Of a DNA stretch of 64,000 nucleotides, positions 1-64,000 are shown one piece after another; position 1 is the stretch's first letter, and every line of letters starts with the position of its first letter. The position numbers were made by a program, and so were the translations under genes. Origin of the DNA: an uncultured Verrucomicrobiota bacterium (GTDB taxonomy: Bacteria; Verrucomicrobiota; Verrucomicrobiia; Opitutales; Opitutaceae). The notes under the pieces were generated by a model that worked only from the letters and a program-made list of their open reading frames with translations, searched no databases and had not been told where the DNA came from. The stretch is from contig CAIUGM010000014.1 in the NCBI GenBank assembly GCA_903898675.1, positions 248,001 to 312,000 on the forward strand, in the 5' to 3' direction.

Positions 1-239
1 TGAGCGACTGGCAAATCGAGGGCGGTCAGTTTACCCTGCGGGCCACCATTCCGGCCAACACGACCGCGACGGTTTTCATTCCCACGGCCAACGAAAACTC
101 CGTGAAGGAATCCGGGCAACCGGCCGGCCACGCCGGGAACGTGAAGTTTCTGCGTCTGGAAAACGGCACTGCCGTTTATGCCGTCGGTTCCGGCACCTAT
201 ATGTTCACCGCCGACGCGCCCGTCGCAAAAACCAATTGA
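1..239 (+). CDS. C-terminal end of an alpha-L-rhamnosidase (GH78-like), 5' truncated
   Basis: The frame is open from base 3 to a TGA at 237-239, so only about 78 residues of a longer protein are present. The residues read like the C-terminal beta-sandwich that closes bacterial GH78 rhamnosidases: an 'IPANTTATVFIP' strand, a 'VKESG' turn and a final 'AVYAVGSGTYMF' strand. The catalytic barrel would lie before the window. A rhamnosidase here fits the complete GH78 gene at 27934 and the esterases that follow on the same strand. The assignment rests on this short tail only. Other glycosidases with a Bac_rhamnosid_C domain cannot be excluded. Confidence 0.7.
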   Translation, partial: SDWQIEGGQFTLRATIPANTTATVFIPTANENSVKESGQPAGHAGNVKFLRLENGTAVYAVGSGTYMFTADAPVAKTN

Positions 240-271
240 ACCGCCCAAATGATTTCTAACCCACCCATCCG

Positions 272-2263
272 ATGAAATTTCAAACAATGCACGCCACGCT
301 GGCTCTCGCCCCGGCCGGGTTCATGTTTGCCACCGGATTGTTGCTCGGGGGGTGCGCCCACCTCGCGACCAGCGCGGTGCCGGTCGCGCCCGCACCCGTC
401 AGCGTGCAGGTTGCCGATTGGAACGGCTACCTGAAGCAAACGTTTGTGATCAACGGTCAGCCCGCGTATGTGGTCGTGCCCAAGATCGCCGCGCCGGGCA
501 AACCGTGGATCTGGCGCACTTCGTTTCCCGACTATCAGCCCGTGGTCGATCTGGAACTGGTCCGCCAAGGCTGGCACATCGGCTATATTGAAATCCTCGA
601 CCTGCTCGGGGCCGATCCGGCACTGGACTTGATGGACCGGTTTTATGCGCAAGTCCGGTCGCAATGGGGGCTGGCCGAAAAAATGGCGCTCGAGCCCTGC
701 AGTCGCGGCGGCCTGCCTGCCTACCGCTATGCGGCCCGGCATCCCGAGCGGATCGCCTGCCTCTACGGCGATGTCCCCGTCATGGATTTCAAGAGCTGGC
801 CGCTGCAATGGCCGGAGGCCAAGGCCACCGAATGGCCGAAAATCCTGCGGGCTTATGGTTTCAAGAATGACGCCGAAGCCATGGCCTATCAGAATAATCC
901 GATCGACCAGCTCGCGCCCATCGCGCACGCCAAGATTCCCCTCCGTCATGTCATCTGCCTGAACGACCAGGTGGTGCCGCCGGAGCAAAATACGCTGGAG
1001 GCCAAGCGGCGCCTGCAAGCATTGGGCAGCGACCTTGAGGTGGTGTCGGTCAAGGCGAGCAACGATTCCTGGGGCCATCATTTTCCGTACCCCGATGTCT
1101 TTGGCTCGGTCCGCTTCGTGATGGACCACTCCGCCGTGCTGCCGGCCGGACACGAGTATTTCCAATTGCGCGACGGCCTCGCCAATTCCGCGGCCAAGTT
1201 CACGCGGGAAAAGCGCGGTCGCGTGGTGTTTTACGGGGGCTCGATCACCTTCAACCCGGGCTGGCGCGACGAGTTGATGCATTACCTTCAGCAAAGGTTC
1301 CCGGAAACCCGGTTTGACTTCGTCGCTTCAGGAATCCCCTCCCTCGGCTCGGTACCGCACGCGTTCCGGCTGGAGCACGACGTGTTGTCCGGCGGCCCGG
1401 TTGACCTGATCTTCGTCGAGGCCGCGGTCAATGACCACAACTACGACACCTACCCCAACCGGGCGGAACTCGCGCTGCGCGGCATGGAGGGAGTCGTGCG
1501 TCACCTGCGCCAGGTGAATCCGATGACAGACATCGTCGAGATGCACTTTGTCCACGACGAACACCTGCGGATTTTCAAGACCGGGCAGATCCCCTACACC
1601 ATTGCCGCCCACGAGAGGGTGGCCGTGCAGTACGGCTGCCCATCGCTGGACCTGGCGCGCGAGGTCAGCGACCGCATCGACGCGCACGAATTCACCTGGG
1701 CCGGGGATTTCCGCGACATCCATCCCTCGCCCTACGGCCAGCAGCTCTACGCCAACAGCATCACACGCATGCTGGACGCCGCCTGGACCACGCCGGGGGC
1801 GCCACACCCGCACGCCCTGCCGGAGACGGTCGATCCTCTGAGTTATTTCAACGGCCGCTTCGGCCGGCTGACGGAGGCACGTCTGCTCCGCGGCTTCACG
1901 CTTGATCCGGACTGGAAGCCAACCGACGACCGGCCGACCCGCGATGGCTTTGTGCACGTGCCGACGCTGGTCGGTTCCGAGCCGGGGGCGGAGTTCGAAT
2001 TCAATTTTGAGGGACGCGGCGTGGGGCTGCTCATCACCGCGGGGCCCGACGCCGGCATCCTGGAATTCAGCGTGGATGGCAGCGAGTGGAGGCAAATTGA
2101 CACCTGGACCATCTTCAGTCCGTCCCTTCATTTACCGTGGGCGATCATGTTGTCCGATGGACTCGCCCCGGGCCGGCATACCGTGCGGGTACGGATCGCC
2201 GCCGGACATAATCCCAAGAGCACCGGCACCGCCCTGCGCGTTCAGCAACTGTTGCTTAACTAG
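272..2263 (+). CDS. Lipoprotein fusing an alpha/beta-hydrolase to an SGNH/GDSL esterase
   Basis: The 663-residue product starts with a lipoprotein-type signal (LLLGGC, Cys28), so it is probably anchored on a membrane facing the periplasm or outside. Residues about 50-290 look like an alpha/beta-hydrolase: nucleophile elbow 'EPCSRGG' (Ser144), Asp232 in 'LNDQVVPP', and a His in 'SWGHHFP'. Residues about 315-510 are an SGNH domain: 'YGGSIT' (Ser324), 'VEAAVNDH' (Asn387) and 'DIHPSPYG' (His484). A C-terminal beta-rich segment (about 520-663) may bind carbohydrate. Two esterase folds in one exported chain suggest removal of acetyl or other acyl groups from a polysaccharide. The elbow is odd because the usual Gly two residues before Ser is Pro. 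The substrate is unknown. The TAG stop lies in the terminal repeat of the element at 2261-2410. Confidence 0.8.
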   Translation: MKFQTMHATLALAPAGFMFATGLLLGGCAHLATSAVPVAPAPVSVQVADWNGYLKQTFVINGQPAYVVVPKIAAPGKPWIWRTSFPDYQPVVDLELVRQGWHIGYIEILDLLGADPALDLMDRFYAQVRSQWGLAEKMALEPCSRGGLPAYRYAARHPERIACLYGDVPVMDFKSWPLQWPEAKATEWPKILRAYGFKNDAEAMAYQNNPIDQLAPIAHAKIPLRHVICLNDQVVPPEQNTLEAKRRLQALGSDLEVVSVKASNDSWGHHFPYPDVFGSVRFVMDHSAVLPAGHEYFQLRDGLANSAAKFTREKRGRVVFYGGSITFNPGWRDELMHYLQQRFPETRFDFVASGIPSLGSVPHAFRLEHDVLSGGPVDLIFVEAAVNDHNYDTYPNRAELALRGMEGVVRHLRQVNPMTDIVEMHFVHDEHLRIFKTGQIPYTIAAHERVAVQYGCPSLDLAREVSDRIDAHEFTWAGDFRDIHPSPYGQQLYANSITRMLDAAWTTPGAPHPHALPETVDPLSYFNGRFGRLTEARLLRGFTLDPDWKPTDDRPTRDGFVHVPTLVGSEPGAEFEFNFEGRGVGLLITAGPDAGILEFSVDGSEWRQIDTWTIFSPSLHLPWAIMLSDGLAPGRHTVRVRIAAGHNPKSTGTALRVQQLLLN

Positions 2264-2410
2264 GGCCTGTTTGCAAAATAGCCTATGAGCAGATTTCTGT
2301 CATTCTGAACGAAGTGAAGAATCCAGACGGCCTCGAGCGTGGCGCCACGGGTAAGCCTCTGGATCCTTCGCGTTGCTCAGGATGACAATCTCTTTTGCAA
2401 AAACGCCCTA
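2261..2410. mobile_element. 150-bp palindromic MITE-like element
   Basis: Two nested inverted repeats are visible. The outer pair (2261-2280 and 2391-2410) matches at about 17 of 20 positions and starts and ends with TA, as expected if a TA target was duplicated. The inner pair (2298-2326 and 2359-2387, 23 of 29 matching) is the same repeat that encloses the GIY-YIG gene at 49866-50241. No open frame fits inside, so this looks non-autonomous. The left end supplies the stop codon of the upstream esterase gene. It could be one element or one repeat inserted in another. Confidence 0.7.
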
Positions 2411-2461
2411 GGAGTCGCCGACCACCGATTGATCCAACGAACCATTAAACCCCTACCCGCA

Positions 2462-4510
2462 ATGAATACCGCCCCATCCGCCCGCGAAGCGACCAATTGC
2501 AATCGCAGGAGGAAAATCATCCCGTGGTTGGTTGTCGTCGGACTGCTGGGCGCCAATCTCGCGTGGGGTGAGGTGCGCCTGCCCAGGTTGGTCGGCGACC
2601 ACATGGTGCTGCAGCGCGACAGCAAGATCACCCTCTGGGGCTGGGCAGATCCCGGCGAATCGGTTGAGCTCGATTTTCAAAACCAGCAACTGCGCACCCA
2701 AGCCGCGCCCGATGGGCGATGGCAGGTCTCCGTCGGTCCCTTCCCGGCGGGCGGGCCGTATGAGTTGACCGTGCAGGGCAGCAACCTCCTCAAGCTGCAT
2801 GACATTCTGATCGGCGATGTGTGGGTCGCCTCGGGCCAATCCAACATGGAGTTTCCCCTCAAGGCGGGCGAGGCGGGCTGGATGACCGGGGTCCTTGACT
2901 GGGAAAATGAAATCGCCACGGCCGACTATCCCCGGATCAGACTTTTTCATGTGAGCCATGAAATTGCCCTGAAACCCAGGACCGACGTGGAGGCCGAGGG
3001 TTGGACGGCCGTGAGCCCGGAAACCGTCGGGGGATTCTCGGCGGTGGCGTACCTGTTTGGCCGGGAATTGTTCGAGCGATACAACGTGCCGGTCGGGTTG
3101 ATCGAGTCCAACTGGGGCGGCACCATGGCCGAGGCCTGGGTGAGTGCGGAATCGTTGCAGGCCTTCCCGGAGTTTCAGCCGACCATCGAGGCGATAAAGA
3201 CCATGGATGAAAAAGCCGGGCTGGCGGATTACGACCGGTACTTGGCGGCGAGAGCGGCCTGGATGAACGCGCACGCCACCGAAGACCGGGGCCGCCGCGA
3301 CGGCCAGGATCTCTGGGTGGCGAACAACTTTGACGACGGTGCCTGGCCCAAGATTGTCGAACCGCAAACCGCGCCCGAGGCGAGGCTGAAGGGCTTTGAT
3401 GGGGTGGTGTGGTTTCGGAGGCCGGTTGAAGTCCCCGCCGACCTCGCCGGGAAAGGCCTGCGCTTGCATCTCGCCGGTACCGCCAAGCACGATGAAACCT
3501 ATTTCAACGGGGAAAAGATCGGCGAGTCGGAGGGCTGGGACAAGCCCCGCTCCTACCTGGTGCAGGGACGACTGGTCCACCCCGGACAGAACGTCGTCGT
3601 GGTTCGCCAGACGGCAATTTCCGGGTGGATGGGCATGTTTTGCGAGGCGGATAAACTGAACTTGGAATACGGGCACACGAAATTGCCGCTGGCCGGCACG
3701 TGGTCCTACCAGACCGGTCCGGATCTCAGCACGCTGCCGGCGCCTTCAACCTTCGCGAAATTCCACACGGATCCGAATACCGCTACGGTTTTATTCAATG
3801 GCATGATCGCACCGCTCACACCCTTCAGGATCAAGGGCGTGATCTGGTACCAGGGCGAATCAAACGCCGTCGAAAAGAGAACCGACCAATACCGCGCGCT
3901 CTTCCCGGCCCTCATCAACGACTGGCGCAACCACTGGGGTTACCCCATGCCCTTTCTGTTTGTGCAGCTGGCCGGCTTTGGCGCCAACAAACCCCAGCCC
4001 GCGGAGTATCCCTGGGCGGAATTGCGGGAGGCCCAAAGCGCGACCCTGGCGCTGCCGGGCACCGGCATGGCCACGGCCGTGGATCTCGGCGACGAAAAGG
4101 ATATCCATCCCCGGAACAAACAGGACGTGGCGCACCGCCTGGCGTTGGTCGCCGCGAACAAAGTCTACGGGGAAGACCTTGTTTCCTCCGGGCCGGCTTA
4201 TCAGTCGATGGCGATTGAGGGCGGTCGGATCAGGATCAAATTTTCCGCCCTCGGGTCGGGCTGGCTGGTCAAGGACAAGTACGGTTACATCCGTGGTTTT
4301 GAGATCGCGGCCGCGGACGGAAAATTTGGGTGGGCCCAAGCCCGGCAGGACGGACAGGATATCATTGTTTTCAATAACACCATCCGCGAGCCGGTCGCCG
4401 TGCGTTACGACTGGAGCAACACGCCCGACGGGAATCTTTACAACGCGGAGGGCTTACCTACCCTCCCCTTTCGGACCGATGGAAAAGGCGGCCAGCCCGT
4501 AACCAAATGA
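2462..4510 (+). CDS. Sialate O-acetylesterase-type esterase with inserted jelly-roll domain
   Basis: An exported 682-residue esterase of the SASA/SGNH family that would remove O-acetyl groups from glycans. I start it at the ATG at 2462. The frame is open further upstream, but that part only translates the mobile element. A basic N-terminus and hydrophobic stretch (IIPWLVVVGLLGANLAWG) make a signal peptide. Key motifs are 'ASGQSNME' with the catalytic Ser, 'IWYQGESNAV', and 'DEKDIHPRNK' with the catalytic His. About 150 residues around 'GLRLHLAGTAKHDE' resemble the GH2-type sugar-binding jelly roll often inserted in long members of this family. Given the neighbouring glycosidases, the substrate is more likely an acetylated plant or algal polysaccharide than sialic acid. 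Confidence 0.88.
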   Translation: MNTAPSAREATNCNRRRKIIPWLVVVGLLGANLAWGEVRLPRLVGDHMVLQRDSKITLWGWADPGESVELDFQNQQLRTQAAPDGRWQVSVGPFPAGGPYELTVQGSNLLKLHDILIGDVWVASGQSNMEFPLKAGEAGWMTGVLDWENEIATADYPRIRLFHVSHEIALKPRTDVEAEGWTAVSPETVGGFSAVAYLFGRELFERYNVPVGLIESNWGGTMAEAWVSAESLQAFPEFQPTIEAIKTMDEKAGLADYDRYLAARAAWMNAHATEDRGRRDGQDLWVANNFDDGAWPKIVEPQTAPEARLKGFDGVVWFRRPVEVPADLAGKGLRLHLAGTAKHDETYFNGEKIGESEGWDKPRSYLVQGRLVHPGQNVVVVRQTAISGWMGMFCEADKLNLEYGHTKLPLAGTWSYQTGPDLSTLPAPSTFAKFHTDPNTATVLFNGMIAPLTPFRIKGVIWYQGESNAVEKRTDQYRALFPALINDWRNHWGYPMPFLFVQLAGFGANKPQPAEYPWAELREAQSATLALPGTGMATAVDLGDEKDIHPRNKQDVAHRLALVAANKVYGEDLVSSGPAYQSMAIEGGRIRIKFSALGSGWLVKDKYGYIRGFEIAAADGKFGWAQARQDGQDIIVFNNTIREPVAVRYDWSNTPDGNLYNAEGLPTLPFRTDGKGGQPVTK

Positions 4511-4549
4511 ACGGAATCCGCAGAGTCATTGGCGTAATAAATCCTCGTG

Positions 4550-6016
4550 ATGAACCGACGGAAAACATCCTGGTCCGCGAGCGATAACCTGTCGGCGCGG
4601 CGCCGATTGCCTCTGCGGGCGGCCTGGTGGGGCCTGACCCTCATCCTGGCGTGCACCACCCGCGCGGAGACCAAACCCAACAGCCTGTTCGCCGATCACG
4701 GCGTGTTGCAACGCGAGGTGAGAATACCGGTGTGGGGCACGGCGCCCGACGGCCAGAAAATCACGGTCAGTTTCGCCGGGCAGACCGTGTCCACCGTCGC
4801 GGAAAACGGCACTTGGAAAGTGTGGCTTCAACCGATGCCAGCCAACGCCGCTCCGCAAGACCTGATCATCCGGGGCGACACGACCGTGGCTCTCCGCGAC
4901 GTGCTGGTGGGCGACGTCTGGGTCGCCGGCGGCCAATCGAACATGGAGCGGCAGTTGGGCCCGCGCCCGCCGCAGCCAGAGATCATCGGGTGGCGGGAGG
5001 CCGCGGCCGCCGCTGATTTTCCGAGCATCCGCGAGTTTCATGTGCCGGCGCACCTCGCGGTGGCGCCGACCGCGGATGCCGGGGGCCAGTGGGCGGTCTG
5101 CTCCCCGGCCACCGTGCCGGAATTTTCCGCCGTGGGCTTTTTCTTCGCGCGCGCCTTGCAGCAGGCCGAGCGCGTGCCGGTGGGCATTCTGTTTTCCGCC
5201 GTGGGCGGCACGACGGCCGAGGCGTGGACCAGCGCAGTCGCGCTGAAGACCATGCCGGATTTTCGCGCTGCGGTCGAAACCGTGGAAAAATCACCGGGAT
5301 TTCCCGGCGACCTCGAGCAGCACAAAAACGAACCGACCGTGCTGTTCAACGCGATGATCGCCCCGCTGCAATCGTTCCCGGTCAAGGGCATCATCTGGTA
5401 CCAAGGCGAGTCCAACTGCGAGCGCGGCCGGCAATACCGCGACTTGTTTCCACTGCTCATCGCCGACTGGCGACGGGGCTGGGGCCTGGGCGATTTGCCG
5501 TTCCTCTTCGTCCAGATCGCGCCATCCAAGTACTGGACGCCCGAGATTCGCGAGGCGCAGCTGCTCACCCTTAAGAAATCACCCAACACGGCGATGATCG
5601 GCACCGCGGACATCGGCGACGCCAACGACATGCACCCCGCGCAAAAGGCCCCGGTGGGCGCGCGGCTGGCGCTGGCGGCGCGCGCACTGGCCTACGGCGA
5701 AAAGATCGAGTACTCCGGCCCGTTGTTCGCTGCCATGAAGCGCAAGCACGGGAAATTGGTCATCTCCTTCACTCACGCCGACAGCGGACTCGTCGCGCAA
5801 GGGGGCGCCCTGAAAGGCTTCACCATCGCCGGCGCGGACGGTAAGTTTGTCGCGGCGGAGGCCGAGATTAAAGGCCGCACGGTCGTGATCTCCAGCGCTG
5901 AGGTTAAGGCACCCTTCGCGGTTCGCTATGGCTGGGCCGCCGCACCGGACGTGAACCTGTTCAACCAAGCCGGCCTCCCCGCCTCGCCGTTTCGGACGGA
6001 TGACGCGCCGCCCTGA
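4550..6016 (+). CDS. Sialate O-acetylesterase-type esterase (short form)
   Basis: A second exported SASA-family esterase (488 residues), 39 bp after the first and presumably co-transcribed with it. The ATG at 4550 is preferred over an in-frame GTG one codon earlier. It has a signal peptide ending near 'TTRAETKP', 'AGGQSNMERQ' with the nucleophile Ser, 'IWYQGESNCE' and 'DANDMHPAQK' with the catalytic His. It lacks the jelly-roll insert of its neighbour and is therefore shorter. The two esterases may attack different acetyl positions or differ in reach on polymer and oligomer. Substrate specificity cannot be read from the sequence. Confidence 0.88.
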   Translation: MNRRKTSWSASDNLSARRRLPLRAAWWGLTLILACTTRAETKPNSLFADHGVLQREVRIPVWGTAPDGQKITVSFAGQTVSTVAENGTWKVWLQPMPANAAPQDLIIRGDTTVALRDVLVGDVWVAGGQSNMERQLGPRPPQPEIIGWREAAAAADFPSIREFHVPAHLAVAPTADAGGQWAVCSPATVPEFSAVGFFFARALQQAERVPVGILFSAVGGTTAEAWTSAVALKTMPDFRAAVETVEKSPGFPGDLEQHKNEPTVLFNAMIAPLQSFPVKGIIWYQGESNCERGRQYRDLFPLLIADWRRGWGLGDLPFLFVQIAPSKYWTPEIREAQLLTLKKSPNTAMIGTADIGDANDMHPAQKAPVGARLALAARALAYGEKIEYSGPLFAAMKRKHGKLVISFTHADSGLVAQGGALKGFTIAGADGKFVAAEAEIKGRTVVISSAEVKAPFAVRYGWAAAPDVNLFNQAGLPASPFRTDDAPP

Positions 6017-6033
6017 TTCGAACCGGCCTTGCT

Positions 6034-8709
6034 TTAGCGAATCTTGAGCGCGCTGGTCACGCCATTGCCGGCGTAGGGCTGGGGTCCGGTCAATGCGGGT
6101 TGGTTGCCGCCGACCAAGAGCTGCCAGTCGCCGGGCTGCAGGGTGCGTTCGCCCTGCGCGTTCACCAGCAACAACTGCTCCGGCTTGACCGTGAGGCTGA
6201 CCGTCTGGCTGGCGCCGGGGGCGAGCGTGAGCCGGGCAAAACCGGCGAGGATCAACCGGGGCATCGGCTGGCCCGGCTCGATTTCCCGGACCTTCGCGTC
6301 GGGCGCGGGACGCAGATACAATTGCACGACCTCGTCGCCGGCACGGTCGCCGACATTTTTCACGTCAACTGTCACGGTGACCGGTTTGCCCGCTTCGACC
6401 GCGGTGGGCGCCTGGAGGTTGGCATAGGCAAATTTGGTGTAACTCAATCCATGGCCGAAGGCATACAGCGGTTCGCCGCTGAAATACCGGTAGGTGCGGT
6501 TCTTCATGGCGTAGTCGCGGAAATCCGGCAGCTGCTCCACGCCCTTGTAGAAAGTAACGGGCAGGCGGCCGGCGGGGTTATAATCGCCAAAGAGGATGTC
6601 GGCGATCGCATTGCCGCCTTCTTCGCCCGGGTACCACGCCTCGAGAATGGCCGGCACGTGTTCCTGCGCCCAGTTGATCGACATCGCGCTGCCGTTCATC
6701 AGCACAAAGACAACCGGCTTGCCCGCCGCCACGAGCGCTTGCAAGAGCCGCTGTTGCACCGGCGGCAAGTCCAGCGTCTGACGATCACCGCCGTAGGGCG
6801 TGCCTTCCTCGCCTTCGATCTGCGAAGAGAGGCCGCCCGCAAAGATAACCACGTCGGCCCGCTCCGCCGCCGCGACCGCGTGCGCAAACGGACCGGCCTC
6901 GAGCGGTTTCCATTGGAGCGCGACCGAGGTTTCCTTCCTGACCTGATAAAATTCCAGCCGCACGGTCGCCGGTTGCCCGGCCTTGAGCGACACCACCGCG
7001 GAACGCATGGCCGGAGGATAGGGCGTCCACGCATCGATGACCAACCGGTCGTTCACGTAGAGCCGGAAGGCGCCTTCGTCCCGCACCCCGATGGCATAGT
7101 CGCCATCGCGCGGGGCCGAGATCGTACCGGTCCAGCGCACGCTGTAGTCCTCGAGACTCAGCCCCGCGGGCGGAGCCTGCGTCCAGTTAAAATCCACGGT
7201 GGCATCCTGCGTGGTCTTGACCGGCCGCCCCTCCAACTGCCGGTTCGCGAAATACTCGCCCTGCAAACCGGGCCGCCCGCCGCTGGCGAGGGCGCTGGCG
7301 GGAATGGTCGAAAAGCCGCCCATCTCCGCCTCGGTCAGGCCGCAGCCCTGGACATATTCCAGCCGGAGGCCCGCCGTGGCGGCGCGATTCTGGAGCGCCT
7401 CAAACAGGCTCACGGACTGGGACGACCGGCCGGGATAGTTTCCGCCCTGGCTGTCGTTGTTGTCCGCATTGGGTCCGATCAGCGCAATCGAGTGGACGGC
7501 TTTGCCGAGCGGCAGCAGCTGGTTTTCGTTTTTCAGCAGCACCATGGATTCCAGCGCCGCCTGCCGGGCGATCTGGCGATGGGCCGGACTGTCGATCACG
7601 GTTTCTGGAATCTTCGAATACGGCACCGACTCCGGCGGATCGAACATGCCGAGTTTCATCCGGGCGGTGAAAAGCCGCTTCACGGAAACGTCAATCTGGG
7701 CCTCGGTGATCAGCCCCTGCTGGACGGCCTCGGGCAGGGCATCGTATTCATGATAGAAGGTCAGGTCGCAGCCGTTCTTGACCGCTTGCGCGGCAGCCTC
7801 GGCCTTGGAATGGGCGTAGTAGTGGCCCTTGCCGACGTGGTCCGCGTCCCCCTGGTAAATGTCGAAGACGGCGCCGAAGTCCGAGATGACGTAGCCGTCA
7901 AAACCCCACTCCTTGCGCAATTTCTGCTGGATGAGCAGCGGGCTGACGGTGTCGGGGATGCCGTAAAGCGAGCTGTAAGCGCTCATGACCGACTGGGCGC
8001 GACCTTCTCGCACGCAGGCGGCAAAGGCGCACAGATAAGTGTCGTTCAGGTCGTAGGGTGACGGACGGGCGTCGAAGCTGTGCCGCTCATTCTCCGGCCC
8101 GCTGTGCGCGGCATAGTGTTTCGGCGTGGCGATCAATTTGATGTATTTCGGGTCCGCACCCAGCATTTGCTGGACATAGGCAACGCCGAATCGGCCCGTC
8201 AGGTAGGGATCCTCGCCGTAGGTTTCCTGGCCGCGGCCCCAACGCGGATCGCGGAAAATATTTATGTTGGGGGCAAAGTAGGTCAGGCCGTGCGCGTGGT
8301 AATCGTCCTTTTTCCCCTTGAGCGCCCAATTGTACCAGGCGCGGCCCTCGTCGGAAACCGCGTTGGCAAACTGCTTGTGCAGGGCCAGGTCGAAGGAGGC
8401 GGCCAGGCCGATCGGCTCCGGAAAAACCGTGGCCGGCGTGTTCCAGAGTCCGTGCAAGCCCTCGCTCCACCATTCGTAGGCCGGCACGCCAAGCCGCGGA
8501 ATCGCCGGTGCCCCGCTCATCATTTGCGCGACCTTTTCCTCGAGCGTCATGCGGCCAACCAGATCATCCACGCGCTGGGTCACCGGCAGGCTGGGATCCT
8601 GGAAGGGAAACGGCTTGGTCTGGGCCAGGGCGGCGGTGCTATGCATTAACTGCAGTCCGAGAAACAGGCAGGCAACGCGCCAGGCGCGTAGGGAGGGATG
8701 GTGTCGCAT
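6034..8709 (-). CDS. GH3 beta-glycosidase (beta-xylosidase/glucosidase type) with PA14 insert
   Basis: An 891-residue exported GH3 enzyme that would release terminal beta-linked sugars from oligosaccharides. It has a signal peptide (about 1-30), the N-terminal barrel with 'WWSEGLHG' and the nucleophile motif 'GYVISDFGAV' (Asp277), and an alpha/beta sandwich starting near 'SMVLLKNENQLLPL'. A PA14 domain (about 481-603, 'LQGEYFANRQLEG') is inserted in that sandwich, and a fibronectin-III-like domain closes the protein. The closest family features point to bacterial beta-xylosidase or beta-glucosidase forms. Beta-galactosidase or arabinosidase activity is also possible. It lies 74 bp downstream of the GH95-like gene on the same strand and is likely transcribed with it from the element at 11487-11546. 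Confidence 0.9.
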   Translation of the reverse strand: MRHHPSLRAWRVACLFLGLQLMHSTAALAQTKPFPFQDPSLPVTQRVDDLVGRMTLEEKVAQMMSGAPAIPRLGVPAYEWWSEGLHGLWNTPATVFPEPIGLAASFDLALHKQFANAVSDEGRAWYNWALKGKKDDYHAHGLTYFAPNINIFRDPRWGRGQETYGEDPYLTGRFGVAYVQQMLGADPKYIKLIATPKHYAAHSGPENERHSFDARPSPYDLNDTYLCAFAACVREGRAQSVMSAYSSLYGIPDTVSPLLIQQKLRKEWGFDGYVISDFGAVFDIYQGDADHVGKGHYYAHSKAEAAAQAVKNGCDLTFYHEYDALPEAVQQGLITEAQIDVSVKRLFTARMKLGMFDPPESVPYSKIPETVIDSPAHRQIARQAALESMVLLKNENQLLPLGKAVHSIALIGPNADNNDSQGGNYPGRSSQSVSLFEALQNRAATAGLRLEYVQGCGLTEAEMGGFSTIPASALASGGRPGLQGEYFANRQLEGRPVKTTQDATVDFNWTQAPPAGLSLEDYSVRWTGTISAPRDGDYAIGVRDEGAFRLYVNDRLVIDAWTPYPPAMRSAVVSLKAGQPATVRLEFYQVRKETSVALQWKPLEAGPFAHAVAAAERADVVIFAGGLSSQIEGEEGTPYGGDRQTLDLPPVQQRLLQALVAAGKPVVFVLMNGSAMSINWAQEHVPAILEAWYPGEEGGNAIADILFGDYNPAGRLPVTFYKGVEQLPDFRDYAMKNRTYRYFSGEPLYAFGHGLSYTKFAYANLQAPTAVEAGKPVTVTVDVKNVGDRAGDEVVQLYLRPAPDAKVREIEPGQPMPRLILAGFARLTLAPGASQTVSLTVKPEQLLLVNAQGERTLQPGDWQLLVGGNQPALTGPQPYAGNGVTSALKIR

Positions 8710-8783
8710 AAATTGAGTTGGGGTTTCGACGGTTGTGCTGGGCGGCGCTGAATGATGGGTTGTAGCTCGTCGTTAAAACTGAA

Positions 8784-11294
8784 TCACCTTTCCGGCAGAG
8801 GTGCGCCCTTGAGCACCAGCGTCAAGGTCTCGCCCGCCGTCGTGGTGATGACCAGGAGCCGGCCGGAAACCGTACCCGCTTCCTTGCCGTTGCGGTAGAG
8901 TGAAAGTTCCGCCTTATCCCACGGATTCTGCACCCGGCAGAGTCCGCCCTTCTTCGATTGGAGCTCCACAAACTCGACCAGTCCGTGCTGCAACGAAGCG
9001 CTGATGACAAACGCATCGCGCGCCGCCAGGGTAAACTGCGCATCCCATTCCCTCGGCCAGGCGGGGAACAGGTAGTTGACCGGCTCTTTTTCCGGGGCAG
9101 GCGGAACACTTTGCAGCAACGACAGGTGCAGGGCCTGCGAAAGCATGCCCAGCCGCTCGCACTCAATCGCCCCCGGCCCTTCCACGAGCGCCAGGCGGTT
9201 GCGTAAAACACCCACGTCGCATTCGCCGCGACCGGCATAATTCAATTCCTCCACGTGGAGTGACCGGGCCAGGGCAGGCAACATCTGCCGGATTTTTTCG
9301 GTCCAGCCGAGATGGGCGGCGGCAACGGGCAGCCGGGACAGGGTGCTGCCGTCGGTCATCTCGGTGATTTTGTCCATGCCACCAGGATAACGCCGCTTGA
9401 AGGCACTGAGCACGTTTTGGCGCAAGGCCTCATCGGCGGTTCCCACGGTGCACAGATCGTAATACTCGGCCGGTTCCGCGGCAGGCGGAATCGGGGCCAG
9501 ATTATCGAGCATCTCCTGCCAGAGTGGCCGCATCTCAGCATCGACGCCGAGAATCGTGGAGGCGCGAATCGCCAGGGGAAAGATCTCATGCATCGCCGAC
9601 AATTCTTCCGGCGTATCGTTCGTGCCCCAATCGCCTTCATGATTGTTCACGTGCCGGATGTGATATTTCCCGTCGGTGGCCTTGGCGACGTTCGGATAAT
9701 TGCGATAGAACTCGGCCGCGCCCTTGATCACCGGATAGGCGTGGGCCCGCAGCCAGTCATCGTCGAGCGAGTACGCGTAGTGCTGCCAGTAGACGAAGGC
9801 GATCTTCGCGGTACTCGACAGGATGTGCGATGTCCAGGCCACGGGACCAAACTTCCCGTCCGTTTGGACAGCGCGGGCATCCGGCAAAAGCCGCCAATTC
9901 CAGCGGCTGTCGAGGCCGCTCTTGCCCTGGGAATAATTCATGAACTCGGCGGAACGTTCCTGCCACGGCTTCCGGCCCAGATAAAGCGCGCGCATGTCCG
10001 AGGCCACAGCTTCCGGCAAATCCTCGAGCCCGTCGAACCATGATGTCTCGGGGATCCAAATGCCCTGGCTGCCCCACTGCTGGCGGGCGGCGCGCGCAAA
10101 CGAATCGAAGTTCCGGCTGTAGGTCAAAAATACCGGCGCCAGTAATTCAGGCCGGTTAGCCGGCTCGAGTCCGTTGTAATAAGTCCCCTGATTGTGCCAC
10201 CAATACTCCGAGCCCCACATGCGGAGGTCGCCGTGGGTGCCCCAGAGCATGCCGCAAAAACGCGGCATATAGGTGCCCCGGGAACACGAACCCATGATAT
10301 AGAGGAAATAGGTGTAGCTCGCCTCGACCGCGTCGGCCGCGCCGTCGGCACTGTGCAACTGCACAAACGACTTCGACCAGTAGTCGCTCCACCAGCGACG
10401 ATTGTCGGCCAGCAAGTCATCGAATGGCCGGCTGGCCGCGGTCTCCAGCTGCTTCAAGGCAAGACCGGCCACATCGGCCTTCGGATCGTAGCTGGTGGCG
10501 CTCGCCATCAACGTCGTGAACTTTCCCCGGCCGGGTGCCACGGACAACCGCACCGTCAATTCGTTGTGGTAGGTCGCTCGGCTCTTCCGTCCCGTCACGC
10601 CGATCGCCACGGCCGAGGCGCTGTAGAAATCCCCCTCGCGGAACTCCTGCACCAAAATGATGCGGCCGTCGCGGATTTCCAGCCGCGACTCGGCGGTATG
10701 CGCGTTAGTTTTTACCTGCGTGGCGTGACGGCTTAAGAGCTCGTAGCTTTTCTGCGGCACGTAATCCATGGCGTAGCGCAGCATGCGCAGGTCGATGTTC
10801 ACCGCCGCCGGATGATCGCGCTGATCGTCGGTTTCGACGGCGATCACGTCGCCATCATTCCAAGCGAGCGCCCGGGACGTGACGCCGTTGCCGGTCACGG
10901 TCGTCAGACCCTCATTCACCGACAGGTGCTGGTTGAATGCGCTGCCGGTGAAAATGTCGTCGCCATAATCCTCCAGGCTCATGTCCACATAGCCGCAACC
11001 GCTGGAATAGCTGTTGTGCCCGAAGGGAAAACTCCGGCTGTTGTTGCCCATGCAGAACAAATCCACGCGATTGACCTGGAAATGCAAAGCAGACGGGGTC
11101 GTCCAGACGAGCGTGCCCGTGCGCCCGTTGCCGATGGGCATGCCTTCCTCGCTGTGCGCGACCGGCGTGGCATAGTGCAGGTCGGCCCGCGCGACCAGCC
11201 GCGCACGGTCTGCCTCCCACCGGTCGACGGCGTGGGCCCAGGGGTGGGCGCCGCCGAGCAGAACAAGCCAAATGATTGCACCCCGGGTTCTCAT
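8784..11294 (-). CDS. GH95-like (alpha/alpha)6-barrel glycosidase, DUF5703-type N-terminus
   Basis: An 836-residue exported protein. After a signal peptide (about 1-22), the N-terminal beta-sandwich carries 'EGMPIGNGRTGTLVWTT', the signature shared by GH95 alpha-L-fucosidases/L-galactosidases and DUF5703 proteins. The middle has 'GSEYWWHNQGTYYNGL' and 'NNHEGDWGTNDTPEEL' in the positions expected for the helical barrel. It probably removes alpha-linked L-fucose or L-galactose, but it is divergent from classical GH95 and I cannot place every catalytic residue. It heads a two-gene unit with the GH3 gene and has the conserved 60-bp element 192 nt upstream of its start. Confidence 0.72.
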   Translation of the reverse strand: MRTRGAIIWLVLLGGAHPWAHAVDRWEADRARLVARADLHYATPVAHSEEGMPIGNGRTGTLVWTTPSALHFQVNRVDLFCMGNNSRSFPFGHNSYSSGCGYVDMSLEDYGDDIFTGSAFNQHLSVNEGLTTVTGNGVTSRALAWNDGDVIAVETDDQRDHPAAVNIDLRMLRYAMDYVPQKSYELLSRHATQVKTNAHTAESRLEIRDGRIILVQEFREGDFYSASAVAIGVTGRKSRATYHNELTVRLSVAPGRGKFTTLMASATSYDPKADVAGLALKQLETAASRPFDDLLADNRRWWSDYWSKSFVQLHSADGAADAVEASYTYFLYIMGSCSRGTYMPRFCGMLWGTHGDLRMWGSEYWWHNQGTYYNGLEPANRPELLAPVFLTYSRNFDSFARAARQQWGSQGIWIPETSWFDGLEDLPEAVASDMRALYLGRKPWQERSAEFMNYSQGKSGLDSRWNWRLLPDARAVQTDGKFGPVAWTSHILSSTAKIAFVYWQHYAYSLDDDWLRAHAYPVIKGAAEFYRNYPNVAKATDGKYHIRHVNNHEGDWGTNDTPEELSAMHEIFPLAIRASTILGVDAEMRPLWQEMLDNLAPIPPAAEPAEYYDLCTVGTADEALRQNVLSAFKRRYPGGMDKITEMTDGSTLSRLPVAAAHLGWTEKIRQMLPALARSLHVEELNYAGRGECDVGVLRNRLALVEGPGAIECERLGMLSQALHLSLLQSVPPAPEKEPVNYLFPAWPREWDAQFTLAARDAFVISASLQHGLVEFVELQSKKGGLCRVQNPWDKAELSLYRNGKEAGTVSGRLLVITTTAGETLTLVLKGAPLPER

Positions 11295-11486
11295 GCCAAG
11301 ATCGGAGCTGGTGATTCCCCGGCACGCGCCGCGGCCGGCACGACCCGAGAAACTCCGGCGAAAAATCGTTTGGACATAGGGGTGGGTTGAAGCAGTGGCG
11401 CTGGACCGACGTTCCTGCCTTGGTCGATTAGGCCGGCGGCCCGGAGGGTTTCGTTTTAAGGGGTTGAAACCGTCCAGCCTCCATTT

Positions 11487-11546
11487 TCGCAGAATGCCAC
11501 CGGCTGCTCTACACCAATTGTCTCGTTCGCTGCGTGAAAAATCTCA
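11487..11546 (-). promoter_or_regulatory. 60-bp conserved upstream element, copy A
   Basis: In gene orientation it reads from TGAGA at 11546 to TGCGA ending at 11487, upstream of the GH95-like gene. It aligns without gaps to copies at 17403-17462, 19758-19817 and 27653-27712, with 31 of 60 columns invariant in all four by hand alignment. Two GAGA half-sites are exactly 21 bp apart. It occupies the 325-bp gene-free stretch 11295-11619, where I see nothing else of note. A role as regulator binding site is inferred. Confidence 0.7.
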
Positions 11547-11619
11547 GCCGCCGCGACGGAAGCCCATCGCCAACCCAACACCGGGCGGCTGGTTCCACCT
11601 CAGAATGAATCGTTCGGCA

Positions 11620-12831
11620 TCAGCGCTGGAGCGCGCCGGTGATTTCGTCGAGGGAGACACCCAGCACCGCGCGGGCCACTGCGTCGAGCTCGGGCGCGGG
11701 GCCGTGCAGATGGATGGTCCGGTGCACATGCGTCAGGCTTTCGCCCGGGGCCAAGGCCGCCGCCGGGGACGAGGATTCGAGTTCGTAGAACGGTCCCAAC
11801 GGCTTGGCCCCGGGCTGGGGCGGTCCATCGTTGTAGCAGTTGGCCGCATCGCCCCGATAAGGGTGGTCCTGGATTTTCCAAAGGGAATTGACGTAGTCGA
11901 CCGCGTCGGCCGGCTGGGTGAATTTGATCAGCGTGAGCACTTGATTGCGGGCATCATAGCTGCCGAGCACCGCCCGGCTCCGGCGGGGACTGATCCCAAT
12001 CTTGCTGCGATAAGTGCCGTCGCCGGAAAAAAAGATCACCCGGTCCCGCACGACCAGCCGGTCCGCCGGGACCGGACCGAAATAATCCGACGTGAGCCTG
12101 GGACCCAACTCGGAATCCGCGCCCCCTTTGATCGGCACCACGATCGTCGTGGCGGGAGACGGGTTGTACATCCCTAGGATCCAGACGGAGAGCAGACCGC
12201 GATCCTTGCGCCAGGACTCCTTTCCCACATTGGTGACTCGGTTCACACTTTCAAAGGCCACCAGGCTGACGTTCGGCGCGGCTGGCACGCCCAATTCCTG
12301 CCAGACCCCAGCGGCCGGCAAGAGGTGAACTTCACGGTCCACGCTGACCTCGAAGCGGGTGCCCGAATAATTGGTCAGCTCAAAGCTGGCCCCAAATCGT
12401 ACCGCATGGGTCGACTGGGCGAGCACCGTAAAGGGCAACGTATCAAAGATCGGCGGCGTAAACCAGTTGGCTAGATCGAACTTCGTGCCCGGGGCAAAAA
12501 ACAGGGAGTATTGTCCGCCTTCCGGCCCCATCCAAAACCGGTCCTCACCCCCGAAGGCATTGATGTGCGGAAGCAATTTGCCCGAGGCGATTAGCTCCCG
12601 GTTGATCCAACCGTAGCTCGGCCCGGCATCGCCCTCGGCGCTGCTGGTCAGCACCCGCCCCTCCCAGGTGGGCGACAGCGCCACGCGGGCGGCCCCATCA
12701 CTTAAGACGACGAGGTCCGAGTGCGGGCGCAAGAAGGTCAGATCGTCCGCAAACGTGGCGGCGAAAGCGCCGCCGGCGCCCAACGCGAAAAGGATGAACC
12801 AAGCCGGCAGGTTAATGGTGAATTTTTTCAT
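11620..12831 (-). CDS. Secreted beta-sandwich protein, probably DUF6786 family
   Basis: A 403-residue protein with a clear signal peptide (MKKFTINLPAWFILFALGAG, cleaved after AFA). The body has the look of a galactose-mutarotase-like beta-sandwich: 'PTWEGRVLTSSAEG', 'INAFGGEDRFWMGPEGGQ', and 'YELESSSPAAALAPGE' followed by 'THVHRTIHLHG' near the C-terminus. These patterns match my recollection of DUF6786 proteins, which sit in glycan-use loci of Bacteroidota and Verrucomicrobiota and have no assigned activity. It could be an epimerase, lyase or non-catalytic binder. It lies between the GH29 and GH95-like genes on the same strand. The 210 bp upstream (12832-13041) holds no gene that I can support. 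Confidence 0.65.
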   Translation of the reverse strand: MKKFTINLPAWFILFALGAGGAFAATFADDLTFLRPHSDLVVLSDGAARVALSPTWEGRVLTSSAEGDAGPSYGWINRELIASGKLLPHINAFGGEDRFWMGPEGGQYSLFFAPGTKFDLANWFTPPIFDTLPFTVLAQSTHAVRFGASFELTNYSGTRFEVSVDREVHLLPAAGVWQELGVPAAPNVSLVAFESVNRVTNVGKESWRKDRGLLSVWILGMYNPSPATTIVVPIKGGADSELGPRLTSDYFGPVPADRLVVRDRVIFFSGDGTYRSKIGISPRRSRAVLGSYDARNQVLTLIKFTQPADAVDYVNSLWKIQDHPYRGDAANCYNDGPPQPGAKPLGPFYELESSSPAAALAPGESLTHVHRTIHLHGPAPELDAVARAVLGVSLDEITGALQR

Positions 12832-13041
12832 GGGATGTGGAGGGGGCGGAAATCCTTGAATACTTTTGCAAAGTGAAATCGATCAAATCTGATGCGTTGG
12901 GCAGACATTTGGAACTGGGAAGCCAAACCATGCCCAAGGCGCCGCCGGCCAGAAACCAGCCGCCGGCCAGCCGGGAGGAAACGCGGGGTAAAACCTGACG
13001 AAAGCCACTGCGGCGGATCGTGCCCCGGAACTGCCGCCGGT

Positions 13042-14424
13042 TCAACTCCAGCCTTTGGCCTTCTGCTCGTGAATCAGTTTCAGGAAGGGCTCGACGATGC
13101 GCACGGCCGCGGAATCCTGCACGGGGGCCGAGGCGAATTCCGCCACGATCACGGTCACCGGATCGTCCGGCGCCGTGGCCGGCAGCTCGCTAAAGACCAG
13201 CCGCGTGCCGTTCAGCTGCGCTTTGACCGCGCGGCCGGAGGCCAGGAACCGCGCTGACTTGGGCAACTCGCGGATGCCGCCAATCGTGAGTGACGGACCG
13301 GGCCAGGCGTGGATGTAGAAATAAATCTCGTTTCCCTTCCGGCTGAAATACACCCCGTCGCCATAGGTGATATCCGCTTTCTTGATGCCGTAGATCGCCG
13401 GGGCGTTTCGCTCCAGCCAATGACCGACTGTTTGCAGGATGCGCACGCTGGGTTCCGGCACGGAGCCGTCCGCCTTGGGACCGATGTTCAGCAGGTAATT
13501 TCCGGCGTTCTGGGAGCATTTCACCAGGTTGGAAATTAACGTCGCGGGCGACTTCCAGTTGTCGTCGGCGGCGCCATAACCCCAGTGGTCGTTCAGGGTC
13601 ATGCATGACTCCCAATCGCCCTTGGCTGCCTCGATCGACTGCTCCGGGGTGGAGAAATCGCCCGCCATCCAACTGCGGTTGTTGATTACAATGTCAGGCT
13701 GCAGTGCAAAGACCATGGCGTTCATCTCCGGGGACCGCCAACCCTCGGCATCAAGCGGATAGGCCCCATCGTACCACAGTTCGTCGATCTTGCCATACTC
13801 GGTCATCAACTGGTGCAGTTCGGCGTGGACGCGGTCCACGAACCTTTGGCGGGCCGCGGCATCCGTCTGGCACACCGCCCAGTCGGCGGAGTGCCAATCC
13901 ATGAGCGAGAAGTAGAATCCGACGCGCAGGCCTTCGGCCCTGACCGCCTCCACATATTCCCGCACCAGGTCGCGGCCGGCAGCCTGCTTGGGGGCACTGT
14001 AGTCCGTGGACTTGGAATCGAAGAGACAGAAGCCGTCGTGATGCTTGGTGGTCATCACCATGTACTTCATGCCGGCTTGGCGCGCCAGGCGCGCCCACTC
14101 GCGGGCGGCATTGGGTCGGGGGTTGAACTGTTTGGCCAGCTGCTCGTATTCCGCCAAAGGGATGTCTTCCATGACCATCGCCCATTCTCCGCGCCCCAGG
14201 ATGCTGTACAAGCCCCAGTGGATGAACATCCCGAACTTGGCCTCGCGCCACCACTGCATACGACGCTCGTGGGCCGGCGGCCGCTCATAGAGGGATTTGG
14301 GGGCGGCGAGCCTTCCCTCCCCTTCCTTTGGTTCCTGGCCCGACACCAACGCGCGCGTGGCGGCCCACCCGGCGCTGACGGCCAGCATCTGCAAATAGTC
14401 TCTGCGTGAGATAACGTTGCTCAT
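13042..14424 (-). CDS. Alpha-L-fucosidase, GH29
   Basis: A 460-residue GH29 enzyme that would release alpha-L-fucose. The ATG at 14424 is chosen because a GAGGAG ribosome site lies about 8 bp before it. An in-frame TTG five codons upstream would bury that site. The N-terminus (SNVISRRDYLQML) looks like a Tat signal, so the enzyme is probably exported folded. Family motifs are 'FGMFIHWGLYSILG', 'MTTKHHDGFCLFDS', and 'IDELWYDGAYP', whose Asp is the expected nucleophile. It lies between the TonB receptor gene and the DUF6786-like gene. Confidence 0.9.
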   Translation of the reverse strand: MSNVISRRDYLQMLAVSAGWAATRALVSGQEPKEGEGRLAAPKSLYERPPAHERRMQWWREAKFGMFIHWGLYSILGRGEWAMVMEDIPLAEYEQLAKQFNPRPNAAREWARLARQAGMKYMVMTTKHHDGFCLFDSKSTDYSAPKQAAGRDLVREYVEAVRAEGLRVGFYFSLMDWHSADWAVCQTDAAARQRFVDRVHAELHQLMTEYGKIDELWYDGAYPLDAEGWRSPEMNAMVFALQPDIVINNRSWMAGDFSTPEQSIEAAKGDWESCMTLNDHWGYGAADDNWKSPATLISNLVKCSQNAGNYLLNIGPKADGSVPEPSVRILQTVGHWLERNAPAIYGIKKADITYGDGVYFSRKGNEIYFYIHAWPGPSLTIGGIRELPKSARFLASGRAVKAQLNGTRLVFSELPATAPDDPVTVIVAEFASAPVQDSAAVRIVEPFLKLIHEQKAKGWS

Positions 14425-14519
14425 TTCAATTCTCCTCAAGTGTTCGGGTATAGCCGTGACCGGGGCGGTCCAGCCAGGGTTGAAATTATCCCGTCATGGT
14501 GAAAAGCCGGGCTGAAACC

Positions 14520-14551
14520 AAAAACGCTCCGGCATTTTTTTGCCGGAGCGT
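14520..14551 (-). terminator. Rho-independent terminator of the TonB receptor gene
   Basis: On the minus strand an 11-bp perfect stem (ACGCTCCGGCA with its complement, 14524-14534 and 14541-14551) has a 6-base loop and is followed by five T. It lies 35 bp after the receptor's stop codon. It separates that gene from the fucosidase gene. Confidence 0.85.
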
Positions 14552-14586
14552 CTGGTCTAACCTAGCCTGATAACCCTAAAGAAAAC

Positions 14587-17256
14587 TCAGAAACGTTTTT
14601 CGACCCCGAGCATGGCGAACCGGCCCAGGGTGCCGCCCAGCCCGATCCCGTTGCCGGAGATGTTGGACAGCGACGGAGTGATATCGAACACGTTGGTGAC
14701 ATTCAGCGTGACCTTCAGGTTGCGGGTCCAGCCGGCCATCTTATCCAGGTCGTAGCTGAAATAGAGGTCGACCGGATGAAACGCGGCGATATCCGTCTGG
14801 GTCGCAGAACCGGCGAGTGGATACCCGCCGGTGTATTTGATCGAGATGGTCGAGTCCAACCGACCGAAACGGGCGCCGGCGGAGCCCGAGAACTGGAACC
14901 GGGTCGAATTCGCCAGGTCGTCTGAAGTGACCCCGCCCTCGAAGGGTGTGGTCTCATGTTTCAACGTCTTGGTGCCGTTGAAGTCCGCATGGACCGCACC
15001 AAAGCTCGTGTGCTTGTAATAGCTGACGGTTAGGTCGATGCCATCGGTGTTCACGACACCGAAGTTGTGACGGTGCGCGTCCAGTACCAGATAAGGCGCC
15101 TGACCGTTGGCATAGATCTGATCGAGGTTGGTGGTCGGCCATCCCACCAGCGGCTGGCTGCCGAGGATCGCCTTCAGCTGATCTTCGGTGGGATTGATGG
15201 TGTAATACTTGGCGAACCCTGGGTTCCTGAACAGCACCGGGTCGTAGAAAGGCGTGATATGAATGTCGTTCGTAAAGTGGGCATTCCAATAGGTCGCGCT
15301 GAGGGTCAGGCCATCGATCGCCTTTGGCGCCCAGTCGGCCCCGAACGACCAGGTCTTGCCCTTCATCGGCTGCAGATTGCCGTTGGAGCCGGCCATGATG
15401 AGGGTCGGGCGGAAGAAACTGCCGGCCGGCGCACCAGGCGGCAGCCAGGGACTGACCGGCACCCAGCCAGTACGCGTATCAAAACCGCCCCGGGTATCAG
15501 CCAAGCTCGGAGCCACAAAGGCCGTGCCGTAATTGCCTCGGAAGGTAAGGCTTGAAACCGGCACCCAGCTGATGCCGACCTTGGGATTGTTCGTGCTGCC
15601 GAAATCGGAGTAGTTGTCGTAACGATCCGACAGGGACAACTTCAACGACTGCGCGAGGGCGCTGCTGTTGTTCTTGCCGATCAGCGGCAGCGCGAACTCG
15701 ATGAAAGCCGCCTGGCTGCTGCGCGAGGCCGCGGCCGAGGCTGCACCATCGTCGGTGTTGTAGCGCCCGCTGATGCGGTGGGCCGCGAGGGAGCTGTATT
15801 GGACTTCCCCGCCGAACGCCAGTTTGGCGGCGCCGCCCGACAGGTTCGCGACGGTACCGTCGGCAATGGCCTGCAATCCGGCCAGTTCCTGCCGGCCCCA
15901 CGCGAGGTCGGTGTGGTCGGCGATCGCGGCGATCACGGAGGCGTTGGTCGCACTCAGGTTATAAGGATTGAGTGCCGTGCTCGTGGTGGTGCCGGCAAGC
16001 GCGTTGGCCACCGCGCTTTGGTCGAGGCCCTGCTGGTCATTCCGGTTGATGCTGTAGCCAAAATTCAGGGGCAGCCGCAGCTCCCAATCCCCGGCCAGCT
16101 TGAAGGTGTATTCGCCGGTGGCGCCCATGGAACTGTAGAGACCCGGGGTCTTCGTCCAGTTGCCCAGCACCGGAGCCAGGCTCAGGCTGACGCCCTGCGA
16201 GGTCTCACCCGTGATCGAGTGGAAGAATGGATTCGTCGAGTTGATCGAGCCGGAAACCGAGCCCTGGTCTCCGAGGATCAGCTCATGGCGCTGCGACCAG
16301 TAGGCATGGAGATCGAAGCTGACCGTGTCGTTGAATTTCTGGGTCAGGGTCGCGTAGACGCTGTTCTGCTCCTCCTGCGGGTAGAGGTCGCTGAACTTGG
16401 AAGAATCGCGCAGCGTCGTGCCCGGCGTAAAGGTGGTCGGGTTGTAGTTGACGCCGTTGACCGAGATGTTGCCCGGGACGGAGTTCGTCGTCCGCCCGTC
16501 ATTGCCGCCGTGGGGCGCCTGATTGCTGGTATCATAGCTCCGGTCCGCACCCGAGAGATTCGAGTGCTTGGTGTACGCATATGAAATTACCGCCGAGCCG
16601 CCCGTCCAGGACCACCCGTGGGTCAGGTTGGCATCGGTGCCATAATAGCCGTTCGCGATGCCGTAATGCGCCAGCAGGCTGGTGCCGTCGAAACTCTTGC
16701 GGGTGATGAAATTGATGACGCCGCCGACTGCATCCGATCCGTAGAGGGGTGAGCCGCCGTCCGCGAGGATCTCCACCCGCTCAATCATGCCCGGAGGAAT
16801 GATCGTGGCGTCGGGTACGGTTTCGAGGAAACCCGCGCCGACCAGACGATGTCCGTCGAGCAAGATCAGCGTGGTGCTGGCACCCGAGTTGCCAATACCG
16901 CGGATGTTCGGCCGCGTGATGGGCAGGCCAAAGTCCGCCGTCGGTTGCGGCAGTGAATTGAACAAGCCGGTCTGCGGAATCGAGGCGAGGAAATCGTTCG
17001 TGTTGAGCGCGCCCGACTCTTCCACCTTCACCCGGTCAAAGACCATGGCCTTCGTGCCGATCGGGTCGATGCCGCGAATCTCGGTGCCGGTGCCGACGAC
17101 ATTGAGCGCCTCAAGCGTTACGGTATCCGAGGCCTTGTCCTTATCTTTCTGGTCGGCCGGCGGGGTGGTCGCCTGGGCGACGAGGAATGCGGGGTGGAGG
17201 AAGGCGATGAATGACATCGCCGCGAACCAACTGCATGTAGTTCTGCTGATTTTCAT
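14587..17256 (-). CDS. TonB-dependent outer-membrane receptor
   Basis: An 889-residue outer-membrane receptor that would import an oligosaccharide using TonB energy. After a signal peptide ending near 'FLVAQA' there is a TonB-box-like 'DTVTLEALNVVG', then a plug domain (about 60-190) with 'RPNIRGIGNSGASTTLILLD', 'GMIERVEILADGGSPLYGSD' and 'AVGGVINFITRK'. The rest is a 22-strand-type barrel ending in Phe ('GVEKRF'). No SusD-like lipoprotein is adjacent, unlike Bacteroidota systems. It lies just downstream of the AraC gene and is preceded by copy B of the 60-bp element. This context implies a glycan ligand, although siderophore or vitamin receptors share the fold. Confidence 0.93.
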   Translation of the reverse strand: MKISRTTCSWFAAMSFIAFLHPAFLVAQATTPPADQKDKDKASDTVTLEALNVVGTGTEIRGIDPIGTKAMVFDRVKVEESGALNTNDFLASIPQTGLFNSLPQPTADFGLPITRPNIRGIGNSGASTTLILLDGHRLVGAGFLETVPDATIIPPGMIERVEILADGGSPLYGSDAVGGVINFITRKSFDGTSLLAHYGIANGYYGTDANLTHGWSWTGGSAVISYAYTKHSNLSGADRSYDTSNQAPHGGNDGRTTNSVPGNISVNGVNYNPTTFTPGTTLRDSSKFSDLYPQEEQNSVYATLTQKFNDTVSFDLHAYWSQRHELILGDQGSVSGSINSTNPFFHSITGETSQGVSLSLAPVLGNWTKTPGLYSSMGATGEYTFKLAGDWELRLPLNFGYSINRNDQQGLDQSAVANALAGTTTSTALNPYNLSATNASVIAAIADHTDLAWGRQELAGLQAIADGTVANLSGGAAKLAFGGEVQYSSLAAHRISGRYNTDDGAASAAASRSSQAAFIEFALPLIGKNNSSALAQSLKLSLSDRYDNYSDFGSTNNPKVGISWVPVSSLTFRGNYGTAFVAPSLADTRGGFDTRTGWVPVSPWLPPGAPAGSFFRPTLIMAGSNGNLQPMKGKTWSFGADWAPKAIDGLTLSATYWNAHFTNDIHITPFYDPVLFRNPGFAKYYTINPTEDQLKAILGSQPLVGWPTTNLDQIYANGQAPYLVLDAHRHNFGVVNTDGIDLTVSYYKHTSFGAVHADFNGTKTLKHETTPFEGGVTSDDLANSTRFQFSGSAGARFGRLDSTISIKYTGGYPLAGSATQTDIAAFHPVDLYFSYDLDKMAGWTRNLKVTLNVTNVFDITPSLSNISGNGIGLGGTLGRFAMLGVEKRF

Positions 17257-17402
17257 GACGGGATTTGGGTTGGGGTTGGGAATTGAGCTTTGGACTCAAA
17301 ATAGCTCGTGACAGTGCGCCGATGGTTTTGGCCAGTCGGAAGCGCAGCACTCACAAGGATGAAACGGGGTTGGGTGGGGTGGGCACTAAACTGACGACAT
17401 CT

Positions 17403-17462
17403 TCGCAGAATGCCGTCCGTGCTTCTACACTGATTGTCTCGGAAGCTGCGTTGAAAATCTCA
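17403..17462 (-). promoter_or_regulatory. 60-bp conserved upstream element, copy B
   Basis: Gene orientation runs from 17462 (TGAGA) to 17403 (TGCGA), 146 nt before the TonB receptor start. It shares the blocks TGAGA, CGAGACAAT, GTGTAG and GGCATTCTGCGA with the other copies at identical spacing. It lies in the 416-bp stretch 17257-17672 between the AraC and receptor genes. I see no gene or other structure in the rest of that stretch. Confidence 0.72.
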
Positions 17463-17672
17463 CGCCCGGCGCCGCGATTTATTTGCCGAATAAAATAAAC
17501 CGTGGCGCGTCATCAGCGTCCGCCGGGGAAAGTTTCGCCATTTTTTCCGACCGGCGCGTTCAGGCTGTGGCAGGCAGACGGACGGCGGAAATATCCCTGG
17601 GCGGCAAAATTTGACCGCGGGTTTGTCACCGCCCAACGCCCCGCCGGCGCTCACCTTCCGGCCCCACTTCCC

Positions 17673-18593
17673 TCACAGGCGGGTCAAACCGCCCGCTATG
17701 CGCCGGTGACAACGATGCCGGTAGTCCGTGGGACTGCACTTGAGTACGCGGCGAAACACGCGGTTAAAAAAGGAGACTTGGGAAAATCCGTTACCCAGCG
17801 CCACATCAATGATCGCGTTATCGGTTTCGGCCAGCTCCCGGCAGGCGGCGTCCAGGCGGATTTGCTGCAGGAACTGGCTCAGCGTCTTGCCGGAGTGAAT
17901 CCGGAACTGGCGCGAAAACGTCGGCCGGCTCATGTGCGTCACCTTGAGGAGATCCCCCAGTCGGATATCCTTTTTGAAGTTGGCCAGGAGAAACCCAATG
18001 GCGGCCTGCATGGCCGACTGGTGCAGCGAGACCGCGGAAAGAGAAAAGGAATTGGCGGAAATAAACTCCCGTTCCTGCTCGGGTGCCTCGGCGGCCAGCG
18101 CGAACAGCCGGAACAGCAACCCGAGTTGGGCGAGTCCCTCCGTGTCCGCCAGGCCGCGCAACTCCCGCGCCAACTGTTCGGCGGTGTGGCCGTGGAACTG
18201 AATGCCGCGCGCCGCGCTCTTGAAATAGGCCGCCAGCATTTTAGTCTCGGGAAAGGCCCAGAAATGGTGTGCCGCCGGCAAATGCCACTGCAGGGACCAG
18301 CCGGTGGACCTTCCGCGGGTGTGCCAGTAATGCGGCAGATTGGATCCAAGCAGGACCAGATCGCCGCGCTGAAAGGGCTGAATCCGGTCACCCACAAAGC
18401 GGGTGCCCTCGCCCGATTCGAAATAGGTCAGTTCGAACGCCTCGTGATAATGCCAGTGCTTCCCCTCGCCCTCAAGTTGCAGCCGCTCACGCGGCGAATG
18501 GACCAATTCCACGTCGTGCAGATTCTCGGACCAGTGCAGGAGTCGGAACAGTTGTCCGCTGGGAAGGTAAATTCTTTCTCGGACGATGGACAT
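17673..18593 (-). CDS. AraC-family transcriptional regulator
   Basis: A 306-residue cytoplasmic regulator. Residues about 20-160 form a cupin-like sensor domain ('HWHYHEAFELTYFESG', 'FQRGDLVLLGSNLPHYW'), which in this family binds a sugar. Residues about 205-300 are the double helix-turn-helix: 'RLGDLLKVTHMSRPTFSRQF', then 'FLQQIRLDAACRELAETD' and 'IIDVALGNGFSQVSFFNRVF'. It follows the PfkB kinase by 33 bp and is probably transcribed with it. The kinase's upstream region contains copy C of the 60-bp element, and copy B lies just downstream of this gene, so it is the obvious candidate to bind the element. The inducing sugar is unknown. Confidence 0.92.
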   Translation of the reverse strand: MSIVRERIYLPSGQLFRLLHWSENLHDVELVHSPRERLQLEGEGKHWHYHEAFELTYFESGEGTRFVGDRIQPFQRGDLVLLGSNLPHYWHTRGRSTGWSLQWHLPAAHHFWAFPETKMLAAYFKSAARGIQFHGHTAEQLARELRGLADTEGLAQLGLLFRLFALAAEAPEQEREFISANSFSLSAVSLHQSAMQAAIGFLLANFKKDIRLGDLLKVTHMSRPTFSRQFRIHSGKTLSQFLQQIRLDAACRELAETDNAIIDVALGNGFSQVSFFNRVFRRVLKCSPTDYRHRCHRRIAGGLTRL

Positions 18594-18626
18594 GAAAAAT
18601 TAATCCCGTGGGATCACGCGAGGCGT

Positions 18627-19667
18627 CTACCTGCCCGTTACACCGATGCAAGACAACTCCTGATAACCCCACCGTTGCCCCAACTCCAAGCACTCCGCCA
18701 TGGATCGCACCCCGTCGGAGCAGGTGACCTCGGTCAGGCAGGCGGCCGCGGTGCATACCGCCAACGCCAGGCACTTCTTCATCGGCCAATCTTCGTGGAG
18801 CCCGAGCAATACGCCGGCCGCCAAGGCATCGCCTGCTCCCGCCGCGCCCGCCATTGACTCCGCCGGTACCCTCAGGGAGGGGCACCAGGCGCTTTGCCCG
18901 TCCGGACGGCAAGCATAGGCTCCTTCGGGGAAGTGAATGACTACCTGTTGGCGAACGCCCAGTGCCAGCATGCTGCGGGCGGCTTGCTCCACGGCTGCCC
19001 GGGCAATCTGCCTTCCTCGGCCAACGGCGATTCCGGTCAGTTGCTCGGCCTCAAAATCGTTAACAAAAAGCACGTCCACCTCCGGCAGGACGGGAGTGAT
19101 CACCGAACGGAAGCGGTCGCTGGGTTCGCTCACGCAATCCAGCGAGGTGGTTAGTCCGGCGCGGCGCGCGCGCGCCAGCACCTCGCCCATCCGGGGGATG
19201 CCCTTTGCGTCGGTTTGATCAAGGGCATCGAGGAGCAAGGCATAGCCGAGGTGGAAGTGGCGGGCCTGGCTTCCCGTGAAGTCAAAGTCTTCGGCTGCCA
19301 GCAAGGCATTGGCGCCCCGGGAGTGAAAAAAAGTCCGGCGCCCGCTTCCGCGTACCGTCATCACGTCGGTGTAACCGGTCGCCGCCCGGGCGGTGGACTT
19401 GAGTTGCGCGGTTTTGATGCCGTGAAACTCGCAGTCGCTCAAGATATGGCGGCCATCGGCATCTTCGCCGACGAGCCCGATGCCCTCGAGCGGGATGCGG
19501 GCGTCGAGTTTCGCGAGATTCTTGAGGAGGTTATACGGTGATCCGCCGTTGCCCTTGGTCTCGCTGACAATGTTGGCGAGTGCGTCCTGCGGCGGCCACG
19601 CGTCGATCACCTTGACGTGATCGACGATCCAATTTCCCCCCGCGATGATGCCCCTGCGCTCGCCCAT
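18627..19667 (-). CDS. PfkB-family carbohydrate kinase
   Basis: A 346-residue cytoplasmic kinase of the ribokinase/PfkB fold that would phosphorylate a sugar or sugar acid taken up by the locus. The ATG at 19667 is preferred over an in-frame TTG at 19688. N-terminal features include 'IIAGGNWIVDHVKVIDAWP' and a 'GNGGSPYNLLKNLAKL' substrate loop. The C-terminal signature 'MAGAAGAGDALAAGVL' carries the catalytic Asp and anion hole. It is the first gene of a probable kinase-AraC unit that diverges from the cytochrome operon. No isomerase or aldolase partner is present in the window, so the pathway cannot be named. Confidence 0.88.
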   Translation of the reverse strand: MGERRGIIAGGNWIVDHVKVIDAWPPQDALANIVSETKGNGGSPYNLLKNLAKLDARIPLEGIGLVGEDADGRHILSDCEFHGIKTAQLKSTARAATGYTDVMTVRGSGRRTFFHSRGANALLAAEDFDFTGSQARHFHLGYALLLDALDQTDAKGIPRMGEVLARARRAGLTTSLDCVSEPSDRFRSVITPVLPEVDVLFVNDFEAEQLTGIAVGRGRQIARAAVEQAARSMLALGVRQQVVIHFPEGAYACRPDGQSAWCPSLRVPAESMAGAAGAGDALAAGVLLGLHEDWPMKKCLALAVCTAAACLTEVTCSDGVRSMAECLELGQRWGYQELSCIGVTGR

Positions 19668-19757
19668 GTCCGGAATCTTTGCCGACAAAAGTTGGCTCGT
19701 CGACGCTGATTACGCCCGGCCCCGACCCGGCGCGCGAACCAGCCGCGCCGCTTCCGC

Positions 19758-19817
19758 TGAGACTTTCTACCTCCCTTCCGAGACAATCGTTGTAGTAATC
19801 GAACCCGCCTTGTGCGA
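19758..19817 (+). promoter_or_regulatory. 60-bp conserved upstream element, copy C
   Basis: Runs from TGAGA at 19758 to TGCGA ending at 19817, 215 nt before the cytochrome gene at 20033. This is the most divergent copy: the central half from about column 39 to column 49 is not conserved, but the two GAGA half-sites keep the 21-bp spacing. It lies in the divergent region between the kinase/AraC unit and the cytochrome operon, so it could act on both. The rest of 19668-20032 shows no gene. Confidence 0.62.
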
Positions 19818-20032
19818 ACATGCACAAAAGTTGTTTCAAAAGCCCTGGCTGCGAGCCGGCTCATCATCACCGCCAGTCGAACGATAAAGTAAGAATCGAG
19901 ACTCCCAGCGTTTTTAGTTACTGACTTGATATCCTTCAGGATTGTATTCGCCACCCATCGGACTAACCCGACAAGTGGCGACGACATAATATCGAGCCGC
20001 GAGCCCTACCCCTTTTTGACCAGATAAGTCCA

Positions 20033-23000
20033 ATGCGCCCCCCCGCCCCAGGACCAACGCGCGCGCGAACCGCCGTGCGCGCCCTCCTTCTTCCAGCATT
20101 ACTGTTGCTGACCCTGCTGGCAGGCTGCCGGAAGCATAGCGGCACGGTTGATTCAACGTCGGTGAAGATTTCTTTCAACGAACAGATCCAGCCGATCCTG
20201 TCCGAGAACTGTTACACCTGCCACGGGGCCGACGCGAACGCACGCAAGGCCCAGTTGCGGCTCGACCGGCCGGCCGACGCCTTCGCGCCACGCAAGGGCG
20301 GCCCGGCGATCGTCAAGGGCGACCCGGACCACAGCCCGATCATCCAGCGCCTGCTGTCCAAGGATCCCGAAGTGGTGATGCCGCCGCCCGAATCGCATAA
20401 AATCCTCAAGGCCGGCGAACTCGATCTGCTGCGGCAGTGGGTGGCGCAGGGCGCGGAATACGAGGAACACTGGGCGTTTGTCGCGCCGCGCCGGCCCGCC
20501 GAACCCATCACCGTCCGGGCGGACTGGGCCCGCAATCCCATCGACCGCTTTATCCTCGCGCGCCTGGAGAAAGAACACCTCGAGCCTTCACCCGAGGCGG
20601 ATCGCAGCGCCCTGCTCCGGCGCGTGACTTACGACCTGACCGGTCTGCCTCCGACTCCCGCCGAGGTCGAGGCCTTCCTCGCCGATAACACGCCGGGCGC
20701 CTACGAGCGGGTCGTGGACCGGTTGCTGGCGAGCCCGCGCTACGGCGAGCATCGCGCCCGCTACTGGCTCGACTATGTCCGCTATGCCGACACGCACGGC
20801 CTGCATAAGGACAATTACCGCAGCATCTGGCCATTCCGCGACTACGTGATCAGGGCGTTCAACGCGAACAAGCCGTTTGACCAATTCACGCGCGAGCAAC
20901 TGGCGGGCGATTTGCTCCCCGCCCGCAACCTGGACCAGCAGCTCGCCTCCGCCTTTATCCGGGCCGGGATCAGCACCGGCGAGGGCGGCTCTATCGTCGA
21001 GGAATTGCGCGTCAACAACCAGCGCGAGCGCGTGGAAACCTTTGGGGCGGTCTATCTCGGCCTCACGACCGGTTGCGCCGCCTGTCACGATCACAAGTTT
21101 GATCCACTGTCCCAAAAAGACCACTACCAGCTCACCGCTTTCTTCAACAACCTCGACGAAAAACCCTCCAACGATGACCGGGCCGACTGGCCGCCCTACC
21201 TCCGAATGCCGAAAGCAGCGGATCGCGCGCGGTACGACGCCGTCCTGGCGCGGCGCGCCGAAGTGCAGACCGCCCTGCAGGCCCGCCGGGCCCGCGCGAC
21301 CGAACTCATCACCCAGTGGCTGGCCAGCGGACCGCCGGCGCGCGCGGTCGATCCGACGGGCCTGCAGGTGAAACTGCTCTTTAATGAAGGGCACGGCGCC
21401 ACGTTCCTCAACTCTGCCCCGCGACCCGTTTGGCCCAGCGTGACCGCGACCGGCGGGGCGCCCGTCTGGGGCGAGGACACCTGGTTCTGGCCTTCCTTCC
21501 GGATGGAGACGAGCACCCGGCTCGAGCTGCCCGTAATCGGCGACGTCGAGCGGACCGATGCCTTCACCGTCGCCAGCTGGATCATGCCGCGCATGGAACT
21601 GACTGCCTCCAGCACTCCGCCACAGGGTACCATCCTCGGCCGGGTGGATTCGACCCACGGGATGCGCGGCTGGGAACTGGCCTATGATGACGGCAAACTG
21701 GTCTTCCGCCTGGTCCATGATGACACCAGCAATTTGCTCGAGGTCACGACCAACACGGAGGTCATGGCCCGCGGTCGCTGGAACCATGTCCTCGCCACCT
21801 ATGACGGATCCGGCCGGGCCGCCGGGGTCCGGCTTTATGTGGACGGCGAGCCGCAGGCCACCTGTGTGCTGCGCGATTCGTTGAGCGACACCATCCGGAC
21901 CACCGCCCCTTTCCTGCTCGGTGCCGCCCACCCGGATGCACACCCGTTCCGGCAAACGCGTTTCCAGGACTTGCGCTATTATCAACGTGCCCTCGACGCC
22001 ACCGAGGCCCCGCGGGTCGCGCGCGAGGATTATGTCGCGGCGCTGTCGGCGCGCGCGCCCACGACCTGGAACGAGGACGAGGCGCAGGCCGTGGCTGATT
22101 TCTATTTTGCACACCGGGACGCGGAGACGACCGCGTTGATCGCGAAACTGCCGCCCCTCGACGCGGAACTGGCCGCACTCACCAAGGACGGCGAGATTGC
22201 CCTCGTCTCGGCGGAAACGCCGCGCCTCGCCTACGCGGACGTGCTGAATCGCGGCGCCTATGCCGCGCGCAAGGAGCGCGTCCGCCCGGCCGTCCCTCAT
22301 TTCCTCCCGCCGATGCCGGCCACCGCCCCGCGCAACCGCGCCGGGTTGGCGGAATGGACGGTCAGCCCCGCCAATCCCCTGACCGCCCGCGTCACTGTAA
22401 ACCGCATGTGGGCCGAACTGTTTGGGACCGGGATTGTCGAGACGACCGAGGACTTCGGCATCGTCGGCGCGCGTCCCTCCCACCCGCAGCTGCTGGACTG
22501 GCTGGCGGTGGAATTCAGGGAAAGCGGCTGGGACATGAAACACCTCTACCGGCTGCTCGTGACCTCCGCCACTTACCGGCAGTCGGCGCGCATCACCCCG
22601 GCCTTGCTGGAAAAGGATCCGAAGAATCGTTTACTGGCACGCGGGCCGCGCTACCGCCTCGACGCCGAGATGCTCCGTGATACGGCGCTGGCCGTCAGCG
22701 GCCTGCTGGTCGAGCAGGAGGGCGGACCAAGTGTGCGACCCTACCAGCCGCCCGGGGTGTGGGAAGCCGGCGGCTATCCGGACTCGACCACCACCAAGTA
22801 TGTCCAGGACACCGGTGCCTCGCTTTATCGCCGGAGCGTCTACACCATTTGGAAACGCATGGCCCCGATGCCGAACATGGAGGCCTTCGACGCCCCCACC
22901 CGCGACGCCGCGTGCACCCGCCGGCAACGCACCAATTCACCGCTGCAGGCGCTCGTCACCATGAACGACGTGCAATGGCTGGAAGCCGCCCGCCGCCTGG

Positions 23001-23281
23001 CGGAAAATCTCCTCGGCCAAAACCCCGCGAGCGACAGCGCCCGCCTGGATCAACTGGCGGAACTGGTGCTGGCGCGCACCTGGACCGCCCCGGAAAAAAC
23101 CATCATGCTCGGCCAGCTGGCCGAATTTCGCGCCACCTACGCCGCCGATCCGACCGCCGCCGCCCAGCTCATCAAGGTCGGCGACTCCCCGCTCCAGCCG
23201 GCGCTCGCGCCCACCGAGGTCGCGTCCTGGATGCTGCTCGCCAGCACCGCGCTGAATCTCGATGCCACCCTGAACAAATAA
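20033..23281 (+). CDS. Planctomycete-type cytochrome protein: PSCyt1, DUF1549, LamG, DUF1553
   Basis: A 1082-residue exported lipoprotein (LLAGC, Cys32). Domain order: a c-type haem site CYTCH (Cys60/Cys63/His64) in a PSCyt1 domain; DUF1549 (about 150-370) with a second haem-like site 'GCAACHDHKFDPL'; a concanavalin/LamG-like domain (about 440-650, 'FTVASWIMPRMEL', 'GRWNHVLATYDGSG'); and DUF1553 (about 745-1000, 'NPLTARVTVNRMWAELFGTG', 'RRQRTNSPLQALVTMND'). Proteins of this build are abundant in Planctomycetota and Verrucomicrobiota beside DUF1501 genes, and their reaction is unproven. A redox step on a carbohydrate is often supposed. It heads a four-gene operon. Confidence 0.92.
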   Translation: MRPPAPGPTRARTAVRALLLPALLLLTLLAGCRKHSGTVDSTSVKISFNEQIQPILSENCYTCHGADANARKAQLRLDRPADAFAPRKGGPAIVKGDPDHSPIIQRLLSKDPEVVMPPPESHKILKAGELDLLRQWVAQGAEYEEHWAFVAPRRPAEPITVRADWARNPIDRFILARLEKEHLEPSPEADRSALLRRVTYDLTGLPPTPAEVEAFLADNTPGAYERVVDRLLASPRYGEHRARYWLDYVRYADTHGLHKDNYRSIWPFRDYVIRAFNANKPFDQFTREQLAGDLLPARNLDQQLASAFIRAGISTGEGGSIVEELRVNNQRERVETFGAVYLGLTTGCAACHDHKFDPLSQKDHYQLTAFFNNLDEKPSNDDRADWPPYLRMPKAADRARYDAVLARRAEVQTALQARRARATELITQWLASGPPARAVDPTGLQVKLLFNEGHGATFLNSAPRPVWPSVTATGGAPVWGEDTWFWPSFRMETSTRLELPVIGDVERTDAFTVASWIMPRMELTASSTPPQGTILGRVDSTHGMRGWELAYDDGKLVFRLVHDDTSNLLEVTTNTEVMARGRWNHVLATYDGSGRAAGVRLYVDGEPQATCVLRDSLSDTIRTTAPFLLGAAHPDAHPFRQTRFQDLRYYQRALDATEAPRVAREDYVAALSARAPTTWNEDEAQAVADFYFAHRDAETTALIAKLPPLDAELAALTKDGEIALVSAETPRLAYADVLNRGAYAARKERVRPAVPHFLPPMPATAPRNRAGLAEWTVSPANPLTARVTVNRMWAELFGTGIVETTEDFGIVGARPSHPQLLDWLAVEFRESGWDMKHLYRLLVTSATYRQSARITPALLEKDPKNRLLARGPRYRLDAEMLRDTALAVSGLLVEQEGGPSVRPYQPPGVWEAGGYPDSTTTKYVQDTGASLYRRSVYTIWKRMAPMPNMEAFDAPTRDAACTRRQRTNSPLQALVTMNDVQWLEAARRLAENLLGQNPASDSARLDQLAELVLARTWTAPEKTIMLGQLAEFRATYAADPTAAAQLIKVGDSPLQPALAPTEVASWMLLASTALNLDATLNK

Positions 23282-23289
23282 GTACCCCC

Positions 23290-24846
23290 ATGAACCTGCC
23301 TCCGGCCAACCCCCACGACTGTTCCGATCATCACGGCGAAGGCCCGACCGTTTACGATCTGCCCGGCATTCCCCTCGCCCTCCGGGAGCAGTGGCGCCAG
23401 CTCGAGACCCGCCGCTATTTTCTCGGGCGCATGGGCAAGACCCTGGGCTGGGCCGGCCTCGCCTCGTTGCTCGGCCCCCGTCTGCTGGCTGCGGGCGACG
23501 GCGCAACGTCCGGTCCGCCGAGCCCGGAATCACTGCGCCTGCCCCATTTCGCCCCGAAGGCGAAGCGCTGCATCAACCTCTTCATGTCTGGCGCGCCCTC
23601 CCAGATGGACATGTGGGACTACAAGCCGGGCCTCGCCGGACTGTTCGACACCGACCTGCCCGACACCGTGCGGGGCAGCCAGGCGCTCACCGGCATGACC
23701 GCAGGCCAGACTCGTTTCCCGATCGCCCCGTCGTACTGGAAGTTCGCGCGGCACGGCCGGGCCGGCACCTGGGTGAGCGAGCTGCTCCCCTACACCAGCC
23801 GCCTCGTCGACGACCTCACCGTGATCAAGTCACTCCACACCGACGCGATCAACCATGAGCCTGCCATTCTGCTGATGAACACCGGCAACATGGTCCCGGG
23901 CAAGGCGTCCATGGGCGCCTGGCTGTCGTATGGCCTCGGCAGCATGAATGAAAACCTGCCGGCCTTCGTCGTGCTCAATTCCAAGTTCACCCCCGGCGCG
24001 AACAACCAGCCGCTGTCGCCGCGCCTATGGGGCAGCGGCTACCTGCCGTCCACATATGCCGGGGTGACGTTCCGTTCCCAGGGCGATCCGGTGCTCTACC
24101 TCAGCGATCCGCACGGACTCACGCGCGAAACGCGGCGCAAGCTCATCGACGGCGTCAATGCCGTCAACGCCCTGACCTACCAGGAGGTCGGCGATCCCGA
24201 GACCCACGCCCGCATCGAGCAATACGAGATGGCCTACCGCATGCAGGTCTCCGTGCCCGCGCTCGCCGACATGAGCGACGAGCCGGCCTCGACCTGGGAA
24301 CTCTACGGCCCGGACGCCCGGGAACCCGGCACCTTCACCTACAATTGCCTCATGGCCCGCCGCCTGGCCGAGCGCGGCGTCCGCTACACGCAGATCTACA
24401 AGCGTGGCTGGGACGTGCATGGCGATGTCGTGGGCATTCTCCCGCGGCTCTGCGCCGACACCGACCGCGCCTGCTACGCGCTCGTCACCGACCTGAAGCA
24501 GCGGGGCCTGCTCGATGACACGCTCGTGATGTGGGGCGGCGAATTCGGCCGCACCGTCTACAGCCAGGGCGGACTCACCCACGACAACTACGGCCGCGAC
24601 CACCACCCGCGCTGCTTCACCGGCTGGATGGCCGGCGGCGGCGCCAAGTCCGGCATCGTCTACGGCGAGACCGATGACTACAGTTACAACATCATTCGCG
24701 ACCCGGTGCACGTGCGCGACTACAACGCCACGATCCTCCACCTCCTCGGCCTGAACCACGAGGCGCTAACCTTCAAATTCCAGGGCCTCGACCAAAAACT
24801 CACCGGCGTGGTCCCGGCCAAGGTGATCTCCGGCTTGATCGCCTGA
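23290..24846 (+). CDS. DUF1501 protein, Tat-exported, sulfatase-like fold
   Basis: A 518-residue protein starting at the ATG at 23290, 8 bp after the cytochrome gene. The frame is open further upstream, but that part overlaps the cytochrome gene and is not coding. A Tat-like motif ('ETRRYFLGRMGKTLGWAG') lies near residue 38, so the signal is set back from the N-terminus. Typical DUF1501 motifs follow: 'CINLFMSGAPSQMDMWDYKP', 'LMWGGEFGRT'-like 'VMWGGEFGRTVYSQGG', and 'GRDHHPRCFTGWMAGGG'. The family has an alkaline-phosphatase/sulfatase-like fold and is nearly always the partner of DUF1549/DUF1553 proteins. Substrate unknown. Confidence 0.93.
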   Translation: MNLPPANPHDCSDHHGEGPTVYDLPGIPLALREQWRQLETRRYFLGRMGKTLGWAGLASLLGPRLLAAGDGATSGPPSPESLRLPHFAPKAKRCINLFMSGAPSQMDMWDYKPGLAGLFDTDLPDTVRGSQALTGMTAGQTRFPIAPSYWKFARHGRAGTWVSELLPYTSRLVDDLTVIKSLHTDAINHEPAILLMNTGNMVPGKASMGAWLSYGLGSMNENLPAFVVLNSKFTPGANNQPLSPRLWGSGYLPSTYAGVTFRSQGDPVLYLSDPHGLTRETRRKLIDGVNAVNALTYQEVGDPETHARIEQYEMAYRMQVSVPALADMSDEPASTWELYGPDAREPGTFTYNCLMARRLAERGVRYTQIYKRGWDVHGDVVGILPRLCADTDRACYALVTDLKQRGLLDDTLVMWGGEFGRTVYSQGGLTHDNYGRDHHPRCFTGWMAGGGAKSGIVYGETDDYSYNIIRDPVHVRDYNATILHLLGLNHEALTFKFQGLDQKLTGVVPAKVISGLIA

Positions 24847-24883
24847 TCCCGTCCCTTCTTTTCTTAGCCCCATATATTACCCC

Positions 24884-25951
24884 ATGCAAACCCGTCGCTC
24901 CTTCCTTGCCCAGATCGCCGGCGCCGCGGCCGCGAGTACGCTCGTTCCCTCCCGGCTGCGCGCCGAATCCCCTCCGCCACCGCTACCGGTCACGAAGCCC
25001 AGCCTGATTGTCGGCACCGGCGCGCACACGTACGAGTGCGTCCACGACTGGCTCGTCCCGCCGGACGGTCTCGTCTGGGGTGACACCCACGGCCTGTGCC
25101 AAGACAGCCAGGGCTACATCTACGTGGCCCACACCGTCCACCCGTCGAGCAAGCGGCCGGAGGCGATCGTCGTCTTCGATCCCGCGGGAAAATTCGTCCG
25201 CGCCTTCGGCAGCGATTTTCGCGCCGGCGCCCACGGCCTTGATGTGCGGCAAGAGGCCGGCACGGAATTGCTTTATCACTGCGACATCGCCCGCAGCCGG
25301 GTCGTCAAGACCAGCCTCTCCGGCGAAGTGCTCTGGACCCACGGCTACCCGAACGAGGACCCCGCGTACGCCGGCGCCCCGATCAATTATATTCCCACGA
25401 ATGTCGCCTTTGCGCCGAACGGAGACTTCTTCATTGGCGACGGTTACGGCTCGTATCACCTGATGAAATTCTCGGCCAAGGGCGACTTTCTCGGCGAGAT
25501 TGCCCGGCCGGGGAAGGCCGACGGCGAACTCAACAACCCGCACGGCCAGTGGGTGGACGCGCGCGGGCCCGAGCCCGTGCTGGTCGTTGCCGACCGGGGC
25601 AACCGCCGCCTGCAGACCTTCACGCTCGACGGCCGGCATCTGCGCACGATCAAGGACGATGCCCGTCTGCGCATGCCCTGCAACTTCGACATTCGCGGCG
25701 ACCTGATCGTCTGTCCCGATCTCGACAGCCAGATCTGCATTCTGGACCGCGACTACGCGGTGGTGGCCCAACTCGGCGACGGGATCAAGGCCAACGGATC
25801 GGTCGGCTCGCGCCGCGCGCAGACCCGCGCGGAATTTACGCCCGGCCAATTCATCTGCCCGCACGATGCGATCTTCCTGCAGAACGGGGATATTTTGGTC
25901 GCGGAGTGGCTGCCCATCGGCCGCATCACCCTGCTCCGGCACATCGCGTAA
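24884..25951 (+). CDS. NHL-repeat beta-propeller protein, Tat-exported
   Basis: A 355-residue protein with a Tat signal (MQTRRSFLAQIAGAAAAS). The remainder reads as a six-bladed NHL propeller: repeated 'HGLCQDSQGYIYVAHTVH', 'TNVAFAPNGDFFIGDGYGS', 'NNPHGQWVDARGPEPVLVVA' and 'CPHDAIFLQNGDILVAEW' strands. Such proteins resemble peptidylglycine-lyase-like propellers and may bind a ligand or protein partner. It lies between DUF1501 and the membrane cytochrome gene, with its stop directly abutting the next start. That arrangement argues for a shared function of the four products. No catalytic role can be assigned. Confidence 0.85.
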   Translation: MQTRRSFLAQIAGAAAASTLVPSRLRAESPPPPLPVTKPSLIVGTGAHTYECVHDWLVPPDGLVWGDTHGLCQDSQGYIYVAHTVHPSSKRPEAIVVFDPAGKFVRAFGSDFRAGAHGLDVRQEAGTELLYHCDIARSRVVKTSLSGEVLWTHGYPNEDPAYAGAPINYIPTNVAFAPNGDFFIGDGYGSYHLMKFSAKGDFLGEIARPGKADGELNNPHGQWVDARGPEPVLVVADRGNRRLQTFTLDGRHLRTIKDDARLRMPCNFDIRGDLIVCPDLDSQICILDRDYAVVAQLGDGIKANGSVGSRRAQTRAEFTPGQFICPHDAIFLQNGDILVAEWLPIGRITLLRHIA

Positions 25952-27472
25952 ATGGCGGCGACTGCCCCAACTGCCGCCGGGCATCGGGCCCGGCCCGGCT
26001 CGGTCCCGTTTCTTTGGCGGCTGGCCGTCGGCGGCTCCGCCATCGGTCTGGTGCTCGCCGCCGCGCGCGGCGTGCAACTGGACGGCGTCGCCCACGGGGG
26101 AAGCTGGCGGATCTTCGGTCGGCTGCATCCCGTACTGGTGCATTTCCCGATCGTCCTGCTCCTCGCGGTGCCGGTCCTCGAACTCGCCGGCCGCTGGCGA
26201 CCGGCCTTGCGCGAGGCGGCGGGCTTCCTGCTCGGCTGCGCTTTGCCCTGTGCGGTCGTGGCCGTCTGGGCCGGCCTGATCCTCGCCCGCACGGACGGCC
26301 ATGATGGCGCGCTGCTCACGACCCACCTGCAGGGAGGCGCGGCCGTGGCCATCGGAACCGCCCTGACCTGGTGGGTGCGTCCCTGGTCGCGTTTCGTCTA
26401 CGCCCTACTGCTGATCCTGACGGTTGGCACCCTGATGTGGGCGGCGCACAATGGCGGCTCACTGACCCATGGCGCCGATTATCTCACGGAGCCCCTGCCG
26501 CCGATGTTGAAGCAGGCGCTGCACATCAAGGAGGCGCCCGCGCCGGAAACCTACGGCGCAGACACCGTGTTCGGTGCCGCCGTGCGGCCGGTGCTGGAGA
26601 AAAATTGCTTTTCCTGTCACGGGCCGGAGAAGCAAAAGGGCGACTACCGCATGGATACCTTCGCCGCGCTCCTCGCCGGCGGCAAGTCCGGCGTACCGGC
26701 GATTGTTCCCGGCGACATTTTGCACAGCGAGCTGCTGCGGCGGCTCTCGCTCGACGTCACGGACGAAAAGGTGATGCCGCCGAAGCGCAAGCCCCGACCG
26801 ACTCCCGCCGAAGTCGCGCTGCTACACTGGTGGATCAAGCAGGGCGCCTCGCGCACCCTGCAGGTGAGCGCCGTGACCAACGCCCCGCCGGAGGTCCTCG
26901 CGCTCCTTGCCGGACCGGTCGTCGCCCCCGCACCTGAAGGCGAAGCCCCCTACCAACCGCGCGTGGGAGACTATTCCGCACTCCGCGACGAAATCGCCCG
27001 TCTGGAAAAAACCCTCGGCATTCGGCTCGTGCAGGTTTCGCAGCACTCCGGCGACGGCCTCCTCCTGCGCACCCGGGGAGCCGAGGCGCGCTTCGGTGAC
27101 GCCGAGCTGGCCCAACTCACCCGCGTGGCCCCCTTCATTGTGGAGGCGGAACTCGATGGTACGCGGATCACCGACGCAGGCCTGGCCGCCCTGAAGCCGT
27201 TCTCGAACCTGACCCGACTGCATCTGGAACACACCGCGCTTACCGGCACTACCCTGGGAGTGCTGAAGGAATTACCCAAACTCACCTACCTGAATCTGTG
27301 TGCAACGAGAGTCACGGATGACCAGCTCTCCGCTCTCACTTCATCTGCCGGACTCCAACAGCTCTATCTGTTCGGCAGCCAAGTGACATCAGGCGGCGTG
27401 TCCGGGCTGAAAGCCCGACTGCCTAACACCCAAATCGGTCCAATTGAACTGACCAAAGATCCCGCGCCGTAA
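25952..27472 (+). CDS. Membrane-anchored c-type cytochrome with leucine-rich repeats
   Basis: A 506-residue protein whose ATG follows the previous stop with no gap. The first about 180 residues hold four or more membrane helices of DUF2231 type ('IFGRLHPVLVHFPIVLLLAV'). Next is a PSCyt1-type cytochrome domain with CFSCH and 'DEKVMPPKRKPRPTPAEVAL', then a C-terminal leucine-rich repeat array ('LTRLHLEHTALTGTTLGVLK', 'LTYLNLCATRVTDDQLSALT'). It would place a haem at the membrane facing the exported partners, consistent with an electron route from the DUF1549 protein to the respiratory chain. That route is inferred from context. Confidence 0.88.
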   Translation: MAATAPTAAGHRARPGSVPFLWRLAVGGSAIGLVLAAARGVQLDGVAHGGSWRIFGRLHPVLVHFPIVLLLAVPVLELAGRWRPALREAAGFLLGCALPCAVVAVWAGLILARTDGHDGALLTTHLQGGAAVAIGTALTWWVRPWSRFVYALLLILTVGTLMWAAHNGGSLTHGADYLTEPLPPMLKQALHIKEAPAPETYGADTVFGAAVRPVLEKNCFSCHGPEKQKGDYRMDTFAALLAGGKSGVPAIVPGDILHSELLRRLSLDVTDEKVMPPKRKPRPTPAEVALLHWWIKQGASRTLQVSAVTNAPPEVLALLAGPVVAPAPEGEAPYQPRVGDYSALRDEIARLEKTLGIRLVQVSQHSGDGLLLRTRGAEARFGDAELAQLTRVAPFIVEAELDGTRITDAGLAALKPFSNLTRLHLEHTALTGTTLGVLKELPKLTYLNLCATRVTDDQLSALTSSAGLQQLYLFGSQVTSGGVSGLKARLPNTQIGPIELTKDPAP

Positions 27473-27565
27473 GGTTGCAGAACGAAGCTGGGCCCATTGA
27501 GCCAAGGCAGTTCCCCGCGAATGACGCGAATAGGATACCGCGGAAATCCCCAGGCGCTGGGTGAC

Positions 27566-27631
27566 GGAACCAGGCCTCCGGACGGGTTGGTTCGACGTGC
27601 GCTCAATAAACCGGTCCGGAGGCCCGGTTCC
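27566..27631. repeat. 23-bp inverted repeat with 20-bp spacer
   Basis: Arms at 27566-27588 and 27609-27631 match at 21 of 23 positions and are GC-rich (CCTCCGGAC core). There is no T tract on either side, so it is not a standard terminator. It lies between the cytochrome operon and copy D of the 60-bp element, in the 461-bp gene-free stretch 27473-27933. Confidence 0.6.
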
Positions 27632-27652
27632 ACCAGCTCCAACCGAATTGGC

Positions 27653-27712
27653 TGAGACTATCCACGCCGCTTCCGAGACGATTGGCGTAGAAAGACCGGT
27701 GGCATTCTGCGA
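27653..27712 (+). promoter_or_regulatory. 60-bp conserved upstream element, copy D
   Basis: Runs from TGAGA at 27653 to TGCGA ending at 27712, 221 nt before the GH78 start. It is closest to copies A and B, including the CCGGTGGCATTCTGCGA end. GAGA half-sites begin at 27654 and 27675, 21 bp apart as in all copies. The remaining sequence up to the gene (27713-27933) shows no feature that I recognise. Confidence 0.72.
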
Positions 27713-27933
27713 GAGTTCGATCGAAAGTGCTTTCTACCCCCAGATGTGAGCCGGTGCAAAACCGCGACGAATCGAACGACGCCCGGGAAGTCCAAGGCCT
27801 GCCTCGTTTCGGCCGGAAAACTCCGCTCACGCTTTGAATCAAGCCGGTTTTCCCAAAGATTGGCTTTCGCCTTTGGTCCCTTTCATCCGAGCCGGTTAAC
27901 CGGCTGATCAACCCCCCGCCGGCAGTCTCACTC

Positions 27934-30363
27934 ATGACCCCTCCCAAAACAATCCTCGGTGCTTTTCTTGTCGTCTCAACCTTATTGCTCTGCGGCCCGA
28001 TCGTCGCGGCGGGAGGCGGGATCGACCCGCGCGGGCCGATTGACAATCCCGGCATGACCGTGACGGTCGACGCGTCAGGCGTGCACACGAGCGGCTACGA
28101 CTACCATCCGGCCGGAGCCAAACCCGCGCCCTGGCAGGCCAAGTGGATCTGGCTGGGCGACGGTCAGCCCTCCGTCGCAATGTTCCGCAAGGAGGTTGTC
28201 CTGAGCGAGGCGCCCCAGTCCGTGCGCGCGTGGCTGACGGCGGACGCGAAGTACCGCCTCTACATCAACGGCCGGCTCGTGGCGCGCGGGCCGGTGGACC
28301 AGGGTCGTGATTATTTTGGCGGCGGCACCGGGCGCTGGTTCTACGATGGGCGCGACCTGACCCCCTACTTCACCAAGGGTCGGAACGTCATCGCGGCGGA
28401 AGTATTCCGGGAGTGGCCGATCAACTTCACCGTGTCGCGCGGACCGGGTTTTCTCTTCGAAGCGGAGATCAGCGCAAGCGGACAGAAGACGACGGTCGCT
28501 TCGGATGCCAGCTGGCACTCGCTGGTGGCGGCGCAATTTCCCAACGCCAGCACCTATGCTCCGGGCAGTGAGCCTACTGGCTGGCGGTTGGCGGGCTTTG
28601 ACGATTCGGCGTGGCCGGCCAGCCGCGAGGTGAAGGACCTCTGGGCGCCGCTGGTGCCGAGCGAGATTCCACCATTAATGGAGGCGCGTTATCCCGTGCT
28701 GCGCTACGAGGGACTGCCGGAGAACAAGACCTTCACCCACGACGGTAGCTTCAAGATCGTGTTCGACCGGGTCCTGAGCGCGTACCCGACCCTGAAGTTC
28801 AAGGGCGGCAAAGGCGCGGTGGTGACGATCAAGGGCGAGCATGCCGCGAAGGTGTTGTTGGATGGCGGAGAACACTGTTTCGAATTTCCCTACATGACGG
28901 AAGTCGTGCCAGCCTACACGGTCACCCTCACCCAAGTCACCGAACCGGTGGAAATCCTCGAGGCCGGCGCCAACTTCACCTCGCAGCCGCTCGACTACAA
29001 GGGCGCGTTCGAATGCAGCGACCCCGCTCTCAACCACATTTGGAACGTCTCGCGCTGGGCCGTGCAGATCTGCCTGCAGACCCATCACCTGGATTCGCCG
29101 AACCACCAGGAGCCGATCAGCGACCCGGGTGATTACGTCATTGAATCCGTGGTCAACGATTACGCCTTCGCCCAACCCTGGCTCACGCGGCAGGACGTCC
29201 GGAAGTTTGCGTGGCTGTTGAAGGACGAGCACTACCACAACTTTCACACCAGCTATTCCATCGGGTGGCTGCAGATGCTGATGGATTACTACCGTTTCAC
29301 CGGCGACAAGTCGCTGGTGGTGGAGATGGCGCCGTACGTCCACGAATTGATGGACACCTACGCAACGTGGCGCGGAAAGAACGGCATCCTGTCCGAAGCG
29401 CCCAACTACATGTTCATGGACTGGGTGACCATTGGCGGTTTCCCGTGCCACCATCCGCCGTCGGTGATCGGCCAGGGTTACCTCACGGCATTTTATTATC
29501 ACGGCCTGGACCTGGCCGCGCAGGTGGCGACACTCACCGGCGATGCGGCGCGGGCGGAAAAATATGCCGCGCTCCGCGGCGAGATCGCCACGGCTTTCAA
29601 CCGGGAACTCTGGGTCGCGGACAAGGGGCTCTACCGCGACGGCAAACCATTCGTGACCTCGGTGAAGCCCTATGACTGGCTCCCGGCCGATAAGGACATC
29701 GAAACTTTCAGTCCCCACGTAAACATGCTGGCCGTGCTTTATGATCTCGCGCCGAAAGCACGGCAAAGTGCCATCGTCGATCGGGTGATGTCCGAGAAAC
29801 CGCTGAACACCCAGCCGTGGTTCATGTTTTGGATTTTTCAGGCCATCGACCACGCGGGGAAGTTCGAGCAATACGGCACCGCCCAGATGCGGCGCTGGCA
29901 TGTCGTGCCGGAAACCCAGTCCTTCCTTGAAATGTGGGACAGCGGCGACCTGAGTCACGGCTGGTGTTCCGCGCCGCTGGTGCAAATGTCCGGCCGGGTG
30001 CTCGGCGTGGAGCCGGCTTCGCCCGGTTTCGACACCATAGCCATCCGCCCGCAACCCGGCGATCTCACCTGGGCCAAGGGCCGCGTCCCGACGCCGCACG
30101 GTGACGTGGCGGTATCGTGGACGATCGCAGCGGAGAAATTCACCCTCGACGTGACCGTGCCGGCCGGCGCCCAGGCGGCCATCACCTTGCCGACTGACCG
30201 TTTCAAGGGATCCGCGCCGGCGACTTCCGGATCGGACGGCAACCAGGCGACGCCGAAAATCACGATGAACGGCAAAGAGGTCGGCCCAACCATTCAAGTG
30301 CCGGCCGGGCAATATCACTTTGAGCTTATCGGCAAATTACAGACTACGGAAACTGCCCGATAA
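27934..30363 (+). CDS. Alpha-L-rhamnosidase, GH78
   Basis: An 809-residue exported enzyme that would hydrolyse terminal alpha-L-rhamnose. It has a signal peptide (about 1-26), then N-terminal beta-sandwich domains: 'PWQAKWIWLGDGQPSVAMFR' and 'ADAKYRLYINGRLVARGP' are typical of the rhamnosidase N domain. The (alpha/alpha)6 barrel contains 'QTHHLDSPNHQEPISDPGDY' at the place of the family's acidic catalytic region, then 'SHGWCSAPLVQMSGRVLGV'. A beta-sandwich C domain closes the protein and ends much like the truncated gene at the left edge. The region upstream carries copy D of the regulatory element. Confidence 0.9.
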   Translation: MTPPKTILGAFLVVSTLLLCGPIVAAGGGIDPRGPIDNPGMTVTVDASGVHTSGYDYHPAGAKPAPWQAKWIWLGDGQPSVAMFRKEVVLSEAPQSVRAWLTADAKYRLYINGRLVARGPVDQGRDYFGGGTGRWFYDGRDLTPYFTKGRNVIAAEVFREWPINFTVSRGPGFLFEAEISASGQKTTVASDASWHSLVAAQFPNASTYAPGSEPTGWRLAGFDDSAWPASREVKDLWAPLVPSEIPPLMEARYPVLRYEGLPENKTFTHDGSFKIVFDRVLSAYPTLKFKGGKGAVVTIKGEHAAKVLLDGGEHCFEFPYMTEVVPAYTVTLTQVTEPVEILEAGANFTSQPLDYKGAFECSDPALNHIWNVSRWAVQICLQTHHLDSPNHQEPISDPGDYVIESVVNDYAFAQPWLTRQDVRKFAWLLKDEHYHNFHTSYSIGWLQMLMDYYRFTGDKSLVVEMAPYVHELMDTYATWRGKNGILSEAPNYMFMDWVTIGGFPCHHPPSVIGQGYLTAFYYHGLDLAAQVATLTGDAARAEKYAALRGEIATAFNRELWVADKGLYRDGKPFVTSVKPYDWLPADKDIETFSPHVNMLAVLYDLAPKARQSAIVDRVMSEKPLNTQPWFMFWIFQAIDHAGKFEQYGTAQMRRWHVVPETQSFLEMWDSGDLSHGWCSAPLVQMSGRVLGVEPASPGFDTIAIRPQPGDLTWAKGRVPTPHGDVAVSWTIAAEKFTLDVTVPAGAQAAITLPTDRFKGSAPATSGSDGNQATPKITMNGKEVGPTIQVPAGQYHFELIGKLQTTETAR

Positions 30364-30597
30364 AGTCAGCCAAACTGCCCGGGAAGCAAGGCGCAGCGAA
30401 AGAATCCTGCCGTACAGCCTGGGGAAAATCTTTCAGGTCTGATACCGATTCATGGGTTTTTAAACTAAATGGGAGCGTCTTTAAACGACGGCGTCGACCT
30501 GCGCGAAGCCGAGGACGCGAGATTGCAGCGGCGGACGGACATCGAGTTAAAAAAATCGGCGCATTCTCGCGCTCCAACGCGACTACACTCCCCACCC

Positions 30598-30663
30598 TCA
30601 ATTCGACCTCAGCGCCTCGATCGGATTCACCTTAATCTCGCGGCAGGCGGGGCCGGGGCCGGC
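30598..30663 (-). pseudogene. Remnant of an FtsX/MacB-type ABC permease C-terminus
   Basis: The minus strand reads 'PACREIKVNPIEALRSN' then TGA at 30598. That is the standard last segment of ADOP/MacB-type permeases (PA-R-A-x-x-V-[DN]-P-x-x-A-L-R). Nothing before it continues the membrane protein, so only the gene's end survives. It lies in the 378-bp gene-free stretch 30364-30741. That stretch also holds a degenerate trace of the GIY-YIG-type repeat near 30388-30408 and nothing else that I can support. Confidence 0.6.
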
Positions 30664-30741
30664 TCCGAGAATTAAGATTCACCTCCTGAGATTGAACCGC
30701 CAACCTGCCGGTCCATAAATCCGCCGGCCCCGGCAAACTCC

Positions 30742-32391
30742 ATGATATCCTCATTTATCGTTTCAATCGGAAAACCCTGGCGCACTTTGCTTGTGGCAAG
30801 CGTCCTTTGCTCCGGCGCCCTGGTCGCCGCGGCGGCAGACGCTCCGCCGATTCCGCGGCTCGTGCAGCAGGACGGACGCTACGCACTGTTCGTCGACAAC
30901 GCGCCATACTTGATGCTGGCCGCGCAGGTGAACAATTCCAGCGGCTGGCCGGGCGTGCTGTCCAAGGTCTGGCCCGCCATGGCCGACCTGCATGCCAACA
31001 CCGTCCTGATCCCCGTCTACTGGGATCAGGTTGAGCGCAAGGAGGGTGAGTTCGACTTCAGCGTGGTGGATGCCCTGATCACTGGGGCCCGCAGCCACCA
31101 GTTGCACCTCGTGCTGCTTTGGTTTGCGACGTGGAAGAATGGCAACCAGCACTACATGCCCGCTTGGATGAAACAGGACCCGGTCCGCTATCCCCGCCTG
31201 ATCGACGCGCATGGCGAGACCGTGGATTCACCCTCGCCCTTTGGCGCGGCCACGCTCGCGGCCGACATGAAGGCCTTTGCCGCGTTCATGGGCCACCTGA
31301 AGGCCGTGGACGCGCAACGCACGGTGCTCATGGTCCAGGTGGAGAACGAATCCGGCACCTGGGAATGTCCCCGCGACTACTCGCCGGAAGCGCAAAAGCG
31401 CTTTGCCGAACCGGTGCCGACCGCGGTGCTCAAGGCCATGAACAAGCCAGCTGGTGGATCCTGGACGGAGCTCTTCGGCCCCGAGGGCGAGGTGTTCTTT
31501 CACGCGTGGGCGGTGGCCAGCTTCATTGGCCAGGTCGCAGCGGCGGGCAAGGCGGTCTACCCGCTGCCGCTCTACGCCAACGCCGCTCAGCGCGATATCA
31601 TGAAACCGAGCAGCCCGGGAAACTACGGCAACGGCGGGCCGACGGATAACGTCATCCCGATCTGGAAGGCGGCGGCCCCGGCCCTCGATATGGTTTGTCC
31701 TGACAACTACAACACGGACACCGCCGCGTACATCAAGGCGCTGCAGGTGTACCGGCGCGAGGACAACGCCTTGTTCATTCCCGAGACCGGTGGCAGCCCG
31801 CGGTTCCTCTTCTTTGCCCTCGGCACCCAAGCCATCGGGTTTTCGCCGTTCGGCATGGACTACACCAAGGACTACGTCGTGCCGGAGGGCGTGCGCCCGA
31901 AGGACGATCTGCTCCACCCGTGGGCGCTTACCGGCACCCACAAGTTTCTCGCGCCGTGGATCGCCGGCTACCGCGTCATCAACCCGATGGCGCGGGAGAT
32001 CGCCCGCTGGAACTTCGAGGGCAAGCTCCAGGCCGTCGCCGAGGAACCCGGCCAGGTCACGCAGACGCTTTCCTTCGGGGCCTGGGACGTGTCCGTCTCC
32101 TACGGCGTCTGGGCACGTTACGCCCGTCCGGCGGGCAACCCGCAACCCATCGGCAGCGCGCTGGTCGTCCAGCTCGGCGAGAACCAGTTTCTCGTAACCG
32201 GCTTTTATTCGCGGATTGATTTCAAGCCGGTCGAACCGGGGAAGCACCGCCAGTTTCTTCGGGTCGAAGAAGGAGCCTATGAAAATGGCGAATTCAAGGT
32301 CGTGCGGGAATTGAACGGCGACCAGACAGATGGCGGCCTCGACTTCATCGCCGAGCCGCTCGTTTTGCGCGTCACCATTTCGGCCTACTAG
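30742..32391 (+). CDS. GH35-like beta-galactosidase with DUF5597 C-terminal domain
   Basis: A 549-residue exported clan-A glycosidase. A signal peptide (about 1-33) is followed by a TIM barrel: 'MADLHANTVLIPVYWDQVER', the acid/base motif 'MVQVENESG' (Glu203 likely) and the candidate nucleophile in 'ALFIPETGGSPRF'. The C-terminal beta domain resembles DUF5597, which accompanies GH35/GanA-like enzymes. It probably removes terminal beta-galactose. Related enzymes can act on other sugars. It is the last gene of the glycan region and follows GH78 after a gap containing a permease remnant. Confidence 0.85.
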   Translation: MISSFIVSIGKPWRTLLVASVLCSGALVAAAADAPPIPRLVQQDGRYALFVDNAPYLMLAAQVNNSSGWPGVLSKVWPAMADLHANTVLIPVYWDQVERKEGEFDFSVVDALITGARSHQLHLVLLWFATWKNGNQHYMPAWMKQDPVRYPRLIDAHGETVDSPSPFGAATLAADMKAFAAFMGHLKAVDAQRTVLMVQVENESGTWECPRDYSPEAQKRFAEPVPTAVLKAMNKPAGGSWTELFGPEGEVFFHAWAVASFIGQVAAAGKAVYPLPLYANAAQRDIMKPSSPGNYGNGGPTDNVIPIWKAAAPALDMVCPDNYNTDTAAYIKALQVYRREDNALFIPETGGSPRFLFFALGTQAIGFSPFGMDYTKDYVVPEGVRPKDDLLHPWALTGTHKFLAPWIAGYRVINPMAREIARWNFEGKLQAVAEEPGQVTQTLSFGAWDVSVSYGVWARYARPAGNPQPIGSALVVQLGENQFLVTGFYSRIDFKPVEPGKHRQFLRVEEGAYENGEFKVVRELNGDQTDGGLDFIAEPLVLRVTISAY

Positions 32392-32489
32392 TCCGGGTTT
32401 GAATAAACAACCTGAAAGGTATTCGGCCTATGATGCCCCAGGTAAATCGGGGCGCTCATTTCCCTTACAGTTATTTGTGCGACACCACA

Positions 32490-32798
32490 CTAGTGAGTTA
32501 ACTTTATACCCGTTTCAAGAGAGAGATAGCGCATTTCCCGAGCCAATCGCATTACCGCCATAATACATGGCCGATCAGCCTCGATCGAGTACACAACGCA
32601 ATATGGGAAACGGTCGCTGAAAAGCCTACGGGCAGGAGCCTCGAACTCTCGAAACAAGTGTGGTCGATCGCCAATTTCGTTAATCACTTGCTCCATCTCA
32701 CGATAGAAACGAATCCCCAACTCAGGGCTGATCCCGGCATAATAACGGACCGCTTCACGAAGCTCCTCATGGGCCTGCTGGGTTATGAGCAGATTCAT
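32490..32798 (-). CDS. RelE/ParE-family toxin
   Basis: A 102-residue protein beginning MNLLITQQAHEELREAV at 32798. Its ATG overlaps the antitoxin stop in an ATGA arrangement, which decides the start over upstream alternatives. It has the compact RelE/ParE fold signature: an N-terminal helix pair ('ELGIRFYREMEQVINEI'), then 'RLFSDRFPYCVVYSIEADRP' and 'IMAVMRLAREMRYL' strands. ParE members poison gyrase and RelE members cleave mRNA on ribosomes. I cannot tell which applies. Confidence 0.88.
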   Translation of the reverse strand: MNLLITQQAHEELREAVRYYAGISPELGIRFYREMEQVINEIGDRPHLFREFEAPARRLFSDRFPYCVVYSIEADRPCIMAVMRLAREMRYLSLETGIKLTH

Positions 32799-33034
32799 AG
32801 GCCAGCGATTTTTTTGATTTCTGCCAAAGACTGCTCGATTGGAAAACATCGATGCTGGGCTTCTTTGCTTTGCAGTTCTACAACACGACGACGGGTTTCA
32901 CGCAGGCAATACTGCTCGCTTTGCGGCGCCAAGTCGCCCAAAGCACCCAGCAAAATTCTCTCGACCAACTCGGCCCGCAGTTCCTGCGGAAACTGCCTAC
33001 ATTCTTCAACAAGCTGGTCCAAACTCATCGCCAT
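32795..33034 (-). CDS. Addiction-module antitoxin (TIGR02574-like)
   Basis: A 79-residue acidic protein, MAMSLDQLVEECRQFP..., matching the 'putative addiction module component' family, with 'ELRAELVERILLGAL' and a C-terminal 'SLAEIKKIAGL'. An ATG at 33028 is an alternative start. It precedes and overlaps the ParE-like toxin by 4 bp, which implies translational coupling. It would neutralise the toxin and probably repress the pair. Confidence 0.85.
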   Translation of the reverse strand: MAMSLDQLVEECRQFPQELRAELVERILLGALGDLAPQSEQYCLRETRRRVVELQSKEAQHRCFPIEQSLAEIKKIAGL

Positions 33035-33122
33035 GCTTCAAAAATGCGGAGGCGAAGATATTTTTCAATCTTCACTTTTGAGAATCACGAGAATGCGGTG
33101 ACTAGCGCCTTAGTGTGAGACT

Positions 33123-33305
33123 CTATCCACCTGTCGCCTCGGCAAAGTGGTCAACCCGGCCCGGCCATGTGATCCTCGCCTGCTCAACCGAAGGCATCCT
33201 CATATCGGTCATGACAACTTTCACGCGATCTTGGTTCGCGCGGTAGAGCGCGAGGCCGCTAACCCCGTTATCCGCGGCCAAGGCACGGTAGCCGCTGAAC
33301 TCCAG
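33123..33305 (-). pseudogene. Remnant of a response-regulator receiver domain
   Basis: A 60-codon open block on the minus strand reads 'LEFSGYRALAADNGVSGLAL' then 'YRANQDRVKVVMTDMRMP'. This is the middle of a CheY-like receiver domain, including the phospho-accepting Asp of 'MTDMRMP'. The usual 'MDG' turn and the rest of the domain are missing, and the residues after it are unrelated. Just upstream, in another frame, 'VKDDSI' recalls the acidic pocket 'VDDE', so a deletion or frameshift has occurred. It lies in the 522-bp stretch 33035-33556, which has no intact gene. Confidence 0.72.
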
Positions 33306-33556
33306 ATACTGTCATCTTTTACAGTCCTACCTACACGAGTGTGGCTCCCAGCACGATGGATTTCGTCGAACGAAGCGAGGGGCTCCCTCTCGCTTAATCT
33401 CTACGAATGTGGTGTTTCCCACCAATGGCCACACCGGTCAGGGCCAAGGGGGCTATTCGAGCGGGACGTCTCGTCCGGTCAGTTAATCCCGCAGGAGACG
33501 AAATCCAGGCCAAATTTCCTGAGATCTTCCTGAGGTTAGTAACTTCCCTCTGTAAG

Positions 33557-33631
33557 TGGTGCCCTCACGGGGAATCGAACCCCGATTTATAGAATGAGAA
33601 TCTACTGTCCTAACCGTTAGACGATGAGGGC
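33557..33631 (-). tRNA. tRNA-Glu (anticodon CTC)
   Basis: The minus strand folds into a full cloverleaf: 7-bp acceptor GCCCTCA/TGAGGGC, D arm, anticodon loop TTCTCAT giving CTC, and T arm CGGGG-TTCGATT-CCCCG. The discriminator base is A, and the 3' CCA is encoded (33557-33559). A decoder of GAG codons fits this GC-rich genome. Confidence 0.95.
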
Positions 33632-33773
33632 GAAAGTGGGATGATCAGAAAAAAGCACCGGACGGCGGTCCGTCAAGTACGCAAACGGGAAACCGGGAAA
33701 GAACAGTGGGAATGTGGAACTCAGGAATGCTGGAAACTGAGTCTGATGAGTTCCTGATTTCCAGCTTTCCCCA

Positions 33774-34193
33774 TCAGGCGTTGAAGAGCTCTTCCGGTTT
33801 GAAGAAGCGCGCGAGCTCGATCTTGGCGTTCTCGTCGGTGTCCGAGGCGTGGCAGACGTTCTTCATCATCTCGGTGCCGAAGTCGCCGCGGATCGTGCCC
33901 TTGGCGGCCTTGCGGGAGTCGGTCGGCCCGAGCAAGTCGCGGACTTTCTGCACGATACCCTCGCCTTCCAGGGCAAGCATGATGACCGGCCGGGAGCTCA
34001 TGAAGGCCTCGATCTCGGGATAAAACGGCTTGTCGGCGACATGCGCGTAGTGTTCGCGCAGCAGGGCCGGCGTCAGGCGGGCCATCTTGCAGCCCACGAC
34101 GGTGAGACCGGCGCTCTCAAAGCGATTCAGCACATTACCCACATGGCGCTGGGCCATGCAGTCGGGCTTAAAGATAACGAATGTTCTCTGCAT
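33774..34193 (-). CDS. ndk: Nucleoside diphosphate kinase
   Basis: A 139-residue cytoplasmic enzyme that balances nucleoside triphosphate pools by transferring the gamma-phosphate of ATP to NDPs through a phosphohistidine. It is full length for the family. Motifs are 'RTFVIFKPDCMAQRHVGNVL' at the start, 'LGPTDSRKAAKGTIRGDFG', and the active-site histidine in 'MMKNVCHASDTDENAKIEL', where the family usually has NxxHGSDS. It stands alone between tRNA-Glu and the photolyase operon. Confidence 0.96.
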   Translation of the reverse strand: MQRTFVIFKPDCMAQRHVGNVLNRFESAGLTVVGCKMARLTPALLREHYAHVADKPFYPEIEAFMSSRPVIMLALEGEGIVQKVRDLLGPTDSRKAAKGTIRGDFGTEMMKNVCHASDTDENAKIELARFFKPEELFNA

Positions 34194-34346
34194 ATAAGCC
34201 GCCGACCATACAGGCGCGGCCCGCCTTGAGAAGCCTAGATTTTATTTTCGTTAAAGGCTGCGGGAGTGATGCTTGCGCCCCAGGCCGGCGCGCAAGGCAT
34301 TGGCCTGGGGAGGATTGTTCGATGTTCATCGGCGGGAAAAGTATTT

Positions 34347-34405
34347 TGTAGCCGGGGTCGCTGACCCCGGGCCGGCGCAGACCGGGCTCAGCGAGCCCGG
34401 CTACA
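34347..34405. repeat. 59-bp palindromic repeat with GTAGCC/GGCTAC ends
   Basis: Begins TGTAGCCGGGGTCGCTGACC and ends GGGCTCAGCGAGCCCGGCTACA, forming two hairpins inside terminal inverted repeats. Its GTAGCC...GGCTAC ends are shared with the repeats at 41305-41383 and 41996-42074, although the interior differs. It lies between the photolyase operon and ndk (gap 34194-34430) and may affect transcript ends. Confidence 0.7.
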
Positions 34406-34430
34406 GCGAGCAAAGCAGACGGGCCTCACT

Positions 34431-36020
34431 TTAATTCAGCCCCAGCGCCCCTTGCTCTCCGCCGGCCACCGGCGGCAGCCCGCCGTTCTTTCGCACGGCA
34501 TCGGCCTGGGTCTGGATCGCCTGCCGGTCCGCCGGGGAGAGCCGGGTGAGATTTTTCAACTGCAGCGCCATCCGCTGGTTCTTGCCGAGCAGCTGCTCGT
34601 GCCGCAGCAGGAAGTCCCAATAGAGGGTCGTAAATGGACAGGCGGTCGGGCCGGTCGTCTGGTCGGGTTTGAACCGGCAGCCGGTGCAATAGTTGCTCAT
34701 CCGCTGGATGTACTTGCCGGTGGCGACATAGGGTTTCGAGGCCATCAGGCCGCCGTCGCCGTATTGGGACATGCCGAGCGTGTTGGGCAGCTCAACCCAC
34801 TCCACGGCGTCGACGTACACCGCCAGGTACCACTCGTGGACCTGCTTGGACTGCACGCCGAGCAGGAGCGAATACAGGCCGGTCACCATCAGGCGCTGGA
34901 TGTGATGCGCGTAACCGTGCGCCAGGGTCTGCGAGATCGAGTCGTGCAGACAGGCCATCGGCACGTCCCCGGTCCAGTAAAACGCCGGCAGTTTTTCCGC
35001 CGCGCCGAGCGCATTCAGCTCCAGGTAGCCGGGCATGAAATGCCAGTAGATGCCGCGGACATATTCCCGCCAGCCGAGGATCTGCCGGATGAAGCCCTCG
35101 ACGGAGGCCAGCGGCGCCTTGCCCTGCCGATAGGCCTGCTCGGCCGCCTGCACCACCTCGCGCGGGTCGAGCAGCTTCAGATTCATCGCCGCCGCGAGCC
35201 GGGAGTGATAAAGCCAGGGCTGCACCGTCCACATGGCGTCCTGAAATTCCCCAAAGCGCGCCAGCCGGTGCGTGATGAAATCCGCCAGCGCCCGCTTCGC
35301 GTCCAGGTGCGTCACCGGCCAGCCGAACGACTCGAGCCGGCCCGGGTGCTTTGCAAATCGCCGCCCCACCAAGGCAATGACCTCCCGCGTGATGGCATCG
35401 GGCTTGAACAACACCGGCTCGGGCAAGCCGGCCGGCCCGCTCTTCGGAAAACTGCCGCGGTTGTCGTGGTCGAAGTTCCACTGCCCGCCCTCGGGCCCGC
35501 CGGCCGCATCGAGCAGGACCCCGTGCGCCCGTCGCATCTCGCGGTAGAAAAATTCCATGCGGAGCTGCTTCCGCCCCGCCGCATGGCGCTGGAAATCCGC
35601 GCGGCTGGCGTAGAAATGCCGGTCCGCCCTCACCTCCAGCGGAATCCCAGCCGCGTCGGCCACCGCCTGCAGCATCGACCCCACCCGCCAGTCGCCGGGC
35701 CCGGTCATGATGAGCCGCTGCGGCTTCAGTTCCGTGATCGCCGCGGCGAGTTCGCCGGCCAGTGAGCCCGTGTTCGCCGGGTCGTCGAGTTCGCGGTAAT
35801 GCACGGTCCGGCCGCGGGCCCGGAGTTCTTCGCGGAAATGGCGCATGGCCGAGAGAAAGACCACGATCCGCGGTTTGCCCGACCACACGTGGGTCGACTC
35901 CTCCGCCACCTCGGCCATCCACACCGCGTCATGCGCCGGATAGAATCCGTCGAACGCCGCGGACTTGACGTCCAGTTGGTCGCCGAGGACGACGACAAGG
36001 TTCCGGGTTTGCCTGCTCAT
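34431..36020 (-). CDS. Fe-S prokaryotic (6-4) photolyase/cryptochrome (FeS-BCP)
   Basis: A 529-residue cytoplasmic flavoprotein of the bacterial FeS-BCP clade, which repairs (6-4) photoproducts with blue light in characterised members. The start 'NLVVVLGDQLD' is the family signature. Cysteines fit the four Fe-S ligands: one in 'VPMACLHDSISQ', two in 'SNYCTGCRFKPD' and one in 'GPTACPFTTLYWDF'. 'GWREYVRGIYW' and 'HHIQRLMVTGLYSLLLGVQ' line the FAD pocket. It starts 8 bp after the class I photolyase gene, so both lie in one operon behind glgA. Confidence 0.92.
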   Translation of the reverse strand: MSRQTRNLVVVLGDQLDVKSAAFDGFYPAHDAVWMAEVAEESTHVWSGKPRIVVFLSAMRHFREELRARGRTVHYRELDDPANTGSLAGELAAAITELKPQRLIMTGPGDWRVGSMLQAVADAAGIPLEVRADRHFYASRADFQRHAAGRKQLRMEFFYREMRRAHGVLLDAAGGPEGGQWNFDHDNRGSFPKSGPAGLPEPVLFKPDAITREVIALVGRRFAKHPGRLESFGWPVTHLDAKRALADFITHRLARFGEFQDAMWTVQPWLYHSRLAAAMNLKLLDPREVVQAAEQAYRQGKAPLASVEGFIRQILGWREYVRGIYWHFMPGYLELNALGAAEKLPAFYWTGDVPMACLHDSISQTLAHGYAHHIQRLMVTGLYSLLLGVQSKQVHEWYLAVYVDAVEWVELPNTLGMSQYGDGGLMASKPYVATGKYIQRMSNYCTGCRFKPDQTTGPTACPFTTLYWDFLLRHEQLLGKNQRMALQLKNLTRLSPADRQAIQTQADAVRKNGGLPPVAGGEQGALGLN

Positions 36021-36028
36021 GCCCCTTA

Positions 36029-37477
36029 CTACGGGCGCGGCTTGCGGATGGATTCAAGGGCCGCGAGCGCCGCGGTGCGGGCGGTGGCATGGTCGACCAG
36101 CGGGTGCGGATAATTGCCGCCCAGCTGCACGCCGGCTGCGGCCAGCACATCCATCGGCGCCTCCCAGGGCCGGAACATAAACTCGACCGGCAGCCCGGCC
36201 AGCTCCGGCACCCAGCGCCGGACGTAGTCGCCCTGCGGGTCAAACTTCAGCCCCTGCAGGATCGGGTTGAAAATCCGGAAGTATGGCGCGGCGTCCGCCC
36301 CGCAGCCGGCGGTCCACTGCCAGCCGAGCGTGTTGCCCGCGAGGTCGGCATCCACCAGCGTATCCCAGAACCAGGCGGCGCCGTCCTGCCACGACAGCCG
36401 CAGGTGCTTCACGAGAAACGAGGCCACGATCATGCGGACGCGGTTGTGCATCCAGCCGGTCGCCCAGAGCTGACGCAGGCCGGCATCGACAATCGGGTAG
36501 CCGGTGAGCCCCTGCTGCCACGCGTGCAGCTGGGCCGCGTTTTTCTGCCAGGGAAACGCCGCAAACTCCGCGCGCAGCGGCTGCTCCGGCGTGTGCGGAT
36601 AATGAAAAAGCAGGTGGTGGGCGAACTCGCGCCAGCCGACTTCGCTGAGAAAGACCTGCCCGCCGCGGTTGGCCGGAAAAACGCCGGTGTCCTTGGAGAG
36701 CGCCCGCACCGCCGCCCAGATCTGGCGCGGGCCGATTTCGCCGAAATGCAGGTACGGCGAAAGCGCGGACGTGCCGTCGATCCCCGGAAAGTTGCGCTGG
36801 TCCGCATAGGCCTCGACCGCCCGGGTGGTGAAGTTCTTCAGCCGTTTCAGGGCCGCCGCCTCGCCGGGCACCCACGCCGCCGCCAGGCCGGTGTCCCACT
36901 TGATCTTGGGCAGCAGATCGAGCGTCGCGAGATCGAGTGACGCCGGCCACTGCCCGGGTACGGCGAGGTTCCCCGGCGGCAGTTTCACCGGCTCCTCGAC
37001 CGGCAGGGTCTGGCAATGCTTCCAGAAGGGCGTGAACACCTGGAACGGCAGGCCCGATTTGTTCTGCACCGTGTGCGGCTCGAAGAGCAGCGCGGAGTTG
37101 AAACTCTTGGCCTCGATCCCCGCCGCCAGCAGGCCGGCCTTGAGCGCCTTGTCCCGGGCGATGCTCGCCGGCTCGTAGCGGCGGTTCCAGTGGACCGCGG
37201 TCGCGCCGGTCTGTTTGACCAGGCCGGCTAGGACCGGTGCGCTTTCACCGCGCGCCAGCAGCAGCCGTGATCCGCGGGCGCGCAGGGCTTCGTCCAAGCG
37301 GAGCAGCGAGTGATGCAGCCACCAGCGCGACGCCCCGCCCATTGGCCAGCGGCCCTCGCCGGCGTCATCAAGCACATAGACGGGAACGACGGCCCCGCCG
37401 CGCTGCATGGCGGCGGTGAGCGCCGGGTTGTCGTGCAGCCGCAAATCCTGCCTGAACCAGACGATCGTTACGGACAT
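36029..37477 (-). CDS. phrB: Deoxyribodipyrimidine photolyase, class I
   Basis: A 482-residue enzyme that uses light and FADH- to split cyclobutane pyrimidine dimers in DNA. The N-terminal antenna domain starts 'TIVWFRQDLRLHDNPAL'. The C-terminal FAD-binding domain has 'WREFAHHLLFHYPHTPEQPL', 'ATGWMHNRVRMIVASFLVKH' and 'DADLAGNTLGWQWTAGCGAD', all typical of class I. Length is normal. It starts 14 bp after glgA and is followed 8 bp later by the Fe-S photolyase, which gives the operon repair of both main UV lesions. Confidence 0.95.
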   Translation of the reverse strand: MSVTIVWFRQDLRLHDNPALTAAMQRGGAVVPVYVLDDAGEGRWPMGGASRWWLHHSLLRLDEALRARGSRLLLARGESAPVLAGLVKQTGATAVHWNRRYEPASIARDKALKAGLLAAGIEAKSFNSALLFEPHTVQNKSGLPFQVFTPFWKHCQTLPVEEPVKLPPGNLAVPGQWPASLDLATLDLLPKIKWDTGLAAAWVPGEAAALKRLKNFTTRAVEAYADQRNFPGIDGTSALSPYLHFGEIGPRQIWAAVRALSKDTGVFPANRGGQVFLSEVGWREFAHHLLFHYPHTPEQPLRAEFAAFPWQKNAAQLHAWQQGLTGYPIVDAGLRQLWATGWMHNRVRMIVASFLVKHLRLSWQDGAAWFWDTLVDADLAGNTLGWQWTAGCGADAAPYFRIFNPILQGLKFDPQGDYVRRWVPELAGLPVEFMFRPWEAPMDVLAAAGVQLGGNYPHPLVDHATARTAALAALESIRKPRP

Positions 37478-37491
37478 CAGGCACCCTTAGC

Positions 37492-38934
37492 TCAAAGTGC
37501 CTCGGTGTAAAGTTGCTCGTAGGCCGCGACCGCGTTGGTCCACGAAAAATCCCGGGCCATCGCGCGCTGCTGTACGGCGGCGTAGTGGGCCTTGTCCTCG
37601 TAGAGGGCCAGGGCGCGGCGCAGGCCGGCGTCGAACTCCTCCTGCTTGGGCGCAAACATGATGCCGGTGCCGCCGTCCGGGTTGACCGCGACATCGGTCA
37701 CGGTGTCCAGGAGCCCGCCCACATTGCTGACCAGCGGGACCGTGCCGTAGGCCTGGCTGTACATCTGGTTCAGGCCGCAGGGCTCGAAGAGCGACGGCAT
37801 CAAAAAGAAATCCGATCCCGCCTCCACCAGGTGGCTCATGGCCTCGTCGAGGCGCACCGCCACCCCGACCTTGGCCGGCAGGGACGCGGCAAACTCGCGG
37901 ATCGACTGCTCGTACTTCTTCTCGCCGCCGCCGAGGATGACCAGCCGGCAGTTTTCCTTCGCGAAAAAATCCTTGGCCGCGAGCACGAGGTCGAGGCCCT
38001 TGGCCGGCGTGAACCGGCACACCATGCCGAAAACCGGGCCCTTGAACTTGCTGTTCCAGCCGAATTCCTTGAGCAGCTTCGCGCGGCAGGCCGTCTTGCC
38101 GGTCAGGTCGGCGGCGGTGAAGCGCGCCGGCAGGCTGGCGTCGATGGCCGGGTTCCAGACCGCCGTGTCGATGCCGTTGAGCAGGCCGTGGAGATCGTCC
38201 AGCCGGGTGCGGATGACGCCATCCATGCCGTTGCCGAACTCCGGCGTCTGGATCTCTTTGGCGTAATTCGGGCTCACCGTGGTGACCTTGTCCGCATAGA
38301 CGATGCCGCCCTTGAGCATGCACATCTGGTCGTAGTACTCCAGGCCGTCGATCGTCATCAGGTCCTCCGGCAGGTTGGCCAGCGCGAAGGCCTTCCGGGG
38401 AAACACGCCCTGATAGGCGATGTTGTGGATCGTGAAGACGGTCTTGAGCGCCAGCGTGACGTCATACCGGCGCTCCGCCTCGCGGAGGAAAAGCGGCAGC
38501 ATGCCCGTCTGCCAGTCGTGGCTGTGCACGATGTCGGCCTTGAAATCAGTCAGGCGCAGCAGCTCGACCACGGCCTTCTGGAAGAAAATGAAGCGGGCGT
38601 CGTTATCGTCGTAGTCGCGCTCGCCGGTCCAGTAAGGCAGCTTCCGGTCGAAAAATTCCTCGCGGCAGATGAGGTAAAGCGTGAGGCCGGGCCGGGGCTT
38701 CAGGGTGTAGACGTCGCCCGACAGGAAGGTGTCGCCCATCTCGATCTTCAGCTTGTGGCTGAACTTCATGTCCTTGACGTGCGGGCCGTCGAGCACCGAG
38801 CGGTAGCCGGGCATGAAGACGGCCAGCTCGTGGCCCCGGTCCGCCAGGGCACCGGTGAGCGCGGCGACCGCGTCGGCCAGGCCGCCGGTCTTGAGATAGG
38901 GGAACATCTCGCTAGCTGCGTGGACAATTCGCAT
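37492..38934 (-). CDS. glgA: Glycogen synthase (ADP-glucose starch glucosyltransferase)
   Basis: A 480-residue GT5 enzyme that elongates glycogen from ADP-glucose. The ATG at 38934 gives the standard start MRIVHAASEMFPYLKTGGLA with the K-T-G-G-L ADP-glucose site. The frame is open 9 codons further, without family match. Other motifs are 'IVHSHDWQTGMLPLFL', 'FTIHNIAYQGVF', and in the C-terminal Rossmann domain 'SLFEPCGLNQMYSQAYGTVP'. It is the first gene of an unusual operon with two photolyases and diverges from rnr. Confidence 0.95.
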   Translation of the reverse strand: MRIVHAASEMFPYLKTGGLADAVAALTGALADRGHELAVFMPGYRSVLDGPHVKDMKFSHKLKIEMGDTFLSGDVYTLKPRPGLTLYLICREEFFDRKLPYWTGERDYDDNDARFIFFQKAVVELLRLTDFKADIVHSHDWQTGMLPLFLREAERRYDVTLALKTVFTIHNIAYQGVFPRKAFALANLPEDLMTIDGLEYYDQMCMLKGGIVYADKVTTVSPNYAKEIQTPEFGNGMDGVIRTRLDDLHGLLNGIDTAVWNPAIDASLPARFTAADLTGKTACRAKLLKEFGWNSKFKGPVFGMVCRFTPAKGLDLVLAAKDFFAKENCRLVILGGGEKKYEQSIREFAASLPAKVGVAVRLDEAMSHLVEAGSDFFLMPSLFEPCGLNQMYSQAYGTVPLVSNVGGLLDTVTDVAVNPDGGTGIMFAPKQEEFDAGLRRALALYEDKAHYAAVQQRAMARDFSWTNAVAAYEQLYTEAL

Positions 38935-39029
38935 GTTGCAACAATATGGACCCTGACGCATCGTACCACTAGAAAATCTTGGGCCTGATTCGCCGTGGTA
39001 ACGTTTACCGGCCCGCCCAAGCCTTCCCT

Positions 39030-41276
39030 ATGAGTTATTCCGACCGCCTGTTATCCCATCTTAAGCGCCGTGGCTATGTCCCGGTGTCCGCCGATGCCAT
39101 TGCCAAGGAGTGGCGCCTCAGCCCCAAGGACCGCCGCAAGTTCACCGAACAGATCGACGATCTCCTGATCGCCGGCAAAATCGTCATCATCAAGGGCGAC
39201 CGCCTCTGCGTCCCGCAGGAAGCCGACCTGGTAACCGGCAAGATCAATTTCCGCCAGAAGGGCTCCGCCATGGTGTTTCCCGAGGTGAAAGTCACCGAGC
39301 CGCGCAAGCCCGCCATCTTCATCGCGTCCGAGGACACCGGCGTCGCACTGCAGGGCGACACGGTGGTCGTCCGGCTGCGTTCGCCCAAGGAGCGCGACTT
39401 CCCCCACTTCCTCAAGCCCGGCGAACACGCCGGCCGCGTGATCAAGATCCTCGCCCGCGGCACCGCCACCCTCACCGGCACGCTGCAGCGCGGCCGCACC
39501 TATTTTTATGTCGTCTCGGACGACCCGCGGATGGGCCATGACATCATCGTCGCCGATCCCGCCAAGGGCGGACTGAAACCGCCTGCCGTCGTCGGCGACA
39601 AGGTCGTCGTCCAGCTCAACGAGTGGAACGACCGGCAGCAAAATCCCGACGGCGTGATCGTGGAACGCCTGGGCCGCACCTTCGAGCCGCGCGCCGAGCT
39701 CGCCGCCATCTACCACAAGTACAACCTCACCCCGGTCTTCCCGCCCGAGGTGGTCCGCGAGGCCGCCGCCCTGCCCAGTGTCGTTGGCCCGGCCGACCTC
39801 GAGGGCCGCCGTGACTACCGCCAGATCCCGACCTTCACCATCGACCCGGACGACGCCAAGGATTTCGACGACGCGCTCTCCATGGAATACCTGGAAAACG
39901 GCGACATCCGGATCGGCGTCCACATCGCCGATGTCAGCCACTACGTGAAGCCCGGCACCGCGCTTGACCGCGAGGCCCAGCAGCGCGGCAACTCCACCTA
40001 CCTCGTCGGCACGGTGGTGCCGATGCTGCCCGAGAAACTCTCCAACGGCCTCTGCTCGCTCGTCGAGGCGCAGGACCGCCTGACCAAGGCCGTGCTGTTC
40101 ACCTTTACGGCGGCCGGCCGGCTCAAGGAAACCAACTACGCCAACACCGTCATCCGCAGCATCAAGCGCATGACCTACAAGCAGGCCTTCGCCCTGATGT
40201 TCGAGGACAACTTCGACAAGATCCGCGCGCTGCCCCTCCCCGCCGCCCACCAGACGGGCGCGACCGGCCGCGCGTTCAACGGCCTGTCCGACGCGGAACT
40301 CACGGACCTGCAAAAATGGGTCCGCCAGCTCTGGACCATCGGCAGCAAGATCCGCCGCGAACGCATGAAGGCGGGCAGCCTCGACCTCGACATGCCCGAG
40401 ACCAAGATCTTCGTCGACGCCGAGGGCTACGCCGATCGCATCGAGCTCATCCACAACGACGAGAGCCACCAACTCATCGAGGAATACATGCTGATGGCCA
40501 ACGAGGCCGTGGCCCGGATCACCCGCGGCCACCAGCTGCCCTCGGTCTACCGCACGCACGACGATCCCGACGAGGCGAAGCTGGGCGATTTCCGGCAGTT
40601 CCTCACCACCTTCAACCTCAAGGTGGGCGACCTGACCAACCGCGACGAGGTGGTCCGGCTCCTCGCGCTGCTCAAGGAGCACCCGCAGGGCTACATCCTG
40701 CGCACCCAGCTGCTCCGCTCGATGCGCAAGGCCGGCTACCGCGCCACCCCCGACGGCCACTACGGCCTCAACAAGACGGACTACACTCATTTCACGTCGC
40801 CGATCCGGCGTTACGCCGACCTCGTGGTGCACCGGGTTTTTGACACCTACCTGATCAAACACCTCGGCTATCCGGCCGCCGGCGGCACGCCGGGCTATCG
40901 GGCGTCGCACGTCGACAGCCTCGCCGAGCACCTGAGCCTCACCGAGATCAACAGCACCGAGGCCGAGCGCGATTCGGTGAAGGTGAAGCTCATGGAGTAT
41001 TTCGAACGCGAGGCGGAGCGGAAAAAGAAGACGGAGTTCACCGCCATAATCACCGACGTGCGCAACCACGGCTTCTTCATCGAGGTGGCCGAGGCCGGCG
41101 CGTTCGGCATGGTGCCGGTGTCGTCGCTCAAGGATGACTTCTATGTCCTGAATCCGGCCGGCACGGCCTTCATCGGCCGCAAGACCAAGCGGAAGTTCGA
41201 GCTCGGCCACAAGGTCCAGGTCGTCGTCGACAAGGTCGACCGCCAGAAGCGGCTGATAGATTTCACGGTGCCGTGA
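39030..41276 (+). CDS. rnr: Ribonuclease R
   Basis: A 748-residue 3'-5' exoribonuclease that degrades structured RNA. The ATG at 39030 (MSYSDRLLSHLKRRGYVPVS) is chosen over upstream non-ATG starts. Order: an N-terminal helix-turn-helix-like segment, cold-shock domains, the RNB catalytic domain with 'IDPDDAKDFDDALSMEYLE' supplying the metal-binding aspartates, 'YTHFTSPIRRYADLVVHRVF', and a C-terminal S1 domain ('FTAIITDVRNHGFFIEVAEA'). Length is usual for RNase R without a long basic tail. Confidence 0.95.
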   Translation: MSYSDRLLSHLKRRGYVPVSADAIAKEWRLSPKDRRKFTEQIDDLLIAGKIVIIKGDRLCVPQEADLVTGKINFRQKGSAMVFPEVKVTEPRKPAIFIASEDTGVALQGDTVVVRLRSPKERDFPHFLKPGEHAGRVIKILARGTATLTGTLQRGRTYFYVVSDDPRMGHDIIVADPAKGGLKPPAVVGDKVVVQLNEWNDRQQNPDGVIVERLGRTFEPRAELAAIYHKYNLTPVFPPEVVREAAALPSVVGPADLEGRRDYRQIPTFTIDPDDAKDFDDALSMEYLENGDIRIGVHIADVSHYVKPGTALDREAQQRGNSTYLVGTVVPMLPEKLSNGLCSLVEAQDRLTKAVLFTFTAAGRLKETNYANTVIRSIKRMTYKQAFALMFEDNFDKIRALPLPAAHQTGATGRAFNGLSDAELTDLQKWVRQLWTIGSKIRRERMKAGSLDLDMPETKIFVDAEGYADRIELIHNDESHQLIEEYMLMANEAVARITRGHQLPSVYRTHDDPDEAKLGDFRQFLTTFNLKVGDLTNRDEVVRLLALLKEHPQGYILRTQLLRSMRKAGYRATPDGHYGLNKTDYTHFTSPIRRYADLVVHRVFDTYLIKHLGYPAAGGTPGYRASHVDSLAEHLSLTEINSTEAERDSVKVKLMEYFEREAERKKKTEFTAIITDVRNHGFFIEVAEAGAFGMVPVSSLKDDFYVLNPAGTAFIGRKTKRKFELGHKVQVVVDKVDRQKRLIDFTVP

Positions 41277-41304
41277 AGTTTGGATTGAGCGGACCGACTG
41301 TTCG

Positions 41305-41383
41305 GTAGCCGCGCTTGAGCTTGCGAAAGGGTGGTCCGAGCGCGCGGCCGACCACGTTGTCGCCAAGCTCCAACGCGGCTACC
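41305..41383 (+). repeat. 79-bp palindromic repeat, copy 1 (GTAGCC family)
   Basis: Starts GTAGCCGCGCTTGAGC and ends CTCCAACGCGGCTAC. It is homologous along its length to the reverse complement of the copy at 41996-42074, so the two face each other across the DUF5069 gene. It may form a long hairpin at the end of the rnr transcript. Confidence 0.75.
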
Positions 41384-41465
41384 CATAAGCTGAAGCAAGG
41401 TCGTCCCTCCCCTCTCCCCCCGGTTGCTTTTACCGCCTTTGTGCCTTCTGTGGCGGAATCCTTCC

Positions 41466-41993
41466 ATGAAACACTACGACTTCGCCGACAAATTCCGCGC
41501 CCTGTACGACAAGGCGGTCAAACAATACGCCGCCGGACTGCGCGACCAGCCGGCCTATTTCACCGCCGACGAGCAGGCCTTTCTCGCCGCCAACGGAATC
41601 ACTGTGCAGGCGATGTACGACTATGCCGAGGACCACAACAACGGCGGCGAGCCGGGCTACGACCGGGCGCTAGAGATCGAGACCATCCGTCGCGACTACT
41701 TCCTCAATGTCCAGGGCGGCAAAGCGTCGAACACCGTACTCGACGAAGCCAGGATGCCGGCCAAGGACGAGGCCATCAAGGGAATCGCGTGGTTGCCGCG
41801 CATCATCCCCAAGACCAAGGCCAAGCTCCGCGGCGAACTGCCGGCTTCACTCATGTATTCCTGCGGCGGCGACCGGCGCTTCTTCAGGACCCACGATATA
41901 CTCCCCGCCGAATTTCTCAGCCTGGTCTGGCGTCATGAACACAATGACGCCGCGATCGTCGACTGGGTGGTGCAGCGCAGCAGCGCGAAGTGA
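41466..41993 (+). CDS. DUF5069 domain protein
   Basis: A 175-residue cytoplasmic protein of unknown function starting at the ATG at 41466 (MKHYDFADKFRALYDKAV). It matches the DUF5069 pattern found widely in Verrucomicrobiota: 'AFLAANGITVQAMYDYAEDH', 'EIETIRRDYFLNVQGGKASN', and a C-terminal 'FLSLVWRHEHNDAAIVDWV'. No catalytic motif is evident. The gene is closely bracketed by inverted copies of a 79-bp repeat, with the right copy beginning two bases after its stop. Confidence 0.82.
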   Translation: MKHYDFADKFRALYDKAVKQYAAGLRDQPAYFTADEQAFLAANGITVQAMYDYAEDHNNGGEPGYDRALEIETIRRDYFLNVQGGKASNTVLDEARMPAKDEAIKGIAWLPRIIPKTKAKLRGELPASLMYSCGGDRRFFRTHDILPAEFLSLVWRHEHNDAAIVDWVVQRSSAK

Positions 41994-41995
41994 CG

Positions 41996-42074
41996 GTAGC
42001 CGCGTTGGAGCGAAGCGACAAGGTGGCCGGCTGGCGGCCTGAACCACCCTTTCGCGGACTCAAGCGCGGCTACA
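41996..42074 (-). repeat. 79-bp palindromic repeat, copy 2 (GTAGCC family)
   Basis: Reads GTAGCCGCGTTGGAGCGAAG on the plus strand. Its reverse complement aligns with copy 1 (41305-41383), sharing the CGAAAGGGTGGT core and both ends. It starts directly after the DUF5069 stop codon, next to the 3' end of the membrane protein gene on the other strand. Confidence 0.75.
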
Positions 42075-42101
42075 GAAACAATTATAGCGTTCCTTCCGGC
42101 C

Positions 42102-43586
42102 TCACTTCCCGCGGAATTCCTTCAGCTTCCGCAGGTCGATCACGAGGTCGTAAGCCTTGGCGTCGGGCACGTCGCGGCCGGACTTGAAGGTGTAGCTGAC
42201 CCCGGGCGGCAGCTTGCCGGGAAACCGCTGGTAGAGGGCGGCCTTGAACATTTCCCGGGGCGCCCAGTCCGAGTCGGTGGTGAGCGAACCGAACTCATCC
42301 ACAAACATGCGCTCGGTCGACCGGTCGTCGGGACCCGGGGTGATGACGTAGACCTTCGGTGCCTTGGAAAAATCCAACCGCTCGACGACATTGCGGACCA
42401 TCTCCCATTCGTGACCCTGGGGCACGGCCACCAGCAGGTAGCTGTTCTGGTGGGCGGCGATCGCCGCCGTTAACACCATCACGCCCAGCATGGCATAGTG
42501 CAGGACCGGCTTGATCCGGCCGGCTGCGAGCAGGGAGCGCAGGGTGTAGACGACCATGACCAGCACGAGGCCGGACAGGCCGTAAAGCACCCGGTAGCCG
42601 ATGGAGCGCTCGGCGGCCACGAGGCTGACGGCGTGGACGGCAAACGGGACGAACAGCAGGCAGACCAGCCATTTCTTCTTCACCGCGTCCCCCAGCCGGG
42701 CGACATCCTGGCGGTAACCGTAGCCGATCAGGGCGGCGACCCCGACGACCGAGCCCCAGAACACGACGGCGCCGGTATTGAAATTATCGCGCAGCGAATA
42801 AAGCGCGAGGGCGTTGGGCAAAGGCTGCCAGAGAAACCACGCGAACTTGGTGAACGGATTGGTCTCGAACTGCATCCGGGCGGACTCGTGGAAGACCCCG
42901 TTGCTGAAAAGCATTTTGACGAGGAGAAAACTGCCGAGCAACCCGGTCATCATCGCGAGCACATGGGTGGTGAACCAGCGCAGGTCAATGTACGGCTCCC
43001 GTCCCGAGCGGACGAGCAGCACGGCGGCGATAGGAACCAAGGCAAAAAGGGCGTCCGGTTGATAGATCAATCCGGCCAGGCCGTAGATCATGGCGCCGCC
43101 GACGAGCGCGACCGCGCGTTTCAGCCCGCCGCGTTCGAGCTCGGCCTCGATCGCGGCAAAGCCCGCCAGCGAAAGCAGCACCGCCAGCGCCCACGGCCAG
43201 CCAATGGCCCAGCTGACGGTAATCTGGGCGGCCGGGAGCAGCGTGACGCCCAGTCCCACCGCCGCCGCCTCGATCTCCGTCCAGCCCGACTGATAAAGCT
43301 GCCGCCAGAGCGCGAGCCCGAGGATCGTCAGCAGCAGCACGCCACCGAGCCGCGGCCACTGCAGGTTGTCCACCTCGTCGATCTTGGCGAAGGACGACTC
43401 CAGCAGCGCGCCGAAAAGTGGCCGGCCGACCGAAGCGGAAAACCGCACGATCTTGCCCGGTTCCTCCCGCGCCTCGCGCATCTGCGCATAGTCGTCGCGC
43501 ATGCCGAACTCGCTGAAAATGGTCTGCCAATAGACCACCAGCGGGGTGAGCAGCAGAATATAAAAACAAATGCGCGTACGGGTCAT
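42102..43586 (-). CDS. Polytopic membrane protein, possible GT-C glycosyltransferase
   Basis: A 494-residue protein with about ten predicted membrane helices. The first helix is followed by 'SEFGMRDDYAQMREA', an Asp-Asp pair in the first outer loop as in GT-C/GtrII-type glycosyltransferases. The C-terminal about 110 residues ('KAPKVYVITPGPDDRSTERM') are soluble. The start codon overlaps the stop of the family B polymerase gene (ATGA), so the two are translated together. The polymerase pairing does not explain its job, and the glycosyltransferase idea rests on topology and the acidic pair only. Confidence 0.6.
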   Translation of the reverse strand: MTRTRICFYILLLTPLVVYWQTIFSEFGMRDDYAQMREAREEPGKIVRFSASVGRPLFGALLESSFAKIDEVDNLQWPRLGGVLLLTILGLALWRQLYQSGWTEIEAAAVGLGVTLLPAAQITVSWAIGWPWALAVLLSLAGFAAIEAELERGGLKRAVALVGGAMIYGLAGLIYQPDALFALVPIAAVLLVRSGREPYIDLRWFTTHVLAMMTGLLGSFLLVKMLFSNGVFHESARMQFETNPFTKFAWFLWQPLPNALALYSLRDNFNTGAVVFWGSVVGVAALIGYGYRQDVARLGDAVKKKWLVCLLFVPFAVHAVSLVAAERSIGYRVLYGLSGLVLVMVVYTLRSLLAAGRIKPVLHYAMLGVMVLTAAIAAHQNSYLLVAVPQGHEWEMVRNVVERLDFSKAPKVYVITPGPDDRSTERMFVDEFGSLTTDSDWAPREMFKAALYQRFPGKLPPGVSYTFKSGRDVPDAKAYDLVIDLRKLKEFRGK

Positions 43587-45769
43587 TCGAGGGACATTTC
43601 TTCCTGGGCAGCTTCTGGCTTAATCCCCAGAAAACGTCCATAGCGTTCGAGCCAGTCGTCTATTTTTACGAGATAATAGTCAGCGGCATAAGGCACCTTG
43701 TTTGCATCGTAGTGGGCCAGCGGACGGGCGCGCTGCCAGTCCGAGGTCTGGCCCTTGGCCTTCGGGCCGATGAAATAACCGACCCGCTCGCCCATCCGCG
43801 GCCGCGGGTTCATCTGCAGCGCCACCTCGGCGGCCGCGCGCCGCGGCTTGCCGCCGCCGGCCACCCACTGCTCGTAAGCGGCCGGATTCTGGCTGAGCGA
43901 CTCGGACTTGGCGAGGTCGGCCACCGGGTGCTCGCGCGCCGCGATGCTCTGCCGCAGCCGCGCAATCTCGGCCACCGGTGACACCGGCGAGACGCCGAGC
44001 AGGTAGGCGATCAACTGGTCGCCCAGGCGCTTGAGAAACGGCTCGATCCCGCGCGACCGCAGGGCCGAGCCGCGCAGCGTGACCTGGCCGTTTTCCGCCA
44101 GCGCATAGTTCTTCGCCTTGTAGCAGAACATCGCGTCGTAGGTCCCGTCGTATTCCAGCTCGATCCCCGCCGGCAGGATCGGCTCCACCAGGGCCAGCAG
44201 CGCCTCGGGCTGCTTGAAGTATTTCTCCGTGGAAAGATAGATGCCGTCCGTGTCCGCCTCGAGGATCACGCAGCCGTGTTTCTGGAATTCCTCGATCAGC
44301 GCCTGCAGCAGCTCCCGGCCGCGCCGCGTGACCTCCGCCGCCAGTTCGCCATCGCCAAACCGCGCGCCGAAAAAACCGAGGTAGCCGTAGAAGGAGTTGA
44401 TCAGGATCTTGAAGGTCGCCTGCCGGGCCTGGGCCTCGTCGCGCTCGGCCGCCGTCGGTGCGGACTTGGCGAGCTGCTTGTACTTGAGCCGGTAGTCGCG
44501 CAGCCGGCGCAGCAGCGGGATAAAGACGCCGAGCGTGTCGCTCTTCGGGTTGCGGCCCATCTGCAGCAGCAGGCTGGGATAGAGCGAAGCCACGTCGAAG
44601 TGCAGCACCTGCCGGAAGACCCCCTCCTGGAAGCTCCGGGTAAAGCCGCCTTCGAAGGGCGCGATCTCGACCGGCGCCGGGCAACTGGCGCGGGCATGGT
44701 AATACTCCTCCAGGAAAAGCAGGTCGACCTTGCCGGCCGTGCCGCGCAGCGCCGCCTCCTGCAGCAGGATCGGGAACGCCCGGGCCTGTTCGAAATAGGT
44801 CGGCAGCAACACATCGGCGAGCCCCTTGGTTTCGCGCAGATCGTCCGCCAGGTAGGCCAGGAACTCCGCGCGGTTGTCGCGGAAAGCCTGCTGGATCTGC
44901 GCGCCGTCGATGTAGGTGCGGCCCTCGCCCGATTCCGGGGTGATCCCGAAATAGACCGCCACATCCTTCAGGCCGTAGGCCGTCATTTCCCGCGCGGTGA
45001 TGTCGTAGAGCTGGACGAGCAGGTAGGTGTCGATCACGGCCCGGCCCGGCAGGTCGCAGCGCGAGAAATCGATCCAGCGCTCGGCAACCTTCATGCGGCT
45101 GTTGCGAAATTCCGCCGGCAGCCCGAACCGGCCCCAGGCGCAGGGCACCTTGTGGCGGCGGTTGCGCTGCCGGAGGTAATCGAGGTCGAACTTGAAGATA
45201 TTGTGGCCCTCGATGACATCGGGATCCAGTTCGCGCAGCAGCTCGTTGAAGGCGAGCAGCAGGCGCTTCTCGCCCGCATCACTCTCCTCCCCCAGGGTCA
45301 GCAGTTCGCGGCGCGCCCCGCATTGCAGCCCGATGGCCAGCACCCGGTCGCCGGCATTCTTGGCGTCGCTGAACGCCCCGGGTTCCGCCGCGCCGGTCTC
45401 GATGTCGAGCTGGCACCGCCGCAAGTCGGCAAACTTCAGGTCGGCATAGAGCCGCGCCCGCCGCTGCAGCAGCCACTGCCCCTCGTAGGGCTTGAGCACA
45501 TCCACCGGCGTGCCATCGCGCACGGTCTTGTAGAAAAGCTCGAAGACCGCGAGCGACCCGGCGTGCGCCAGCCAGTTGAACGCGCCGTCGCCCTTCAGGC
45601 GCTCCACCTGCACGCCCTCAAACCCCGCCTCGGCTCCCAGCCAGGCAAACGGCTTGAAAGCCTCCACGCGCTCCGTGCGGCCGCCGTCTGCCGTGGCCGC
45701 GCAGACATGCACCTGGCCGGCGTCGTCAATCCAGAGCCCGCAGAGGGTTTCAGGGATCGGGTTGGTCAT
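43583..45769 (-). CDS. polB: DNA polymerase, family B, with 3'-5' exonuclease
   Basis: A 728-residue polymerase. Exonuclease motifs: 'CQLDIETGAAEP' (Exo I), 'EGHNIFKFDLDYL' (Exo II) and 'YLADDLRETKGL' (Exo III). Polymerase motifs: 'DVASLYPSLLLQM' (A), 'FKILINSFYGYLGFFGARFG' (B) and 'ILEADTDGIYLS' (C), where most family B enzymes have Y-[GS]-D-T-D-S. It is somewhat shorter than E. coli Pol II (783). It may act in repair or translesion synthesis as Pol II does, but this clade's role is not established. The gene overlaps the downstream membrane protein gene by 4 bp. Confidence 0.9.
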   Translation of the reverse strand: MTNPIPETLCGLWIDDAGQVHVCAATADGGRTERVEAFKPFAWLGAEAGFEGVQVERLKGDGAFNWLAHAGSLAVFELFYKTVRDGTPVDVLKPYEGQWLLQRRARLYADLKFADLRRCQLDIETGAAEPGAFSDAKNAGDRVLAIGLQCGARRELLTLGEESDAGEKRLLLAFNELLRELDPDVIEGHNIFKFDLDYLRQRNRRHKVPCAWGRFGLPAEFRNSRMKVAERWIDFSRCDLPGRAVIDTYLLVQLYDITAREMTAYGLKDVAVYFGITPESGEGRTYIDGAQIQQAFRDNRAEFLAYLADDLRETKGLADVLLPTYFEQARAFPILLQEAALRGTAGKVDLLFLEEYYHARASCPAPVEIAPFEGGFTRSFQEGVFRQVLHFDVASLYPSLLLQMGRNPKSDTLGVFIPLLRRLRDYRLKYKQLAKSAPTAAERDEAQARQATFKILINSFYGYLGFFGARFGDGELAAEVTRRGRELLQALIEEFQKHGCVILEADTDGIYLSTEKYFKQPEALLALVEPILPAGIELEYDGTYDAMFCYKAKNYALAENGQVTLRGSALRSRGIEPFLKRLGDQLIAYLLGVSPVSPVAEIARLRQSIAAREHPVADLAKSESLSQNPAAYEQWVAGGGKPRRAAAEVALQMNPRPRMGERVGYFIGPKAKGQTSDWQRARPLAHYDANKVPYAADYYLVKIDDWLERYGRFLGIKPEAAQEEMSLE

Positions 45770-45852
45770 GCGGCGTGTCGCGACGGGCCTCCGTGCCGGC
45801 CAGACTGTTCATTGCTCCCGCTCCCACCGGCACGGAGGCCGGGGGCGGCCGC

Positions 45853-46200
45853 TTAGAACGGCTTCAGATAGACCATCACGAGGGCAACCAGCAGCAGCAC
45901 GAGGGCGATAAAGCTCAGGGTGCCCCGCAGCTCGGGCCGGCGGTAGGCGATGCCGGCGAGGGCCGAGAGGCCCAGCCAGGCGACGAACTTCACCAGCACC
46001 CAGCCGGTTGAGAATGGGACCGACAGGATGTGCAGCATGCCGAAGCCGCTGATGAAAATCAGGAGCGTCGCGATCCCCGTGATCATCATGGTCCGCTTGC
46101 GGCCGGCCGGATCGGGGTTGCCGAACGCCAGGAAAGTCTGCGCCGTCAGCACCAGGAGGGCGAAGACGTGCAGGATGTGGTAGTAGGGCAATCTTTCCAT
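45853..46200 (-). CDS. Small four-helix membrane protein
   Basis: A 115-residue protein from the ATG at 46200 (MERLPYYHILHVFALLVLTA) with four hydrophobic segments and short loops. 'NPDPAGRKRTMMITGIATLL' lies on the inner side. It resembles SirB-like or similar small integral proteins of unknown function. It is co-directional with polB but upstream of it by 83 bp. No functional residues are recognised. Confidence 0.7.
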   Translation of the reverse strand: MERLPYYHILHVFALLVLTAQTFLAFGNPDPAGRKRTMMITGIATLLIFISGFGMLHILSVPFSTGWVLVKFVAWLGLSALAGIAYRRPELRGTLSFIALVLLLVALVMVYLKPF

Positions 46201-46448
46201 GGTGTGGTGGTTGGGTAGAAATAGTGACACCCCGCCGGTGCCGTGCACTCAAAGGCTCGAGTCCTTTTTAAGTTAAAGGTGGGCACCACCCGACGGACCT
46301 CTGTCTTCCGGTTTACGGCCTGACATCAGCCCGCCAGTCGGCGGTTCCCAAATTATAGCAAAGGCAAAGAGCGTGTAATAGAGCACCTCGAACACTACAG
46401 GGTGTCGGGGCAGACCGTACCCCGCACGCGCCGGCCGTCAAATGCGAA
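46201..46448. other. Intergenic stretch without recognised features
   Basis: Between the small membrane protein gene and the ClpS-linked gene I see only a short GGTG...CACC hairpin near 46287-46299. No open frame with codon usage or motifs like its neighbours is present, and no terminator with a T tract. Confidence 0.5.
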
Positions 46449-46919
46449 TCACTCCGCCGGCTCGTCCGGCGCCAGCGGATCGAGGTGCTCGAGCATGATC
46501 TTCTGCAGCTGGTCAAGGAAGGTGTAGCAGGCGAACGGCAGGCGCTGCGCCTCGGGCACGGTCGTCACGGGGGCGTCCTCATCCTCCAGCAGGTCGTCGG
46601 GCAGGCCCTGCAGCCAGCGGTCGAGGATCTTGAAGCGCAGGGCCGAGCAGGCGCGCAGCAGGGATTCACAATTGTTGGAATCGATCGCGACCACCCCGTC
46701 GGAGAAAAAATCGGCGCCGAACAGGCCCAGCAGCTCGCGGATGTCGCTGTTCTGGCCCGCCAGCAGTTCCTGGTTCCAGGTGTCGGTGAACTCGCGGTCG
46801 TTTTCCGGCAGGGCGGACTTGATGGCCAGTTCCTGCTTCAAGCCGTCGGCGCCCTGCTTGATCACATCGAGCAGGGGTGCCACGGCGCTGATGTTCAGCC
46901 TGATCTCAACCCGCTTCAT
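46449..46919 (-). CDS. ClpS-linked conserved protein, DUF2017-like
   Basis: A 156-residue acidic, mostly helical cytoplasmic protein starting MKRVEIRLNISAVAPLLDVI. Its start overlaps the end of clpS by 14 bp, so it is translationally coupled. The 'LPENDREFTDTWNQELLAGQ' and 'ELLGLFGADFFSDGVVAID' segments and the position after clpS recall DUF2017, which accompanies clpS in Actinobacteria. The family match is from memory. A role in N-degron proteolysis is inferred from linkage alone. Confidence 0.6.
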   Translation of the reverse strand: MKRVEIRLNISAVAPLLDVIKQGADGLKQELAIKSALPENDREFTDTWNQELLAGQNSDIRELLGLFGADFFSDGVVAIDSNNCESLLRACSALRFKILDRWLQGLPDDLLEDEDAPVTTVPEAQRLPFACYTFLDQLQKIMLEHLDPLAPDEPAE

Positions 46920-47205
46920 CCAACTGGAGCAGCGCCGTCAGGTGCCATTGCTGCAAGGCGAAAACGTAGGCCTCGGCCTGCTCCCGGGTCCCGCTCCACA
47001 GCACCGAGCGGCCCCGCTCATGCATGGCCAGCATGTGGGTCCGCGCCGTGTCCTCGTCGAAACCGAAAACCCGGCGCAGCACCATCACCACATACGACAT
47101 CCGGTTCACGGGATCGTTCAACGCCACCACGCGCCAGACATCGGCCAGCTGGGGCGCGGTGGCGGCCTCGGGTTTCGGGCGGGTCCTGGTCTCGGCGACA
47201 ATCAT
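46906..47205 (-). CDS. clpS: ATP-dependent Clp protease adaptor ClpS
   Basis: A 99-residue adaptor that delivers N-degron substrates to ClpAP or ClpCP. The ATG at 47205 overlaps the proS stop (ATGA). The frame is open far upstream, but that part lies inside proS. Family signature: 'VVALNDPVNRMSYVVMVLRR' with the N-D-P start of the core, then 'ARTHMLAMHERGRSVLWSGT' with the metal/ligand-pocket His, and 'QAEAYVFALQQWHLTALL'. It lies in a tight operon proS-clpS-DUF2017-like. Confidence 0.93.
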   Translation of the reverse strand: MIVAETRTRPKPEAATAPQLADVWRVVALNDPVNRMSYVVMVLRRVFGFDEDTARTHMLAMHERGRSVLWSGTREQAEAYVFALQQWHLTALLQLDEAG

Positions 47206-48968
47206 GCCTGGCTGGCGGCGGTGCGTACGGCCGCGGCCACGGTGGCCTCGGCGTCGGCAACCGGAACCTTGGCCACATCCTTGGACGTGCGCCACTTCAT
47301 TTCGAAGATCCCTTCCTTCAGGCCGCGGCCGCCCACGGTCAGGCGCAGCGGCAGCCCGATGAGGTCGGCGTCCTTGAACTTCACGCCCGGCCGCTCGGCG
47401 CGGTCGTCGACCAGGACATCGGCCCCGGCGGACTCGGCCGCGAGGGCGAGCTTCCGGCAGAGTTCGCTGGCGGCGGCATCCTGGGGATCGAGGTTGACCA
47501 CCAGCACCTGCCACGGGGCGACGTTCCACGGCCAGACGATGCCGTCCGCGTCGTTGCTCTGCTCGACCACGGCCTGCAGCGTGCGGCTGATGCCGATGCC
47601 GTAGCAGCCCATGACCATCAGGTGGGACTGCTTCTGGTCGTCCGTGTAAACGGCGCCGTACTTCTCGGAATACTTGGTCCCGAGCAAAAACACATGGCCG
47701 ACCTCGATCGCCCGGGCGATCTTGAGCGGCTGGCCGGACTTCGGGTCGGGCTCGCCGGCGCGCACGGTGCGGAAGTCGCCCCACTGGGTGATGGCGAGGT
47801 CGCGGACGACATTGACGTTGCGGAGATGGACGCCGTCCTTGTTGGCGCCGGTCGTGCCGTTGCCGACGAGGTGGATGGCGTGGTCGGCGAAGATGCCCGC
47901 CAGGGCCGCGGGGTTCTTGATGGTGCCCTTGACCGTGCCGAGACTGCCCGGTTTGGCGCCCATGACGGGTTCGATTTCCTCGGCCGTGGCCTGCCGCCAC
48001 AGCTGGAAACCCAGCGCGCCGAGCTTCGCTTCCTCGAGATCGTCGCAGCCGCGCAGGATCACCAGGAACGGCTTGCCGTCACCCATGTAGACGAGGGTCT
48101 TGAACTGTTTGTCGGCCGGCACGCTGTACGGGGCCGCTGCGAGCGCAGCGATCGTCACGATACCGGGCGTGGCAAATTCCTCGAGCGCACCGACCGGCGC
48201 GGGATCGCTGAAATCCTTCGGCACGAGGCCGCTGGTCGCCTTCTCGCGGTTGGCGGAATAGCCGCTCTCTTCGCAATAGACCACATCGTCGTCGCCCACC
48301 GGCGCCGGCACCATGAACTCGTGCGAAAAATTGCCGCCCATCACGCCGGTGTCGGCCTCGACGGCGATGGTCTTCAGGCCGCAACGCAGGAAGAACGCGG
48401 TGTAGGCGCGCTTCATCTTCTGGTAGCTGACGCTCGCCGCCTCGTCGTTGGCGTCGAAGCTGTAGGCGTCCTTCATGACGAACTCGCGCGCGCGCATCAG
48501 GCCGTAGCGCGGCCGGATCTCATTCCGGAACTTGGTCCCGATCTGGTAGAAGTTCTTGGGCAGGTCGCGGTAGCTCGTGATCTCGCTTTTGACCAGCGGC
48601 GTGATGATCTCCTCGTGCGTCGGCCCGAGGACAAACTCCGGCTCCTTCGACCGGCCCTTCCCGGCCCCGGCGTGGTCGACGCGGTACATGATCTCGCGCG
48701 CCGCGGCCCAGCGCGGACCGTCGGTCCAGTTTTCCACCGGATGAATGAAGGGCATGGCGATCTCGATGCCGCCCTCGCGGTCCATTTCCTCGCGGCACAG
48801 CTGGCTGATCTTCTGCAGCACACGGAGACCCGCCGGCATGAACGTGTAGAGGCCGCCGGCCAGCTTGCGCACGAGACCCGCGCGCAGCAGCAGCTTGTGC
48901 GACGCGATCTCCGCGTCGGACGGGCTTTCCTTGAGCGTGGGGATGAAAGTCTGGGACCAATATTTCAT
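47202..48968 (-). CDS. proS: Proline-tRNA ligase, bacterial type
   Basis: A 588-residue cytoplasmic class II synthetase that charges tRNA-Pro. The ATG at 48968 (MKYWSQTFIPTLKESPSDAE) is the family start. Thirty further upstream codons are open but unlike the family. Class II motif 2 is in 'TKFRNEIRPRYGLMRAREFV', motif 3 in 'GCYGIGISRTLQAVVEQSND', and the central insert (about 225-380) is the editing domain that clears Ala-tRNA-Pro. The C-terminal anticodon domain starts at 'WQVLVVNLDPQDAAASELC'. Its stop overlaps the clpS start. Confidence 0.95.
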   Translation of the reverse strand: MKYWSQTFIPTLKESPSDAEIASHKLLLRAGLVRKLAGGLYTFMPAGLRVLQKISQLCREEMDREGGIEIAMPFIHPVENWTDGPRWAAAREIMYRVDHAGAGKGRSKEPEFVLGPTHEEIITPLVKSEITSYRDLPKNFYQIGTKFRNEIRPRYGLMRAREFVMKDAYSFDANDEAASVSYQKMKRAYTAFFLRCGLKTIAVEADTGVMGGNFSHEFMVPAPVGDDDVVYCEESGYSANREKATSGLVPKDFSDPAPVGALEEFATPGIVTIAALAAAPYSVPADKQFKTLVYMGDGKPFLVILRGCDDLEEAKLGALGFQLWRQATAEEIEPVMGAKPGSLGTVKGTIKNPAALAGIFADHAIHLVGNGTTGANKDGVHLRNVNVVRDLAITQWGDFRTVRAGEPDPKSGQPLKIARAIEVGHVFLLGTKYSEKYGAVYTDDQKQSHLMVMGCYGIGISRTLQAVVEQSNDADGIVWPWNVAPWQVLVVNLDPQDAAASELCRKLALAAESAGADVLVDDRAERPGVKFKDADLIGLPLRLTVGGRGLKEGIFEMKWRTSKDVAKVPVADAEATVAAAVRTAASQA

Positions 48969-49038
48969 GTAAGCCCGCCACGAGAACAAGTCCGCCACAG
49001 CGGCGCAAACGTATTTACCGCGCGAGCAGCAAGACGGC

Positions 49039-49165
49039 TTGACCGCGAATTTCACCAATTTTCACGAATATTGGCTGCAGCCAAAAACCCTGACGACGAG
49101 GTGCCAATTTTGCCGGTATTCGATTGGTCATCAGTTGCCCCTATTCGTGATAATTCGTGGTCAAA
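49039..49165. repeat. Inverted repeat of CACGAAT-type words
   Basis: Arms at 49039-49070 and 49143-49165 read TTGACCGCGAATTTC... and its near complement, each built from CACGAAT units about 10 bp apart. A loop of about 70 bp carries a small GGCTGCAGCC palindrome. It lies in the divergent region between proS and the gene at 49235. This word family recurs across many bacterial genomes. Confidence 0.7.
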
Positions 49166-49234
49166 AAAACCCTGATACTCTTCGCCGCTAAACCCGCTTG
49201 AGGTCGGCCGGTCCATCCTGTTTGCTGGCCACGA

Positions 49235-49861
49235 ATGACCGCCCAGCCGAACCGCCCTGCCCCGAAGCCCTGGTCCATGAAATGGATCGTGCTGGCGATC
49301 GCCGTGTTCGTCGTCGGCTACACGGTCGTTAACCTTTATTTCCGCAAGCCGGGCCGCGCTTTCCGGCCGTACCAGGACATGAACGACCGCGCCACCACGG
49401 CCCGCCTGCTCGCCGCCGGCTGGCAGAAGATGCCCGTCGACACCCGCCGGCCGGTGGAAAAGCCGGCGGCTGACGAAGCCCCCGCCTCGGTCAATCGCGA
49501 ACTGCCCGGGCTGGGCGCCGACCTCGAGGCGAAGTTCGCCGAAAAGCCAAAGCTGCTCGCCTCGATCGACAAGGTGGTCCCGCCCGGCTCCGTCGCGCAC
49601 GGCAGCGAATACTCCGCCTACTTCACCGCGAGCCTCACCGACCTGAAGGCGCAGGTCGGCGAAGTCACCCTCTACCGCAAGGGCAACGAACTCGTGCTGG
49701 TGCCCTCGACCGAGCCGCTGCCCGGCAAGGAACTCATGAGCCGCTGGAACGACTCGACCTATTACGTCAGCTTCCCGACCGCCAACCTGCCCCCCGGCCG
49801 CTACCAGATGCGGATCGTCGCCAGGGGCCCGGCGCTGGCGTGGAGCTTCACGGTGAAGTGA
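49235..49861 (+). CDS. Conserved hypothetical protein with one membrane helix
   Basis: A 208-residue protein with an N-terminal membrane helix (MKWIVLAIAVFVVGYTVVNL) and a soluble C-terminal part outside the cytoplasm. It ends in a beta-rich segment 'NLPPGRYQMRIVARGPALAW' that could be an Ig-like fold. I do not recognise a family. It stands alone between proS (divergent) and the GIY-YIG element, whose left repeat starts 4 bp after its stop. Confidence 0.7.
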   Translation: MTAQPNRPAPKPWSMKWIVLAIAVFVVGYTVVNLYFRKPGRAFRPYQDMNDRATTARLLAAGWQKMPVDTRRPVEKPAADEAPASVNRELPGLGADLEAKFAEKPKLLASIDKVVPPGSVAHGSEYSAYFTASLTDLKAQVGEVTLYRKGNELVLVPSTEPLPGKELMSRWNDSTYYVSFPTANLPPGRYQMRIVARGPALAWSFTVK

Positions 49862-49865
49862 GCTT

Positions 49866-50241
49866 TGTCATTCTGAGCGCAGCGAAGAATCCAGCTCAGC
49901 ATGTGCGCCCATGCTTCAAAACACACGTACTGGGTCTACATCTTGGCCAGCCGGCGCAACGGCACGCTATACGTTGGTGTAACCAACGATCTGAAACGCA
50001 GAATCTGGCAGCATAAGACCAAAACCATCGAGGGTTTCACCAAACAGTATAACGTGGATCAGATGGTACATTTTGAAGGTTTTCGGGATGTGAACCAAGC
50101 CATCGGTCGCGAAAAGGAAATCAAGGGATGGCTCAGAAAACGGAAGCTTGCCTTGATCGAGGGGGGAAACCCGCAGTGGGCCGACTTGAGTGCCAGCTGG
50201 TTCGAGGGTCCGCTGGATTCTTCGCTGCGCTCAGAATGACA
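49866..50241. mobile_element. Putative GIY-YIG mobile unit bounded by perfect 29-bp inverted repeats
   Basis: The arms 49866-49894 and 50213-50241 are exact reverse complements (29 of 29), beginning TGTCATTCTGAGCGCAGCGA. The 376-bp unit contains only the GIY-YIG gene, whose stop codon lies inside the right arm. The same repeat, diverged, forms the inner arms of the gene-less element at 2261-2410. No clear target duplication is visible. Mobility is inferred from the perfect arms and the second copy. Confidence 0.7.
49901..50239 (+). CDS. GIY-YIG endonuclease family protein
   Basis: A 112-residue single-domain protein of the UPF0213/YhbQ type. 'YWVYILASRRNGTLYVGVT' holds both halves of the GIY-YIG motif in the form V-Y-I...L-Y-V-G. 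'DLKRRIWQHKTK' supplies the catalytic Arg, and 'AIGREKEIKGWLRKRKLALI' the conserved Glu. It would cut or bind DNA. The last residues 'PLDSSLRSE' are encoded by the right 29-bp repeat. Gene and repeats together make a candidate mobile unit, comparable in layout to REP-associated transposases, although the enzyme family differs. Confidence 0.88.
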   Translation: MCAHASKHTYWVYILASRRNGTLYVGVTNDLKRRIWQHKTKTIEGFTKQYNVDQMVHFEGFRDVNQAIGREKEIKGWLRKRKLALIEGGNPQWADLSASWFEGPLDSSLRSE

Positions 50242-50307
50242 AGCCCCCGGCCATGAATCCCCATTGACGAGCGCGGCGAGATGCCCGATTAATCCGCTTC
50301 CATCCCG

Positions 50308-51606
50308 ATGAGCAACGGCTCCGACATCAAACCCACCGACCTGCGCGGCATCCTGAAATACGTCCCCCGTTTTCAGGACCAGATTTTCATTATCGCGCTC
50401 GACGGGAGCATCGTCGCCGACGAGAACTTCGCCAACATCCTGCTCGACGCCGCCGTGCTCCGCAGCCTCGGGATCAAGATCGTCATCGCCCACGGCATCG
50501 GCCACCAGATCGAGGAGCTGTCCAAACTGCGCCACATCCCGATCTCGGACTCGCAGGGCACCGGCGTCACCGACGCCGCCACGCTCGACCTCGCCATCCG
50601 TGCGTCCTCGCGTGTCACGCACCTCGTCATCGAGGGGCTCACGCAGAACGGCCTGAAGGCCGCCCTGACCAACGCCATCCGGGCCGTCCCGCTCGGCATC
50701 ATCAAGGGCGTCGACCACCAGTTCACCGGCCGGGTCGACCGGATCGACAAGGAATTCCTCAACCAGCTCATCTCCTCGCAGGTCGTGCCCGTGCTGAACC
50801 CGATCGGCTTCGACCGCGACGGCCGGCCGCTGCGGATCAACTCCGACCTGCTCGCCGCCGAGCTGGCCGAGGAGCTGCATGCGACCAAGATCATCTACTT
50901 CACGCCCAACGAGGGCCTCGAGCTCAACGGCAAGTTGAAGCATGAGATCTCGGCGGAGGCCCTGCGCACCGTGCTCGACACCAAGCCCGACTCGATCAAC
51001 GAGCCGATGCGGAGCAAGGCGGCGCACGCGGTCAAGGCCGTCGAGAACGGCACGCCGCGCATCCACCTGATCGACGGCCGCCTGCTCGACGGGCTGTTGA
51101 ACGAGATCTTCTCCAACGAGGGGGTCGGCACGCTCATCCACGGCAACGAATACCAGCAGATCCGGCAGGCCACGCGCCGGGACGTCCGCGCCATCTACAA
51201 CCTGACGCGCCAGGCGGTGAAACGCGAGGAGCTGCTCTACCGGACGCAGCAGGCCATCGAGAAAAACATCGAGCAGTTCTACGTCTTCGAGATCGACGAG
51301 AACATCATCGCGTGCGTCTCGCTCCAGCTTTACCCGGACAAGGCGAAGTTCGCCGAGGTCGGCTCGCTCTACGTCATGCCGTTCTACCATCACCGCGGCA
51401 TCGGCAAGAAGATGGTCGACTACGCCTGCATGATGGCGAAGGAGCGCGGCGCGACCACGGTCATCGCCCTCTCCACCCAGGCCTTTTCTTTCTTCACCTC
51501 CGTCGTCGGCTTCGAGGAAGCCGAGAAGGAAGTCCTGCCCGAGTCCCGCCTCAAGGCCTACGACGAAAGCGGCCGGAACTCGAAGGTGCTGACGCGGAAA
51601 TTGTAG
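50308..51606 (+). CDS. argA: Amino-acid N-acetyltransferase (N-acetylglutamate synthase)
   Basis: A 432-residue enzyme that acetylates glutamate, the first step of arginine synthesis. Residues 1-280 are the amino-acid-kinase domain ('FIIALDGSIVADENFANIL', 'KIVIAHGIGHQIEELSKL') used for regulation. Residues about 290-432 are the GNAT domain with 'VGSLYVMPFYHHRGIGKKMV', the acetyl-CoA loop. This is the classical ArgA layout and length. No other arg gene is nearby, so it is probably a single-gene unit. Confidence 0.92.
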   Translation: MSNGSDIKPTDLRGILKYVPRFQDQIFIIALDGSIVADENFANILLDAAVLRSLGIKIVIAHGIGHQIEELSKLRHIPISDSQGTGVTDAATLDLAIRASSRVTHLVIEGLTQNGLKAALTNAIRAVPLGIIKGVDHQFTGRVDRIDKEFLNQLISSQVVPVLNPIGFDRDGRPLRINSDLLAAELAEELHATKIIYFTPNEGLELNGKLKHEISAEALRTVLDTKPDSINEPMRSKAAHAVKAVENGTPRIHLIDGRLLDGLLNEIFSNEGVGTLIHGNEYQQIRQATRRDVRAIYNLTRQAVKREELLYRTQQAIEKNIEQFYVFEIDENIIACVSLQLYPDKAKFAEVGSLYVMPFYHHRGIGKKMVDYACMMAKERGATTVIALSTQAFSFFTSVVGFEEAEKEVLPESRLKAYDESGRNSKVLTRKL

Positions 51607-51690
51607 GCCGCGCCGCGCGGCCAGTTGAAAGTTATGAGTTGAGGGTTGAGAGCCGGAAGTCCGTTTCTCTCGGCCATCAACTTTGATCTC

Positions 51691-52152
51691 TCAACTTTTC
51701 AGTTCCACGATCACCTGGATCTCGACCGTGGAACCCTTGGGCAGGCCGGCGGCGGCGACGGCGGCGCGGGCGTGTTTGCCGGCGTCACCGAACACCTTGC
51801 CGAAGAGTTCCGACGCGCCGTTGATGACGGCCGGGCTGTCAGTGAAGCCGCTGACCGCGTTGACGAAGCCCGTCACGAGCACGAACTGCTTCACGTTATC
51901 CAGGCTGCCGGTGGCGGCCTTGATGTTGGCGAGCGTGTTGAGCGCGCAGATCTTCGCCGACTCGTAGGCGGTCTGGACCGTCTGCTCCTGGCCGACCTGG
52001 CCGGTGTGGGTCAGCTCGCCGTTGAACGAGCTGATGGTCCCGGCGAGGTAGAGGAGATTGCCGGTGCGGACATAAGGCACGTAGCTGCCGGCGACCGCGG
52101 GCGGGTTCGGCAGCTTCAGGCCGAGTTCGGTGAGTTTGGCTTCATAATTCAT
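51691..52152 (-). CDS. RidA family protein (reactive imine/enamine deaminase)
   Basis: A 153-residue protein of the YjgF/RidA family starting MNYEAKLTELGLKLPNPPAV, with 'VRTGNLLYLAGTISSFNGEL' and 'NVKQFVLVTGFVNAVSGF'. RidA removes damaging 2-aminoacrylate. This longer form belongs to a subgroup whose catalytic Arg is often absent. I do not see the usual C-R-V region clearly ('KGSTVEIQVIVELKS' at the end), so deaminase activity is uncertain. It follows the ABC transporter genes on the same strand. Confidence 0.85.
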   Translation of the reverse strand: MNYEAKLTELGLKLPNPPAVAGSYVPYVRTGNLLYLAGTISSFNGELTHTGQVGQEQTVQTAYESAKICALNTLANIKAATGSLDNVKQFVLVTGFVNAVSGFTDSPAVINGASELFGKVFGDAGKHARAAVAAAGLPKGSTVEIQVIVELKS

Positions 52153-52170
52153 GATCACGGAGAGGTAACC

Positions 52171-52309
52171 GCTAATGGACGCTAATAAACACTAATTTTG
52201 AAAAACCGGACAGGTGCCCACGGAACACACTGAATACGCGGAATAAGTTCAGACTCGGGTTCAAAAAATCTGCTGGTTCCTTCCGTGTATTCCGTGTGTT
52301 CCGTGGGCA
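52171..52309. repeat. Inverted repeat of CACGGAA words plus CGCTAAT tandem words
   Basis: Arms 52215-52243 and 52281-52309 match at 27 of 29 positions and are built from CACGGAA-type units about 9-10 bp apart. Next to the left arm, 52171-52196 has three CGCTAAT-like units about 10-11 bp apart. These lie between RidA and the substrate-binding protein gene. Confidence 0.72.
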
Positions 52310-52364
52310 AACCTCAGTTGATTGAATCGATTCCTATTTCGTGCCTATTCGCGACCTTCGCGGT

Positions 52365-53363
52365 TTATTTCCCGGCTGGCTTGGGAATGAAATCAAAGGT
52401 GGCTACGTCGGCGACGGCGACGGGTTTGTCCAGCACGCCCACGTCCTGCAGCAGCGCGATCTGCTTCAGCAACCGCGCCTCGGTCAGCTGGCCGGTGAAC
52501 TCACCCTTGGCGGGATCGCCGGCCACCAGCTGGTAGTCGTTCATGGCCTTGATGCTGTAGGCGATGAATTCCGGGGAAAGATCGCTGCGTTTTGCCGTCA
52601 GCAGCCGGTTGCCCGGGGTCGGATCGCCGGTCAGGTAATCGGTCCAGCCGCGGACACTCGCGCGGACAAACCTGGCGACGATGTCGGGGTGCTTCGCGAG
52701 ATAGTCTTTGCCCGTGAACATAACCCGGTAGGGTTCGTAGGTGTCGTTGGCGATCAGGAGCGCGCCGACGTTGGCGCCGCGCTGGCGCGCGAAAAACGGC
52801 TCGTTGGTGACGAAGCATTGCTGGATGAAGGCCGGATCGTTCATGAACCGCGCGAGGTCGCCGAGCAGTGGCGTCAGGTTGAAGGCGATGCCCATTTTCT
52901 TGTGCACGACCTGAATCCAAGTGGAGCCGGCACCCGCCATGACCGTCTTGCCCTCCAGGTCCGCCAGAGCGCGCAAGGGATGCTCGGCGTGAAACAGGAT
53001 GCCCTGCGCGTCGCGCTGCATCTCGGCGCCGACCATCTTGATCGGCACGCCGCGTGCGACGGCCACGATGACATCGTCGCCATTGGTCATGCCCAGGTCC
53101 GCACGGCCGACCGCCACGGAGCTCATCACCTGGGCGTTCGGGCCGCCGGGCAGGATTTCCACGTCGAGTCCCTCGGCCGCGTAATAGCCCTTGGCCAGCG
53201 CCTGGTAATAGCCGCCGTGCTCCGGCTGCGGGAACCAGTCGGTCTGGAACCGCACCTTCACCAGAGCGTTGGGCGCGACCGGAGCTGTCTCGGTCTTCTT
53301 GCCGCAGCCAGTCAGGGTCAGAGCAGCCAGCAGGGAGAGAAAAATCAAACTGATGCGCGGCAT
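52365..53363 (-). CDS. ABC transporter substrate-binding lipoprotein, NMT1/THI5-like
   Basis: A 332-residue lipoprotein from the ATG at 53363 (lipobox LTLTGC). It belongs to the NMT1/SsuA fold: 'VRFQTDWFPQPEHGGYYQAL' at the start, 'GADLGMTNGDDVIV'-like 'GRADLGMTNGDDVIVAVARG', and 'ADLEGKTVMAGAGSTWIQVV'. Family members bind pyrimidine precursors of thiamine, riboflavin, taurine, sulfonates or nitrate. The ligand here is not clear. The gene comes after its permease and ATPase genes in the same operon. Confidence 0.88.
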   Translation of the reverse strand: MPRISLIFLSLLAALTLTGCGKKTETAPVAPNALVKVRFQTDWFPQPEHGGYYQALAKGYYAAEGLDVEILPGGPNAQVMSSVAVGRADLGMTNGDDVIVAVARGVPIKMVGAEMQRDAQGILFHAEHPLRALADLEGKTVMAGAGSTWIQVVHKKMGIAFNLTPLLGDLARFMNDPAFIQQCFVTNEPFFARQRGANVGALLIANDTYEPYRVMFTGKDYLAKHPDIVARFVRASVRGWTDYLTGDPTPGNRLLTAKRSDLSPEFIAYSIKAMNDYQLVAGDPAKGEFTGQLTEARLLKQIALLQDVGVLDKPVAVADVATFDFIPKPAGK

Positions 53364-53392
53364 TTGGGAGCGGGGATACAGACAAGGTTTGA

Positions 53393-53458
53393 ACCACAGA
53401 GGCACAGAGACACAAAGAAAATCTCCTGTTCCACTCTGTGTCTCCGTGCCTCTGTGGT
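53393..53458. repeat. Inverted repeat of CACAGAG-type words
   Basis: Arms 53393-53417 and 53434-53458 match at 23 of 25 positions and consist of ACCACAGAGGCACAGAGA-like sequence. It lies between the permease stop and the binding-protein start, where it could fold in the mRNA and adjust expression of the binding protein. Translations of this repeat give spurious 'HRGTETQR' peptides. Confidence 0.75.
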
Positions 53459-53472
53459 GAAAATCCGGTAAC

Positions 53473-54267
53473 TCAGTGGTCGTTCCGTTCGAACGAGTCG
53501 TGCCACTTGTGCAGCACGGCCCAGTTGAGCCAGGCCACGACGGCGACGAAGCTGAAGCCGAGCAGGCAGCTGGTCAGCGCCGTGGCGAAGAGCGCCGGGA
53601 TCTTGATCTGGGTGTTGTAGCTGTAGACCAGGTAGCCGAGCCCGCCGGTGCCGCCCGAAGAGTTGCCCACCATGTACTCGCCGAAGATCGCGCCGATCGG
53701 CGCGAGGGTCGCGGCGATCCGCAGCCCGGCGAGGTAATAAGGCATCGCCGCCGGCACCCGCAACCGCCGGAGTTCCTGGAAGCGGCTGGCATTGTACATG
53801 CGGAAAAGCGCCACATGGTTGCGATCGGTCGAGAGCAACCCCTGCGTCAGGTTCGCCACGATGGGAAAATAACTGATGAGCCAGGTGATGGTGATGATGC
53901 CCGGCAGGCCCGGCCCCGCCCAGAGCGAGATGATCGGCGTCAGGACGATCACGGGCGTCATCTGCAGCACGAGCAGCCAGGGATAGAGGCTGGACCGCAG
54001 CGCCCGCGACAGGCCCAGCAGCAACGCGGTGCCGAAGCCGACGACGGCAGCCAGGAGAAACCCGCCGGCCGCACCCACGGCGGTGTGCCCGACCGCCGCC
54101 AGCAGCGCCTGGCGCTCCCGCCAGGCAGCCGCGATGATCTCCAGCGGCGTCGGGAGAATCCAGCTTTGCAGCCCGGTGACCAGACGGACCCCGTACCAGA
54201 TCGCGACAAAAAGCAGCCCGCTGGCCAGCGGCAGCAACCAGACGAGGAGCCGTGGCATCTTTTTCAT
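53473..54267 (-). CDS. ABC transporter permease (SsuC/ThiX-type)
   Basis: A 264-residue inner-membrane protein with six membrane helices, starting at the ATG at 54267 (MKKMPRLLVWLLPLASGLLF). The cytoplasmic coupling loop is near 'MYNASRFQELRRLRVPAAMP', the EAA-like motif of this family. It forms the channel for the neighbouring ATPase and binding protein. Nearest types are sulfonate, taurine and thiamine-precursor permeases. Confidence 0.9.
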   Translation of the reverse strand: MKKMPRLLVWLLPLASGLLFVAIWYGVRLVTGLQSWILPTPLEIIAAAWRERQALLAAVGHTAVGAAGGFLLAAVVGFGTALLLGLSRALRSSLYPWLLVLQMTPVIVLTPIISLWAGPGLPGIITITWLISYFPIVANLTQGLLSTDRNHVALFRMYNASRFQELRRLRVPAAMPYYLAGLRIAATLAPIGAIFGEYMVGNSSGGTGGLGYLVYSYNTQIKIPALFATALTSCLLGFSFVAVVAWLNWAVLHKWHDSFERNDH

Positions 54268-54331
54268 GCGCCGGGCCTCCGTGCGTAGCGGCCGGCCGCT
54301 ACAGCATACGACCAAACTGTGCGACTGCCGG

Positions 54332-55111
54332 TCATACCGTGCTCCCCTCCTCCACCTGATGCAACAGGCGCGACACTTCGTTCACTTTGGCCTGGAACTC
54401 GGCACTACCCCTCAGCTCTGGCTGACGGGGATAAGGAAAATCCACCTTAACCTCGGCATGCAGCCGGCCGGGATGGGCCGCCATGACCAGGATCCGGTTG
54501 GAGAGAAACACCGCTTCGGCCACCGAGTGCGTAACGAACAATGCGGTGAACATCGACCGGGCCCGCAGGGCCAGCAACTCCTCATTCAGCCGGTTGCGGG
54601 TCATCTCGTCGAGGGCCCCAAACGGCTCGTCGAGCAACAGCAGCTGCGGCGCGAGGGTCAGCGCGCGGGCGATGGACACGCGCATCTTCATGCCGCCGGA
54701 CAGCTGGCGCGGATAGTAATCCCGCACCGCCTCCAACCCCACCAGCGCGAGCATCTGCCGGGCCTTGGCCGTGCACTCGGCCGGGGCCATGCCCCTCAGC
54801 TGCAGCGGCAGCTCCACGTTGAGCTGCGCCGTCAGCCAGGGGAGCAGCGTGGCGTCCTGGAAAATAAACGCCTGCCGGTCGCGCGCGAGCCGCGGCTTGG
54901 TGCCGGCGACCGTCAGCTCACCCTGCGTCCACGGGCTGAGCCCGGACACCAGCTTAAGCACCGTGGACTTGCCGCAGCCGCTCGGGCCGATCAGGGAGAC
55001 GAATTCCCCAGGCGCCACGGCCAGGTTGAAGTCCGCCAGCACGACCGGCCCGTCGCCATAGCGCTTCTGCAGCGCGGTGAATTCAACAATAGGGGGTAGC
55101 CGCGGGATCAA
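54332..55111 (-). CDS. ABC transporter ATP-binding protein (SsuB/TauB/ThiZ-type)
   Basis: A 259-residue cytoplasmic ATPase. Walker A 'GPSGCGKSTVLKLV', Q-loop 'FIFQDATLLPWLT', signature 'LSGGMKMRVSIARAL', Walker B 'LLLLDEPFGALDE' and switch 'FVTHSVAEAVFLSNRILVM' are all intact. The 'D..LLPWLT' Q-loop is characteristic of the nitrate/sulfonate/taurine/thiamine-precursor group. It is followed by the permease gene and preceded by an amidohydrolase gene. Confidence 0.93.
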   Translation of the reverse strand: MIPRLPPIVEFTALQKRYGDGPVVLADFNLAVAPGEFVSLIGPSGCGKSTVLKLVSGLSPWTQGELTVAGTKPRLARDRQAFIFQDATLLPWLTAQLNVELPLQLRGMAPAECTAKARQMLALVGLEAVRDYYPRQLSGGMKMRVSIARALTLAPQLLLLDEPFGALDEMTRNRLNEELLALRARSMFTALFVTHSVAEAVFLSNRILVMAAHPGRLHAEVKVDFPYPRQPELRGSAEFQAKVNEVSRLLHQVEEGSTV

Positions 55112-55192
55112 GCCTCAGCAATGGATACAAACGCGCCCAAAAAGCCAGTCGGTTTGGCGCGAGCCAGGAAAGGGCCTGCGCCACGACGCCCT

Positions 55193-56059
55193 TCACCAGG
55201 CAAACTCGCGCTCCGCATTGCCGCCCAGCGTGGCCGCGCTGGCCCCGGCGGCCTTCAGCTCGTCCAGGAATCCGGCGAAACCCGGCAGCGCCTCGTTCTT
55301 CGGATACAGTACCAGAGGATAATCCGAACCGTAGAGAACCCGACCGGCCGGCAAGGCGGCGAGCATCTGTCCGGCCGCGCCCGGCTCATACATCAGCGGT
55401 GACGCGGCCGTATCAAAATGAACATTGGGGAAAATCTTCAATGCTTCCGCATACACCGGCCCGCCGCCCCAGTGGGCGAGAATGAATTTCGTTCCAGGAA
55501 ACGCGCGCGCCAGCTGCACAAAATCCTCCAGCGGGGTGTCCACCCGCCCCGGAAATTTGCGGCTCGCCGGATCCGTGACGTGGAGATTGACCGGCAGGTT
55601 CAACTCGCCGGCGAGGGTGAGGAGCTCGCCCCAGACCGGGTCGTCAACCGCCACGTGCTGGGAGTGGGGCGACAGCTCGCCCAGCCCGACGAGTCCCTCG
55701 CCCACCGCGCGCCGGACCTCGGCCAGCGCGGCCGGCCCCGCCGCCGGCTGGACCGTGGCGAAGGCCGCCAGTCGGTCGGGATGAGCCCGCACGCATTCCG
55801 CATAAAAGGTGTTCTGCAGGACGCAGGTCGCCGGCTGCTCCCAGTACCAGCCCAGCAGCACGGCCCGGTCCACGCCGTCGGCGTCCATCGCGCGCAACAG
55901 TTCGTCCACGGTGGGAAAAGTCTGCACCGGCCGGCCGTCCCGGCGCCGCCGGGTGCAGAGTTCCGCCCAGTGCGGCTCGCCCCGCGCAGCCGCCCACGCG
56001 GTTGGCTCGCGCCCTGCTTCCGGCGGATACAGATGCACATGGGCGTCAATCACTCGCAT
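55193..56059 (-). CDS. Amidohydrolase family protein (Amidohydro_2)
   Basis: A 288-residue metal-dependent hydrolase. 'MRVIDAHVHLYPPE' gives the first metal-binding His-x-His, 'PVNLHVTDP' a second-strand His, 'KFILAHWGGG' the third, and 'RVLYGSDYPLVL' the closing Asp. These mark the TIM-barrel amidohydrolase_2 clan, which includes decarboxylases and lactonases. It is the first gene before the ABC importer, so it may process the imported compound. It diverges from a purine permease gene. Confidence 0.85.
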   Translation of the reverse strand: MRVIDAHVHLYPPEAGREPTAWAAARGEPHWAELCTRRRRDGRPVQTFPTVDELLRAMDADGVDRAVLLGWYWEQPATCVLQNTFYAECVRAHPDRLAAFATVQPAAGPAALAEVRRAVGEGLVGLGELSPHSQHVAVDDPVWGELLTLAGELNLPVNLHVTDPASRKFPGRVDTPLEDFVQLARAFPGTKFILAHWGGGPVYAEALKIFPNVHFDTAASPLMYEPGAAGQMLAALPAGRVLYGSDYPLVLYPKNEALPGFAGFLDELKAAGASAATLGGNAEREFAW

Positions 56060-56124
56060 AAGAAAATCAGTCTGGTTTCACTACGCCTTCTAGTGCTCAA
56101 TCCCGCAAGCCGAGAACCTACCCT

Positions 56125-57489
56125 ATGCTAAACCGCCTCTTCAAACTCGACCAGCACGGCACCACCGTGGGCCGCGAACTCCAGGCCGGCCTGACAACCT
56201 TTGCCGCGATGGCCTACATCCTGGCGGTCAATCCCGGCATCCTCGCCAACACCGGCATGGACAAGGGCGCGCTGGTTACGGTCACCGCCCTCACCGCCGC
56301 TCTCGCCACGCTGCTGATGGCGCTGCTGACCAACTACCCGATCGCGATGGCGCCCGGCATGGGCATCAACGCCTTCTTCACCTTCACCATCGTGCTCGGC
56401 AAGGGCCTGCCCTGGTCGGAGGCGCTGGGCATGGTCTTCGTCAACGGCATCATCTTCCTCTCCCTTTCGATCTCGGGCGTGCGGGAAAAAATCATGGCGT
56501 CGATCCCCCACTCGCTGAAGATCGCGGTCACGTGCGGCATCGGTCTCTTCATCGCCTTCATCGGCCTGAAGAACGGCGGGGTGATCGTTTCCAATCCGGC
56601 CACCTTTGTCGGCGCGGGTGATTTCTCCTCGGGTCCGGTGGCGCTCTGCCTGGCTGGCATATTCCTCACGGTCATTTTGGTCGCGCGGGAAGTCCCGGGC
56701 GCGATCGTCATCAGTATCGGGGTAATCACCCTGGTGGGCATTTTGGTCCCGGCGGGGCACGACACCACCGTCACCGCCTGGCAAAGCCTCAAGCCCCCGG
56801 CCGGCATGACCCTCTGGGAGTGGCTGCGCCCCCACTCGCCGGCGCCGGTTTTCCTGAAGCTTACGTTCAACTTCCTCACCAGCTGGTCCGCCTTCTCCAC
56901 CGCGATGCCGCTGATCTTCACCCTGCTGCTGGTCGACATGTTCGACAACATCGGCACGCTGATCGGCGTGACCAAGCGCGCCGGTTTGCTGGCCGCTGAC
57001 GGTACCCTGCCCCGCGCCGGCCGGGCCTTGCTCGCCGACTCCATCGCCACGCTCTGTAGCGCGCTGATGGGCACATCAACCGTCGTCAGCTACATTGAAT
57101 CCGCGTCAGGCGTCGAGGCGGGCGGCCGCACCGGGCTTACGTCGGTGACCACCGCCGCCTTCTTCCTCCTCGCCCTGCTGTTCACCCCTTTCATCCTGCT
57201 CGTCCCGGCTGCCGCCACGGCGCCCGCGCTGGTCGTGGTCGGCATCTTCATGATGCAGGCGGTCACGGAAATCCCGATGAGCGACTTCAAGACCGCCGCG
57301 CCCGCCGTCCTGACGATCTTCGCGATTCCCCTCACCTTCAGTATCGCCGAGGGCATCGGTCTCGGCCTGATCACCGCCGCCATCCTCGCCCTCGGCCTGG
57401 GCAAACCGAAGTCACTCACCACCGTCGGCTACATTGTCGCCGCCGTGTTCTTCCTGCAGTTCTTCCGGATCTGGCCGTTTAGCGGGTGA
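56125..57489 (+). CDS. NCS2/AzgA-type purine permease
   Basis: A 454-residue inner-membrane permease with about 12-14 helices. It matches the AzgA/PbuG group, which imports adenine, guanine and hypoxanthine with protons: 'GLTTFAAMAYILAVNPGILA', 'NYPIAMAPGMGINAFFTFTI', 'MFDNIGTLIGVTKRAGLL' and 'TSTVVSYIESASGVEAGGRT'. The family Asn-Ala-Phe and Glu residues are in place. With the secreted adenosine deaminase at 58278, it suggests purine salvage. No purine riboswitch is visible before it. Confidence 0.92.
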   Translation: MLNRLFKLDQHGTTVGRELQAGLTTFAAMAYILAVNPGILANTGMDKGALVTVTALTAALATLLMALLTNYPIAMAPGMGINAFFTFTIVLGKGLPWSEALGMVFVNGIIFLSLSISGVREKIMASIPHSLKIAVTCGIGLFIAFIGLKNGGVIVSNPATFVGAGDFSSGPVALCLAGIFLTVILVAREVPGAIVISIGVITLVGILVPAGHDTTVTAWQSLKPPAGMTLWEWLRPHSPAPVFLKLTFNFLTSWSAFSTAMPLIFTLLLVDMFDNIGTLIGVTKRAGLLAADGTLPRAGRALLADSIATLCSALMGTSTVVSYIESASGVEAGGRTGLTSVTTAAFFLLALLFTPFILLVPAAATAPALVVVGIFMMQAVTEIPMSDFKTAAPAVLTIFAIPLTFSIAEGIGLGLITAAILALGLGKPKSLTTVGYIVAAVFFLQFFRIWPFSG

Positions 57490-57596
57490 GCGCCGAAATT
57501 GCAGGCGACTGGATTATCCAGGCGGCCCTGAGCGTGAAACCGCGGATTAGCCGCGGATCCTTCGCGTTGGGCAGGAGGACAAACCGGTTTTGCCCC

Positions 57597-58064
57597 CTAC
57601 TCCAGCTTGAGGATAAATTCCTCGATCTCACCGCCGGAACTGTGGTCCGACACCTTGTCCGCGCGAATGATCGTAAATCCGCACTTTTGCAGGACCCGCA
57701 GGGAGGCCGGATTGTGTTTGACGACATGGGCGTGGAGCGGACGCGTCTTAACCAAAGTTAGGAACGCCGCAAGGGCCCGGCTCGCCACGCCCCGGCCCCA
57801 ATAGCCGCTCCCAATCCAGTAGCCGACCAGCCGGTCACCGGACTGCTCCCAGCTCCCCACATTGCCCGCCACCTGTCCGCCAAACAGAATGGTCTGCGTG
57901 ATGCACGTCGGATCAGCGGCAATCTTAGCCCAATGGGCCATGAACGCATCCCGGTCCCGGGGCGCAAAAGCCGCCATCAGGTTGGCCGCCGGTTCCCGCT
58001 GGTGCTCGTAGAAGACGGGAAGATCCGCCGGTACCACCTCACGCAATAGAACGTCGGTTGTCAT
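57597..58064 (-). CDS. GNAT-family acetyltransferase (RimJ/RimL-like)
   Basis: A 155-residue protein from the ATG at 58064 (MTTDVLLREVVPADLPVFYE). The acetyl-CoA loop is 'GYWGRGVASRALAAFLTLV', followed by 'VVKHNPASLRVLQKCGFTII', the typical RimJ/RimL-type end. It would acetylate an amine on a small molecule or protein. The substrate cannot be inferred. Its neighbours are purine genes on the other strand, with no evident link. Confidence 0.88.
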   Translation of the reverse strand: MTTDVLLREVVPADLPVFYEHQREPAANLMAAFAPRDRDAFMAHWAKIAADPTCITQTILFGGQVAGNVGSWEQSGDRLVGYWIGSGYWGRGVASRALAAFLTLVKTRPLHAHVVKHNPASLRVLQKCGFTIIRADKVSDHSSGGEIEEFILKLE

Positions 58065-58277
58065 CGGTTTTCTAGGCTGGGATAAGTGGGGTTGACTGGC
58101 CTTGGAAGCTTTCAGGGCATTTGCCACTGATCCGCCGCCCAAGATCATGGGCGTGTCGCGGCAGGCAACCCCATTCCGGCCCCAGGCCTCTCACGCCTAA
58201 TGTTCCCGGACCTGGCCGCCGCTTTGCCAGCCGGTTTTGCGTTGCCGCAACTCGTCGCGACACCTGTTAATTATGTC

Positions 58278-59684
58278 ATGCGAAAACTTTTGCTGTTCGT
58301 CGCCCTGCTCGGTCTCACGTCCTCCGTCCCTGCCGCCGACTTCTACGCCCGGTTTGAAGCGATCAAGCGCGCCACGCCGGCCGAGCTCTACACTTTTCTC
58401 TACGCCCTGCCGAAGGGCGGCGACCTGCACAACCACCTCGGCGGCGCGATCCGGCCGGAATGGTGGTACGCGGTGGCGACCGACCCGGCGCGCAACGGCG
58501 GCGACGTCTTCTACACCCGCGTCAAGTTCGGTGCCGGCATCGACCCCGGAACGCCGCTCGTGCTTTTCCGGACGATCCGCCGCGCCACGTACGACCGGCT
58601 CAGCGCCGCCGAGCAGGCCGATTACACCCGGCTCGACCAGCTCGCGCCGGCCCAGAGGCAGGCCTGGCTGGATTCGCTGCGGCTCGACCGGCCCGGCGAG
58701 GGCCGCGACGAGTTCTTCACCTGGATCTGGCCGCGCACCGGCCAACTGCACCAAAGCCTGCCGGTCACCGGCGAGACGCTGGTCGAGACCATGAAGGCCT
58801 ACGGTGCCGAGGGCCTGCGCTACCTTGAGACCCAGATCGGCGTCGCCTATTTCACGGACAACGCCGGCAACCCGATCTCGCCTGATGCGGCGGCGGACTT
58901 CCTGCGCGCGCGGCTCGCGCAGCCCGATGCCGTGGCCACGGGCGTGACGGTCCGTTTCCTGATCACGGTCCTCCGCTTCAGCCCGATCGCCGAGCAGCAG
59001 CTGGCGGATGCCTACAAGTTCGTCGACGGCCACCGCGACCTCTGGGTCGGGTTGAACATGGCGGGCATTGAGGAGAACGGCAAAGGCTACCCGGCCCGGT
59101 TCCTCGCGAAGTACCGGGAGCTGCGCCGCATCTATCCCACCCTGCCCCTCTCGATCCATGCCGGCGAAATGGACGGGCCCGACCAGCATATCCGCGACAC
59201 CCTGCTGCTCGGCGCCAGCCGCATCGGCCATGGTGTGAATCTCCTGCAGGATCCCGATACGCTGCTCCTGATGCGGAACAACAAGTACCTCGTGGAGATC
59301 AACCTCATCTCCAACCGGCTCCTCGAGTATACGCCGGACCTGAGCAAGCATCCCTTCCCGGAGTACCTGCGCATCGGCGTCCCGGTCTGCCTGAACACGG
59401 ACGACCGCGGCATGTGGGATAGCAACCTGACCGACGAGTACTACACCGCCGTCACGACCTTCAACCTGTCGTGGGACGAGCTCGTGCAGCTCGGCCGCAA
59501 CAGCCTCGCCTATTCGTTTGTCCAGCCCGAGGTGAAGGCGAAGTTGCTGGCCGACTATGAACGTGAGGTCGCGGCCTTCTCCGCCCGGTATCTGCCGGCC
59601 GAGTCGCTCGGTCAGCTGGCCGCGGTCAAGCCCGTCACCTACGGCTACGCCAGGCGCAACTGGGGTTTTCCATTCGCGCAGTAG
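58278..59684 (+). CDS. Secreted adenosine deaminase family protein
   Basis: A 468-residue exported enzyme. The ATG at 58278 gives a signal peptide (MRKLLLFVALLGLTSSVPAA). An upstream in-frame start would mask it. Zinc ligands are 'KGGDLHNHLGGAI', 'PLSIHAGEMDGPD' with the catalytic Glu region nearby, and 'VCLNTDDRGMWDSN'. The substrate loop 'GASRIGHGVNLLQDPDTLLL' is typical of adenosine deaminases. It resembles the long ADGF/CECR1-like secreted forms rather than short cytoplasmic ADA. It would convert external adenosine to inosine, feeding purine uptake. Confidence 0.87.
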   Translation: MRKLLLFVALLGLTSSVPAADFYARFEAIKRATPAELYTFLYALPKGGDLHNHLGGAIRPEWWYAVATDPARNGGDVFYTRVKFGAGIDPGTPLVLFRTIRRATYDRLSAAEQADYTRLDQLAPAQRQAWLDSLRLDRPGEGRDEFFTWIWPRTGQLHQSLPVTGETLVETMKAYGAEGLRYLETQIGVAYFTDNAGNPISPDAAADFLRARLAQPDAVATGVTVRFLITVLRFSPIAEQQLADAYKFVDGHRDLWVGLNMAGIEENGKGYPARFLAKYRELRRIYPTLPLSIHAGEMDGPDQHIRDTLLLGASRIGHGVNLLQDPDTLLLMRNNKYLVEINLISNRLLEYTPDLSKHPFPEYLRIGVPVCLNTDDRGMWDSNLTDEYYTAVTTFNLSWDELVQLGRNSLAYSFVQPEVKAKLLADYEREVAAFSARYLPAESLGQLAAVKPVTYGYARRNWGFPFAQ

Positions 59685-59695
59685 GAGGCGGAACA

Positions 59696-59750
59696 TTGGA
59701 GGGCCCGTCTCCCGACGGGCCGCGGACGGCCGGAAGGCCGTCCCTCCACC
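59696..59750. repeat. Double-hairpin repeat, copy 1
   Basis: TTGGAGGGCCCGTCTCCCGA then GACGGCCGGAAGGCCGTCCC form two adjacent hairpins inside complementary GGAGGG/CCCTCC ends. A close copy is at 62468-62521. It lies between the ends of the adenosine deaminase and stress protein genes and could end both transcripts, but has no T tract. Confidence 0.75.
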
Positions 59751-59777
59751 ATGGCACCGGGCCTTCCCAGGAAAAGC

Positions 59778-60230
59778 TTACCCCCCGAACGGCGCCTTGG
59801 TCGCAGACCCGACGGCGCTCACCACCAGCAGCGGAATCGCGGAGTTGTGCCGGACCTTGTCGATCGTGCTGCCGTAGACCAGGTCCCCGATGAGCTTGTG
59901 GCCGTGCGAGGCCAGCGCGATGAGGTCGCAATGGGATTCACCGGCGACCCGGACAATCTCATTGGGCGGATTGCCCATGGCCAGGAGCAGGCTCACCGCC
60001 AGGCCGGTCGTGCGCAGCTGCGCCGCCGTAACCTCGAGGTACTCGCGGTCGGCCTTGATCTCATCGGATTCGGCAAGCTTGAGCTGTTCAAAATTCCGCG
60101 CGGCAAAACCGTCGGCCACGTGCAGCAGCAGCAATTCCGCCCCGACCTGCTTCGCCAGCGCGCTGATGTGCGGGAGCAGCCGCTTGTCGGCTTCGCCGTT
60201 TTCGAGGGCGACGAGGATCTTCTGGTACAT
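59778..60230 (-). CDS. Universal stress protein (UspA family)
   Basis: A 150-residue cytoplasmic protein from the ATG at 60230 (MYQKILVALENGEADKRLLP). The ATP-binding pattern of the family is partly visible: 'LLLAMGNPPNEIVRVAGESH' then 'DLIALASHGHKLIGDLVYGS' and 'IPLLVVSAVG'. It starts 2 bp after the Nramp stop codon, so it is co-expressed with metal uptake and may protect the cell under the same condition. Confidence 0.92.
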   Translation of the reverse strand: MYQKILVALENGEADKRLLPHISALAKQVGAELLLLHVADGFAARNFEQLKLAESDEIKADREYLEVTAAQLRTTGLAVSLLLAMGNPPNEIVRVAGESHCDLIALASHGHKLIGDLVYGSTIDKVRHNSAIPLLVVSAVGSATKAPFGG

Positions 60231-60232
60231 GA

Positions 60233-61594
60233 CTAGGGGTTGGGGCTGCCCGTCAGACCCGCGAAGTCGAGCAGCAGTTTGACGTTGAGCACGACAATGA
60301 CCGCGGTGGTGATCCATGCGAGGATTTTCACCCACCACGGATTGGCGAACTCGCCCATCTTCGCCCGCTCGCTGGTGAACAGGACGAGCGGGATGACGGC
60401 GAACGGCAGCTGCAGGCTCAGGATGACCTGGCTGAAGACGAGCAGCTTGGCCGCCCCGCTCTCGCCATAAAGGCCCGCCACGATCGCCGCCGGCACGATC
60501 GCCAGGGCCCGGGTGATCAGCCGGCGCAGCCAGGGCCGCAGCCGGATGCTGAGAAACCCCTCCATCACGATCTGGCCGGCCAGCGTGCCGGTCAGCGTCG
60601 AGTTTTGCCCGGAAGCCAGCAGCGCCACGGCGAACAACGTGCTCGCCGCGCCCACGCCCAGCATCGGGGCGAGCAGCTTGTACGCGTCTTGGATTTCCGC
60701 GACATCATGCCGGCCCTGGGTGTGAAACGTCGCGGCCGCCACGATCAGGATCGCGGCGTTGATGAAGAGCGCGAACATCAGCGCGACGGTGGAGTCGATG
60801 GTCGCGAATTTGATCGCCTCGCGTTTGCCGGAGGCGTGCTGCTCGTACTTGCGTGTCTGCACGATCGAGGAATGCAGGTAGAGGTTATGCGGCATGACCG
60901 TCGCACCGAGGATGCCGATGGCGATATAGAGCATCTGCGGATTCCGGATGATCTCGGCCGCCGGCCACAGCCCGCCGAGGATGTCGCGCATCGCCGGCTG
61001 GGCAAAGAGGAGTTCCAGGCCGAAGCAGACGCCGATCAGAAGTACGAGCGAGATGACGAGCGATTCCAGCCAGCGAAACCCCTTGTGTGCCAGGAACAGC
61101 ACCACCAGCACATCGAGCGCGGTGAGCACAACGCCCCACACCAGCGGGATGTGGAACAGCAGGTTCAGCGCGATCGCCGTGCCGATCACCTCCGCCAGGT
61201 CGCAGGCGCTGATCGCAATCTCGCAGACGAACCACAACATGATCGAGACCGGCCGGGAGTAGTGGTCCCGGCAGGCCTGCGCGAGGTCGCGGCCCGTCAC
61301 AATGCCGAGCTTGGCGCAGAGCGACTGCAGCAGGATCGCCATCAGGTTGGAAATCAGGATGACGGAGAGCAGCGTGTAGCCGAACTGCGATCCGCCCTGC
61401 AGGTCGGTCGCCCAGTTGCCCGGATCCATGTAGCCGACCGCCACGAGGTAACCCGGCCCTGAGAACGCGAGCAGCTTGCGCCAGAAACCCGCCCCCGCCG
61501 GGATGGCGATCGTGCCATGCGACTCGGGCAGGCTGGAATCCGCGCGTTCCTGGCGCCAGCCGGTTTCGGGTTGCCTGGGTGATTCCGGGATCAT
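60233..61594 (-). CDS. mntH: Nramp-type Mn2+/Fe2+ transporter
   Basis: A 453-residue inner-membrane protein with about 11 helices that imports Mn2+ or Fe2+ with protons. Metal-site motifs are '[18 protein letters not shown]' (D-P-G-N, helix 1) and '[20 protein letters not shown]' (M-P-H, helix 6), both intact. The first about 35 residues are a polar extension before the first helix. It lies in an operon: outer-membrane barrel gene, mntH, universal stress protein, with a DtxR/MntR-like box upstream. Confidence 0.94.
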
Positions 61595-61619
61595 GCGTGG
61601 ACCAGATTAAAGCACATTT

Positions 61620-62387
61620 TCAAAATCGCCAGTTGAGGCGCAGGACCGGATTCCACTTGGCGGCCCCGCTCGAAATTCCGCGATAGACCGCAAAGTCCCA
61701 CGAGAAGAAGGCGGAAAGCCGGAGGGTCGCGCCCCCGCCGAACGTGCCGGCCCATGGCAGCCCACCCGAGGATTTGGCCGCGGTCACCTCCCCGTAGATC
61801 CCGAGCCGCTGGAGGAAGTCCCGGCTGATCGCCCCGGAGAAATACCAGTTGGTATCGTAGCCGTTGTCGTTCGCGTTGCGCAGATAATCCACCTCGGCCA
61901 TGGCGCGCGCTTCCACGTCACCGACCAGCTTGGTCGACCAGGGCACGATCAGGCCGCCCTCCCACGCCTTGCTGCGGGCCTTGTCGGTCCCGGTCGGGAT
62001 CTTCACGTACGGCATGACCGCCATCTCGGTGTAGGTGGTCTCGTCCCGCCAGAACGTGTACTTGGTGCGAAAGAAGATATCGCTCAGGCCCGACGACCGG
62101 TCCGCCAGGCCGTTGCTGGTGAATTTCTGGTCGATGAAGAGCTGCGCCCCGACCTGGACATCGAGATCACTGGTCAGGCCGGCCGAGACAAAGGTCCGGG
62201 CCACCCCCACCCCCGTGTAATGACCGCCCCCCGGCGCGTCCTGGTCCACCGCGACCGACACGACGTCCATCTTGAGGAGAAAATGCCCGGGCGCGATGGT
62301 CTGCGGGGATTCCGTGACCTGCGCGGTCGCCAGCGTCGCGAGTGCCACCATGCCCGCCAGCCAAATTCCCGGTGCGATTCGTTTCAT
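61620..62387 (-). CDS. Outer-membrane beta-barrel protein (Phenol_MetA_deg-like)
   Basis: A 255-residue exported protein from the ATG at 62387, with a signal peptide ending near 'ATLATAQ'. The rest alternates polar and hydrophobic residues and ends in Phe ('PVLRLNWRF'), as outer-membrane barrels do. 'SGLSDIFFRTKYTFWRDE' and 'YVKIPTGTDKARSKAWEGGL' match the MetA-type transporter group. It is the first gene after the metal-type operator and precedes mntH by 25 bp, so it may help metal cross the outer membrane. That role is inferred. Confidence 0.78.
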   Translation of the reverse strand: MKRIAPGIWLAGMVALATLATAQVTESPQTIAPGHFLLKMDVVSVAVDQDAPGGGHYTGVGVARTFVSAGLTSDLDVQVGAQLFIDQKFTSNGLADRSSGLSDIFFRTKYTFWRDETTYTEMAVMPYVKIPTGTDKARSKAWEGGLIVPWSTKLVGDVEARAMAEVDYLRNANDNGYDTNWYFSGAISRDFLQRLGIYGEVTAAKSSGGLPWAGTFGGGATLRLSAFFSWDFAVYRGISSGAAKWNPVLRLNWRF

Positions 62388-62432
62388 GCCGGCCAAACAA
62401 GAGGCAACCGGTAATTGGGAGCAATAATAAAG

Positions 62433-62457
62433 TTAGGCTTACCTAATATTTAGGTTA
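62433..62457. promoter_or_regulatory. DtxR/MntR-like operator
   Basis: TTAGGCTTACCTAA (62433-62446) is a perfect 5-bp inverted repeat, and a third half-site TTAGG follows at 62450-62454. This resembles the TTAGGTTAGCCTAACCTAA consensus of DtxR/IdeR/MntR repressors. On the minus strand it lies 46 bp before the barrel-mntH-usp operon, with a TATTAT-like -10 nearby. It is also 119 bp before the FbpB-type permease on the plus strand. Confidence 0.68.
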
Positions 62458-62467
62458 CATCCACGCC

Positions 62468-62521
62468 TTTGGAGTGCCCGTCTCCTGACGGGCCGCGGAC
62501 GGCCGGGAGGCCGTCCCTTCA
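62468..62521. repeat. Double-hairpin repeat, copy 2
   Basis: Close copy of 59696-59750: GGAGTGCCCGTCTCCTGACG then GACGGCCGGGAGGCCGTCCC, with two compensating or neutral changes in stems. It lies between the metal operator and the FbpB-type permease gene, inside that gene's probable leader. Confidence 0.75.
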
Positions 62522-62575
62522 GTGAACTCATTCTCCCTTGTCACTCCGGCCGGGCGGGTGCATTTCATCCCCTGC

Positions 62576-64000
62576 ATGTCGAAAAACTTCGCGCGATCGG
62601 TCTTCGCTCTCACGTTGCTGTTTTTCTGCGCCTTCTTCCTCTGGCCGATCCTGCAGATCCTGAAGGGCGGGTTTATCGACGCGGATGGCCGGCTGACCTT
62701 CGCCTACCTCGCCTCCCTGCTGACGGATCCGCTCTATCTCGGCGGACTGGCCAATTCCTTTTTGCTCGCGACCACGACCACGGTCTTCGCGCTCCTGATC
62801 GCCCTGCCGCTGGCCTTCATTTCCGACCGGTTTCTGTTTCCGGCGAAGGGCTTCCTCGGCTCCCTCATCTTGGTGCCGATGATTTTGCCGCCGTTCGTCG
62901 GCGCCATCGGCATCAAGCAGATCCTCGGGCAATACGGCGCGCTGAACGCCCTGTTGATCGATGTCGGCCTGAAACCCCACGGCTGGACCTTCGACTGGCT
63001 GGGTGCGAACCAGTTTCTCGGGATCGCGCTCGTCAACGCCTTCAGCCTCTATCCCATCATCTACCTCAACGCCGTGGCGGCCCTCGCCAACATCGACCCG
63101 GCGATGGAGGAGGCCGCGGAAAATCTCGGCTGCACGGGCTTCCGCCGGTTCTTCAAGATCACCCTGCCGCTGATCAAGTCCGGCCTCTTCGCCGGCGGCA
63201 CGATCGTGTTCATCTGGGCGTTCACCGACCTCGGCGTGGCGCTGATCTTCGACTACGACCGCGTGACCTCCGTGCAGATTTTCTACGGCCTGAAGGATAT
63301 CGGCGGCAACCCGTTCCCCTACGCCCTCGTCGCGGTCATGCTGGTCAGTTCGGTCCTGTTCTACGCGCTCGGCAAGGGCCTGTTCGGTCGCGATTCCTAC
63401 GCGATGATGGCCAAGGCCACGTCCTCGGGCGGACCCAAGGCCCTCTCCCGCGGCCGGGCGTGGCTCTGCACGGCGATGTTCGCGGGCATCACCTTTATCG
63501 CCGTCCTGCCGCACCTCGGGGTTGTGCTCGTGGCTTTCTCGAGCGACTGGTACGCGACGGTCGTCCCGCACAGCCTCAACCTGCATAATTTCGAGATCGC
63601 CCTCGGCCACGACCTCACCGTGCCGGCGATCGCGAACAGCCTGAAATACGCCAGCATCTCCACGGTGATCGACCTGCTGCTGGGGATCGTCCTGGCGTAC
63701 GTGATCGTGCGCTCGAAGCTCGCCGGCCGGCAGATCCTCGACTTCCTCTCCATGCTGCCCCTGGCGGTGCCCGGGCTCGTGCTGGCGTTCGGCTACATTG
63801 CCATGAGCCAGGACGGCAAGTTCTTCGCCTTCCTGAACCCGGTGAAGAACCCCACCATCTTGCTCATCATCGCCTACTCGGTGCGCCGGCTGCCGTACGT
63901 GGTGCGCTCGGCCGCCGCGGGTTTCCAGCAGACCAGCGAGACGCTCGAGGAAGCCGCCCAGAATCTCGGCTGCCCGCCGCTCAAGGCGGTGTACAAGGTG
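62576..64000 (+). CDS. Iron(III) ABC transporter permease, FbpB-type double domain, 3' truncated
   Basis: The frame from the ATG at 62576 (MSKNFARSVFALTLLFFCAF) stays open to the window end, giving 475 residues. It is a fused double permease with two coupling loops: 'EEAAENLGCTGFRRFFKITL' in the first half and 'EEAAQNLGCPPLKAVYKV' at the window edge. This layout is typical of FbpB/ThiP-like permeases for ferric iron or thiamine. The metal-type operator upstream and adjacent mntH favour iron. The binding protein and ATPase are presumably downstream, outside the window. Confidence 0.88.
   Translation, partial: MSKNFARSVFALTLLFFCAFFLWPILQILKGGFIDADGRLTFAYLASLLTDPLYLGGLANSFLLATTTTVFALLIALPLAFISDRFLFPAKGFLGSLILVPMILPPFVGAIGIKQILGQYGALNALLIDVGLKPHGWTFDWLGANQFLGIALVNAFSLYPIIYLNAVAALANIDPAMEEAAENLGCTGFRRFFKITLPLIKSGLFAGGTIVFIWAFTDLGVALIFDYDRVTSVQIFYGLKDIGGNPFPYALVAVMLVSSVLFYALGKGLFGRDSYAMMAKATSSGGPKALSRGRAWLCTAMFAGITFIAVLPHLGVVLVAFSSDWYATVVPHSLNLHNFEIALGHDLTVPAIANSLKYASISTVIDLLLGIVLAYVIVRSKLAGRQILDFLSMLPLAVPGLVLAFGYIAMSQDGKFFAFLNPVKNPTILLIIAYSVRRLPYVVRSAAAGFQQTSETLEEAAQNLGCPPLKAVYKV

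Follow-up and report, generated by a model that had tools for sequence, protein, structure and literature searches.

Among described systems, the REPtron is the closest to the locus analysed here. In a REPtron, a small gene for a RAYT (TnpA-REP, an HUH/Y1 enzyme) is flanked by inverted REPs that carry a GTAG tag, gene-less REP pairs (REPINs) are dispersed through the genome, enzyme paralogs specific to different repeats occur in one genome, and evolution is slow. A second group, the CGTC-tagged REPs, was described by Di Nocera et al. 2013 (PMC3733652). In that paper, these repeats consist of a CGTC tag (often TGTC), a short palindrome and a CCA tail, and are found as paired units. Their families 1–4 include dRS3 of Neisseria and RPE-4 and RPE-6 of Rickettsia, and the paper reports them from five phyla, names no associated transposase gene, and concludes that they have no dedicated transposase. 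Three further systems were compared with the locus: free-standing GIY-YIG homing endonucleases (I-TevI-like), UPF0213/YhbQ-type small GIY-YIG proteins, and insertion sequences with terminal inverted repeats.

The window (the whole 64,000-nucleotide stretch that we analysed, from an uncultured Opitutaceae bacterium of the Verrucomicrobiota) contains a unit that resembles a REPtron in four respects: inverted REPs flank a small enzyme gene, REP pairs without a gene are dispersed, paralogs of the enzyme within one genome are repeat-specific, and evolution is slow. It is unlike a REPtron in its enzyme, which is a GIY-YIG protein with no listed Y1 match, and in the tag of its REPs, which is TGTC/CGTC. 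The features concerned are as follows.

49865..50242, + strand: whole unit (REP arm, GIY-YIG gene, inverted REP arm), 378 bp
49865..49895, + strand: left REP arm (tag TGTC, imperfect palindrome, tail CCAG)
49901..50239, + strand: GIY-YIG nuclease ORF, 112 aa
50212..50242, − strand: right REP arm, perfect inverse of the left arm
2299..2386, no strand assigned: gene-less inverted REP pair, REPIN-like (locus L036), with arms at 2299–2323 (+) and 2362–2386 (−)

The two arms of the unit are 31 nt each, 100% complementary, and separated by 316 nt (349 bp from start to start). The initial annotation, made from the sequence alone, had described a perfect inverted repeat of 29 bp; the perfection holds and the length is corrected to 31 nt. 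It had also placed a single gene between the arms, with its stop codon and C-terminal residues inside the right arm, and both statements are borne out: the only enclosed ORF is the 112 aa frame on the + strand, and the right arm encodes its last eight residues (LDSSLRSE) and the stop codon (50237–50239). Spurious short database ORFs ('LRSE', 'HSERSEES') presumably stem in many cases from repeats of this kind. The ORF matches the Pfam GIY-YIG family PF01541 with an E-value of 4e-17 and 62.7 bits (cut-off 22.6), and no transposase was found among its Pfam and NCBIfam matches. The gene is, as had been suggested, that of a GIY-YIG nuclease and not of a known transposase, and in this respect the unit differs from an insertion sequence.

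One end of the window arm carries the TGTC tag (TTGTC), and its stem is followed by CCAG, fitting the CCA tail of the published superfamily. The stem itself has five paired bases, mismatches, and then two paired bases, where the superfamily criterion is a stem of 8–9 bp with a loop of 4–5 nt; full 8-bp stems are found in many arms elsewhere. Apart from these stem mismatches, the window arms appear to fit the CGTC/TGTC-tagged REP superfamily, and the repeats themselves are therefore not new. Families 1–4 resemble the repeats found here in tag, palindrome, CCA tail and pairing, with which many of the present arms agree (for example, those of loci L114, L166, and L175), and differ in that a GIY-YIG gene lies between the repeats here.

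A genome-wide search for the arm had been proposed with the initial annotation. It returned 60 copies of the arm core with at most three mismatches (29 on the + strand and 31 on the − strand) in the 3.52-Mb genome, and the reversed arm-core pattern, used as a control in the same genome at the same threshold, returned none. A chance inverted repeat was rejected on this contrast and because control ORFs mostly lack the pattern. Duplicates of the same place were omitted, leaving 26 non-redundant repeat loci that were scanned, with about half of the 60 arms not assigned to loci. Short inward-facing pairs without a gene (45–64 bp from start to start) account for 22 of the 26 loci, and the remaining four comprise three single arms and the gene-bearing unit of the window. 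The short pair is the usual form of the repeat among the examined loci of this genome.

One such pair, L036, lies in the window itself. It had been reported as a diverged gene-less pair at 2298–2387 inside a palindromic element and is real: its arms have two and four mismatches to the consensus, and it is enclosed by an outer 22-nt inverted repeat (2260–2281 and 2390–2411) with 86% complementarity. Short words taken from window positions 2260–2411 were absent from every other locus fetched. Folded as single strands, two gene-less pairs are far more stable than shuffled sequences (z-scores of −8.6 and, for the pair at 2299..2386, −3.6), and the window arm alone folds no better than shuffles (−1.9 kcal/mol, z-score of 0.45). 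The dispersed gene-less pairs are likely to be non-autonomous relatives of the window unit.

Six residues of the nuclease (Y24, G26, R34, H38, E71, and N90) are the same in all 82 sequences of an alignment, and we take them to be catalytic from what is known of the superfamily; the conserved arginine and glutamate that define GIY-YIG proteins are R34 and E71. An AlphaFold model of the protein has a mean pLDDT of 88.2. Its nearest solved folds are UPF0213 proteins (1zg2 and 1ywl among them) and Slx1, with one match under an E-value of 0.001. Slx1 is a nuclease that cuts branched DNA. The dN/dS ratio lies between 0.08 and 0.19 in the 3 of 15 pairs with unsaturated dS, pointing to purifying selection on the nuclease gene.

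To characterise relatives of the gene, one genome per species was scanned with a four-sequence alignment and the best 80 of at least 578 relatives, ranked by protein match, were kept. Of the 80 fetched loci, 73 were usable and seven with short flanks were dropped. Among these best 80 of at least 578 relatives, an inverted-repeat score of at least 16 was found around the gene at 46 of the 73 loci compared with 6 of 536 other ORFs at the same loci, and a score of at least 25 at 33 of 73 compared with 2 of 536. Three of the six control ORFs that reached 16 did so with REPs adjoining the GIY-YIG gene. Loci L081, L085, L086, and L087, from other families of the order, have GIY-YIG genes amid clusters of GTCATTGCGAG-type repeats.

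The type of repeat was characterised by taking each of the 64 trinucleotides as the head of a palindrome with a CCA, CTA, or CCT tail in the 300-bp flanks of the gene. GTC was the only common head beside the gene (75 matches; the runner-up, TCA, had five), and GTC-headed palindromes occurred at 1.59 per kb in these flanks compared with 0.073 per kb elsewhere. Strict REPs were present on both sides of 20 of the 73 GIY-YIG genes and of 1 of 398 ORFs. A looser hairpin detector had too high a background (1,223 matches for GTC in 777 kb, and 1,065–1,741 for six other heads), and the strict one was used.

A set of 27 genomes yielded 80 regions covering 81 of 86 GIY-YIG matches; the five left out were three partial close matches and two weak distant ones. 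A score of at least 16 was reached by 51 of 57 close GIY-YIG genes and by 2 of 23 distant ones (L283 and L290). From their distance, we read the distant genes as probably UPF0213-type, a group that resembles the window protein in being one small domain and near in structure, and differs in that these distant genes in the same genomes mostly lack the pair. Beside one distant GIY-YIG gene of the window's genome (L040), a single REP lies directly 5' at 1426–1450 (G000 C2:215386–215410), and none was found 3' of it. In a plasmid collection, 12 of 33 matching records were examined and nine of the 12 loci scored at least 16, including loci from Rhizobium, S. meliloti, Azospirillum, Sphingobium, Aeromonas caviae, and Neisseria gonorrhoeae. 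The other three (L176, L179, and L182) scored below 16, although TGTCATTCTGAG-type repeats lie to either side of one of these, L179 from Planktothrix. The N. gonorrhoeae record (L175, NZ_CP119142.1) is filed as a plasmid at 2.17 Mb, and in it a GIY-YIG frame with no listed gene lies between dRS3-type repeats.

When all close genes were pooled, 86 of 123 reached a score of 16 and 37 did not. By a rule-based assignment, 23 of the 86 have arms without a GTC head at either end and five have the inner head only. A permissive tally of genes with repeats to both sides, 105 of the 123, was set aside for want of a control. The score was reached in 11 named phyla (Pseudomonadota, Chloroflexota, Bacteroidota, Verrucomicrobiota, Planctomycetota, Acidobacteriota, Spirochaetota, Armatimonadota, Bdellovibrionota, Zixiibacteriota, and Nitrospirota), and no gene reached it in 11 of the 22 named groups, most of which are represented by one gene. 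As far as sequence comparison goes, these counts show that the gene subfamily and matching inverted REPs co-occur in many phyla, far above control genes.

We consider it probable that the window unit is a REPtron-like element, in which a GIY-YIG nuclease gene between inverted TGTC/CGTC-tagged REPs replaces the RAYT. The initial annotation had proposed an autonomous gene-bearing unit with a small gene-less derivative; the gene-bearing unit with small gene-less relatives survives the tests that were run, and its autonomy is something we infer. It had also proposed a little-described repeat family driven by the nuclease. The repeats were already published (PMC3733652), the link to a nuclease appears to be new, and the nuclease may be what drives them. 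Among the papers listed in searches of the published, largely open-access literature, none ties GIY-YIG proteins to these REPs.

Protein lineage and REP type were compared across the close genes. Several genomes encode close paralogs with different REP types, although the type can also be the same, as it is for three paralogs in G195. Between genomes, protein identity correlates with arm similarity (rho of 0.286, with none of 500 shuffles as high, based on the 74 of 120 genes whose arm was usable). One of 500 shuffles was as high when pairs of 60% identity or more were removed. Under 55% identity the correlation was weaker (16 of 500 shuffles), and the lowest protein-identity bin opposes the trend. 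A four-residue motif after E71 divides the proteins into two classes, x-G-[S/K]-R (AGSR in L121, for example) and W-x-R. GTCATTGCGA-type arms were found in 17 of 17 members of the x-G-[S/K]-R class (16, plus one S-S-N-R protein, L247, which has a GCGA-type arm and was counted with this class) compared with 1 of 95 W-x-R proteins rated for arm type (seven more were unrated), such that motif class and arm type agree in 111 of the 112 rows rated for both. In a tree set spanning twenty phylum-level names, four motif/arm changes are needed and supported branches force one, with the motif's own columns kept. At first sight the match suggests a recognition code; several independent origins were not seen in the tree, however, and co-inheritance accounts for it equally well. 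The data show protein lineage and REP type going together, apparently with few independent origins.

Repeat numbers were also compared among the 27 genomes. Five genomes with whole A-type units contain 45, 130, 156, 75, and 65 A-type arms, and of the other 22 genomes, 15 have no A-type repeats and seven have 1 to 44. The genome with 44 (G190) has a partial GIY-YIG match at a contig end (C62:7–159), 32 bases from an A-type repeat (C62:192–216), and G181, G192, and G193 have 10–16 A-type-like repeats with no known A-type unit. None of the five A-type-unit genomes has repeats like dRS3, whereas 15 of the other 22 genomes do. In G192 and G193, close GIY-YIG paralogs of differing REP types lie side by side and the matching dRS3-like repeats are abundant.

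The behaviour of the unit bears on whether it moves. Alignments longer than 200 bp between copies in the same genome numbered 33 and were 61–80% identical; 10 of them span 383–407 bp, approximately arm to arm, at 63–80% identity, and 23 span 238–325 bp, approximately the gene alone. In the one pair for which exact ends were read (L268 and L279), the match begins about 20 bases beyond the left arm and stops at the end of the right arm. L279 (G182 C46) is a frame-broken GIY-YIG copy whose REP arms are complete; its identity to L268, which is intact, is 80%. The homology of the best-matching same-genome copies was shown in these alignments to run about arm to arm. Units with outer heads have a median length of 388 bp (range 349–725), and 31 of 54 are at most 400 bp.

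A comparison of filled and empty sites had also been proposed, and presence and absence were seen in the genus of the window, in Azospirillum, and in Sphingobium. The locus of the window unit is occupied in the same-genus genome G154, and the unit is absent there in G080. G080 lacks a second unit of G154, and the coordinates of the flank matches leave 1 bp between them; at this site G000 has an unrelated segment of 497 bp. Another unit, found in G080, is lacking in G000, where the flank matches are 20 bp apart, and in G154, where they are 64 bp apart. Azospirillum lipoferum has the gene and REP pairs between sufB and sufC, and neither is present in four other aligned Azospirillum records; the sufB–sufC gap of Azospirillum B510 contains an unrelated hairpin. 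A gap in Sphingobium plasmids holds the unit in two aligned records of seven full matches, a single gene-less REP in two, and neither in one, and in Shinella a gap that contains the gene in one plasmid is without it in two more. Neither a target-site duplication nor a fixed target was recognised at the compared filled and empty sites, which are diverged. These alignments show that some orthologous sites have the unit and others lack it. Within the genus, the arms accompany the gene at different loci and its presence varies, which differs from the two patterns that the initial annotation had named as contrary to its proposal (the gene always at one locus without arms, or arms fixed in location).

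In the foremost alternative, the nuclease has been domesticated to process hairpins or cruciforms; it would stabilise REP-rich genomes and be co-inherited with the REPs without mobilising them. We regard this as unlikely, though it accounts for the purifying selection and for a fold like that of Slx1, given the substrates of that enzyme. It also accounts for the low copy number of the gene and its orthologous copy at one locus in G154: A-type copies number one or two per genome in the genus, and no recent burst is seen because copies per type are few and paralogs are at most 80% identical. The locus shared with G154 looks like a case of long residence, and these observations weigh against the preferred reading of a REPtron-like element. 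RAYTs have likewise been described as domesticated (PMC8266576). Domestication is at odds with copies that lie at differing loci with empty counterparts, with homology approximately arm to arm between the best-matching paralogs, and with paralogs of different REP types in several genomes, which would be odd for a general caretaker.

The empty sites are also informative about homing, in which a free-standing GIY-YIG homing endonuclease gene would have invaded the spacer of a REP pair, with the REPs as its cut target, and spread by gene conversion between REP pairs. I-TevI-like enzymes share with the window protein a GIY-YIG catalytic domain and mobile behaviour, the GIY-YIG fold is one that homing endonucleases have, and homing endonucleases are also the best, though weak, matches of the protein in NCBIfam and PHROG. 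The protein differs from them in being 112 aa long with no recognised second domain and in its inverted REP ends. Homing would predict a REP pair at empty sites, and the one Sphingobium site, where two plasmids have a single gene-less REP in place of the unit, goes some way in that direction. However, the empty window site in G080, the compared empty sites of two other units of the genus, and the sufB–sufC gap of the four Azospirillum records all show no REP. Homing into an existing REP pair is not favoured, since most empty sites lack a REP, although one Sphingobium site keeps a single one, and we judge it improbable. The empty sites without a REP imply that arms and gene come or go together.

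Could the gene instead be cargo of another enzyme that recognises the arms, such as a Y1 transposase (RAYT) or an insertion sequence? Y1 transposases are encoded in 14 of the 27 genomes, which are partly drafts, but a search for Y1 alone found no match in the other 13, among them G192 and G193, which have the most dRS3-like repeats (189 and 100, respectively). The one Y1 locus of the window's genome lacks arms of the window kind. The 48 Y1 matches listed gave 28 loci, of which 11 at contig ends were dropped and 17 were tested. Inverted repeats scoring at least 16 were present at eight of the 17, yet by eye none of the tested loci had GTC followed by a palindrome, and three contain GTCA. Two Y1-transposase genes, at L321 and L323, lie between AAGGGGTCAG-like repeats that resemble the published TIRYT motif GGGGWSAS. 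A RAYT is unlikely to be the mover, given the genomes with no Y1 match and the Y1 loci without GTC palindromes, and we think it very doubtful that the gene is a passenger. Ordinary context, in which terminators or REPs flank a small gene by chance in REP-rich intergenic DNA, draws on the abundance of repeats in such genomes, is contradicted by other ORFs of the same loci and by distant GIY-YIG genes of the same genomes, which mostly lack the pattern, and is scarcely credible.

Under the preferred reading, a REPtron-like element with a GIY-YIG nuclease, the nuclease would recognise the tagged hairpin of its cognate REP, either as a cruciform or as a single strand during replication, and nick it. 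From the nick, the REP pair would begin to be copied or relocated, whether or not the gene goes with it, and host repair or replication would complete the reaction. That the nuclease cuts and moves REPs is the part we infer from sequence. We are evenly divided on the broader proposal that GIY-YIG nucleases are the missing engines of CGTC/TGTC-tagged REPs, such that a structure-specific hydrolytic nuclease, not a transposase, spreads these palindromes by hairpin nicking, and the x-G-S-R or W-x-R motif reads the stem.

The connection between nuclease and REPs appears to be new, and the repeats were already known. If the nuclease is the mover, these units would be a new class of mobile DNA, because classes are defined by enzyme chemistry; if it only processes REPs, they would not. 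With a cognate nuclease to name, express and mutate, the origin of CGTC-tagged REPs becomes directly testable. Should a hydrolytic nuclease rather than a transposase prove to be the spreader, it would represent a different chemistry of DNA mobility, and the enzyme–repeat pairs would form a natural collection of hairpin-reading nucleases.
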